A stretch of DNA of 35,297 nt from Planctomycetota bacterium. GTDB taxonomy: Bacteria > Planctomycetota > MHYJ01 > JACPRB01. Location of the stretch: positions 1-35,297 of the forward strand of contig JACPRC010000094.1 of the NCBI GenBank assembly GCA_016190175.1, read 5' to 3'. The translations under genes were made by a program, and so were the position numbers. The notes under the pieces were generated by a model. The model worked only from the letters and a program-made list of their open reading frames with translations, was not told the DNA's origin and ran no database searches. Below are positions 1-35,297 of this stretch, in pieces; the first letter of the stretch is position 1; each line of letters begins with the position of its first letter.

Positions 1-2
1 AC

Positions 3-635
3 CTTGACGGCGCCATCGCCGACTACACGAAGGCCATCGAACTCGATCCCAGGAACGGCCGCACCTATGACAACCGCGCGGATGCGAAGAAGGCGAAGGG
101 GGACCTCGACGGCGCCATCGCCGACTACACAAAGGCGATCGAACTCGATCCCAAGTACCCCACATACTACGCCAGCCGCGGCTACGTCGAATATGACAGG
201 CGATCGTGGACCGACTCGCTCTCCGACTTCCGCAAGGCGTGCGAACTCGACGCCAAGAATGACAACGCGCGCTTCCGGATCTGGCTCATCCGGACGCGGC
301 TGGACGAGGGCGAGGCCGCGACCAAGGAGCTGGCGCGCTGCTGGAACGAGCGGAGGAGCGGATCGCCCGACGACTGGCCCTCGAAGATCGTGCGGTTCCT
401 CACGGGAGACCTCTCCGAGGAAGACTTCCTCAAAGCGGCGGACCATCAGGACGGGAAGATCGCGCAGGAACAGAGGTGCGAGGCCTTCTTCTACGCCGGG
501 TCGAAATGCCTTTTCCGGGGGGACAAGGAGAAGGCGACCTCCCACTTCGGGAAGTGCCTCGATACGGGCGTCAAGAACTTCAGGGAGTATGAGAGCGCCG
601 CCGCGGAGATCGAGTTTCTCAAGGCCGACAAGTGA
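3..635 (+). CDS. TPR-repeat protein, C-terminal part (start lies before the window)
   Basis: The reading frame is open from the window edge to TGA at 633-635 (210 residues visible). The first 70 residues hold two near-identical TPR units of the type DLDGAIADYTKAIELDP, 34 residues apart, followed by a third, weaker unit (WTDSLSDFRKACELD). TPR arrays are protein-protein interaction scaffolds. The C-terminal 130 residues are charged and helical, with another TPR-like stretch (AFFYAGSKCLFRGDKEKATSHF). No catalytic motif is visible, so the partner and pathway are unknown. The upstream part, possibly with a signal peptide or more repeats, is cut off. A decayed TPR fragment of similar type lies on the opposite strand at 3849-4109. 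Repeat copy 1 begins 37 bp after the stop codon. Confidence 0.85.
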   Translation, partial: LDGAIADYTKAIELDPRNGRTYDNRADAKKAKGDLDGAIADYTKAIELDPKYPTYYASRGYVEYDRRSWTDSLSDFRKACELDAKNDNARFRIWLIRTRLDEGEAATKELARCWNERRSGSPDDWPSKIVRFLTGDLSEEDFLKAADHQDGKIAQEQRCEAFFYAGSKCLFRGDKEKATSHFGKCLDTGVKNFREYESAAAEIEFLKADK

Positions 636-672
636 AGCGTCCGCGCGCCTTGGGGCGGGGTTTCCTGTTCGA

Positions 673-894
673 GGGGGATAAGACACCCAAACGCCGATCC
701 GTAGCGTGCTCTGCGCCCGTCGGAAAGTCCATCCGATCCATCCGGGCGGTGCAGAGAGGGCGGGGGGCCTCCGTGGAGGGGCTCCAAAGGCGCGGCGGAG
801 GCTGTCCAGCCCGGCGCAGGAGGCGGGCGAGCGGACTCCGACCGGACGCCAGAGACTATCGGACTTTGCCTCGCGACGTGGTGCTATCTACCGT
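673..894 (+). repeat. Dispersed repeat, copy 1 of 3
   Basis: A roughly 210-bp noncoding element repeated on the same strand at 2982-3190 (with its 5' end at 1736-1752) and at 4176-4441. Copies 1 and 3 differ at only about nine positions over the first 160 bp by eye. Its 5' edge, GGGGGATAAGACACCCA, is shared exactly with 1736-1752. Internal structure: a three-tier hairpin at 709-756 (CTCTGC with GCAGAG, GCCCG with CGGGC, TCGG with CCGA) and a nested hairpin at 804-836 (GTCC with GGAC enclosing CCCG with CGGG). The 3' end carries TGGTGCTAT, an extended -10-like box conserved in all copies. ORFs crossing it do not keep a shared protein frame, so I treat it as noncoding. The remaining stretch to 1016 shows nothing I recognise. 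Confidence 0.8.
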
Positions 895-1016
895 GGGGGG
901 AAGGGGCCTCCGGCGCACGCTTTCGCGCGCGCATGGTGGGGGGACTTTCCGTCCTCCTTCGCGCTCCACGCTTCAGAGGACTCCCGCGCCGCGCGGCTCC
1001 GTCGCGAGGGGACCCT

Positions 1017-1292
1017 CTACCGCGCCTTCTTCAGGCGCTTCCGCGGAAGCGGGATCTTGAGCTTGCGGCAGACCTCCTCGAACGGAATCGTCTTCTCCCG
1101 GCGCCGCTCCTCGATCATCTTCCAGAACGAGGCGCTCGTTGCGTAGTAGAGGTCCTCCCAATCGTAGCCGTCCACGCCGGTGACGATGGCGATCGGCTTC
1201 CCGTGCCGCGTGACGACCACGCGCTCCTTCTGCGCCACCTGCATGCAGCGGCGCACCTTCTTCTGGAGGTCGCGGACGTTGACCGTCTTCAT
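1017..1292 (-). CDS. Antitoxin, Phd/YefM family
   Basis: 91 residues starting MKTVNVRDLQKKV. Residues 1-40 have the usual Phd/YefM pattern: an N-terminal strand and helix, then the ERVVVTRHGKPIAIVTGV motif, which in this family forms the DNA-binding, dimerising domain. The charged C-terminal tail (MIEERRREKTIPFEEV) would wrap the toxin. The ATG overlaps the stop of the upstream toxin gene as ATGA (4 nt), so translation is probably coupled. Toxin-first order is the reverse of classical phd/doc and resembles higBA-like operons. A decayed copy of the same tail is found on the plus strand at 3193-3288. Confidence 0.85.
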   Translation of the reverse strand: MKTVNVRDLQKKVRRCMQVAQKERVVVTRHGKPIAIVTGVDGYDWEDLYYATSASFWKMIEERRREKTIPFEEVCRKLKIPLPRKRLKKAR

Positions 1293-1594
1293 AGGATCTC
1301 CTCGGTCGTCTTGTGCGGCGGCTTCCAACGGATCGCCCGCACGAACACCGTCATCGTTCCTTCGTCGACGTCGTAGAAGACGCGGATCTCGCCGATCCTG
1401 AGCTCCCACACCGGAGGTTTCGCCTCGAAGGTCGGCTTCACGCCTTCGAGGAGCTTCCGCTTCCGGGTCGGCACGGTCGGCTCTCGAGTCAACTGCTCCT
1501 GGATCTCCCGGGCGATTGCCGTCCGCTCGAAGGCCCGGATCTCGGCCAGTTCGCGCCTGGCGCTCCCGGCGATCTCCAGGAGATACACGTCCAT
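1289..1594 (-). CDS. RelE/ParE-superfamily toxin
   Basis: 101 residues. The fold-typical features are an N-terminal helix pair (SARRELAEIRAFERTAIAREI), a central KRKLLEGVKPTF loop, and the C-terminal strands WELRIGEIRVFYDVDEG and VFVRAIRWKPP, which carry the basic and aromatic residues of HigB/RelE-like mRNA interferases. It forms an operon with the Phd-type antitoxin through an ATGA overlap. The ATG is the only plausible start, because no other in-frame start codon lies close upstream. No Shine-Dalgarno is evident. A perfect 10-bp palindrome, TGCATATGCA (1600-1609), sits 5 bp before the start and could be the autoregulatory operator. Whether it cleaves ribosome-bound mRNA or acts like ParE cannot be decided here. 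Confidence 0.85.
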   Translation of the reverse strand: MDVYLLEIAGSARRELAEIRAFERTAIAREIQEQLTREPTVPTRKRKLLEGVKPTFEAKPPVWELRIGEIRVFYDVDEGTMTVFVRAIRWKPPHKTTEEIL

Positions 1595-1698
1595 ATTATT
1601 GCATATGCACTTGTCCGGATCAAGAGGCGTCGGGCGGCTCTTCCGATGGCCGACTTCCCCGTCCGGACCCCGGGTTCCGCGGTAGAATCGGGGTGAGG

Positions 1699-1752
1699 AT
1701 GACCGCGACGGACAACTTGAAGAGCCTGCGCCGGCGGGGGATAAGACACCCA
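1699..1752 (+). pseudogene. Possible 5' stub of a gene interrupted by repeat copy 2
   Basis: A TAGAAT box (1682-1687) and GGTGAGG lie just before an ATG at 1699 that opens MTATDNLKSLRR. The frame then runs into the 5' edge of repeat copy 2 at 1736 and the group II intron. The start region looks genuine and the continuation does not, so this may be the severed N-terminus of a gene. Too little remains to name it. Confidence 0.2.
1736..1752 (+). repeat. Dispersed repeat copy 2, 5' end, split off by the group II intron
   Basis: GGGGGATAAGACACCCA matches the first 17 bp of copy 1 exactly. In copy 1 this is followed directly by AACGCCGATCC. Here the matching continuation appears only at 2982, after the group II intron, so the intron sits inside the repeat. 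Confidence 0.65.
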
Positions 1753-2357
1753 TCGCGCCAGGATAAATCTGGGAAAGGAGGATGCTCGGTGAGCGAGTGA
1801 AACCTTTCAATCGAATCCAGTCGGTGAAAGTCCGACCCGGTCAAAGCCGTAGCGGGCAGGCCGGTAGCGAGTCTTGCATCCCACCGGGCGACCGCTGGGG
1901 TGAAGCGTAGACAGCGAGGAAGCGAGCCGCGCGGATTCAGCTCCGAAATCTTATTTCGTTGCGGATGCCGACGCCGTTGAATGGGCGGAAGGCAGCATCC
2001 GGGCGACCGTCAGGGCGAGGTCGCGAGGAGCCGCCGGAGTCTCTAGCCCGGGGCGCGCTTTCAAAGGGATTCGCCAGGAACCCGGGAGAGTTCCCGATTC
2101 CCTTCCTCCCGCCATTTCGGGAATGGCCCCCCCCGACCCGAACGGGCCAGGCCACGGAACCGGCAGGGATGCGCCGAACCGTGGAACGAAGAAGCATCCC
2201 GCGGAAGAGGTACCGGACGCCGAGCACAAAGGAGGCATCCGGGACGGAACGGGAGCGGTCGTACGCCCCTCATAGTACCGACGAAAGTGGGGAACCGGCA
2301 CGGCCGGGACCCACGGGAGGGAAGGAGGGGACAGGCAGACGTATCGAGAAAGGGAAG

Positions 2358-2900
2358 TACCGGGAGGATGCGGAGAGGGTCCTCAAGGTCTTGCACCAGA
2401 GGTTTGCCAAGTACGGACTGACGCTGCACCCGGAGAAGACGCGGCTCGTGGAGTTGGGGCGCTACGCGGCCCAGAACCGAGCGCGGCAGGAAAAGGGGAG
2501 GCCCGAGACGCTCGACTTCCTGGGGTTCACGCACCTCTGTGCCCGCAGCCGTCGAGGGTTCTTCGCGATTCACTTGCGCACGATGCGGAAGCGATTTCGG
2601 AGGAGCCTGAAGGCGGTGTCACGCTGGTGCCAACAGCATCGGCACGACGACGTGGAGGCTCAGAGCGCGGAACTCAACCTAAAACTCCGGGGTCACTACC
2701 AGTACTACGGCCGCTCGACGAACTTCCCGGCGATCCAGCGGTTCTTCGAGGCGGTCAAGAAGGTCTGGAGAAAGTGGCTCGCAAGGCGCACTCGTGGGCG
2801 ACCCCTGACGTGGCCGGACTTTCGGGGCATCCTTGCCCGTCTGCCGCTGCTGCGGCCTCGGATCACTCGGTCTTGGGCTCGCGAGGGGAGTCATGCCTGA
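2358..2900 (+). pseudogene. ltrA: Group II intron reverse transcriptase/maturase, C-terminal remnant
   Basis: About 180 residues remain, beginning YREDAERVLKVLHQRF and continuing with LHPEKTRLVELGRYA, ETLDFLGFTHLCARSRRGF, KLRGHYQYYGRSTNF and VKKVWRKWLARR. These match the end of the RT palm, the thumb (domain X, maturase) and the C-terminal DNA-binding part of bacterial group II intron proteins. The fingers and palm with the catalytic YADD motif are absent. The sequence upstream is intron RNA-type leader, so an internal deletion has fused the leader to the 3' third of the gene. It ends at TGA 2898-2900, just before domain V. The protein could not reverse transcribe; trans maturase activity is unlikely. 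Confidence 0.85.
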
Positions 2901-2901
2901 A

Positions 2902-2974
2902 GAACCGGAAGCGGCAATTCTGCACATCCGGGTCTGTGAGGGGGGAAGGCCCTTGTGTCCTGGGGCCTTCCTCT
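2902..2974 (+). ncRNA. Group II intron domains V and VI (degenerate)
   Basis: Positions 2902-2936 fold like domain V, with a GAACCGG arm pairing to CCGGGTCT around the GGCAATTCTGC loop region. The invariant AGC triad of domain V appears as AAC, which would be expected to impair catalysis. Positions 2943-2971 form a long domain VI-like stem (GGAAGGCCC with GGGGCCTTCC), and the intron ends just beyond at AC. Confidence 0.55.
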
Positions 2975-2981
2975 ACTCGGC

Positions 2982-3190
2982 AACGCCGATCCGTAGCGTA
3001 CTCTGCGTTGATCGGAAGGTCAATCGGATCCGTCCGGGCGGTCGGAAGGAGGGCGGGAAGCTCCGGCGGAGGGGTTCCAAAGACGCGGCGAGGGCTGTCC
3101 AGCCCGGCGCAGGAGGCGGGCGGGCGGACTCCGACCGGGGGTCACATCCGGAGACGATCGGACCTTGGCGACGTGGTACTATCTACCGTG
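2982..3190 (+). repeat. Dispersed repeat copy 2, main part
   Basis: The most diverged copy of the repeat. It matches copy 1 from AACGCCGATCCGTAGCG through the nested GTCC/GGAC hairpin (3097-3129) to the TGGTACTATCTACCG terminus. The first hairpin of copies 1 and 3 (CTCTGC...GCAGAG) is not preserved here, which weakens the case for a conserved RNA fold. It lies between the group II intron and a severed antitoxin fragment. Confidence 0.75.
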
Positions 3191-3192
3191 AG

Positions 3193-3288
3193 ATGATCGA
3201 GAAGCGGCGGCGCGGGAAGACGATCCCGCTGGCTGAGATGCGCAAGCGCGTCGAAGCGCGCTGGGCCTTCGCGAAGAACCGCCGCTGA
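3193..3288 (+). pseudogene. Phd/YefM antitoxin C-terminal fragment
   Basis: 31 residues (MIEKRRRGKTIPLAEMRKR...) align with the tail of the antitoxin at 1017-1292 (MIEERRREKTIPFEEV). The DNA-binding N-terminal domain is missing, and its place is taken by repeat copy 2, which ends within a few bases of this fragment. It appears to be the relic of a second antitoxin of the same subfamily, cut at or near a repeat boundary. The downstream gap to 3308 includes a run of nine or more C. Confidence 0.5.
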
Positions 3289-3308
3289 GGCCCCCCCCCC
3301 GCGCGCCG

Positions 3309-3554
3309 TCAGTCCTTGACCTCCTCCAGCCGCACTCCCTTGTTCCGGCGGATCGCCTCCCGCGCGCGCGCGATGCGCTCCAGAAAGCCCGGATGATGCT
3401 CGAGACGGTATTCGAACCAGTCCTCTTCGGTCGCGAAGCCGATCAGGACGCCGGCCGCCCTTCCGTGCCGCGTGATGACGATCTCGCTGTCCGCGGCAAG
3501 CCGGAGATAGCGGGAAAGATCATCTTTGATCTTCGCCAGGGCCACCTTCTTCAT
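3309..3554 (-). CDS. Antitoxin, Phd/YefM family
   Basis: 81 residues: MKKVALAKIKDDLSRYLRLA, then SEIVITRHGRAAGVLIGF, the standard Phd/YefM DNA-binding half, followed by an acidic/aromatic linker (TEEDWFEYRLEHH) and a charged tail ending LEEVKD. It is the downstream gene of a toxin-first operon. Its start lies 35 nt inside the toxin gene, so the two frames overlap and translation is likely coupled. It probably represses the operon by binding the 10-bp inverted repeat at 3842-3866. Confidence 0.85.
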   Translation of the reverse strand: MKKVALAKIKDDLSRYLRLAADSEIVITRHGRAAGVLIGFATEEDWFEYRLEHHPGFLERIARAREAIRRNKGVRLEEVKD

Positions 3555-3843
3555 GCGTCTTTCCCTTCTCCCGAAGCCACGACTCCGCCCGCGACTTCGG
3601 AACGATCGCCAGAATCTCCACCCGGTTCTCCGTCACGTCGTAGAAGACGCGGATGCCGGCCACGCGGAGCCTGAACTGCGGCTGCATCATCCCGCGTAGC
3701 CGCTTGATCCGGCTCCGGCTCACGCGGGTCGGCTCGTGACGGAGATGGCGTTCGATCGCATCCCGAACCCGAGCGCGATCCCCGGCGGGGAGATCGCGCA
3801 GTTCCCCGACCGCGGTCGGGGCCAGGACGATCTCACGCCGCAT
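3520..3843 (-). CDS. RelE/ParE-superfamily toxin
   Basis: 107 residues starting MRREIVLAPTAVGELRDL. The family signature is present: helical N-terminus (GDRARVRDAIERHLRHEP), basic loop SRSRIKRLRGM, then the core strands FRLRVAGIRVFYDVTENRVEILAIVPKS that carry the catalytic-type Arg, Phe and Tyr. The C-terminal 15 residues extend past the usual fold and overlap the antitoxin start. The ATG lies within the right arm of a perfect inverted repeat and 9 bp beyond a -10 box, so the mRNA is probably leaderless or nearly so. The toxin likely inhibits translation, by analogy with RelE; this is not shown by sequence alone. Confidence 0.85.
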   Translation of the reverse strand: MRREIVLAPTAVGELRDLPAGDRARVRDAIERHLRHEPTRVSRSRIKRLRGMMQPQFRLRVAGIRVFYDVTENRVEILAIVPKSRAESWLREKGKTHEEGGPGEDQR

Positions 3844-3881
3844 TCTGGCTAGATCATAGCCAGAATATACCGCACGGTCAA
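3842..3881 (-). promoter_or_regulatory. Promoter and operator palindrome of the toxin-antitoxin operon
   Basis: Reading the minus strand, TTGACC (3876-3881), a 17-bp spacer and TATGAT (3853-3858) form a near-consensus sigma70 promoter. A perfect 10-bp inverted repeat, ATTCTGGCTA-GATCA-TAGCCAGAAT (3842-3866), covers the -10 box, the predicted transcription start and the toxin ATG (3841-3843). Binding of the antitoxin complex there would block both transcription and the start codon. Confidence 0.75.
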
Positions 3882-4109
3882 TGACCGGCGCGGCGGTCGG
3901 AGGCCCTGCTTCTTCTGGAGCGCCGAAGGCACTTTCTCGACCCGTTTGCGGTAGGGCGGGTTGGGCGGCGCGACATCGAAGGCCTTCTCGTAGTCCCGAA
4001 TGGCCTCCGGCAGGTTGCCTTTCTGCTGGTACGCGCCGCCCCGATCGAGGTACGCCTCCGCGTACGCCGGCCTGATCTCGATCGCCTTGTCGTAGTCCTT
4101 GGGCCTCAA
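3849..4109 (-). pseudogene. TPR protein fragment
   Basis: The reverse-strand frame reads KDYDKAIEIRPAYAEAYLDR, GGAYQQKGNLPEAIRDYEKA and FDVAPPNPPYRKRVEKV, a little over one and a half TPR units. It continues to a stop at 3849, inside the promoter of the neighbouring toxin operon. Upstream of about 4109 the frame continues into unrelated sequence and then repeat copy 3, so the N-terminus is lost. It is the truncated end of a TPR protein similar in style to the one at 3-635. Confidence 0.6.
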
Positions 4110-4175
4110 CGATGCCGGGCAACGTCTGAGGCAGACGATCGGGGAGTGCGCTCGCTTCCGTGAGGATTGATCGTA

Positions 4176-4441
4176 ACACCCAAACGCCGATCCGTAGCGT
4201 GCTCTGCGCCCGTCGGGAAGTCCATCCGATCCATCCGGGCGGTGCAGAGAGGGCGGGGGGCCTCCGTGGAGGGGTTCCAAAGGCGCGGCGGGGGCTGGCC
4301 GGCCCGGCGCGGGAGGCGGGCGGGCGGACTCCGCCCGGGCGCCCCATACCCGAAAACCGTGACGGCGAGGCGACGGACCGCGGGCAGGCGCCCCATATCC
4401 GGAAACTGTCGGACTTTGCCCGGCGACATGGTACTATCCTC
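4176..4441 (+). repeat. Dispersed repeat, copy 3 of 3
   Basis: Nearly identical to copy 1 from ACACCCAAACGCCGATCCG on, including the hairpin at 4202-4249 (CTCTGC with GCAGAG). It carries an extra block of about 50 bp (roughly 4339-4400) that looks like an imperfect internal duplication: GCGCCCCATACCCGAAAAC is followed by GCGCCCCATATCCGGAAAC. It ends in TGGTACTAT, an extended -10-like box (4429-4437), 60 bp before the LRR lipoprotein start. This copy could therefore provide that gene's promoter and 5' leader. No convincing -35 is present. Confidence 0.8.
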
Positions 4442-4496
4442 CGCCGCGACGGTCCTTTTCTCGATGAGATTCGGTAGCGTCTGAAGGGAGGTTAAC

Positions 4497-6092
4497 ATGG
4501 TTCACTGGAAGACCTGGGCGGGCCTCTTCGCGATCCTGATCCTCTCGGCGTGCGGAAAGAAGGAGCCTTCGAGTGGCGGTGGCTCGAGCTCGTCGCCCGA
4601 CAAGCCGGCCGACAAGGACACCGGCAGGACGGACGGAGGCGAACTCGGGGATCCTCCCCCTTGGGACGAGGCGAAGTACCCGCTCCTTCCGGACATGGAC
4701 ATGTACAAGACGGAGGACTACCGGGATATCGAGCAGATCAAGGACGCCGACAAGGTGTACCGGTTGTGGCTCACGAAAGAGTTCAAGGAGTTCCCGAAGG
4801 TCATCCTGGAGTGCAAGCGTCTCCAAATGCTCTGGCTCCAGGCGAAGGTCGGCACGATCCCCAAGGAACTCTTTGCTCTGAGGAACCTCCAGAGACTCGG
4901 CCTCCAGAGCGGCGAGCATCCCGCGCTGCCGCGCGAGGTGGGCTGGCTCACGAACCTGGTCGAACTGAGCATCGGGAACAACAAGTTCACCGTGCTCCCG
5001 AAGGAGATCGGCCGGCTCAAGAAGCTGAAGGGCCTCAGCGTGGGCAGCAATCAGCTTACGTCGCTCGGGGAGGGGGTCTGTGAATTGGAGCGATTGGAGC
5101 AACTGGATCTGAGCTCCAACAAGATCAAGGCCCTCCCCAAGGAGATCGGCCGCCTGAAGGCCCTCAAAAACCTCAATCTGAACGGCAACCAGCTTGAAGC
5201 GCTGCCGGAGGAGATTCTCCAGCTTGAGAATCTGGAAGACCTCGCCGTCGGCTGGAACAAACTGGAGGCGCTGCCCGAGATCGGAAGGCTGAAGAAGCTC
5301 AGGGCTTTCACGTTTCACGACAACCCTCGCCTGAAGAAGCTGCCGGAGAGCTTCGCGGAGCTGAATCTCGCCTACGTTTACATGAGCCGTTGCGCCAGCC
5401 TGGACCTCGCGGACACGTTCGCCAAGCTGGCCCGGCACGCGAAGTTGCAGAATCTCAGCCTGGAGAACGTGCGGAACGCGGACGTCAGCCTGTTCGCGAC
5501 CGTCTTCGGCGGTCCGCCCAAGGACGCCGCGCCCCTGGAAGTGCCGGAGAGCATCGGGGATCTCAAGGGTCTCCGGGAGCTGGACCTGTCGTACAACGTC
5601 TTCACGGAAGGCGGGGGCGAGAAGCTCTTCGCGGGCCTCGCCAAACTCCAGGCGCTCGAAGAGCTGAGTCTCGACAGCTGCTATCTCGTGAAGGTCTCCG
5701 CCGCCGCCGAGAACCTGACCGCCCTGAAGAGACTGAAGCTGGGGAGCACTCCCATCAAGGACCTGCCGGCGGGAATCGCCAAGCTGGGCGCGCTCGAGAC
5801 TCTGGACCTTCGCCGGTGTCAGAATCTGGCGAGCCTGCCTCCGCTTCAGGGGCTTTCCAAACTCAAGAACCTCTGGCTCTGGTCTACGGCGATCGAGAGC
5901 CTCCCTTCCCTGGAAGGACTGACGAGTCTCGAGGAGATCAGCCTCTACGGGTGCAAGAAGTTCACGCAGGCGCCGTCGCTCGACGGCCTGGTCAATCTCA
6001 AGAAGCTCGATCTCGAAGGGACGGCGGTCCCGAAGGAAGCGGTCGAGGAGCTGAAGAAGAAGTACCCGAAGGTCAGCATCAACTTCAAGTAG
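4497..6092 (+). CDS. Leucine-rich-repeat lipoprotein
   Basis: 531 residues. The N-terminus (WAGLFAILILSACGKK) is a lipoprotein signal with the lipobox LSAC, lipidated Cys at residue 19, followed by a Ser/Gly/Asp-rich linker. From about residue 85 to the end runs an array of 22-24-residue LRRs of the bacterial LPKEIGRLKKLKGLSVGSNQL type, roughly 16-18 units. The central units (about 255-330) are irregular and contain a short insertion (FGGPPKDAAPLEV). It is probably an extracytoplasmic binding protein anchored to a membrane; the ligand is unknown. GGGAGG lies 5 bp before the ATG. Repeat copy 3 directly upstream may supply the promoter. Confidence 0.9.
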   Translation: MVHWKTWAGLFAILILSACGKKEPSSGGGSSSSPDKPADKDTGRTDGGELGDPPPWDEAKYPLLPDMDMYKTEDYRDIEQIKDADKVYRLWLTKEFKEFPKVILECKRLQMLWLQAKVGTIPKELFALRNLQRLGLQSGEHPALPREVGWLTNLVELSIGNNKFTVLPKEIGRLKKLKGLSVGSNQLTSLGEGVCELERLEQLDLSSNKIKALPKEIGRLKALKNLNLNGNQLEALPEEILQLENLEDLAVGWNKLEALPEIGRLKKLRAFTFHDNPRLKKLPESFAELNLAYVYMSRCASLDLADTFAKLARHAKLQNLSLENVRNADVSLFATVFGGPPKDAAPLEVPESIGDLKGLRELDLSYNVFTEGGGEKLFAGLAKLQALEELSLDSCYLVKVSAAAENLTALKRLKLGSTPIKDLPAGIAKLGALETLDLRRCQNLASLPPLQGLSKLKNLWLWSTAIESLPSLEGLTSLEEISLYGCKKFTQAPSLDGLVNLKKLDLEGTAVPKEAVEELKKKYPKVSINFK

Positions 6093-6094
6093 GC

Positions 6095-6262
6095 CTACTG
6101 CGCCGCCGCGTTCCGCGCGCCATAGAGCGTGAAGCGGTTCTTGCCCGCGCGCCTGGCCGCGACCAGCGGCTCGTCCGCGCGGAGTGCCAGCTCGCGGGAG
6201 TCGGGGGCGTCGTCGGGGAAGACGGCGCCTCCGAGGCGGCGTCCGTTCCGCGAGCCCCGGCC
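6095..6262 (-). pseudogene. GGDEF (diguanylate cyclase) C-terminal fragment
   Basis: The reverse frame reads GGAVFPDDAPDSRELALRAD, then EPLVAARRAGKNRFTLYGAR, ending at TAG (6095-6097). This matches the last part of GGDEF domains (gvavfP...LlrrADeALY.AKraGrNrv). The catalytic GGDEF signature itself is absent and the frame loses similarity beyond about 6262. It is a relic that converges with the LRR gene, two bases after its stop. Confidence 0.6.
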
Positions 6263-6314
6263 AGTGCGGCTTCCCCTTGCGATCGTCGTTGGGCCGCCCT
6301 ATCCTCCGCGGCGT

Positions 6315-6752
6315 CTACGGGATGCCGAGCACGGCAAACCCAAGAAGCCGTGCGCCCTGAGCCTGTTCCGCGTCGCGGGTCAGGAAGGGTAGCGCCGGCA
6401 GGCCCGCGTCGCGACGCACCATGGCGGAGGCAATATGCACCGCATCGAGCGTCCGAACGTTCGCTCGTGGCACGACATCCTCGGCGATCGCCAAGACGGC
6501 GTCCGTCACCGGGATCGTGTCCCAGAAGTCGCGATCCTGCGTCAGCCTGGCCGAGATCGCCCGACACGCCGTGTCCGTGATGTCGCCCGCGGCGAGTCGC
6601 TGTACAAGGACCGAACGCAACTCGACCGCCGTGACGGCCGAGGTGACGAGGCGATGGGCGTTCATCATCCGCCGGAAACGGGACGTGTCCGCCTCGGCGA
6701 GATACCGCATCGCCAGCAGGCTGGTGTCGACGTACGCCCAGGGTCGCGGCAT
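6315..6752 (-). CDS. PIN-domain toxin (VapC-like)
   Basis: 145 residues. PIN-domain acidic residues are in place: D9 in YVDTSLLA, a Glu in TAVELRSVL, D104 in TLDAVHIASA and the final Asp in FLTRD, giving the metal-binding site of VapC-like ribonucleases. The length is normal for the family. The start codon is 2 bp after the stop of the antitoxin gene, a two-gene operon in the usual antitoxin-first order. The likely role is RNA cleavage (tRNA or mRNA) when released from its antitoxin; the target is not predictable. Confidence 0.9.
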   Translation of the reverse strand: MPRPWAYVDTSLLAMRYLAEADTSRFRRMMNAHRLVTSAVTAVELRSVLVQRLAAGDITDTACRAISARLTQDRDFWDTIPVTDAVLAIAEDVVPRANVRTLDAVHIASAMVRRDAGLPALPFLTRDAEQAQGARLLGFAVLGIP

Positions 6753-6754
6753 GG

Positions 6755-7048
6755 CTACCTCCGGTGCCGTTCCGCGCGGAGAGTCTCCCCGAAGGGGTGG
6801 CCGCGAAGCCGGACCGCGCGGCAGGCCGGCATGCGTCCCTCGCGGGTCGCCCTGCGCAGCATCCCCGCCAGCTCGAGTCGCGTCCGGCCGTCGTCCGGGC
6901 CGCGGGCGTCGTCGACGGGATTCAGCACGGCCACCGGACGGCCGCGATCCGTGAGGAGAATGCTGCGGCCGCTCCGGACGGCCTTGATCGCGGCGCTGAA
7001 GCGCTGATTGGCCTCCCTCAACCCCATCCTGAGTGGAAAGCCCGCCAT
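6755..7048 (-). CDS. Antitoxin, Phd/YefM-like, partner of the PIN toxin
   Basis: 97 residues from an ATG preceded by a strong AAGGAGG. MGLREANQRFSAAIKAVRSG, then RSILLTDRGRPVAVLNPVDD, is the Phd/YefM-type DNA-binding half. The C-terminal half is basic (LRRATREGRMPACRAVRLRG) and would bind the toxin. An upstream ATG at 7108 is in frame but would overlap the promoter, so the SD-supported start is preferred. The promoter and an imperfect operator palindrome lie at 7081-7121. Confidence 0.85.
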   Translation of the reverse strand: MAGFPLRMGLREANQRFSAAIKAVRSGRSILLTDRGRPVAVLNPVDDARGPDDGRTRLELAGMLRRATREGRMPACRAVRLRGHPFGETLRAERHRR

Positions 7049-7080
7049 GAGTTCCTCCTTCGCGGGACCCGACCCCTTCA

Positions 7081-7121
7081 ATGTAGTTACAATCATACAT
7101 AAAGGCATCTGCCGCCGTCAA
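7081..7121 (-). promoter_or_regulatory. Promoter/operator of the PIN toxin-antitoxin operon
   Basis: On the minus strand, TTGACG (7116-7121), an 18-bp spacer and TATGAT (7092-7097) form a good sigma70 promoter. An imperfect palindrome with ATGTA/TACAT ends (7081-7100) overlaps the -10 region and is a candidate operator for autorepression. Confidence 0.65.
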
Positions 7122-7333
7122 GCGGTCCGAGAACCGTTCCGCGAGCGTCCTGCTTCGATGAAAGGCGTGAAACGCCCGAACGGTTTGGCTTTGGGATTCT
7201 CCTTGGATTCCGGATCTCCGCTCAGGCTCGTCCTTGCCGGGAGTCACGTCGCCCACCCGCTTCGGGCTCGTCGTCCCGGGCTCTCGAACCTACGCCTTCG
7301 TTGGCGATCTTGGAACCGCCATCGAGGATTCGA

Positions 7334-7573
7334 TCAGAAGTGGCGCTTCGCGAACGCACGACCTGAGCCGGACTTGAGGTATCGCTCGAACTGAACGGCC
7401 CGCTCCCGTGTGGCGAATGCGGCGCACACGGTCCCTCGCCAAGGACGCCACTTGGCGGTGTGAAAGCAACGCCCCGCGTTATGCTCCTTGATTCGCGGCT
7501 CCAGCGCCGTCGTCAGCCCGACGTAGTGTTTGTCGGGGAACTCCGTGCTCTCAAGGATGTAGACCAGCGTCAC
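7334..7573 (-). CDS. GIY-YIG domain endonuclease-like protein
   Basis: 79 residues from a GTG start with AAGGAG five bases upstream. VYILESTEFPDKHYVGLT corresponds to the GIY-YIG signature (here VYI...YVG), followed by LEPRIKEHNAG with the catalytic-type Arg. FATRERAVQFERYLKSGSGR carries the metal-binding Glu (FERYLK) of small stand-alone members (UPF0213/YhbQ-like). Such proteins are putative nucleases of unknown role and are often found singly in intergenic space. A strong inverted-repeat structure lies 33 bp upstream (7606-7673). The 200 bp between this gene and the toxin-antitoxin promoter show nothing recognisable. Confidence 0.85.
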   Translation of the reverse strand: MTLVYILESTEFPDKHYVGLTTALEPRIKEHNAGRCFHTAKWRPWRGTVCAAFATRERAVQFERYLKSGSGRAFAKRHF

Positions 7574-7605
7574 GGCATCTCCTTCGAGGTGTCAATCCCG
7601 CCGTA

Positions 7606-7673
7606 GCTCGCCGAGCCGCAGGGGCCATCCGCCTCCACCTTTGCCTCGCTACGCTCGGCGAGCGGAGGCGGAT
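7606..7673. repeat. Interleaved inverted repeats upstream of the GIY-YIG gene
   Basis: Two perfect 10-bp inverted pairs: GCTCGCCGAG (7606-7615) with CTCGGCGAGC (7654-7663), and ATCCGCCTCC (7627-7636) with GGAGGCGGAT (7664-7673). The pairs interleave (A-B-A'-B'), so they cannot both form simple nested stems; a pseudoknot or alternative hairpins are possible. A smaller CTCGC/GCGAG stem sits inside. The rest of 7574-7989 holds a small peptide ORF and the glycogen operon promoter. Confidence 0.7.
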
Positions 7674-7768
7674 ACCCGCGACGCGATGCGAACCCTATGA
7701 TGTCTCTACCCTCCATGAGCGAGACGCCTCGATCGCCGCCGGCGACGCGCCGGGCTCCCGGTTTCCCC

Positions 7769-7834
7769 CTACCTCCGCCGGGTGCCGCCGGTAAGGAAAA
7801 TGTAGCCGGCCTTGACGCTGCTCCTGGTCCTCAT
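7769..7834 (-). CDS. Candidate 21-residue peptide
   Basis: An ATG preceded by AAGGAGG at 7-bp spacing opens MRTRSSVKAGYIFLTGGTRRR and ends at TAG. The strong ribosome binding site is the main evidence. The MRTRSSVKAG beginning resembles short unannotated peptides (M-K/R-x-R-x-x-VKAG...) I have seen in high-GC environmental genomes, but I cannot name the family. It is divergent from the GH57 gene. It may equally be a truncated relic, since the downstream sequence is open in no obvious frame. Confidence 0.35.
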   Translation of the reverse strand: MRTRSSVKAGYIFLTGGTRRR

Positions 7835-7947
7835 GGTCGTTCCTCCTTCGACCTTCCAAGAACTCCTTGCGCGCCTTCGTTTGGAGGACTCCGCAGTCTC
7901 CGGCTCTCCTCCTCTCCCCGTCTCCTGGTCTCCCCATCTCCTTTCCC

Positions 7948-7975
7948 TTGGCCCTTCCCACCCCTGCGCTATAAT
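7948..7975 (+). promoter_or_regulatory. Promoter of the glycogen operon
   Basis: TTGGCC (7948-7953), a 16-bp spacer and a perfect TATAAT (7970-7975). The ATG of the GH57 gene is 14 bp beyond the -10 box and no Shine-Dalgarno fits between them, so the transcript would have a leader of about 7 nt. Confidence 0.65.
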
Positions 7976-7989
7976 GGTCTTTCTCGCCT

Positions 7990-8946
7990 ATGCACCCCGT
8001 GACGCTCTCCTTCCTGTGGCACTTCCACCAGCCCATCTACCGGGACGTGCGGACGCGCCGGATGCTCATGCCGTGGGCGCGCCTCCACGGCATCAAAGAC
8101 TACACGGGGATGGCCCTCCTCCTCGATGAGTTCCCCGAGATCCGCTGCACCGCGAACTTCAGCCCGGGACTCCTGCTGCAGCTCGAAGCCTACGCCGCCG
8201 GCGAGACCGACTCGTCGCTCGAACTCCTGCGCGACCCGGGGGACCTCTCCGAGGACGAGCGCGCCCGCGTGCTCAGCACCTTCTTCTTCGCTCATCCGGA
8301 GAACATGATCGGGACCTCGCCCCGGTACCGGGAGCTCCTCCGCCGGAAGGAAGCCCGCGAGCGTTTCGCGAGCCAGGACGTCGTGGATCTCCAGGTGCTC
8401 GCGAACCTCGCGTGGTTCCATCCGCTCGCCGTCGCGCGCGACGCGGAGCTCCAGGACCTGCGCGCGAAGGGACGCGGCTACGGCGCCGCGGACCGCGAGC
8501 GCGTCGTCGCCAAGCAGCGCGAGCTCCTGCGCGAAGTCCTCCCGCGATGGAGGCGGCTCCAGCCGCGCGTCGAGATCAGCGTGAGTCCCTTCGCCCACCC
8601 GATCGTCCCGCTCCTGTGCGACTTCCGCAGCTCCGGCTTTCCCCGGCTGCCCGAGCCCGTTCCCGGCCTGCGCGACGATGCGGAGGTGCACGTCCGGCGC
8701 GCCGCGGAGTGGGGGGAGCGCGTCTTCGGCGCGCGTCCCGCGGGGATGTGGCCCTCCGAGGGGAGCGTCAGCGAGGAGGCGTGCGCCCTCTACGCGAAGC
8801 ACGGCTTCCGCTGGGTCGCGACGGACGAGCAGATCCTCGACGCCTCGCTCGGGCGGCCCGTCTCGAAGCACGAGCTCTACCGGCCGTGGAAGCTCGGCGA
8901 CCTCACGATCCTCTTCCGCGACCTAGAGATCTCCAACCTCCACTGA
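7990..8946 (+). CDS. GH57 alpha-glucan enzyme, N-terminal (catalytic) part, interrupted
   Basis: 318 residues of a family 57 glycoside hydrolase. Conserved region 1 is FHQPIY (HQP at 13-15), region 2 is VEISVSPFAHPIVPL, region 3 MWPSEGSVS supplies the nucleophile-type Glu257, and region 4 VATDEQ the acid/base-type Asp279. The family cleaves or transfers alpha-1,4 (some alpha-1,6) glucan bonds. The frame ends at TGA 8944-8946 in the middle of a motif that normally continues (FRDLEIS...). The very same frame resumes after two more stops (TAA 8953, TAG 8956) and encodes the rest of the enzyme to 9990. The break lies in a 38-bp AT-rich patch (8923-8960). It is either a recent pseudogene or a local sequence error. 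First gene of the operon with galT-like and glgA genes. Confidence 0.85.
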   Translation: MHPVTLSFLWHFHQPIYRDVRTRRMLMPWARLHGIKDYTGMALLLDEFPEIRCTANFSPGLLLQLEAYAAGETDSSLELLRDPGDLSEDERARVLSTFFFAHPENMIGTSPRYRELLRRKEARERFASQDVVDLQVLANLAWFHPLAVARDAELQDLRAKGRGYGAADRERVVAKQRELLREVLPRWRRLQPRVEISVSPFAHPIVPLLCDFRSSGFPRLPEPVPGLRDDAEVHVRRAAEWGERVFGARPAGMWPSEGSVSEEACALYAKHGFRWVATDEQILDASLGRPVSKHELYRPWKLGDLTILFRDLEISNLH

Positions 8947-9027
8947 TTCACCTAATAGAACTGGAAGGCGAGGGATGCGGCGGCCGACGCGATCCGGCGC
9001 GTCGAGGCGGCGCCGGACGGCTCGTTC

Positions 9028-9990
9028 GTGAGCGTGATCCTCGACGGCGAGAACGCGTGGGAGCACTATCCCGGGCTCGGAGTCGACTTCTTCCGCGCGC
9101 TGTACGAGGGACTCTCGAAGAACGGCCGGGTCCGGACGGGCACGATGTCGGAATCGCTCGCGCGCGAGCCCGCGCGCCTCCCGCGCCTGCACGCGGGCTC
9201 GTGGATCGACCGGAGCTTCCGCATCTGGGTCGGCCACGAGGAGGACGTGCGGGCGTGGAACCTCCTCGGGAAGACGCGCGCGGAGCTGGTCCGGGCCGGC
9301 GGCAGCGAGGAGGCTTGGGAGTCGCTCTACGCCGCGGAGGGGAGCGACTGGTTCTGGTGGTTCGGGGACGATTTCTCGTCGGCGCAGGACGCGGAGTTCG
9401 ACGCGCTCTTCCGGCGCCACCTCGGGAACGTCTACCGGTCGATCGGGGTGCCCGAGCCGCAGGAACTCCTGCAGCCCGTGAAGCGGCAGGTGACCGCCGT
9501 CGTCGCGCGCGCCCCGTGGGCGATGCTGCGCGTCGTCGTGGACGGGAGGCGGACGGACTACTTCGAGTGGATCGCGGCGGGCCGGTACGACATGAGCCGC
9601 GAGTACGGGGCGATGGCGGGGGATCTGTCGTTCGTTTCGGACCTCCACTACGGTTTCGACGAGGCGAACCTCTTCCTGCGCATCGACACCCGCGCGGGGG
9701 TGGACGCGCGGAAGGCGTGCGAACGCCGGCGGCTGCGGCTGATCGTGACGAAGCCGCGTCCCTGCGAGGTCGATCTCCTTCCCGCCGCCGACGGGGTGCG
9801 CTCCGCGGTCGAGGACATCTTCGAGGCCGCGGTTCCGTTCGAACGGATCGGCGTCGCGGCCGGCGAGGATGTGGAGTTCGTCCTGGAGCTGTCGAGGGAG
9901 GGCGGCGTGCCTCAGAGGTTCCCCACGACGGTGCCGCTTTCCCTGCGCGTGCCGACGAAGGACTACGATAAGATTCATTGGATGGCCTGA
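9028..9990 (+). CDS. GH57 alpha-glucan enzyme, C-terminal part, in frame with 7990-8946
   Basis: 320 residues from the first GTG after the stops; similarity actually begins upstream at NWKARDAAADAIRRV (from 8959). SVILDGENAWEHYPGLG is GH57 conserved region 5, and WIDRSFRIWVGHEEDVRAWN and EGSDWFWWFGDDFSSA are typical of the long GH57 group that includes alpha-amylases and amylopullulanase-like proteins. The C-terminal 180 residues form a beta-rich domain common to that group. The frame is the same as the upstream half, with no insertion or deletion, so the two were one gene of about 666 codons. As an independent protein this piece would lack the catalytic Glu and Asp. The stop codon is one base before the next ATG. 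Confidence 0.8.
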   Translation: MSVILDGENAWEHYPGLGVDFFRALYEGLSKNGRVRTGTMSESLAREPARLPRLHAGSWIDRSFRIWVGHEEDVRAWNLLGKTRAELVRAGGSEEAWESLYAAEGSDWFWWFGDDFSSAQDAEFDALFRRHLGNVYRSIGVPEPQELLQPVKRQVTAVVARAPWAMLRVVVDGRRTDYFEWIAAGRYDMSREYGAMAGDLSFVSDLHYGFDEANLFLRIDTRAGVDARKACERRRLRLIVTKPRPCEVDLLPAADGVRSAVEDIFEAAVPFERIGVAAGEDVEFVLELSREGGVPQRFPTTVPLSLRVPTKDYDKIHWMA

Positions 9991-9991
9991 C

Positions 9992-10990
9992 ATGCCCGAA
10001 CTGAGACGCGACCCGGTCACGAGCCGCTGGATCATCATCGCCGTCGAGCGCGCGAAGCGCCCCGACGACTTCCGCGCGGTGCCGTCCGTGCCGAAGGCGA
10101 AGGAGTGCCCCTTCTGCGAGGGGTTCGAGCGCGCGACCCCGCCCGAGATCGCGGCGGTGCGCACGTCCGGCGGGCGCAACGAGCCGGGATGGCGCGTCCG
10201 CGTCGTCCCGAACAAGTTCCCGGCGCTCATGATCGAGGGCGACCTGGACCGGCGCGGCGAGGGGATGTACGACATCATGAACGGCGTCGGGGCGCACGAG
10301 GTGATCATCGAGTCCCCGAAACACCTCCTCAGCCTGACCGAGATGGCGGAGGAGTCGCTCCGCGAGGTCTTCCGCATGTACCGCGAGCGCCTGCTCGACC
10401 TCCGGCGCGACTCCCGGATGGTGTACGGCCTGCTCTTCAAGAACGTCGGCGAGGCGGCGGGCGCGTCGCTGGAGCACACGCACTCGCAGCTCATCGTGAC
10501 CCCGATCGTCCCGCTGCGCGTGCAGACCGAGATCGACCGCTCCAAGCTGTACTTCGAGTACCGCGGCCGCTGTCTCCTCTGCGACATGGTGAAGCAGGAG
10601 CTGCAGTCGGGGATCCGGCTCGTGTGCGAGACGCAGCAGTTCGTGTCGTTCGAGCCGTTCGCGTCCCGCTTCCCGTTCGAGACGCACATCATTCCCAAGC
10701 GGCACCATTCGCACTTCGAGTCGATCGACGAGGGAGCGATGGGGGAGCTGGCCTCGATCCTGCGGACGACGATGCTGCGGATCGAGAAGGCCGTGAACCA
10801 CCCGCCGTACAACTACCTGATCCACACGAGCCCGCTGAACACGCCGCCGCTGGAGCACTACCACTGGCACTTCGAGATCATCCCGCGCATCACGCGCGTG
10901 GCGGGGTTCGAGTGGGGCACGGGGTTCTACATCAACCCGGTGCCGCCGGAGCACGCGGCGCAGTACCTGAGGGAGGTCCGCATCCCATGA
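9992..10990 (+). CDS. galT: GalT-like nucleotidyltransferase, possibly ADP-glucose phosphorylase
   Basis: 332 residues with the two-lobed HIT fold of galactose-1-phosphate uridylyltransferases. It opens ELRRDPVTSRWIIIAVERAK. Two CxxC pairs (ECPFCEG, CLLCDMV) would bind zinc or stabilise the N-lobe. The active-site motif reads LEHTHSQLI, so H-x-H-x-Q is kept but the central Pro of classical GalT (HPHxQ) is Thr. A second His cluster (HYHWHFEIIPR) binds metal. Plant ADP-glucose phosphorylase has HSHSQ at this position, and the gene sits between glucan enzymes and overlaps glgA by ATGA. ADP-glucose/phosphate chemistry is therefore at least as likely as galactose metabolism. Galactose genes (galK, galE) are not seen nearby. 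Confidence 0.85.
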   Translation: MPELRRDPVTSRWIIIAVERAKRPDDFRAVPSVPKAKECPFCEGFERATPPEIAAVRTSGGRNEPGWRVRVVPNKFPALMIEGDLDRRGEGMYDIMNGVGAHEVIIESPKHLLSLTEMAEESLREVFRMYRERLLDLRRDSRMVYGLLFKNVGEAAGASLEHTHSQLIVTPIVPLRVQTEIDRSKLYFEYRGRCLLCDMVKQELQSGIRLVCETQQFVSFEPFASRFPFETHIIPKRHHSHFESIDEGAMGELASILRTTMLRIEKAVNHPPYNYLIHTSPLNTPPLEHYHWHFEIIPRITRVAGFEWGTGFYINPVPPEHAAQYLREVRIP

Positions 10991-12426
10991 AGGTCGCGTT
11001 CATCTCGCCGGAAGTGGTCCCGTACTCCAAGACGGGGGGCCTCGCGGACGTCTGCGGCGCGCTCCCGCAGGCCCTCGCGGGGCTCGACGTGGAGACGTGC
11101 GTCGTCACCCCCGGCTACCGCTGCACGAAGTCCGCGCCCGCGGAGAAGGTCGAGGCCCCCGTCCGGATCAAGGTGGGCGACACGGAGGTGGCGCCGACGT
11201 TCCGCCGCGCGGGCCGAGTCTTCTTCGTGGACTGCGATCCGTATTTCGACCGCGAGGGGCTGTACGGGACGCCCAACGGGGACTACAAGGACAACGCCGC
11301 GCGGTTCGTCCTCTTCTGCCGCGCCGCGATGGAACTCCTCCGGCACGTCGCGGTGCCGGACGTGCTCCATGCCCACGACTGGCAGGCGGGGCTCGTTCCG
11401 ACGTACGCGCGGACGCTCTACCGCTCCGCCTACGAGAAGACGAAGACCGTCTTCACGATCCACAACCTCGCGTACCAGGGGCTCTTCTGGCACTGGGACA
11501 TGCCCCTCACCGGACTCGACTGGAAGCACTTCCACTGGAAGGAGCTCGAGTTCTTCGGGAAGATCAGCTTCGTCAAGGCGGGTCTCGTCCATTCGGACGC
11601 GGTCGTCACGGTGAGCCCGACCTACGCGCGCGAGATCCAGACGCCCCAGCACGGGTGCGGCCTCGACGGCGTCCTCCGCGAGCGCGCGTCGGTCCTTCAC
11701 GGCATCCTCAACGGCGTGGACTACGCGGAATGGAACCCGGAGACGGACGCGCTCCTGCCGGCCTGCTATTCCGCGCGCGCCCCCGCCGGGAAGTCGTCGT
11801 GCAAGGCGGCGCTCCAGAAGCAGTGCGGCCTCCCGGAGGCGCCGGAGACGCCTCTCGTGGGGATGATCGGGCGCCTCGTCGAGCAGAAGGGGATCGATCT
11901 GGTCCTGGCGGTCATCGAGGATCTCCTCAAAGAGGACGTGCAGTTCGTGCTCCTCGGATCGGGCGATCCGCGCTACCAGGAGGCGCTCCTGGGCGTCCAG
12001 CGGCGCCGGCCGGACCGCATCTCGGTGAACATCAAGTTCGACAACGGACTCGCGCACCTCATCGAGGCGGGCTCCGACCTGTTCCTCATGCCGTCGCGGT
12101 ACGAGCCGTGCGGGCTGAACCAGATCTACAGCCTGAAGTACGGCACGGTCCCCGTCGTGCGCGCGACGGGAGGCCTGGCGGACTCGGTCGTGGGGGCTGC
12201 GACGGAGACGATGAAGAAGGGGACGGCGACGGGCTTCGCGTTCGCCGACTACTCGCCGGTCGCGCTCGCCGACACGATGCGCCGCGCGCTGGGTGCGTAC
12301 CACGAGAAGAAGGCGTGGAAGAAGCTCATGGCGGCGGGGATGAAGCAGGACTTCTCGTGGGAGAAGTCGGCGAGGCAGTATCTCAAGCTGTACGAGGGGC
12401 TGACGCGCGGGAGCTCAAACGCGTGA
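10987..12426 (+). CDS. glgA: Glycogen synthase (ADP-glucose type, GT5)
   Basis: 479 residues, the usual length. The N-terminal ADP-glucose-binding motif is KTGGLADVCGALPQAL (K15-TGG). The HAHDWQAG segment, TIHNLAYQG, the GILNGVDYAEWNPETD turn between the two Rossmann domains, and the C-terminal SRYEPCGLNQIYSLKYGTVP with the catalytic-type Glu and the TGGLADSV loop are all intact. It elongates alpha-1,4-glucan from ADP-glucose in the cytoplasm. It is translationally coupled to the GalT-like gene (ATGA). The ADP-glucose supplier glgC lies 13 kb downstream in a second operon. A branching enzyme (glgB) is not in the window unless one of the GH57 proteins performs that role. Confidence 0.95.
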   Translation: MKVAFISPEVVPYSKTGGLADVCGALPQALAGLDVETCVVTPGYRCTKSAPAEKVEAPVRIKVGDTEVAPTFRRAGRVFFVDCDPYFDREGLYGTPNGDYKDNAARFVLFCRAAMELLRHVAVPDVLHAHDWQAGLVPTYARTLYRSAYEKTKTVFTIHNLAYQGLFWHWDMPLTGLDWKHFHWKELEFFGKISFVKAGLVHSDAVVTVSPTYAREIQTPQHGCGLDGVLRERASVLHGILNGVDYAEWNPETDALLPACYSARAPAGKSSCKAALQKQCGLPEAPETPLVGMIGRLVEQKGIDLVLAVIEDLLKEDVQFVLLGSGDPRYQEALLGVQRRRPDRISVNIKFDNGLAHLIEAGSDLFLMPSRYEPCGLNQIYSLKYGTVPVVRATGGLADSVVGAATETMKKGTATGFAFADYSPVALADTMRRALGAYHEKKAWKKLMAAGMKQDFSWEKSARQYLKLYEGLTRGSSNA

Positions 12427-12556
12427 GGGTATGCGTTCGCGGGGGGTACGAGCGGCAGCGAGGGGTGGGACAAGCCGATCACCCCGAGCCTGGAATCAAG
12501 AATCAAGAATCCGGACCCACGGCGCGGCGGCGATATTCCGGGAGTCGCGCCGGTCG

Positions 12557-12652
12557 CGCGTGCTCGTGGGCGAGGAGAAGAACTACTCCTACGAGAACGG
12601 CGACATCCGGTACGCGTGGTCCCCCGATAGCCGCGGTTCGCGGGGGAAGTAG
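12557..12652 (+). pseudogene. Tricorn/S41-peptidase-like beta-propeller fragment
   Basis: The plus frame reads RVLVGEEKNYSYENGDIRYA and then WSPDS before a short tail and TAG. A SYENGDIRYAWSPDS-type motif is typical of propeller blades in Tricorn-like and S41 peptidase proteins (WSPDSKW). Both ends are lost. It lies 130 bp after glgA and marks the start of a stretch of gene relics that continues to about 18 kb. Confidence 0.45.
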
Positions 12653-12816
12653 ATCCGCGCCTGCTGCGAGGCGGTTCTTCAAGAACTCCTTCGAAGGGAA
12701 GAACGCACATTCTTGCGCAGATTGAGATTCACCTCGCGCTGATCGTCAGTGTCACGGCGGAGCAGGCACTGAAGTGGAGACCGGAAGATCCCGGACGGCT
12801 TTCGCTCATCGAGTGA

Positions 12817-13134
12817 CATGCCGCCGCGCAGGGAGCCGTCCTGCTGGTCCATGTACCCGCCGGCGTCTCGAAGGTCTGGAAGCCGGCCCGAACCTGGAAC
12901 CCGTTCAGGTCGCAGCACCACCGGGCCGAGTTCTGGGAGATGCCGGGCGAGCGGAAGGACCAAGTTCGCATCTTGGTGCCATGGCTGTTCCATGCCGGCC
13001 AGGAACGGGGTCTGGCGATGAAGTCGGCCGACGGCGTGTCGGTGTCGATGTCCCCGTACTTCCGCGAGAGGCCCGACGTGACCGACGAGATGTGGGCCCG
13101 GTGGATCGCCGACTCCCGCCACGTTCGGCCATAA
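12817..13134 (+). pseudogene. Unrecognised coding relic, C-terminal part
   Basis: An open frame without a start codon runs after an in-frame TGA (12814-12816) to TAA 13132-13134. It reads QGAVLLVHVPAGVSKVWKPA, FWEMPGERKDQVRILVPWLF and YFRERPDVTDEMWARWIADS. Codon use and the aromatic-rich composition are protein-like. The same frame upstream of the TGA (from about 12730, IHLALIVSVTAEQALKWRP) also looks coding, with a signal-anchor-like beginning. This suggests one gene broken by a nonsense mutation. I do not recognise the family. Confidence 0.35.
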
Positions 13135-13241
13135 GGCGCATCGCCGTATCCATCCTCGCGAGCGCCGCCTTTGGTGCGGCGGTCGGATGCTGCGTCGGCT
13201 TGAATCCATCGTCACGACCAACACTCCGGACCTCCCGGACG

Positions 13242-13958
13242 TTACCGGACGACTGCCGACACTCGTATCAGAAGCAGATAGGAGGTCTTCTTTTCCTGTC
13301 GAATTCGCATGCCCGCATCGGATGGGGACGCCCACACGAAGAGCCTCTCCTGATCTCCGAAGAGGTACCATTGCCCCGTCCGCCCGGCCTCCAGGTTTAG
13401 CGTAACGCTGCCGGACGCGCCTGCGAGGTCCGGGGTGTTGATCCACACGGTCAGGGTGTCATATCCTCGCATTCCGACGCGACCGAGATCCGCCTCGCTG
13501 CCCGACTTCCTCTGGTCGATGACGATGGTCTCCGGTTCCTGCCTGTCTGTCCTCACTCCTTCCCCGGATCTCGAGGACGTCGTCGAGCGCTTTCTCTCCA
13601 CCCGCTGAGGTTCCCTCCCGACTTGAACCTCGATGCCGTCCGCTCCGGAGGCCCACACGGGCTTCCGTTCCCATCGCGGGCTGAAGACGTCCCGGCCATG
13701 GGCCAGGATCGATGCCTCCTCACCCTCATCGCCTACGATCGCCTGGGAGAATTCCAGAAGCGTGGCGTGCCGCGGGTCGAGAGGCTCCGCCGCGGTCAGC
13801 AGGACTGAGTTGGGCGGGCCGGCGTGCGGAGAGAACGACAGAAGAGCCACCTCCACCTCGTATTTGTCTGGTAGCGCGGGTAGGGACGGCGGAGTCGCGC
13901 CGCAGGCGTCGAGGAATACCGACAGCAACGCCACACTGCCGATCCGAGCGGATCTCAT
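13242..13958 (-). CDS. Putative lipoprotein of unknown function
   Basis: 238 residues. MRSARIGSVALLSVFLDACG is a lipoprotein signal with lipobox LDAC, lipidated Cys at 19. GGAGGG lies 6 bp upstream of the ATG. The mature part is beta-rich (KYEVEVALLSFSPHAGPPNS, SVTLNLEAGRTGQWYLFGDQ) with a central Arg/Ser/Glu-rich low-complexity segment (about residues 125-150). No catalytic motif is visible. The frame is intact, unlike most of its neighbours. Its ligand or partner is unknown. Confidence 0.6.
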   Translation of the reverse strand: MRSARIGSVALLSVFLDACGATPPSLPALPDKYEVEVALLSFSPHAGPPNSVLLTAAEPLDPRHATLLEFSQAIVGDEGEEASILAHGRDVFSPRWERKPVWASGADGIEVQVGREPQRVERKRSTTSSRSGEGVRTDRQEPETIVIDQRKSGSEADLGRVGMRGYDTLTVWINTPDLAGASGSVTLNLEAGRTGQWYLFGDQERLFVWASPSDAGMRIRQEKKTSYLLLIRVSAVVR

Positions 13959-14194
13959 ACTCGCCCTCCATTGTTCTTCGCCGGCGCGCCCGAACGGCAG
14001 GTACGTCCAGCACGAAATCACACGGAATACGCCGCTGGCCAACCTTACTCCTCCTGGTGCTTCTCATTCCTCTTGTCCATTCCGGGGTCCGGGGTTGGCA
14101 TGTCGAGGGGCTTTCCTTCGATTCTCCCGGAGTCATGGACGACAGGCCCGGGATGCCGAGCCCGCGGATGCGGAGGATCGCCTGCGAGGCGCCA

Positions 14195-14320
14195 CCCGGC
14201 GCGGATGTACTGGGTGATCGCTTCCCAGCAGCGGAGACAGAGCCGCTCGAGGGCGGCACGGCGCTCCCCGGCCGCAGGACTGCCGATCCCCCGGCCCAGT
14301 CCCGTCGACGTCTCCGGCAT
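14195..14320 (-). pseudogene. ECF-type sigma factor, N-terminal fragment
   Basis: From the ATG at 14320: MPETSTGLGRGIGS, then ERRAALERLCLRCWEAITQY and IRAGWRLAGD. This matches the beginning of large planctomycete ECF sigma factors (MPETS..., ERRAALERLC..YW.PVYAFIR). Similarity ends where region 2 should continue (AEDLTQ.FF), and no other frame picks it up. The relic is the best phylogenetic hint in the window. Confidence 0.5.
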
Positions 14321-14472
14321 GCGGCGGTTCTCCTCCGGCGAAGCCTTCCGGTCGTGCATGAGGATGAAAGAACCGGCGGGGACTTCCGGGTGCCGCCGAT
14401 TCGCGCGGAAGACAATCGGGCGGCGGATTGCGACCAACTCCTGATCCTCGAACGGACAAGGGGTATATGGAT

Positions 14473-14582
14473 GAGCCGGCGCGGTCCGGGGGTATCAGTC
14501 CTGGGATGGATTCGTGGACGTCCATGCGAACGAAGCGGTCCCGAAGCTGAAGATCGTCCTTCAGCAGCTGCCGTCGGAGTAG
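14473..14582 (+). pseudogene. Unrecognised C-terminal coding fragment
   Basis: After an in-frame TGA (14472-14474 region) the plus frame reads GYQSWDGFVDVHANEAVPKL, then KIVLQQLPSE and TAG at 14580-14582. The composition is clearly protein-like but there is no start codon. It looks like the tail of a lost gene. No family recognised. The remainder of 13959-14828, apart from the sigma fragment, shows no supported gene. Confidence 0.3.
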
Positions 14583-14828
14583 CGGTGACCGGGCCGGAAC
14601 CGATGATCTGGTCGCGACGCCGCGTCCTGGAACCGGCCGATCCGGAGTTCCTCGAAGAGGTGCTTCCATGTAGGCGAATGCGGAGTGAGGTGAGGCGCTG
14701 ACGTTGTCGGAGGCGGGATCCGCCCGGCGTTCCCGCTCGTCCGCCTTTTTCTTGGCCACGGGATGACGCGGTGCGTCATGTGCGGGGAGTGCCGGGCGCC
14801 TCTGAGCCCCGTGTTGAGGAGAACGCGG

Positions 14829-14945
14829 ATGAAGAAGTTGCTGATTCCCCAGGTCGCTGCCCTGCTCCTGGCGACGGCGAACGCGGCATCCGCCCAGCAG
14901 TACGAGAACTACATGCCCATCAAGCCGGGAAGCGAATGGACTGCA
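14829..14945 (+). pseudogene. Secreted protein, N-terminal fragment
   Basis: An ATG with GAGGAG seven bases upstream opens MKKLLIPQVAALLLATANA-ASAQQYENYMP, a good Sec signal peptide (cleavage after ASA), followed by IKPGSEWT. Proteins with a Y(M/F)P(I/L)K.GS.W(T) start just after the signal peptide are common secreted hypotheticals. The frame changes character immediately after SEWT and soon ends, so the mature domain has been lost. Confidence 0.45.
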
Positions 14946-15042
14946 TCCTCCACGAGCCGCCCCGACCGAGGGCTGTCGCGTCGGCCCGCGCGCCGAATCG
15001 CAAAACCACAATACCTCGGTCACTTGGCGAGTTGATACAGAC

Positions 15043-15518
15043 ATGACCAAACACGCCGATGAACTCCGCGAATCCGTCTCCCGCGAATACTCCGCGATGC
15101 TCCAGGCGGGCGCCTCCGCGCCGTCGGCTCCCACGGGGGCGGCGGCGTATGAGGCCGGCGATCTCCAGGGAGTCCCTGCCGAGGCGCAGACGGGATCGTT
15201 CGGATGCGGGAACCCGGTCGCATTCAGCGGCGTACGTCCGGGCGACGTCGTCGTCGATCTGGGATGCGGCGGCGGTCTCGACTTGATCCTCGCCTCCCGG
15301 AAAACGGGCGCCGCCGGGCGGGTCATCGGCGTCGACATGACCGACGAGATGCTTGCGCTGGCCCGGCGGAACCTGTCGCGGGCGGGCGTCCACGACAACG
15401 TCGACCTTCGGAAGGGGATCATCGAGGCCCTGCCGATCGACTCCGATTCCGTCGATTGGGTGCTGTCGAACTGCGTCGTGAACCTCTCGCCGGAAAAGCC
15501 GCGCGTCTTCTCCGAGAA
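15043..15518 (+). pseudogene. arsM: Arsenite S-adenosylmethyltransferase, truncated
   Basis: The first 158 residues match ArsM: MTKHADELRESVSREYSAM, the CGNPVAFSGVRPGD segment, the SAM-binding VVDLGCGGGLDLILA (motif I), VIGVDMTDEMLALARRN, and the SNCVVNLSPEKPRVF stretch with the conserved Cys. After VFSE the expected continuation (.EIARVLKPGG..) is absent. The frame instead passes through the antisense of another small fragment and unrelated sequence to 15894. The C-terminal arsenic-binding domain with its Cys pair is therefore missing. The full-length family methylates As(III). The start codon has no strong SD. Confidence 0.7.
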
Positions 15519-15632
15519 CCGGATGTGCCGGACGGCCTTCGTTTCGCCGGCCATGGCTCGCTCCCCGATCTTCTCGACGCGGATTCCGCGGCCCTCCGCG
15601 GCCTCGACCCGATCCGCAAACCGGAATTCCAT
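15515..15632 (-). pseudogene. N-terminal coding fragment abutting the arsM break
   Basis: On the minus strand CGGAGG six bases before an ATG opens MEFRFADRVEAAEGRGIRVE, then KIGERAMAGETKAVRHIRF, ending in arsM antisense sequence. The F.F.DRV....G.RI...K pattern recalls the start of FabZ-like hydroxyacyl-ACP dehydratases, but too little remains to be sure. Its abrupt end at the arsM break suggests both genes were severed by one rearrangement. The stretch from 15690 to 15930 shows nothing recognisable. Confidence 0.25.
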
Positions 15633-15930
15633 CGCCGGCCTCCGTATCCGACCCGTGCCGAGACGCAAGAGGGCTGCCATGCGGCACGACGTCGTGCGTC
15701 GAGGATCGCGGCTCCGAAACCGGACCGTCGAGCGGTGCCGCGCAGGATGCAACCCTTCAACGGCTTGCGACTTCCCCGTCGATTCCGGCCCCAGGCAGGC
15801 GCCAAGTACGGACGGAATATCCATGCGGCGCTTCCGCTCCCTGCCGGCAGCGTGCGCCCGAACGACGGAGCGGAGTGCGGAGGGGAGTGGGTGAGGGACT
15901 GCACGTGAAGAGGAGGCTCCGAAACCCCGA

Positions 15931-16233
15931 CTACGGAATCGTCCCGCCGTCGAGCTGGACGACCAGACTCGGCCGCCGCCTCCTGATCTCCCGCGCTTCG
16001 CGGAGCCCGAAAGAGGAGTTGCCCTCGAGCCGGCGCCGGGCCGTCAGGACGACGATCGCCTCGTCGCCGGCGCAGAGCGGCGGGACGTCCAGGCGGAGAC
16101 AGACGTCCTTGTCGGAGAATTCCTTCTCGAGGGAGCGGGGCTGTCCGTGGCCCCCGTGCGGACCGCCCCCGTGCATCAGCATGCATCCGCCCAGCGGCAG
16201 CACCATCCCGAGCGGCGCCGCGCCGAATCTCAT
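15931..16233 (-). CDS. Small putative lipoprotein
   Basis: 100 residues. MRFGAAPLGMVLPLGGCMLM is a lipoprotein signal (lipobox LGGC, Cys 17), followed by a His/Gly-rich stretch (MHGGGPHGGHGQ) that could bind metal. The rest (DVCLRLDVPPLCAGDEAIVV) has two Cys and no recognised fold. It starts 7 bp after the stop of the PLD-nuclease gene, so the two are probably co-transcribed. Function unknown. Confidence 0.55.
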   Translation of the reverse strand: MRFGAAPLGMVLPLGGCMLMHGGGPHGGHGQPRSLEKEFSDKDVCLRLDVPPLCAGDEAIVVLTARRRLEGNSSFGLREAREIRRRRPSLVVQLDGGTIP

Positions 16234-16240
16234 GGCTTCG

Positions 16241-16825
16241 TCACTCTTGGTAAGGTTCGGTGATCGCCTCGTCCTTCCACACCTTGTCGAACTGCTCCGA
16301 GAAGCGCGCCGCGATCCGCGGGTCCGGGAGAATCACGATGTTCTCGTGGTTCTCCTCGTCGGCCAGGACGGTCCAGTTGTACGAGCCCGTGATCACGCGC
16401 TCCCCGTCGACGACGCAGAACTTGTGGTGGAACTTCGGGCGCATCCCCTCGTTCTTCTTCGGGTTCGTGCGCCGGAACCGGACGCCTTCCGGATAGACCT
16501 TGCGGATGGGCACGCCCGCGGACGAGAGCAGCTTCAGGACATCGGCGAAGAGCCCTCCGTTGCCGGCCTGCACCGTGTCGACGAGGACCCGCACGTCCAC
16601 GCCGCGCCGCTTCGCCGCCGCCAGGGCGTCCGCGATCTCCTTCGACGTGAACTGGTAGATCGCCACGACCACGGACTTCCGGGCCCCGCGGATCTCCCGG
16701 GAGATCCGCTTCTCGATGAGGCGGTCGCCCTCGGTGGGCGCGAAGATCGCCTCGGGCTCGCCCGCGGGCGGGACCGCGGCGGGAATCAGGACGAGGACGG
16801 CGAGCGCCAGGATCGCCTTGTTCAT
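16241..16825 (-). CDS. Secreted phospholipase D-family nuclease
   Basis: 194 residues. A signal peptide (MNKAILALAVLVLIPAAVPP) is followed by one PLD domain: SVVVAIYQFTSKEIADAL, VDVRVLVDTVQAGN, and the HKD motif HHKFCVVDGERVITGSYNWT (His-x-Lys-x4-Asp). One HKD motif per chain is the arrangement of Nuc-type endonucleases, which dimerise to form the active site. A secreted nonspecific DNase or phosphodiesterase is the most likely role; DNA uptake or defence cannot be decided from the sequence. An operon with the small lipoprotein at 15931-16233 is likely. Confidence 0.85.
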   Translation of the reverse strand: MNKAILALAVLVLIPAAVPPAGEPEAIFAPTEGDRLIEKRISREIRGARKSVVVAIYQFTSKEIADALAAAKRRGVDVRVLVDTVQAGNGGLFADVLKLLSSAGVPIRKVYPEGVRFRRTNPKKNEGMRPKFHHKFCVVDGERVITGSYNWTVLADEENHENIVILPDPRIAARFSEQFDKVWKDEAITEPYQE

Positions 16826-16838
16826 GAGCGCGTCTCCT

Positions 16839-16955
16839 TCACGGCTTCTTCTTATCCTCCGTCGCCACCGGCTTCAAGGGCTTTGTCGCGCGGCGCAGGA
16901 AGAGGATCGCGAAGCACGTATTGGTGACGTTGTCCCGGTCGATCTCCTTCAACGC
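16839..16955 (-). pseudogene. C-terminal fragment resembling a terpene-cyclase-repeat protein
   Basis: The minus frame reads KEIDRDNVTNTCFAILFLRR, then ATKPLKP and a Lys-rich end. A (D)xVxTCFA(I/L)LFL(K/R)RAT tail is characteristic of large planctomycete secreted proteins with prenyltransferase/squalene-cyclase-type alpha-alpha repeats. Only the end survives, directly after the HMBD lipoprotein gene on the same strand, and the fragment overlaps that gene's last bases. Confidence 0.45.
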
Positions 16956-17299
16956 TTTTCCACGAGGGCCATTCCGCACTTCGGGCAGTCGCCGGGCTTC
17001 GACGCGACGACCTCCGGATGCATCGGGCAGGTGTACTGCACTTGGGGCGTCGTGCCGGACGAATCCCGGGCGGTCCGATGCCGCTCGTCCAGGGTCATTC
17101 CGCACTTCGGACACGCGCCGGGCGCGTCGATGACGGCCCCATCCATGGGGCACTTGTAGACGTATCCGCCTGCAGGCTGCGTGTCGCGCGGCGGGGGCGT
17201 GCGATAGCCGCCGCCGTCCCCACAGCCTCCGCCACCGGCCACACAGCCGCCCACGGAGGCCGCCGCGGCCGCCACGAGGATCGTTGCCAGCCGTCTCAT
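16949..17299 (-). CDS. Lipoprotein with two heavy-metal-binding (HMBD) motifs
   Basis: 116 residues from an ATG preceded by AAGGAGGAG. The lipoprotein signal MRRLATILVAAAAASVGGC ends in lipobox VGGC (Cys 19), followed by a Gly/Cys-rich linker. Two Cys-rich motifs follow: YKCPMDGAVIDAPGACPKCG and YTCPMHPEVVASKPGDCPKC-GMALV. The second is the canonical YTCPMHP...PG.CPKCGM(A/P)L motif of the heavy-metal-binding domain found in CusB-like efflux proteins and copper ATPases. It is probably a periplasmic, membrane-anchored metal (Cu/Ag) binder. Another small lipoprotein gene lies 19 bp upstream on the same strand. Confidence 0.8.
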   Translation of the reverse strand: MRRLATILVAAAAASVGGCVAGGGGCGDGGGYRTPPPRDTQPAGGYVYKCPMDGAVIDAPGACPKCGMTLDERHRTARDSSGTTPQVQYTCPMHPEVVASKPGDCPKCGMALVEKR

Positions 17300-17318
17300 A
17301 TCTCCTCCTTCAGAAGAC

Positions 17319-17516
17319 TCAATGATGGCGCAGGGGGGCCGCGTTGCCTGACGAACTGGATTGGAGGTGTTCCGCGGCCCCCCTGGCCGGGTACTGGCAA
17401 GTGATCGGGTTCGGGAAAACCGTCCACAGCGGCTCGCGCGGCGGAGAGAACCGCGGCGGGCGCTGGGCGCAAGACCCCAGCCCCGCGAGCGCGACCGCAA
17501 GAAGCAGGATCTTCAT
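17319..17516 (-). CDS. Small putative lipoprotein, possibly truncated
   Basis: 65 residues. MKILLLAVALAGLGSCAQRP is a lipoprotein signal (lipobox LGSC, Cys 16). The short mature part (PREPLWTVFPNPITCQYPAR) ends in a Ser/Gly/His-rich tail that looks like read-through into noncoding sequence, so a once longer protein may have been cut. It is on the same strand as, and 19 bp before, the HMBD lipoprotein, so it may be the first gene of that unit. Function unknown. Confidence 0.4.
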   Translation of the reverse strand: MKILLLAVALAGLGSCAQRPPRFSPPREPLWTVFPNPITCQYPARGAAEHLQSSSSGNAAPLRHH

Positions 17517-17534
17517 TCGCAAGTGTTCAGCCAT

Positions 17535-17586
17535 CAGCTTTCAGCCGTCAGCAAGATGGGAGTCGCGCCGGCCCGGCTGAAAGCTG
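17535..17586. repeat. 13-bp perfect inverted repeat (hairpin)
   Basis: CAGCTTTCAGCCG (17535-17547) and CGGCTGAAAGCTG (17574-17586) are exact inverse complements with a 26-bp loop. Flanking GCCATCAGC and GCTGATGGC extend the symmetry with interruptions. Similar CAGCTTTCAGC-type motifs are scattered in intergenic DNA of many bacteria. It lies between the truncated cysteine desulfurase chimera and the small lipoprotein genes. Confidence 0.6.
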
Positions 17587-17624
17587 GCCGCTGAGGGCTG
17601 ATGGCGACCCCTGAACGGTTGCCT

Positions 17625-17861
17625 TCATTGTTCCTTCAGGTTGATGGGACAGACGCACAGCGAATCGGCCCGCAGGTTCGTGACCTCCTCGCCCAGCGAC
17701 TGCCGGGCGCGGCGCTCGTCCACGAGGGACTGATACACGGACCGCCCGGCGGTCTCGTGGAACGGCAGCGAAATCCCCCACTCCGTGTCGCGGGTCACGG
17801 CGACCTCGGGGACGTCGCGGAACGTCCCGTCGGCCCTTTGCAGGACCTGCGCGCCGCATTT
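17625..17861 (-). pseudogene. Unrecognised C-terminal fragment joined behind the cysteine desulfurase stub
   Basis: The minus frame opens after TAG (17862-17864) and reads KCGAQVLQRADGTFRDVPEV, AVTRDTEWGISLPFHETAGR, then ...EEVTNLRADSLCVCPINLKE and TGA at 17625-17627. It is clearly coding-like but in a different frame from the cysteine desulfurase start immediately upstream. It therefore looks like the tail of another gene spliced on by a deletion. I do not recognise the family; the CVCPIN motif is distinctive. Confidence 0.4.
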
Positions 17862-18015
17862 CTAGGACGGTCTCGTCCGCCTCGCGCGCCTTGCGATGGG
17901 CCGTACGGCCGGGACTCCCGCCGCAATGACGCAGATAGTGATCGACCGCGCGGTAGACGCTCTCGGGCTTGGGAAACGTCGTGGACGCATTGTCCACGTA
18001 GACTTCCTGGAGCAT
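17855..18015 (-). pseudogene. Cysteine desulfurase-like aminotransferase, N-terminal fragment
   Basis: From an ATG with GGAGG upstream: MLQEVYVDNASTTFPKPESV, YRAVDHYLRHCGGSPGRTAH, RKAREADETVLEMR. This is the start of class V aminotransferase/cysteine desulfurase proteins of the VYLDNAATTFPKPE type. After about 53 residues it stops matching and runs into an unrelated C-terminal fragment, so the PLP lysine and active Cys are lost. The intact start and ribosome binding site suggest the truncation is not ancient. Confidence 0.65.
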
Positions 18016-18057
18016 GATTCCTCCGGGGAAAACGGGAGCGGCATCCCGGAGGAGGGA

Positions 18058-18471
18058 TCAGATGAGGAGGGCGGAGTTGCGGAGGTAGAGAGGCGGATCG
18101 GGGCCGTCGAGGGAGTCGGCCGCGCGCAAACGCGATTCACCGGCGGCGGGCGGGACGAGGGGGCCGGCAGGCGAAACGGGTTCGGAAAGAAGCGGGGAGG
18201 GGGCGTCGGGCCCGTCGGCGGGCGCTACGTCGGCGGATGGAGAGACGTGGATGCACCCGCTTCGGGGCCTGCTCCGTTCGGGCCTCTCGCCGTCGCAGCA
18301 CGACGGATCGCGGTCCCACCTCCGGCATTCGGGGAACGCGGGAGGCGCGGCGTCGCAGCCGCCGCACTCGTCGCCGCCCGTGCAGGCGAGTCCGCACCGG
18401 CAGTCCGACCACGCGACCGTCTGCACGGCGACGAACGCGAGAGTCAGAACGCCCGGGAACGCGCGGAGCAT
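18058..18471 (-). CDS. Cys-rich secreted protein of unknown function
   Basis: 137 residues. MLRAFPGVLTLAFVAVQTVAW is a signal peptide or anchor. It is followed by a Cys-dense segment (SDCRCGLACTGGDECGGCDA, ECRRWDRDPSCCDG) with ten Cys in about 40 residues, then a Pro/Ser/Ala-rich C-terminal half. The Cys pattern suggests a disulfide-rich or metal-binding periplasmic domain. It lies 43 bp upstream (transcriptionally) of the desulfurase stub. No family recognised; the C-terminal half may not be conserved. Confidence 0.45.
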   Translation of the reverse strand: MLRAFPGVLTLAFVAVQTVAWSDCRCGLACTGGDECGGCDAAPPAFPECRRWDRDPSCCDGERPERSRPRSGCIHVSPSADVAPADGPDAPSPLLSEPVSPAGPLVPPAAGESRLRAADSLDGPDPPLYLRNSALLI

Positions 18472-18611
18472 CCTACCAAGGACGGAATCGACGGCTGATC
18501 GTTACACCGGAACCCGCGGCCGCCATCGCCGGGCCCGTCGCGGCACGGCGCGCCGCCCTGCGCCGGCGGCTTCCGGCCTGCACCCGACCTGCGAAAGGCG
18601 CGAGAGGGGCA

Positions 18612-19379
18612 TCAACCCCGCTTCAGTACGAGCGAGAGCACCCCCATGAACAGCGGCTGATGCACGACATAGAGGACGAGCGCGTGCCGCCCGGCGAACG
18701 CCAGAACCCGCACCGGCGCCCACCGGGGTCGCCACGTCCGCATCTCGCCGCTTTCCAGGACGGAGAGGAGCCGCTTTCCGGCGAAGATCCCGATCACCAC
18801 CACCCCGAACCACGGAAGAAGCGGAACGTAGTCCTCCGTGATCGGCTTGTGCGTCATCAGCCCGATCCACTGCAAGGCCGGGGAGTCGAACGCCCGCGCT
18901 TCCACGAACGCGCCCAGGCCGATGAGTCCGAGGCCGAGGGGCAGGTTGGCCCAGCCCAGCCTCAGGAAAGCCAGGCCGAGCACGGTCGCGACGCCGATGT
19001 GATGCAGCACGCCGAAGAAGACCCCGCTCTTCGGGAACATCAGGTACGTGGCGAGGCTGACCAGGAGCGAGCATGCCGCGATGTGAGCCAGCCGCCGGAG
19101 GTAGCCCTCCCACCGGATCCCGCGCCGGGTCGCCAGCACGAGGCTCACGCCCACCAGGAGGAGGAACGAACCCAGGATCATGGTCCGGGCCGTGAGCCAG
19201 TGCGGATCGTGGTTGAACCTCTCCCGAAACACCCGGAAGTGGTTGAGATCGTATGCGAAGTGGTAGGCGAACATCGCCACGAGCGCCATCCCGCGCAGCA
19301 CGTCGACGAACGCGTACCGCGCCGCCGCCTTCGGCTCCGGGGCGGCGGGAGGCTCCTGCGGGCGGGGTTCGTCTTCCAT
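18612..19379 (-). CDS. DUF1624 (heparan-alpha-glucosaminide N-acetyltransferase-like) membrane protein
   Basis: 255 residues. A Pro/Glu-rich cytoplasmic lead is followed by RYAFVDVLRGMALVAMFAYHFAYDLNHF, whose DxLRG.A...M..YH..YDL pattern marks the DUF1624/HGSNAT group, and about seven hydrophobic segments, including GSFLLLVGVSLVLATR and HALVLYVVHQPLFMG. Family members are integral membrane acyltransferase-like proteins of mostly unknown substrate, a conserved His (H32-equivalent) being the probable acetyl acceptor. I prefer the ATG at 19379 (AGGTGG five bases upstream); a GTG at 19388 is in frame. Confidence 0.85.
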   Translation of the reverse strand: MEDEPRPQEPPAAPEPKAAARYAFVDVLRGMALVAMFAYHFAYDLNHFRVFRERFNHDPHWLTARTMILGSFLLLVGVSLVLATRRGIRWEGYLRRLAHIAACSLLVSLATYLMFPKSGVFFGVLHHIGVATVLGLAFLRLGWANLPLGLGLIGLGAFVEARAFDSPALQWIGLMTHKPITEDYVPLLPWFGVVVIGIFAGKRLLSVLESGEMRTWRPRWAPVRVLAFAGRHALVLYVVHQPLFMGVLSLVLKRG

Positions 19380-19427
19380 CGGTTCCACCTGGCACGACGC
19401 GGGCCACGCGCGGCTACTCGATGCCTC

Positions 19428-20411
19428 TCAATGGCCGCCCCAGCAGGCGCGCTCTTCAAGCGTCTCCGCGTCCCAAACCCGGATGCTGCCGTCGTGATTG
19501 GCCGAGAGGACGAACTTCCCGTCGGGGTGGAATGCGACGGCGTAGTAGACGTCCTTCTGCTTCTTCCCTTCGGCGATCAGCTTGCCCCCGTCGACCTGCC
19601 ATAGACGGACCGACTTGCCTCCTCCGGCCGTTACGACCCGCTTCCCGTCCGGGCTCCAGGCCACGCAATTGACATCGTCATCCGCAGGCAAGGTTGCGAT
19701 GATCGCACCGGATCCTGCATCCCACAGCCGGATCGTCTGGTCATGACTCCCGGACAGCACGTACTTGCCGTCGGGACTCCATGCCACGCTCTTCACGCTG
19801 TGTTTGTGGCCATCCCATGTTGCGAGTTCCTTGCCGCCTTCGATGTCCCACAGCTTGATCCTATGGTCGTGGCCTCCCGACAGAGCACGTTTTCCGTCCG
19901 GACTGAACGCCACGGCATAGACCCAGCTCGTGTGGCTGGACCATTTTGCAACCCTCTCGCCCGTCTCGACGTCCCACAGGAAGACGTCGGCGGTAGCCGA
20001 GAGGACCCGCTTTCCGTCCGGGCTGAATGCGACGGCGTACACCCAGCCCCAGTGCTTCCCCAGCGTCTTCCAGGTGCTGCCTTCCTCCACGTTCCACAGC
20101 CTCACCGTCTCGTCCCCGCTGCCGGAGACGGCGCGCTTGCCGTCGGGACTGAAGGCGACCGAGGTCACCGTGTTCGTATGCCCCTTCCAAGTCGCCAGTT
20201 CCTTCCCGGTCTCCGCATTCCAGAGCTTGAGGGTGCTGTCGGCGCTGCCCGAGAGGACGCGCTTCCCGTCCCGGCTGAACGCGATGCACATGACCGGCCA
20301 ATCGGCCGCTCGCGGCCTTCTCGAAGCCTCCGGGATCTCTCGCCTCTGCGCGTCGCCGGCTTCCCTCATCCCTCCCTGGACCGCCACGGCTGCGATCACC
20401 AGCCAGTGCAT
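19428..20411 (-). CDS. Secreted seven-repeat WD40 beta-propeller protein
   Basis: 327 residues. MHWLVIAAVAVQGGMREAGD is a probable signal peptide, preceded by GGAGG. Seven WD40 repeats follow, each with an AFSPDGK(R)VLSGS core and closing WD-type dipeptide (LKLWN, VRLWN, VFLWD, IKLWD, IRLWD, VRLWQ, IRVWD), enough for one closed propeller. Repeat 3 is shorter (SATADVFLWD). The first repeat begins right after a 30-residue Arg-rich linker. It is likely a periplasmic or cell-surface interaction scaffold; partners are unknown. A sigma70-type promoter is found at 20445-20473. Confidence 0.9.
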   Translation of the reverse strand: MHWLVIAAVAVQGGMREAGDAQRREIPEASRRPRAADWPVMCIAFSRDGKRVLSGSADSTLKLWNAETGKELATWKGHTNTVTSVAFSPDGKRAVSGSGDETVRLWNVEEGSTWKTLGKHWGWVYAVAFSPDGKRVLSATADVFLWDVETGERVAKWSSHTSWVYAVAFSPDGKRALSGGHDHRIKLWDIEGGKELATWDGHKHSVKSVAWSPDGKYVLSGSHDQTIRLWDAGSGAIIATLPADDDVNCVAWSPDGKRVVTAGGGKSVRLWQVDGGKLIAEGKKQKDVYYAVAFHPDGKFVLSANHDGSIRVWDAETLEERACWGGH

Positions 20412-20444
20412 TCGGACCTCCCCAATCAAGGCATGGCGCACTCC

Positions 20445-20473
20445 ATTGTACAACCGCGCAGGCGGCGCTCCAA
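20445..20473 (-). promoter_or_regulatory. Promoter of the WD40 gene
   Basis: On the minus strand, TTGGAG (20468-20473), a 17-bp spacer and TACAAT (20445-20450), 33 bp before the start codon with a GGAGG ribosome site in between: a conventional leader, unlike the short ones elsewhere in the window. Confidence 0.6.
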
Positions 20474-20645
20474 CGAACGGCGCCCGCGAGTCCCCCGCCG
20501 GCCGGACTCGGCCCGTCTACTCAGGGTGCGGCGTTCGGCGAGCGCACCAAGAAACAGGCAGACTGGTTTGTCGTGGTGTCTCTCGACGGACGCAAATCAC
20601 CCGCGCATGGACTCCCGCCCCCGTCCCTGCTAAGATCGCCGTCTC

Positions 20646-20759
20646 ATGGCGCGCGTGAACCCCGTTAGACTCCTGGGCTTGCCCGGGAAGCATCACGGTG
20701 ATTCGGAACCGAGGGGAATGGCGAGGTGGGCGACCGTCGGAAGGAGCCTAATGGGGTGA
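20646..20759 (+). CDS. Leader ORF (37 residues) coupled to the GH57 gene
   Basis: An ATG ten bases after a TAAGAT box (20631-20636) opens a 37-codon frame (MARVNPVRLLGLPGKHHGD...). Its TGA (20757-20759) overlaps the GTG start of the GH57 gene as GTGA. There is no room for a Shine-Dalgarno at the ATG, which suggests a leaderless mRNA. The AAGGAG inside the leader ORF (20741-20746) serves the downstream GTG. It may act only as a coupling device. The peptide itself is basic and not recognised. Confidence 0.4.
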   Translation: MARVNPVRLLGLPGKHHGDSEPRGMARWATVGRSLMG

Positions 20760-22852
20760 ACTTCGTCTTCTGCGTCCACAACCACCAGCCCGTCGACAAC
20801 TTCGACCACGTCTTCCAGAAGGCGTACGCGGACGCCTACAAACCGTTCTTCGACGTGATGCAGCGCCATCCCACGATCAAGTTCTGCGCCCACTTCAGCG
20901 GGCCGCTCCTGGAGTGGATCGAGAAGAACCGGCTCGAGATGTTCATGTCCCTGCGCGCGATGGCCGACGCGGGGCGGCTGGAACTCCTGGGCGGCGGCTT
21001 CTACGAGCCCGTCTTCGCGATGCTCCCGGACGGCGACGTCCTTGGGCAGATCGAGATGATGTCGCGCTACCTCCGCAAGAACTTCGGCGCCGACGCGCAG
21101 GGGCTCTGGATTCCCGAACGCGTCTGGGAACCGGGCTACGCCTCCATCCTCGCCCGCTCCGGCGCCCGCTACGCCGTGCTCGACGACTTCCACTTCCGCG
21201 CGGCGGGCCTGCGGGACGAGGAGCTGCGGAGCTGGTTCATCACCGAGGACCGCGGGGAGATCTTCCGCGTCTTCCCGCTGCGCGAGGCGCTGCGCTACTC
21301 GATCCCGTTCCGCGAGCCCGAGGCGACGATCGACTACCTGCGCGCGCAGCCGGAGGGATCGATCGTCGTCTACGCGGACGACGGCGAGAAGTTCGGCGTG
21401 TGGCCGCGGACGAAGAAGCACTGCTACGAGGACGGCTGGCTGGAGCGGTTCCTGCGCGCGCTCGAGAGCGCGCCGGACATCCGGACGACCACCTTCCGCG
21501 AGGCCTTGGCCTCGACGCCGGCGGCGGGACGCGTGTACCTCCCGGCCTGCTCGTATCGCGAGATGGGCGAGTGGTCGATGCTGCCGGGGGCGCAGCCGGA
21601 CTTCGAGAAGTGGATCGAGGAGGTGCGGCGCCAGGGGCGGTTCGACGCGGTGAAGCACTTCTCGCCCGGCGGCACGTGGCGGAATTTCCGCGCGAAGTAC
21701 CCCGAGGCGAACCTGATGTACGGGCGCATGCTCGGCGTCTCGAAAAAGGTCGCGGAGGCGCCGCCCGCCGCCCGGAAAGCCGCGGAGCCGGAGCTCTACC
21801 GCGCGCAGTGCAACTGCGGGCACTGGCACGGCGTCTTCGGCGGCCTCTATCTCCCGCACCTGCGCAACAGCATCTACCGCCACCTGATCCTCGCGGAGAA
21901 CGCGCTGGAGAGCGACGGCACCTTCGGGTACAAGACGCTGGACCTCGACCTCGACGGCCGCGAGGACTACCGGTTGCACAACAAGGCGCTGAACCTCTTC
22001 ATCCTCCCCGCCCAGGGGGCGCGCCTGGCGGAGATGGACGTGCGCCCGCGCGCGGTGAACCTGACCGCGGGGCTCTCGCGACGGCGCGAGACGTACCACG
22101 AGAAGGTGCGCCGCGCCGTCCTCGATACCGGCGAGGCGAAGAGCATCCATGACGTCGTCCTCACGAAGGTCGCCGGCATCGAGCGGCATCTCGAGTACGA
22201 CCGCTACACCCACGCCTCGCTCCTCGACCACTTCTTCGAGCCGGGCGCGACGATCGAAGACGTCGCGGCGGGCCGGCGCGAGATGGGGGACTTCCTGGAG
22301 GCGCCGTACCGCGGCTCGGCGATCCGGAAGGGGCCGCGCGTCGTCGCCGAATTCGTGCGGGAGGGATTCGTGCGTCCGCCCGGCGGCGCGCCGGTTCCGG
22401 TCCGCGTCCGCAAGGAGGCGGCGCTCGAGGAGGACCGGCCCGAATTCACCGTGGAGTACGCCGTCCGCAACCTCGGGACGGCGCCGCTCTCCGCCGAGTT
22501 CGGCGTCGAGTTCTTCCTCGCCGCGTTGAGCGCCACGCAACCCGACGCGTTCCTCCACCGCGGGGACTTCAAGCCCGCCGGCGCGCTGGGGGAGGCCCAG
22601 GACCTCCCGGGCGGGAGGCCGCTCTGGGTCTTCGACAGTTGGCACGACCTCAATCTCGGGATCTTCGCCTCCGGGGACGCGGGCTTCCGGGTCGCCCCGA
22701 TCCGCACCGTCTCGATGTCCGAGGGCGGTTTCGAGCTCATCTATCAAGGGACGGTCGTGATGCCGCGCTGGGCCGTGACCCTCGAACCGGAGAAGGAGTG
22801 GCATGCGGTCGTGACCCACAAGGTCGGGCTCGTGGACCGGGACGTGCGCTGA
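20756..22852 (+). CDS. GH57 4-alpha-glucanotransferase/alpha-amylase
   Basis: 698 residues from GTG 20756, chosen because AAGGAG lies 9 bp upstream and the start overlaps the leader ORF stop (GTGA); an upstream GTG at 20726 is in frame. CVHNHQPVDNFD is GH57 region 1. LELLGGGFYEPVF is region 2. LWIPERVWEPG carries the nucleophile Glu121, and VVYADDGEKFGVWP the acid/base Asp (208 of the ADD). The C-terminal half contains the beta-sandwich (DUF1925/DUF1926-type) domains of Thermococcus 4-alpha-glucanotransferase, with the NCGHWHGVFGGLYLPHLRN linker motif. It disproportionates or hydrolyses alpha-1,4-glucans in the cytoplasm. It heads an operon ending in glgC. Confidence 0.92.
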   Translation: MNFVFCVHNHQPVDNFDHVFQKAYADAYKPFFDVMQRHPTIKFCAHFSGPLLEWIEKNRLEMFMSLRAMADAGRLELLGGGFYEPVFAMLPDGDVLGQIEMMSRYLRKNFGADAQGLWIPERVWEPGYASILARSGARYAVLDDFHFRAAGLRDEELRSWFITEDRGEIFRVFPLREALRYSIPFREPEATIDYLRAQPEGSIVVYADDGEKFGVWPRTKKHCYEDGWLERFLRALESAPDIRTTTFREALASTPAAGRVYLPACSYREMGEWSMLPGAQPDFEKWIEEVRRQGRFDAVKHFSPGGTWRNFRAKYPEANLMYGRMLGVSKKVAEAPPAARKAAEPELYRAQCNCGHWHGVFGGLYLPHLRNSIYRHLILAENALESDGTFGYKTLDLDLDGREDYRLHNKALNLFILPAQGARLAEMDVRPRAVNLTAGLSRRRETYHEKVRRAVLDTGEAKSIHDVVLTKVAGIERHLEYDRYTHASLLDHFFEPGATIEDVAAGRREMGDFLEAPYRGSAIRKGPRVVAEFVREGFVRPPGGAPVPVRVRKEAALEEDRPEFTVEYAVRNLGTAPLSAEFGVEFFLAALSATQPDAFLHRGDFKPAGALGEAQDLPGGRPLWVFDSWHDLNLGIFASGDAGFRVAPIRTVSMSEGGFELIYQGTVVMPRWAVTLEPEKEWHAVVTHKVGLVDRDVR

Positions 22853-22865
22853 CGGCCCTCGCGCG

Positions 22866-23756
22866 ATGAGAATCCTCGTCACCTCGCGGCGCAAACGCCT
22901 GTACTCGACTCGCCGGCTCGTCGAGGAGGGGCGGAACCTCGGCCACGAAGTCGAGGTGCTCGACCCGCTGAAATGCGTCCTCCAGATCACGACGGGCACG
23001 CCGAAGCTCCTCTACGGCATGCGCGAGGTGCGGGACGTGGACGTCGTCGTCCCGCGGATCAGCACCTTCGCGACGGCGTATTCGATCGCGGTGATCCGCC
23101 ACCTCGACTGGCTCGGCATTCCGTGCGTGAACGACCACGGCCCGATCGCGCGGGCCCGGAACAAGCTCGGCTGCCTCCAGCTCCTGGCCAGCCGCGGCAT
23201 CCGGGTGCCGGACACGCTGATCTCGAGGTATCCGAAGAACATCGACTTGCTCCTCGACCGGGTCGGAGGCACGCCGGCGATCCTGAAACTCCTGCGGGGG
23301 ACGCAGGGGACCGGGGTGATCTTCGCCGAGAGCCAGGCGTCGGTCGAGTCGGTGCTCGAAACGATCTGGAGCCTGGGCGAGGACATCATGGTCCAGCGGT
23401 TCGTGGCGGAGTCGAAGGGGCGCGACATCCGCGCCATGGTCATCGACGGGGAGGTGCGCTCGTGCATGCGGAGGATCGGGAGGGAGGGGGAGTTCCGCTC
23501 GAACATCCATCGCGGGGGCGTGGGGGAGAAGCTCAAGCTCCCGCGGGAATACGCGAGGGTCGCGTCGCGGGCGGTCGAGGCCGTGGGACTGCGCCTGGCG
23601 GGCGTGGACATCCTCGAGTCGTCGGAGGGGCCGCTGGTGATCGAGGTGAACTCCTCGCCGGGCTTCCAGGGGCTGGAGGCGGCGACGGGGGACAACGTGG
23701 CGAGGATGATCATGGAGTTCGCGGCGAAACTGGGACGAAAGGCGCGGCGGCGATGA
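22866..23756 (+). CDS. rimK: RimK-like ATP-grasp ligase
   Basis: 296 residues, the normal RimK length. The N-terminal pre-ATP-grasp domain (MRILVTSRRKRLYSTRRLVE, VVVPRISTFATAYSIAVIRH) is followed by the ATP-grasp core: NDHGPIARARNKLGCLQLLA, AILKLLRGTQGTGVIFAES, the GRDIRAMVIDG strand and the Mg-binding VIEVNSSPGFQGLE. RimK adds glutamates to the C-terminus of ribosomal protein S6; relatives ligate other amino acids. It starts 13 bp after the GH57 stop and overlaps the next gene by ATGA. The pairing with an aspartoacylase-like hydrolase is seen in many bacteria. Confidence 0.9.
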   Translation: MRILVTSRRKRLYSTRRLVEEGRNLGHEVEVLDPLKCVLQITTGTPKLLYGMREVRDVDVVVPRISTFATAYSIAVIRHLDWLGIPCVNDHGPIARARNKLGCLQLLASRGIRVPDTLISRYPKNIDLLLDRVGGTPAILKLLRGTQGTGVIFAESQASVESVLETIWSLGEDIMVQRFVAESKGRDIRAMVIDGEVRSCMRRIGREGEFRSNIHRGGVGEKLKLPREYARVASRAVEAVGLRLAGVDILESSEGPLVIEVNSSPGFQGLEAATGDNVARMIMEFAAKLGRKARRR

Positions 23757-24760
23757 GCGGGCGCGAGCCGTTCGAGATCGCGGGGATGACCGTGCCCGCG
23801 GGGAGGCGGAAGGACATCCACCTCAAGATCACGGAGCTCTGCACGGCGACGCCGGTCTTCATCCCCGTCACCGTCGTCCACGGAGCGGAGCCGGGGCCGG
23901 CGATGTTCCTCACCGCCGCGATCCACGGGGACGAGATCAACGGGATGGAGGTCGTCCGGCGGATCCGGGGCGATGTGGATCCGAAGCGGCTCCGGGGGAC
24001 GCTCCTGCTCGTGAGCGTGGCGAACCCCATCTCGTTCATCGCGCAGACGCGGGAGCTGCCGGACGGGCGGGACCTGAACCGGGTCTTTCCCGGACGGAGG
24101 GAAGGGTCGATGGCCTCGCACATCGCCTCCCACATCTTCACGAAAGTGGTGAAGCGCGCGGACTGGGGGATCGACCTGCACACGGCCGCGCGGGGCCGCG
24201 TCAACCTCCCGCACGTGCGCGCGGACATGCGCGTGCCGGGGGTGCGCCGCCTGGCCCACGCCTTCGGGGCCGAGATCATCCTGGACCTGGAGGGGGACCG
24301 GGGCACGCTGCGCGCGGCGGCGACGCGGGCGGGGATCCCGTCCGTCGTCTTCGAGGCGGGTGAGCCGCTGAAGTTCCAGCCCGCCCTCGTCGAGAAGGGG
24401 GTCGAAGGCGTCCGCAACGCGATCGCGGAACTGGGGATGTACCCCTTCGAGCGGGTCTCGCCGCTCTTCCAGATCGTCGTGGACGATCACCGGTGGATCC
24501 GGGCGGAGAGGGGGGGCATCATGGTCCTGAACGTCCGCCCGGGTGATATAATCGAGAAGGGCGAGGAGATCGGGCTGAACACGAAACCGTTCGGGACGGA
24601 AGTGAACCGGCTGAAGGCGCCTTACACGGGCCTCGTCGTCGGGTGCATGACGCTGCCCATGGTGCTGCCCGGGTCGGCCGTCTGCCACCTGGTGAAGCTC
24701 GACCGGCGGGCCGCGGCCCTGAGGAAGCTCCTGCGCCGGCGGAGGCCGGCGTTCGAATGA
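23753..24760 (+). CDS. Succinylglutamate desuccinylase/aspartoacylase family hydrolase
   Basis: 335 residues. Zinc-ligand motifs of the M14-like AstE/AspA family are present: AAIHGDEINGMEVVRRI (His and Glu of HGxE), DLHTAARGRVNLPH (third His), and SVVFEAGEPLKF (catalytic-type Glu). The C-terminal 90 residues form a beta-barrel, including MVLNVRPGDIIEKGEEIG, a biotinyl/lipoyl-like hammerhead. Members hydrolyse N-acyl amino acids or related amides; the substrate here is unknown. Coupled to rimK (ATGA) and to the mgtC-like gene (ATGA), it might remove or recycle what the ATP-grasp enzyme attaches. Confidence 0.88.
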   Translation: MSGREPFEIAGMTVPAGRRKDIHLKITELCTATPVFIPVTVVHGAEPGPAMFLTAAIHGDEINGMEVVRRIRGDVDPKRLRGTLLLVSVANPISFIAQTRELPDGRDLNRVFPGRREGSMASHIASHIFTKVVKRADWGIDLHTAARGRVNLPHVRADMRVPGVRRLAHAFGAEIILDLEGDRGTLRAAATRAGIPSVVFEAGEPLKFQPALVEKGVEGVRNAIAELGMYPFERVSPLFQIVVDDHRWIRAERGGIMVLNVRPGDIIEKGEEIGLNTKPFGTEVNRLKAPYTGLVVGCMTLPMVLPGSAVCHLVKLDRRAAALRKLLRRRRPAFE

Positions 24761-25416
24761 ACCCCGAAGACCTTACGATGGCGGGACGGCTGGGCCTCGC
24801 GCTCGTGCTCGGCGGGGCCATCGGGCTCGAACGCGAGACCCACAGCCAGGCGGCGGGGCTGCGCACGCACATGGTCGTCTCGATCGGCGCCGCGCTCATC
24901 ATGCTCATCTCCCTCCGGATCGCGGCGGAGTCGGGACGGGGCGACCCGGGCCGCGTCGCCGCGCAGGTCGTCAGCGGCATCGGCTTCCTCGGGGCGGGCG
25001 CCATCATCCGGTACGGGATGACGATCCGCGGCCTCACGACCGCGGCGTGCCTCTGGACCTCGGCGGGGATCGGAATGGCCTGCGGCATGGGCTACTGGAA
25101 GGGCGCCTGCGCCGCGACCGCGCTGGTCCTCGTAGCGACGTTCGTCTTCGACAAGCTGGAGCACGGATTCCTCCGCGAGACCCAATACAAGCGGTTCGTG
25201 ATCGAGTCCGGAGACGCGCCCGACCTCGTCGCGCGCATCGAGGGGGTGCTGACGAAATACGGCATCCAGATCAAGCAGCGCGGGCTCCACCAGGACTTCA
25301 CGTCGAAGACGGTCCAGGTCACGCTCACGGCGGCGACGCCCCAGGCCTGCAAGCTCGAGGATCTGATGCGCGAGCTGGACGCGATCCCGGAGGTGCACAA
25401 GGTGGAGGTCGAGTGA
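24757..25416 (+). CDS. mgtC: MgtC/SapB family membrane protein
   Basis: 219 residues. Four to five transmembrane helices occupy residues 8-135 with the family signatures GLALVLGGAIGLERE, QAAGLRTHMVVSIGAAL, VSGIGFLGAGAIIR and TTAACLWTSAGIGMACG. A C-terminal ACT-like cytoplasmic domain (ARIEGVLTKYGIQIKQRGLH) follows. MgtC proteins modulate magnesium homeostasis and, in pathogens, the F1Fo ATP synthase and acid survival. The link with glycogen genes could reflect ATP or Mg control, which is an inference. Overlaps both neighbours (ATGA upstream, GTGA downstream). Confidence 0.92.
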   Translation: MNPEDLTMAGRLGLALVLGGAIGLERETHSQAAGLRTHMVVSIGAALIMLISLRIAAESGRGDPGRVAAQVVSGIGFLGAGAIIRYGMTIRGLTTAACLWTSAGIGMACGMGYWKGACAATALVLVATFVFDKLEHGFLRETQYKRFVIESGDAPDLVARIEGVLTKYGIQIKQRGLHQDFTSKTVQVTLTAATPQACKLEDLMRELDAIPEVHKVEVE

Positions 25417-26645
25417 CCGTGGACCTCTCCGACACGCTCGTCGTGATCCTCGCCGGCGGCAAGGGGCAGCGCCTCGAGCCGCTGACCCGCGACCGCGCCA
25501 AGCCCGCCGTGCCCTTCGGCGGGATCTACCGGATCATCGACTTCACGCTCTCGAACTGCCTGAACTCGGACCTGCACAAGGTGCTCGTCCTCGTTCAGTA
25601 CCGCTCGCGGTCGCTCAACAGCCACCTGCGCGACGGATGGCAGGTCTTCTTCAACCCGGCCGTGGGGGAGTTCCTCGAGCCGCTCCCGCCCCAGCACGGC
25701 GGCCATGCCGACGCCTACTCGGGCACCGCCGATGCGGTCCATCAGAACCTCTTCGCGGTGCGCGAGGAGGATTGCCGCGCGGTCCTGATCCTCGCCGGCG
25801 ACCACATCTACAAGATGGACTACCGCCACATGCTGCGGTTCCACGCGGAGCGCCACGCGGACCTCACCGTCGGCGCCGTGGAGGTCCCCGTGTCGGAGGG
25901 GTCCAACTTCGGCATCCTCCAGGTGGACACGAACAGCCGCATCGTCGGCTTCCAGGAGAAACCGAAGGAGCCGCGCCCGCTGCCGGCGAACCCCGACGTG
26001 TGTCTCGCCTCCATGGGGATCTACGTCTTCGACTACGAGGTGATGGAGGCGGTGCTCCGCGAGGACGCGCGCGACCCCAAGAGCAGCCACGACTTCGGCC
26101 GGGACATCATCCCGCGGATGGTCGGCGGCCACTCCGTCTACGCCTTCCCGTTCGTGGACGAGAACCGCAAGGAGGCGAAGTACTGGCGCGACGTCGGGAC
26201 GATCGACGCGTACTACGATGCGAACATGGATCTCGTCTCCGTGAGCCCGCACCTGAACCTCTACGACCGCGACTGGCTGGTCCGCACCGTGCCGGTCATG
26301 GCGCCGCCGCCGAAGTTCGTCTTCGCGCAGGAGGTCCCGGGCGGGCGGCTGGGCATCGCGCTGGACTCGACGGTCTCGCCCGGGTGCATCGTCTCGGGCG
26401 GCCGCGTGCAGAACTCCATCCTCTCGCCCAACGTGCGGATCAACAGCTACTCGCTCGTGGAGGGATCGATCCTGTTCGAGAACGTGACCGTGGGCCGGCA
26501 CGCGAAGATCCGGCGGGCGATCGTCGACAAGGACGTGACGATCCCGGAGGGGATGGAGATCGGCTACGACCTGGAGCGGGACCGGAGGAAGTTCACCGTG
26601 AGCGAGGGCGGGGTGGTGGTCATCTCGAAGAGGACGGTGCTGTGA
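25413..26645 (+). CDS. glgC: Glucose-1-phosphate adenylyltransferase (ADP-glucose pyrophosphorylase)
   Basis: 410 residues from GTG 25413 (GTGA overlap with the mgtC-like gene; GTG 25419 is an alternative). The nucleotidyltransferase signature is VVILAGGKGQRLEPLTRDRAKPAVPFGG, with PxxxF and the YRIIDFTLSNCLNSD substrate loop. AVLILAGDHIYKMDY carries the catalytic Asp, VGFQEKPKEP the sugar-phosphate Lys and EAKYWRDVGTIDAYYDANMDL the second signature. A left-handed beta-helix with hexapeptide repeats ends the protein. It makes ADP-glucose from ATP and glucose-1-phosphate, the committed step of glycogen synthesis, feeding GlgA (10987-12426). Last gene of the operon; it converges with a toxin gene 18 bp downstream. 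Confidence 0.96.
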   Translation: MTVDLSDTLVVILAGGKGQRLEPLTRDRAKPAVPFGGIYRIIDFTLSNCLNSDLHKVLVLVQYRSRSLNSHLRDGWQVFFNPAVGEFLEPLPPQHGGHADAYSGTADAVHQNLFAVREEDCRAVLILAGDHIYKMDYRHMLRFHAERHADLTVGAVEVPVSEGSNFGILQVDTNSRIVGFQEKPKEPRPLPANPDVCLASMGIYVFDYEVMEAVLREDARDPKSSHDFGRDIIPRMVGGHSVYAFPFVDENRKEAKYWRDVGTIDAYYDANMDLVSVSPHLNLYDRDWLVRTVPVMAPPPKFVFAQEVPGGRLGIALDSTVSPGCIVSGGRVQNSILSPNVRINSYSLVEGSILFENVTVGRHAKIRRAIVDKDVTIPEGMEIGYDLERDRRKFTVSEGGVVVISKRTVL

Positions 26646-26663
26646 AGGGGATGGCGGGTCGGG

Positions 26664-27152
26664 CTATTCTCCGATGTCAGCGAGCATCGCGTCGACAAGT
26701 GCCGGTGTAACGTACATCCCTACGGCCAGAAGGCGATTGAGAACGGGACGCGCCGCCGGCAGCCATCCCCGACGTCGCGCGGCGACGACAATCCCGAGCG
26801 TTCCGAGTACAGAGATCTGAAGGGCTTGCGCGCAACGGCGCGCCGCCAAGTCGTCGAGAACGGCGGTTCTTCCGGACGACTCGCGGCAGACCGCCAACAC
26901 CTGCGACTCGCCGCGGCCGAGATCCCAGGCCGCGATCGTCTCCGGCACGGGAAGGTCGGGACGGATCTGCACTTCTGAGAGGCCGCGAAGACTCCGCAGA
27001 AGTTCCTCGCCTCCCGGGCCGGCCGCTACCTCGGCCTGGACCGCCGCGGGCAGGATGAGAGGCCGTGCCGACAACCGTACCATCCACTCGAGTCCGCCGA
27101 CGTGCGCAAGGAAGATGATCGGAGAGGCGTTGACGACCAGGAGATCAGCCAC
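26664..27152 (-). CDS. PIN-like DUF3368 toxin
   Basis: 162 residues from GTG. LLVVNASPIIFLAHVGGLEW is the DUF3368 start, in which Asn replaces the first Asp of classical PIN domains. RGESQVLAVCRESSGRTAVLDDLAARRCA carries the Glu and Asp pair, and LGTLGIVVAARRRGWLP the final conserved segment (no D-x-D end). The gene overlaps the upstream UPF0175 antitoxin gene by 8 nt, the standard pairing for this family. Probably an RNase toxin of VapC ancestry. Confidence 0.88.
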   Translation of the reverse strand: MADLLVVNASPIIFLAHVGGLEWMVRLSARPLILPAAVQAEVAAGPGGEELLRSLRGLSEVQIRPDLPVPETIAAWDLGRGESQVLAVCRESSGRTAVLDDLAARRCAQALQISVLGTLGIVVAARRRGWLPAARPVLNRLLAVGMYVTPALVDAMLADIGE

Positions 27153-27396
27153 GCCGCGATTCCTCCCGGATCTCCTCGATCGTCGCCTGACACGCCGGCA
27201 CTCTCCGGATCAGCAGTTCCCGCAGAAACTCGGCACGACTGATGCCGAGCATCTCGCTCGCCTTCGACTGCGAGATGCGTCCCTCGGCGTACCACTGCAC
27301 GACCGCCGCGCGCTTGAGCTCCTCCGCGAACTCCTCGGGAGACTTGCGCAGGGCCGAGAACGCGGTCGGGTCGAATTCCAGGACGATCTTGGGCAT
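27145..27396 (-). CDS. UPF0175-family antitoxin
   Basis: 83 residues. MPKIVLEFDPTAFSALRKSP is the UPF0175 opening, followed by EEFAEELKRAAVVQWYAEGR and the helix-turn-helix ISQSKASEMLGISRAEFLRE. A proline/glutamate-rich tail would contact the toxin. AGGAG lies 6 bp upstream of the ATG. Antitoxin-first operon with the DUF3368 gene; the HTH suggests it represses its own promoter (27445-27473). Confidence 0.9.
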   Translation of the reverse strand: MPKIVLEFDPTAFSALRKSPEEFAEELKRAAVVQWYAEGRISQSKASEMLGISRAEFLRELLIRRVPACQATIEEIREESRRG

Positions 27397-27444
27397 GCGG
27401 ATCTCCTCGCTCGCCGGGGTGGGCACAAGGCCCCCGCAAGTGCG

Positions 27445-27473
27445 ATCCTACCCCGTTTCCGCGGGGGGGGCAA
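27445..27473 (-). promoter_or_regulatory. Promoter of the UPF0175/DUF3368 operon
   Basis: On the minus strand, TTGCCC (27468-27473), a 17-bp spacer and TAGGAT (27445-27450). The spacer contains the palindrome CCCCG-TTTCCG-CGGGG (read on plus, 27451-27466), a possible operator. Confidence 0.55.
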
Positions 27474-27533
27474 GACCGGTGGCTCGAATCGGGTGACCGA
27501 CGGGTTGCGGACTCGATCGTGAGATGTAGAGCC

Positions 27534-27824
27534 CTATTGTCCGCCCCAGTCGGTGCCGCCGCATTCCATGCATCGCCAATTGCCGTACTCGCGATGGGAC
27601 AGCGCCATGATGATCCAAACCGGTACCCAAAGGCCGCAGAGCAGGACGGTCACAAGAAGATGCAGAACGTGATTGAAAGGTACGACCGTCCTTTCCATCA
27701 TGGCCGTCCTGCCGCACAGCCGGCAGCAAAACCGACCTCGCTCCGTGTAGGCGCTTATGGGCGGCGCACCTCCTTCGACCCTTGTGCTTGCGGCGGCGTC
27801 ATCTTGCGAGCGATCGGCCTCCAT
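27534..27824 (-). CDS. Small zinc-ribbon membrane protein
   Basis: 96 residues. GRFCCRLCGRTAMMERTVVP carries the first Cys pair. VLHLLVTVLLCGLWVPVWII is a transmembrane hairpin or single helix, and YGNWRCMECGGTDWGG brings the second CxxC, so the two Cys pairs would meet on one side of the membrane to bind zinc. An ATG at 27908 is in frame. However, the extra 28 residues would run across the divergent promoter and look noncoding, while an extended -10-like TGGTATAGC sits before 27824. Function unknown. It shares the zinc-ribbon/membrane theme with 27929-28792 and 30215-30763. Confidence 0.6.
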   Translation of the reverse strand: MEADRSQDDAAASTRVEGGAPPISAYTERGRFCCRLCGRTAMMERTVVPFNHVLHLLVTVLLCGLWVPVWIIMALSHREYGNWRCMECGGTDWGGQ

Positions 27825-27893
27825 CGGAACGCTCGTTCCTGGGCTATACCACACGGCCGCCACCATCGACCGGCGAACGAGTGCGTGCGCTGC

Positions 27894-27922
27894 TTGATCT
27901 TCCTCCATCCTCTCTCTAGAAT
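27894..27922 (+). promoter_or_regulatory. Leaderless promoter of the zinc-ribbon/lpd unit
   Basis: TTGATC (27894-27899), exactly 17 bp, then TAGAAT (27917-27922). The ATG at 27929 is 6 bp past the -10 box, where transcription itself should begin. Confidence 0.65.
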
Positions 27923-27928
27923 CCCGTG

Positions 27929-28792
27929 ATGCCTATCTCAGCGCGCTGCCCCTTCTGCTCCGCCTCTTCCATGGCCGAGCCCGGCCAGACCGTCGCCTGC
28001 TCCTCCTGCGGAGCCACCTTCGTCGCGCAGGGGGACGCGGGCTCCGCTCCTCCGATGAAATCCCCGCCGCCCGCCGCTTCCGTCGGAGACGTTCCGTGCC
28101 CGATGTGCGGGGAACTCATCAAGCCGGGCGCGCGCATCTGCCGGTTCTGCAAGGCCCAGCTCGGCGGCGGGCCTGTCGCCGCGCCGCCCCCGCCGCCCGC
28201 GTACGGCTACAACTACAACCCTCCGCCCCAGAAAAAATCGAGCTGTCTCCTGTGGGTGATCATCGGGATCGTCGGCGTCGTCGTCCTCTGCGTGGGCGGT
28301 TCCGTGGGGATGTACCTCTGGGGCAAGGAGAAGATGTGCGGGATGGTCATGGAACAGACCTTCCGCCCCCAGTTGGAACCGTTCCGCTCCAAGAGCGCCG
28401 ACAAGGAGGACCGGGAGAAGGTCGACCGCCTCCGAGGCCCCGCCTTCTGGAGATTTATGGTGCAGCGTGCCGGACAGCAGGGGGGCAACCTCGTCTGTCT
28501 CGGCTCCGCCACGAAGGGCCAGCAGCGGCCGTTCCTCGGACCCAACAGGGCGTTCTCCGAGCTCAAGGACGACGAACCCGTCGGCTGCTGCCCCAAGGGG
28601 GGGCACAAGGACGGCACGTGGATCATCTACAAGGACGGCCGCGTCGAGTTCGCGAGCGAGGGGTCCGACGCCTACAAGAAGGCATACGAGGCGCTCACCG
28701 ACGTCGAGTCGGGCGACGGAGAGAAGAGACCCGAGAAGAAGCCGGAAGAGAAAGAGAAGAAGAAGCCCGACGACCCGAAGGACAACTGGTAG
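27929..28792 (+). CDS. Double zinc-ribbon, single-pass membrane protein
   Basis: 287 residues. A first zinc ribbon (ARCPFCSAS...VACSSCGATF) and a second (VPCPMCGELIKPGARICRFC-KAQL) are followed by a Pro/Tyr-rich linker (PPPPPAYGYNYNPPP). One transmembrane helix (SCLLWVIIGIVGVVVLCVGG) then leads to an extracytoplasmic domain of about 140 residues with CxG/CC motifs (VCLGSATKGQQ, PVGCCPKGGHKDGTWIIYKD). A highly charged Glu/Lys/Pro tail ends it. No enzymatic motif is visible. Zinc-ribbon plus TM plus a type II pilin-like or DUF domain is frequent in uncultured bacteria; its function is unknown. lpd starts 8 bp after its stop. Confidence 0.8.
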   Translation: MPISARCPFCSASSMAEPGQTVACSSCGATFVAQGDAGSAPPMKSPPPAASVGDVPCPMCGELIKPGARICRFCKAQLGGGPVAAPPPPPAYGYNYNPPPQKKSSCLLWVIIGIVGVVVLCVGGSVGMYLWGKEKMCGMVMEQTFRPQLEPFRSKSADKEDREKVDRLRGPAFWRFMVQRAGQQGGNLVCLGSATKGQQRPFLGPNRAFSELKDDEPVGCCPKGGHKDGTWIIYKDGRVEFASEGSDAYKKAYEALTDVESGDGEKRPEKKPEEKEKKKPDDPKDNW

Positions 28793-28800
28793 GGCCGTCC

Positions 28801-30177
28801 ATGAAGCACGGTCCCTTCGACGTCGTCATCGTCGGCAGCGGTCCCGCGGGATACGTCGCCGCGATCCGCGCGGGCCAGCTCGGCCTCAAGACCGCCATCG
28901 TCGAGAGGGACGGGAAGTACGGCGGCACCTGCCTCTGGCGCGGCTGCATCCCCACGAAGGCGCTCCTCCACGACGCCTACCTCTACGAACAGGTCAAGGA
29001 CGCGAAGCGGTACGGCATCGAGGTCGAGAACGTCCGGCTGAACTGGGACGGCGTCCGCAAGCACAAGGACCTCGTCGTCAGGAAGCTCGGGCTCGGCGTC
29101 GAGGGACTCCTCAAGAAGAACAAGGTGCAGCTCTTCACCGGCACCGGCGTCGTGAAGCGTCCCGGTCTCGTGGGCGTCGGCGCCGACGAGATCGAGGCGA
29201 AGAACATCGTGCTGGCCACGGGCTCGGAGCCGAAGTGGTTCCCGGGGATGGAGCCCGACGGCAAGGGGATCATCACCAGCACGGAGGCGCTCGACCTTGC
29301 CGCCGTGCCGAAGTCGCTCGCCGTGATCGGCGCGGGCGCGGTCGGGATCGAGTTCGCCTCCATCTACCGCAGCTTCGGCGCGGAGGTCTCCGTCATCGAG
29401 ATGATGCCGCAGATCGTGCCGCTCGAGGACGAGGAGGTCGCGAGGGAGGTGGAGAAGGTCCTCGCCAAGCGCGGGATGAAGTTCTACACCGGCGCGAAAG
29501 TCGAAACGATCAAGCCGGGATACGAGATCCTCATCGCGCACGACGGGAAGAGCGAGACGGTCAGGGCGGAAAAGGTCCTCGTCGCCGTCGGCCGCAAGCC
29601 GAACACCGACAAGATCGGGATCGAGAACACGAAGGTGAAGGTCGATCGCGGCTTCGTCAAGGTGAACGGCTTCATGGAGACCGACGAGCCCGGGGTCTAC
29701 GCGATCGGCGACATCGTGCCGACGCCGATGCTTGCCCACGTCGGGAGCGCCGAGGGGATCCTCGCGGTCGAGAAGATGGCGGGGAAGCCCGTCCATCCGA
29801 TCCGCTACGACCGCGTCCCCGCCGTGACCTACTGCGATCCGCAGGTCGCGAGCGTCGGACTCACGGAGAAACAGGCGAGGGCGAAAGGGCACGCGGTGAA
29901 GTGCGGACGCTTCCCGTTCGCGGGGATCGGCAAGGCTTCGATCGAGGGCGAGAACGAGGGCTTCGTCAAGATCGTCGGGGAGACGAAGTACGGCGAGATC
30001 CTGGGCGTGCACATCCTGCACGCGCACGCGGGCGAGATGATCTCCGAGGCGGTCGCGGTCCTCAACGGCGAGCTGACGGCGGAGGACCTGGCGCACGCGA
30101 TCCACCCGCACCCGACGCTCTCGGAGGCGGTCGCGGAGGCGACGCACGCCTTCTTCGGGCAGGCGATCCATATCTGA
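28801..30177 (+). CDS. lpdA: Dihydrolipoamide dehydrogenase (E3)
   Basis: 458 residues, the normal length. The FAD-binding VVIVGSGPAGYVAAIRAGQ leads, followed by the redox-active disulfide GGTCLWRGCIPTKALL (C-x4-C), where Trp-Arg replaces the common Asn-Val. NAD-binding is SLAVIGAGAVGIEFASIY and the second FAD motif VYAIGDIVP. The C-terminal His-Glu pair HPHPTLSEAVAEA at the dimer interface is intact. It reoxidises lipoamide on 2-oxoacid dehydrogenase or glycine cleavage complexes in the cytoplasm. Lipoyl synthase lies 930 bp downstream on the same strand. Confidence 0.96.
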   Translation: MKHGPFDVVIVGSGPAGYVAAIRAGQLGLKTAIVERDGKYGGTCLWRGCIPTKALLHDAYLYEQVKDAKRYGIEVENVRLNWDGVRKHKDLVVRKLGLGVEGLLKKNKVQLFTGTGVVKRPGLVGVGADEIEAKNIVLATGSEPKWFPGMEPDGKGIITSTEALDLAAVPKSLAVIGAGAVGIEFASIYRSFGAEVSVIEMMPQIVPLEDEEVAREVEKVLAKRGMKFYTGAKVETIKPGYEILIAHDGKSETVRAEKVLVAVGRKPNTDKIGIENTKVKVDRGFVKVNGFMETDEPGVYAIGDIVPTPMLAHVGSAEGILAVEKMAGKPVHPIRYDRVPAVTYCDPQVASVGLTEKQARAKGHAVKCGRFPFAGIGKASIEGENEGFVKIVGETKYGEILGVHILHAHAGEMISEAVAVLNGELTAEDLAHAIHPHPTLSEAVAEATHAFFGQAIHI

Positions 30178-30192
30178 CCGGCGCGGTCGTCG

Positions 30193-30198
30193 TATAAT
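30193..30198 (+). promoter_or_regulatory. -10 box of the zinc-ribbon/lipA unit
   Basis: A perfect TATAAT 16 bp before the preferred ATG (30215). No clear -35 hexamer is present. The longer frame starting at ATG 30197 overlaps this box, which argues for 30215 as the start. Confidence 0.45.
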
Positions 30199-30214
30199 GG
30201 GAGGCCGGCCCGTG

Positions 30215-30763
30215 ATGAAATGCCCGTTCTGCCTGGAGTCGATCGCCCCCGAATCGACCGTCTGCAAGTTCTGCCGCTCGGAGCTCGCGCGGAAGTGCCC
30301 GTTCTGCGCGGAGACGGTCGCCGCCGAGGCGAAGAAGTGCAAGTTCTGTCACAGCGACCTCTCCTCGCCCGCGGGCGGTCCACCGCGCGCGGCGAGGCTC
30401 TCGCCCCATCCGGTGGGCGAGGAGCGGGACATCCTCAAGACGATCCTCTTCACCCTCCTCACGTTCGGCATCTACGGCTGGATCTTCTTCTTCCGCATGG
30501 CCGGCGACATCAACCGCCATTCCGGCCGCGAGCGGGTCAACCCGGTCCTGGACCTCGTGCTCGTCCTCGTGACGTGCGGCCTGTGGTGGCTCGCGGTCTG
30601 CTACAGGTACGCGAGGGCCGTGTACGAGATGGAGGTCGAAGAGGGTTGCCCCACGCAGGATCAGTCGGGGATCTGTCTCCTCGTCGGCTTCCTCCTGGGG
30701 GTCTTCGCGCTGCTCATCGTGCAGGACCAGCTCAACAAGCACTGGAGGCTGCACCGGGCATGA
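30215..30763 (+). CDS. Double zinc-ribbon DUF4234-like membrane protein
   Basis: 182 residues. Four CxxC pairs form two zinc ribbons (MKCPFCLESIAPESTVCKFC; KCPFCAETVAAEAKKCKFC). A short linker leads to a DUF4234-like domain of about three transmembrane helices: ILKTILFTLLTFGIYGWIFF, LDLVLVLVTCGLWWLAVCYR and GICLLVGFLLGVFALLIVQ, with the conserved YGW and (D)QLN(K)HW end. Function unknown. Coupled to the next small ORF by ATGA. Confidence 0.8.
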   Translation: MKCPFCLESIAPESTVCKFCRSELARKCPFCAETVAAEAKKCKFCHSDLSSPAGGPPRAARLSPHPVGEERDILKTILFTLLTFGIYGWIFFFRMAGDINRHSGRERVNPVLDLVLVLVTCGLWWLAVCYRYARAVYEMEVEEGCPTQDQSGICLLVGFLLGVFALLIVQDQLNKHWRLHRA

Positions 30764-30843
30764 AACGCTGGATCGCCTTCCTGGTCCTCTCGGGGGTCCT
30801 CGCGGCGGCCTGGTTCTACCGGCCGGTGCTCCCCGCGACCTGA
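30760..30843 (+). CDS. 27-residue membrane peptide, probable severed N-terminus of the DUF2752 protein
   Basis: MKRWIAFLVLSGVLAAAWFY RPVLPAT is a single transmembrane helix followed by a short extracytoplasmic end. The TGA stop is followed, in the same frame and only three bases later, by the ATG of the DUF2752 gene. DUF2752 proteins usually have one such helix just before the C-P-G-C-G motif. This peptide and the next ORF therefore look like one gene split by a single in-frame TGA, or two coupled genes derived from it. Confidence 0.5.
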   Translation: MKRWIAFLVLSGVLAAAWFYRPVLPAT

Positions 30844-30846
30844 ACG

Positions 30847-31113
30847 ATGAAGATCGTGACGGGCCTGGGCTGCCCGGGATGCGGGATGACGCGGTCGGTC
30901 TCGGCCGCCGCGCACGGGCGGATCCTCGAGTCGCTGCGGATGCATGCCCTGGGGCCGGCGATCCTCCTGCTCGTAGTCGCGCTCTGGTTCGCGCTTCTCT
31001 TTGGCGCGAAGGCGCGCATCGATCATCCCTGGACGACGAAGGTCCTCGTCGGTTTCGTCTTCGCGCTCCTGGCCTACTGGATGGTGCGCGTCTTCCTGGG
31101 GGCGGTGCCGTGA
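30847..31113 (+). CDS. DUF2752 membrane protein
   Basis: 88 residues. TGLGCPGCGMTRSVSAAAHG is the DUF2752 signature (CPGCGxTR...HG). It is followed by ILESLRMHALGPAILLLVVA and two transmembrane helices (to VLVGFVFALLAYWMVRVF). The family is membrane-embedded, with the CPGCG motif possibly metal-binding, and has no assigned function. The usual N-terminal helix is encoded by the preceding in-frame ORF. Overlaps lipA as GTGA. Confidence 0.8.
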   Translation: MKIVTGLGCPGCGMTRSVSAAAHGRILESLRMHALGPAILLLVVALWFALLFGAKARIDHPWTTKVLVGFVFALLAYWMVRVFLGAVP

Positions 31114-31997
31114 TCGAGCGCAAGCCCTTCGAGTCGCCCGCCTTCGGCGGACTCCCTCAGCGCAAGCCCCCCTGGCTCAAGGTGCGGCTCCCCTCGGGCG
31201 AGGGCTACGCGGCGACCCTCCGCGTCGCGCGCGGGCGGAAGCTCCACACCGTCTGCGAGGAGGCGCGCTGCCCCAACATCGGCGAGTGCTGGGGCCGCAA
31301 AACCGCGACCTTCATGATCCTCGGCGACGTCTGCACGCGCTCGTGCGGCTTCTGCGCCGTGAAGAGCGGGCGACCCTCGGGGTTGGACCTCGACGAGCCG
31401 CGCCGGACGGCCGAGGCCGTGCGCGATCTCGGCATCCGGCACGCCGTCATCACGAGCGTGAACCGCGACGAGCTGCCCGACGGCGGCGCGGGGATCTTCG
31501 CCGAGACCGTGCGGCGGATCCGCGAGCTCAGTCCCGGCACGCGCGTCGAGATCCTCGTGCCCGACTTCCTGGGGAAGCGCGAGGCGCTCGCGAAGGTGTG
31601 GGGAGCGCGGCCGGACATCTTCGGCCACAACGTCGAGTGCGTGGCGCGCCTCCAGCGCGCGGTGCGGAGCGCCGCGAACTACACGCGCTCCCTCACGGTG
31701 CTCGAGGAAACGAAGAAGGTCGGCGGGATGCTCGTCAAGACGGGCCTCCAGGTCGGCCACGGCGAGGCGTGGGAAGAGATCCTCGCGCTCATGGACGACG
31801 TGGCGCGGATCGGCGTGGACATCTTCACGATCGGGCAGTACCTCCAGCCGACGCGGGAGCACCTGCCCGTGCGCCGCTGGTACACGCCGGAGGAGTTCGC
31901 GGCGCTGCGTCAGGAGGCCCTCAAGCGCGGGATCCCGCACTGCATGTCGGGGGCGCTCGTGCGGAGCTCGTATCGGGCGGAGCAGCCGTTCGAATAG
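31110..31997 (+). CDS. lipA: Lipoyl synthase
   Basis: 295 residues from GTG 31110 (GTGA overlap with the DUF2752 gene). All cluster ligands are present: the auxiliary 4Fe-4S motif C49-x4-C54-x5-C60 (CEEARCPNIGEC), the radical SAM motif C75-x3-C79-x2-C82 (CTRSCGFC), and the C-terminal RSSY serine ligand (VRSSYRAEQ). HAVITSVNRDELPDGGA and the NVECVARLQRAVR segment are typical. It inserts two sulfurs into protein-bound octanoyl groups to make lipoyl cofactor, the substrate chemistry for E3 encoded upstream. lipB is not seen in the window. Confidence 0.97.
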   Translation: MIERKPFESPAFGGLPQRKPPWLKVRLPSGEGYAATLRVARGRKLHTVCEEARCPNIGECWGRKTATFMILGDVCTRSCGFCAVKSGRPSGLDLDEPRRTAEAVRDLGIRHAVITSVNRDELPDGGAGIFAETVRRIRELSPGTRVEILVPDFLGKREALAKVWGARPDIFGHNVECVARLQRAVRSAANYTRSLTVLEETKKVGGMLVKTGLQVGHGEAWEEILALMDDVARIGVDIFTIGQYLQPTREHLPVRRWYTPEEFAALRQEALKRGIPHCMSGALVRSSYRAEQPFE

Positions 31998-32049
31998 GAG
32001 ATGCCGCAGGGGGATGCTCTCGGCGCTTGTTCTTGAGGCGAAGGTACCG

Positions 32050-33051
32050 TCAAGCGCGCTCCCCCGCCGCGCACTCGCTCCCCCAAAACTCCCCGAACAT
32101 GTCCGCGATCCGGATCGCGTGGTCGATCCTCCACAACGAACGGGCTTCCACGTGCGACAGGATCGGCGTGACGAGCAGGCGCTGCTCGCCCACGGGGCGG
32201 CGGGCCTTGAGTTCCGCGAAGATCTTCTCCGAGTGGGAGCATGGAATCGTTCCGTCGTGGAGGTCGTGCACGATCATCACCCGCGACCGGAGCCTCGACA
32301 GCTTCCCGCACGGCGAGAGGGCCCGGAGCGTTTCCGGATCCGGCGCGCGACGAAGCCCCGATCGTATCTCCGGCCTTCGGAGCACTTCCCGATAGAAACC
32401 GCGCTTCGTCTCGACCGCCGGGGCATCGCAATAGCCGAGCAGGATCTCGCCGAGCCGCTCCCGTTCCGACGGGGCCAGCGGCAAGTCGTCCCGCATCCGC
32501 CAGGCCAGCGCCATGCGGATGTAGATGAAATCGTCCCACTCGGCGTCCGTGCGCGGCTCGGATTCCCGATCCGGCCAGGACCGCCACAGATCCTCCAGCG
32601 AGTGGTACGGTCCCATGAGGAGGATCGGGTCCGCCGTTCCGCGCATCGAACCGTCGGCGACCGCGGTGAGGGCGACGCCCGCGCCGAAGCTGAACGCGAC
32701 CACACCGACCGGGCCCCCGCAGGCCGCGCGCAGGGCGGCCACGGCCTCCTGCACGGAGGAGAGGTCGCGCACGTCCTCGCGGCACGACTTGAGACCCGGC
32801 AGCGCGGGAGCGGCGACGGAGAAACCCGCCGCGGCGAAGCTCCGCGCGAGCCGGACCAGCCTCGGATCGCGCTCGCCGGCGAGGCTCATCCCCTGCACGA
32901 CGACCAGGCCCCGGCGGCGCGGCCTCGCCGGCATGTAGAGGTCGAGTCCGCTTCCCGCGGGTCTCGATTCGACGACCCGCGCGGGGTCGCTCCGCGCCGG
33001 CCGGAGAAGGACCGCGGCCGCGCGGAAGCCCCGCTCGATCCGGCGGAACAC
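32050..33051 (-). CDS. Alpha/beta hydrolase (dienelactone hydrolase-like)
   Basis: About 333 residues. The core shows LVVVQGMSLAGERDPR (oxyanion region), nucleophile elbow VVAFSFGAGVALTA (here F-S-F-G), SRVMIVHDLHDGTIP (catalytic-type Asp) and ILSHVEA (catalytic His). The substrate is unknown; esterase or acyl hydrolase activity is the family expectation. The longest frame starts at ATG 33153, but a TTGCCT-17-TAGATT promoter at 33077-33105 lies inside that extension. I therefore take GTG 33051, noting a weak ribosome site and possible non-ATG alternatives nearby. Divergently transcribed from the radical SAM pair, which suggests a functional link. Confidence 0.8.
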   Translation of the reverse strand: MFRRIERGFRAAAVLLRPARSDPARVVESRPAGSGLDLYMPARPRRRGLVVVQGMSLAGERDPRLVRLARSFAAAGFSVAAPALPGLKSCREDVRDLSSVQEAVAALRAACGGPVGVVAFSFGAGVALTAVADGSMRGTADPILLMGPYHSLEDLWRSWPDRESEPRTDAEWDDFIYIRMALAWRMRDDLPLAPSERERLGEILLGYCDAPAVETKRGFYREVLRRPEIRSGLRRAPDPETLRALSPCGKLSRLRSRVMIVHDLHDGTIPCSHSEKIFAELKARRPVGEQRLLVTPILSHVEARSLWRIDHAIRIADMFGEFWGSECAAGERA

Positions 33052-33076
33052 GTCGTCCAGAAATCCCTCCGCGGAG

Positions 33077-33105
33077 AATCTAGCTCCGGAAGCCCGCCGA
33101 GGCAA
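33077..33105 (-). promoter_or_regulatory. Promoter of the alpha/beta hydrolase gene
   Basis: On the minus strand, TTGCCT (33100-33105), a 17-bp spacer and TAGATT (33077-33082). The divergent radical SAM gene has its own TAAGAT box at 33135-33140, 11 bp before its ATG. Confidence 0.55.
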
Positions 33106-33151
33106 TTCCTGTGGAATCGGCTCCGGACCGCCGCTAAGATCGGGCCGCCCC

Positions 33152-34558
33152 ATGCTGCCGACCGCGCCCGCGAAGACCTACTACGAGACCGTTTCGATGT
33201 GCCCCGCGTGCGCCGCGACGGTCCCGGGCCGCGTCGTGGGGCGCCCTGCCGGCGTCTTCGTCGCCCGCGAGTGTCCCGACCACGGACCGTTCGAGGGAAT
33301 CGTCTGCTCCGACGTCGCCTGGTTCGAGGGGCTCGCGCGCTTCGACGTCGAACCCGTGAAGCCCGTGCGCCCGCCGGGCCGGACGGCGCGCGGCTGCCCG
33401 GAGGACTGCGGCCTGTGTCCCGCGCACCGCCAGATCGCCGGGACCGCGGCGATCGAGATCTCCAACCGCTGCAACGCCGACTGCCCCGTCTGCCTCGCGG
33501 ACAACCGGCGGACGTTCGAGCTGAGCCCGGAGCAGGTGCGCTCGATGATCGACGCGTTCCTGCGGACCCAGGAAACCGTGGACGCCGTGGCGGTTTCCGG
33601 GGGCGAGCCGACGATCCACCCGCGGATCTTCGACATCCTGCGCGTCCTCGACCGGCCCGAGATCGGCCGCATTCTCCTCAACAGCAACGGCGTGCGCATC
33701 GCGAACGACGACGGCTTCCTCGACGAGCTCGCGCGTCACCGCAACGTCTACGTGAGCCTCCATTTCGACGGCGCCGGCGCGCGGCGCCTCCGCGGCACGG
33801 GGGCCGAAGTGCAGGAACGCGCTCTGGAGCGCCTGGGGCGGTGGGGCGTGGCCGTCGCGCCGCTCGTCCTGGCGGCGCAGGGCGTCAACGACGGCGACCT
33901 GGGCCGGATCGTGACGTCGCTCCTCGCGCGCTCCTCCGTCCGGTCCGTGGTGCTTTCGATGATGTGCTACGCGGGCGCCAACGGGTCGCGGTTCCCCGGC
34001 GACCCCCTGACGCGGCTCACGATCCCCGCCGCGCTCGACCGGATCGAGGAGGGTTCGGAGCGCCGCCTGCGGAAGCGGGACTTCATCCCTCTGCCGATGC
34101 CGAATCCGATGTGCGCGGCGGTCGGGTACTTCCTCACGGTCGGCGGCGAGATCACGCCGCTCATTCCCATGGCCGACCTCGACGAGGTCGTGCGCTGCCT
34201 GCGGAACGCCAACTTCGCGCGCGTGGACGAGGATATCGAGCGGTTGATCCGCGGCACGATCGACCGCATCTACTCGCGACCCGGGGAGTTCCCGGACGCG
34301 CCGCGGCTCCTGGCGAAGTTCCGCGACCTCCTCTCCGCGCTGTTCCCCGAGGGGCGTCCGCTCGACGCGGGCCGGCAGCGCGCCGTCGTCGAGGAACGGG
34401 TGAAGACGGTCTATCTCATGCAGTTCATGGATCCGTGGACGTTCGACTCGAAGCGCCTCTGCAAATGCAGTTGCCAGCACCTGCTTCCCGACGGGCGGAT
34501 CGTTCCGAGTTGCGGATACTACGCCTATCACCGGCGGTTCGACGCGAGGTTCCGATGA
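33152..34558 (+). CDS. Radical SAM enzyme of the MJ0619/tetraether synthase (Tes)-like architecture
   Basis: 468 residues. An N-terminal Cys-rich module has C17xxC20 and C41-P-D-H44 (the CPxC...ECPDHG pattern), followed by GC82PEDC86GLC89PAH. The radical SAM motif is C107-N-A-D-C111-P-V-C114, and the SAM-binding GGE motif is AVSGGEPTIHP. The end, MDPWTFDSKRL-CKCSCQHLLPDGRIVPSCGYY, matches the (F)MDP.(N/T)FD..R...C..H...PDGRI(I/V)P.C.Y tail of this family, whose archaeal member joins lipid tails into tetraethers. Bacterial relatives have been linked to membrane-spanning lipids, while many remain uncharacterised. A TAAGAT box 11 bp before the ATG suggests a very short leader. Coupled to the paralogue downstream by ATGA. 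Confidence 0.8.
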   Translation: MLPTAPAKTYYETVSMCPACAATVPGRVVGRPAGVFVARECPDHGPFEGIVCSDVAWFEGLARFDVEPVKPVRPPGRTARGCPEDCGLCPAHRQIAGTAAIEISNRCNADCPVCLADNRRTFELSPEQVRSMIDAFLRTQETVDAVAVSGGEPTIHPRIFDILRVLDRPEIGRILLNSNGVRIANDDGFLDELARHRNVYVSLHFDGAGARRLRGTGAEVQERALERLGRWGVAVAPLVLAAQGVNDGDLGRIVTSLLARSSVRSVVLSMMCYAGANGSRFPGDPLTRLTIPAALDRIEEGSERRLRKRDFIPLPMPNPMCAAVGYFLTVGGEITPLIPMADLDEVVRCLRNANFARVDEDIERLIRGTIDRIYSRPGEFPDAPRLLAKFRDLLSALFPEGRPLDAGRQRAVVEERVKTVYLMQFMDPWTFDSKRLCKCSCQHLLPDGRIVPSCGYYAYHRRFDARFR

Positions 34559-35297
34559 CCGTCGCGACTCGCGGCGTCCGGTCGCACGTGTACTACGGGA
34601 TGACCCGGAGTCTGTGCCGCACGTGCCGGCAGGTCGTCGACGCGAGAATCCTCTTCGAGGACGGTCGTGCGTGGCTCGACAAGTTCTGTCTCGACCACGG
34701 GGCGCAGCGCGCCCTCGCCGGCTCCTCCGCCGAATGGTACGCGGATGCGCTGAAGTTCGCGGCCCCCGTCGTCCCGCCGTCCCGCCCTGCGACCCGGGTC
34801 CGACGCGGCTGCCCGCTCGATTGCGGCCCCTGCCCGTCGCACGCCGCCGCCTTCGAGATATGCGTCCTTCCCGCCCTTCGCGGCGGGCGGGCGGAGATCC
34901 CCGCCGCCGCGGACGGCGCCGTCGTACGCCTGGCCGCCGACGACGTCCTGCGCCGGCCCGAACTGCCGGAGACCTGCCGCAAGGCCGGCTTCCGGCGCGC
35001 GGTCGCCTGCGCCGGATCGCTCGACGACGCGCGGGCGCTTGCGGGAGCGGGGATCGACATGGTCCTTTCCGTCGAGGATGCGGCGCCGGACCTCCTCGAG
35101 GTCGTGGGCCTCCTTCAGGAGGGCGGCGCGATCGTGACGGTGCGGGCCAAGGTCCCGCCGCGGCCGGAGATCCTCCGCCGGCTCCTCGACGCCGTCCTTT
35201 CCGGGCCGCGCGCGTTTTCCCTCGAGCTCCAGGTTGCGCCGCCGACGACCATCCCGGACGTGCACGAGGAGATCCGGAGTGTGACGGAGGGACGCAT
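34555..35297 (+). CDS. Cluster-less radical SAM paralogue (cut by the window end)
   Basis: 247 residues visible, continuing beyond the window. It repeats the layout of its upstream neighbour: SLCRTCRQVVDARI and FCLDHG match the first Cys/His module, and RGCPLDCGPCPSHAAAFEI matches RGCPEDCGLCPAHRQIAGT. Where the partner has the C-x3-C-x2-C radical SAM motif, this protein reads CVLPALRGGRAEIP, with no cysteine triad. The GGE motif is also replaced (RAVACAGSLDDA). The TIM-barrel-like continuation (AGIDMVLSVEDAAPDLLEVV) is retained. It may be an inactive structural or substrate-binding partner. The ATG overlaps the preceding stop (ATGA), so roughly matched expression is expected. Confidence 0.7.
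   Translation, partial: MTVATRGVRSHVYYGMTRSLCRTCRQVVDARILFEDGRAWLDKFCLDHGAQRALAGSSAEWYADALKFAAPVVPPSRPATRVRRGCPLDCGPCPSHAAAFEICVLPALRGGRAEIPAAADGAVVRLAADDVLRRPELPETCRKAGFRRAVACAGSLDDARALAGAGIDMVLSVEDAAPDLLEVVGLLQEGGAIVTVRAKVPPRPEILRRLLDAVLSGPRAFSLELQVAPPTTIPDVHEEIRSVTEGR

Follow-up and report, generated by a model that had tools for sequence, protein, structure and literature searches.

We have found in a planctomycete genome a Tes-like radical SAM protein (rSAM-B, hereafter B) that has lost both the radical SAM cluster motif and the SAM-binding motif but keeps all the ligands of its three other metal sites. It is encoded between two intact paralogues (rSAM-A and rSAM-C, hereafter A and C), and a set of genes of the fatty-acid-synthase type follows. 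Our reading, plausible but tentative, is that this is a cassette for cross-linking or cyclising acyl chains with its own dedicated fatty-acid synthase, in which B now serves as a non-radical metalloprotein partner of C. The stretch of DNA analysed (the window, 35,297 nucleotides) comprises contig C62 in full, one of the 231 contigs of a 3.7-Mb metagenome bin that is 64% complete, and would represent the 5' part of the cassette.

The first of the three proteins has the complete equipment of the family. Its features in the window are the following:

33152..34558, + strand: rSAM-A (P0001), intact Tes-like radical SAM protein of 468 aa (Pfam, 7TOL match, AlphaFold/Foldseek)
33200..33283, + strand: rubredoxin-like site of A, C17xxC20...C41xxH44 (aligned to MJ0619 C9xxC12, C33xxH36)
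33395..33427, + strand: N-terminal auxiliary [4Fe-4S] ligands of A, C82, C86, C89 and H92, GCPEDCGLCPAH (MJ0619 alignment)
33470..33493, + strand: radical SAM cluster motif of A, CNADCPVC (sequence, alignment)
33599..33610, + strand: SAM-binding GGEP of A (sequence, alignment)
34112..34513, + strand: C-terminal auxiliary [4Fe-4S] ligands of A, C321, C439 and C454 (MJ0619 alignment)

Against Pfam, A scored 59 bits with Radical_SAM and 46 bits with Zn_ribbon_HMPTM, both above the cut-off. The nearest solved structure was 7TOL, the GDGT-MAS of M. jannaschii (sequence E=4.6e-45; profile E=8e-93), and the same structure was the top Foldseek match of the AlphaFold model (pLDDT 81; E=1e-31, TM 0.74). 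All the metal ligands of MJ0619/GDGT-MAS, with the positions taken as in PMC9433317, were found in the alignments of both A and C. Besides, A carries the C-terminal PDGRIVPSC, and the CX3CX2C, GGE and partial TIM barrel of a radical SAM enzyme are all present. The full Tes-like cysteine architecture, which a preliminary description of this DNA had ascribed to A, is confirmed by sequence, ligands and predicted fold.

Upstream of A lies a divergent gene:

32050..33153, - strand: alpha/beta-hydrolase-like ORF, divergent from A (Abhydrolase_6, E=3.7e-5, just under the Pfam cut-off)

The hydrolase mentioned in the preliminary description is hence present as an ORF, the family call being weakly backed by Pfam. 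The start codons of the hydrolase and of A overlap (CATG, window 33151-33154), so that no room for a promoter is left between them; the hydrolase start may have been called too far upstream, since the match to the homologue in G544 begins at residue 44. This homologue (L147:9147-10139) also flanks B and C in that genome, and just past them (L147:9147-12880) it is accompanied by genes for a membrane protein and for ABC transporters, the latter LolD/LolE-like by eye; the product may be exported to the envelope. Just upstream in our window there are a lipoyl-synthase-like (LipA) radical SAM gene (31110-31997) and a dihydrolipoamide dehydrogenase-like gene (28801-30177), probably unrelated housekeeping genes.

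The second radical SAM gene starts within the stop of the first and runs off the contig:

34555..34558, + strand: ATGA overlap of A stop and B start (sequence)
34555..35297, + strand: part of rSAM-B in the window, the first 247 of 369 aa, cut by the contig end (Zn_ribbon_HMPTM 51 bits; clade B in the tree)
34615..34698, + strand: rubredoxin-like site of B, CRTC...CLDH, kept (MJ0619 alignment)
34810..34842, + strand: N-terminal auxiliary cluster of B, GCPLDCGPCPSH, kept (MJ0619 alignment)
34843..34959, + strand: region of B deleted and replaced, where 27/27 other B proteins have CX3CX2C and GGEP (alignment)
35268..35297, + strand: contig-end overlap to C220, 29/30 bases identical, one mismatch

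By searching the same genome we spotted a paralogue near the end of another contig, C220. This end (locus L014, minus strand) extends B in the same frame past the end of the window, the join being based on the 30-base overlap with its single mismatch, and adds the rest of B, then C and then the fatty-acid-synthase-type genes. The joined B has 369 aa with the C-terminal end ...MRCPVAVLGPDGAAIPACSWGVLHREAGR, and a GTGA overlap connects its end to the start of C. As the preliminary description had stated, A and B overlap by four bases and are translationally coupled, and B keeps both N-terminal cysteine modules and is devoid of CX3CX2C and GGE. We looked for these two motifs in the window part of B in all three frames and found neither, and completing the gene brought back no cysteine triad: the joined protein of 369 aa has none. 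Actually, 0/7 of the radical SAM residues (CX3CX2C plus GGE/GGEP) are kept in the alignment to MJ0619, leaving B outside the definition of a radical SAM enzyme. The AlphaFold model of the window part (P0002; few sequences, pLDDT 68.6) has a small rubredoxin-like beta domain and five beta-alpha units, with a disordered stretch at the former cluster loop, and its top Foldseek matches are still 7TOM/7TOL.

The motifs are intact in all the other B genes found (27/27, from 21 genomes), hence the loss is specific to this lineage, and the degenerate form is known from one genome. Two further candidates, in L147 and L154, turned out to be misses of the pattern search, both genes being intact. The fragmented state of the metagenome bin and the location of B at a contig end could suggest an assembly or sequencing artefact. 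We regard this as very improbable, as some 340-450 bases separate the degenerate stretch from the contig end, and it looks coding in one frame and hides the motif in no frame.

The pattern of what B has kept is more informative than the loss. The rubredoxin-like site and the N-terminal and C-terminal auxiliary [4Fe-4S] clusters retain 11/11 of their ligands, vs 66/158 (about 42%) of the other positions that are invariant in the 11 nearest B homologues. By region, the retention of invariant positions was 0.75 (N-terminal part), 0.30 (barrel) and 0.45 (C terminus). At the background retention rate of B, the chance of keeping 11/11 ligands is about 1 in 10,000. These numbers bear on the main alternative to a partner role, which is that B is a pseudogene in early decay, devoid of function, between two working enzymes. 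In its favour, all the catalytic residues are gone, the intact relatives are some 130 residues longer, the branch is very long (2.27 vs a median of 0.41), as early decay would also produce, and no other genome found has the degenerate form. Yet the nine deletions that separate B from its nearest relative all preserve the frame, which stays open over 369 codons, the third-position GC is high throughout (GC3 0.87-0.90, overall 0.89; 0.93 in A), start and stop still overlap the neighbouring genes, and the ligands have been spared while the other invariant positions eroded. We consider decay unlikely and a functional B likely; given that B works, a partnership with C is a somewhat favoured role. 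Judging from the ligands conserved in its sequence, B should be able to coordinate one mononuclear iron and two 4Fe-4S clusters, but no SAM at a radical SAM cluster.

Radical SAM relatives that have lost the SAM cluster have a precedent in the pseudo-SAM/SPASM family TIGR04347, named for that loss. B resembles them in this respect; in contrast, they belong to a SPASM family that is not Tes-like, whereas B keeps three auxiliary metal sites and is the inactive member between two intact paralogues. An open-text search of the literature on pseudo-radical-SAM proteins returned nothing relevant.

The distribution of the family in other genomes indicates which of the associations is old. The scan of species genomes gave three relatives of A, in metagenome-assembled genomes of Acidobacteria (70% identity), Deltaproteobacteria (L028, 58%) and Planctomycetota (55%). 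The last is identical with G143, contigs and positions being in agreement, and G143 is classed in the phylum of the source genome, which makes the window planctomycetal. The deltaproteobacterial locus has the order A-B-C, SDR, SDR, membrane protein, FabZ, KS, KS, nitroreductase, ACP, with the radical SAM motifs intact in A, B and C. Many more B and C genes came from the search of 392 genomes of the phylum of the window and 331 of that of L028. Not counting the source genome, there are 12 in which B immediately precedes C in the same orientation, the neighbours usually being SDRs, FabZ, KSbeta, KSalpha, nitroreductase and ACP. A, for its part, was found in just 5 of the genomes that we examined, and the Acidobacteria one has it with neither B nor C. 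The recurrent tandem is therefore B-C, and not the A-B pair proposed in the preliminary description.

In the maximum-likelihood tree, midpoint-rooted and read here for its clades and not for deep branching order, clade A had a support of 100/100 and clade B of 100/99, and the C proteins split into two 100/100 groups. The joined B falls inside a 100/100 group with the B proteins of L028, L096, L098 and L099, and its nearest BLAST relatives are also B proteins. These separate and well-supported clades span phyla, indicating that A, B and C are old paralogues. A recent duplication of A giving rise to B is rejected by the tree; the duplication and specialisation into an active/inactive pair that had been suggested is, as a recent event, not supported, the clades being old and the 27 other B genes intact.

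In some cassettes (L056:469-1038, L101:7540-8433, L102:3090-3731) there are also a hexapeptide acyltransferase similar to heptaprenylglyceryl phosphate O-acetyltransferase and two further radical SAM genes (E and F). A single-copy Tes/TrsS-like homologue elsewhere (L007/L035, G009:C293:66279-67604) has one in-frame TGA, perhaps coding for selenocysteine by analogy with TrsS.

C220 also encodes the third paralogue, C, a Tes-like radical SAM protein with its motifs intact (CNLECPIC, GGEP). Downstream of it, assigned with Pfam and NCBIfam, come a membrane protein, two SDRs, a FabA/FabZ-type dehydratase and a ketosynthase fragment without the active Cys, followed by a FabF-type ketosynthase, another SDR and an ACP. 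KS, KR, DH and ACP thus stand together with radical SAM genes, the layout of a FASII/PKSII-type cluster. The short ketosynthase homologue without active Cys beside the FabF-type one (L014:5747-6481, L028:15095-15982) has weak matches to known ketosynthases and looks like a chain-length factor, a second pseudo-enzyme that recurs across cassettes. After the ACP (L014:762-3282) there are polyamine-type genes, namely a pyruvoyl-dependent arginine decarboxylase, a deoxyhypusine-synthase-like and an agmatinase-like gene; an agmatinase-like gene was also found near C in G685 (L149:11127-12236).

Clusters of a similar layout have been described before. The ladderane clusters of anammox bacteria and the FASII clusters of Desulfotalea have ketosynthases without active Cys alongside radical SAM enzymes (Rattray 2009, PMC2649909), as does our cassette. 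However, we looked for A, B and C homologues in 14 genomes that gave hits for hydrazine synthase alpha and found none, the generic core matches being of 83 bits at most. A link to ladderanes was discarded on these grounds: these anammox-type genomes lack any member of the family, so the radical SAM genes of the cassette are not those of the ladderane clusters.

Tes takes a hydrogen from the terminal carbon of a lipid, attaches that carbon for a time to a sulfur of an [Fe4S4] cluster and then couples it to a second chain; during the formation of the C-C bond in MJ0619, it is the C-terminal auxiliary cluster that carries a substrate-carbon-sulfur intermediate (PMC9433317). A resembles Tes/GDGT-MAS (MJ0619, 7TOL/7TOM) in domain order, in the ligands of the four metallocentres and in predicted fold; in contrast, the identity in the structural alignment is about 22%, and A, B and C are tandem paralogues in a FAS-type cluster. 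The Tes-type architecture, with all four metal sites, is complete in A and C, B missing CX3CX2C only. TrsS, a radical SAM (seleno)protein, has N-terminal modules in common with the three proteins, which differ from it in having the C-terminal cluster ligands complete; a literature search on TrsS gave a table entry only. MSS (Mss) has been reported to share the catalytic architecture of Tes and to couple acyl chains (PMC13274423), a likeness to A, B and C at the level of description that does not establish membership.

We compared the proteins with the curated NCBIfam models for Tes (NF045702, cut-off 450 bits) and TrsS (NF045646, cut-off 490 bits), scoring A itself, and B and C through their intact L028 homologues. 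With Tes, A reached 217, L028 B 210 and L028 C 257 bits, all below the cut-off. With TrsS, A had 212 and L028 C 271 bits, the tested A, B and C proteins ranging over 179-271, again all below. The two sets of scores were almost equal. The labile Met439 and Tyr459 are completely conserved in 1000 archaeal Tes homologues (PMC9433317). Their equivalents are Met/His in A, His/Val in B and His/Tyr in C, so no paralogue has both. Because of this split between A and C, the archaeal Tes chemistry is not to be assumed, and together with the scores below both cut-offs it leaves the name of tetraether or MSS synthase not established. Membership of A in Tes or MSS, as anticipated in the preliminary description, is not supported (for Tes, 217/450 bits and no equivalent of Tyr459). 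A is Tes-like by sequence and fold; in the tree MjTes pairs with L057, a protein of G054, and not with A, B or C.

That A is nevertheless a true bacterial tetraether/MSS synthase for membrane-spanning lipids, with B as its ancestral inactive heterodimer partner, is in our opinion improbable. It would agree with the Tes-like architecture and fold and with the bacterial Tes homologues proposed for brGDGTs (PMC8941075, PMC11868695), but not with the low Tes score and the grouping of MjTes with L057. Nor is the inactivity of B ancestral, since 27 other B genes are intact, and A exists without B in G059. A product other than a cross-linked membrane lipid, namely a polyketide or polyene with tailoring (of aryl-polyene or ladderane type) on which the radical SAM proteins would carry out another C-H functionalisation (cyclisation, thiolation or epimerisation, for instance), is somewhat less improbable, although still unlikely. 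The arrangement of KSalpha and Cys-less KSbeta, FabZ, SDR, ACP and nitroreductase would suit it, as would the score with TrsS, as high as that with Tes. Against it, the radical SAM proteins have the full ligand set of an enzyme that couples lipid tails, and the absence of the family from anammox-type genomes leaves the direct ladderane link unsupported. Within the literature library searched, none of the papers brought tetraether, radical SAM and ketosynthase together.

We return to the cross-linking or cyclising cassette as the preferred reading. A dedicated type II FAS (FabF-type plus Cys-less ketosynthase, FabZ-type dehydratase, SDR reductases and ACP) would build an acyl chain, from whose unactivated carbons A and C would abstract hydrogen; the new C-C (or C-S) bond formed in this way would yield a lipid that is cross-linked or cyclised. 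Such joining or cyclisation of the chain by A and C is suggested by their Tes-type equipment and by neighbours that would build such a chain on a dedicated ACP. The FAS-type neighbours support action on an acyl chain, which we take as the probable substrate; the cross-linking or cyclisation through C-C bonds is more uncertain, an open possibility that we propose with caution. Membrane-spanning lipids are a possible product. Elsewhere B would be a third active radical SAM enzyme that works together with C; in the source lineage it has lost its cluster and SAM site but would persist as a metalloprotein subunit holding the rubredoxin-like iron and the two auxiliary [4Fe-4S] clusters. In that state it would most likely bind the substrate or the ACP, and pass electrons to C or stabilise it. 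We infer that B is a partner rather than a decaying gene; given that B is translationally coupled to C and that the B-C tandem is conserved, a role as partner or electron relay is the most economical reading. More speculatively, and with considerable doubt, B could be a subunit of C for both electron relay and substrate holding, in an undescribed ACP-based pathway that would cross-link or cyclise growing acyl chains and would occur in planctomycetes and in at least one lineage of Deltaproteobacteria.

Two questions are touched by these data: what role the auxiliary clusters of Tes have in trans, and which enzymes make the membrane-spanning lipids of bacteria. The degenerate B is a clean natural separation of the auxiliary metal sites from the radical chemistry: having lost the radical SAM cluster and kept the three metal sites, it provides a natural test of what the extra sites are for. 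The cassette recurs in planctomycetes and in the phylum of the deltaproteobacterial genome, and the location of Tes-like enzymes beside a dedicated fatty-acid synthase makes their candidate substrates predictable and testable.
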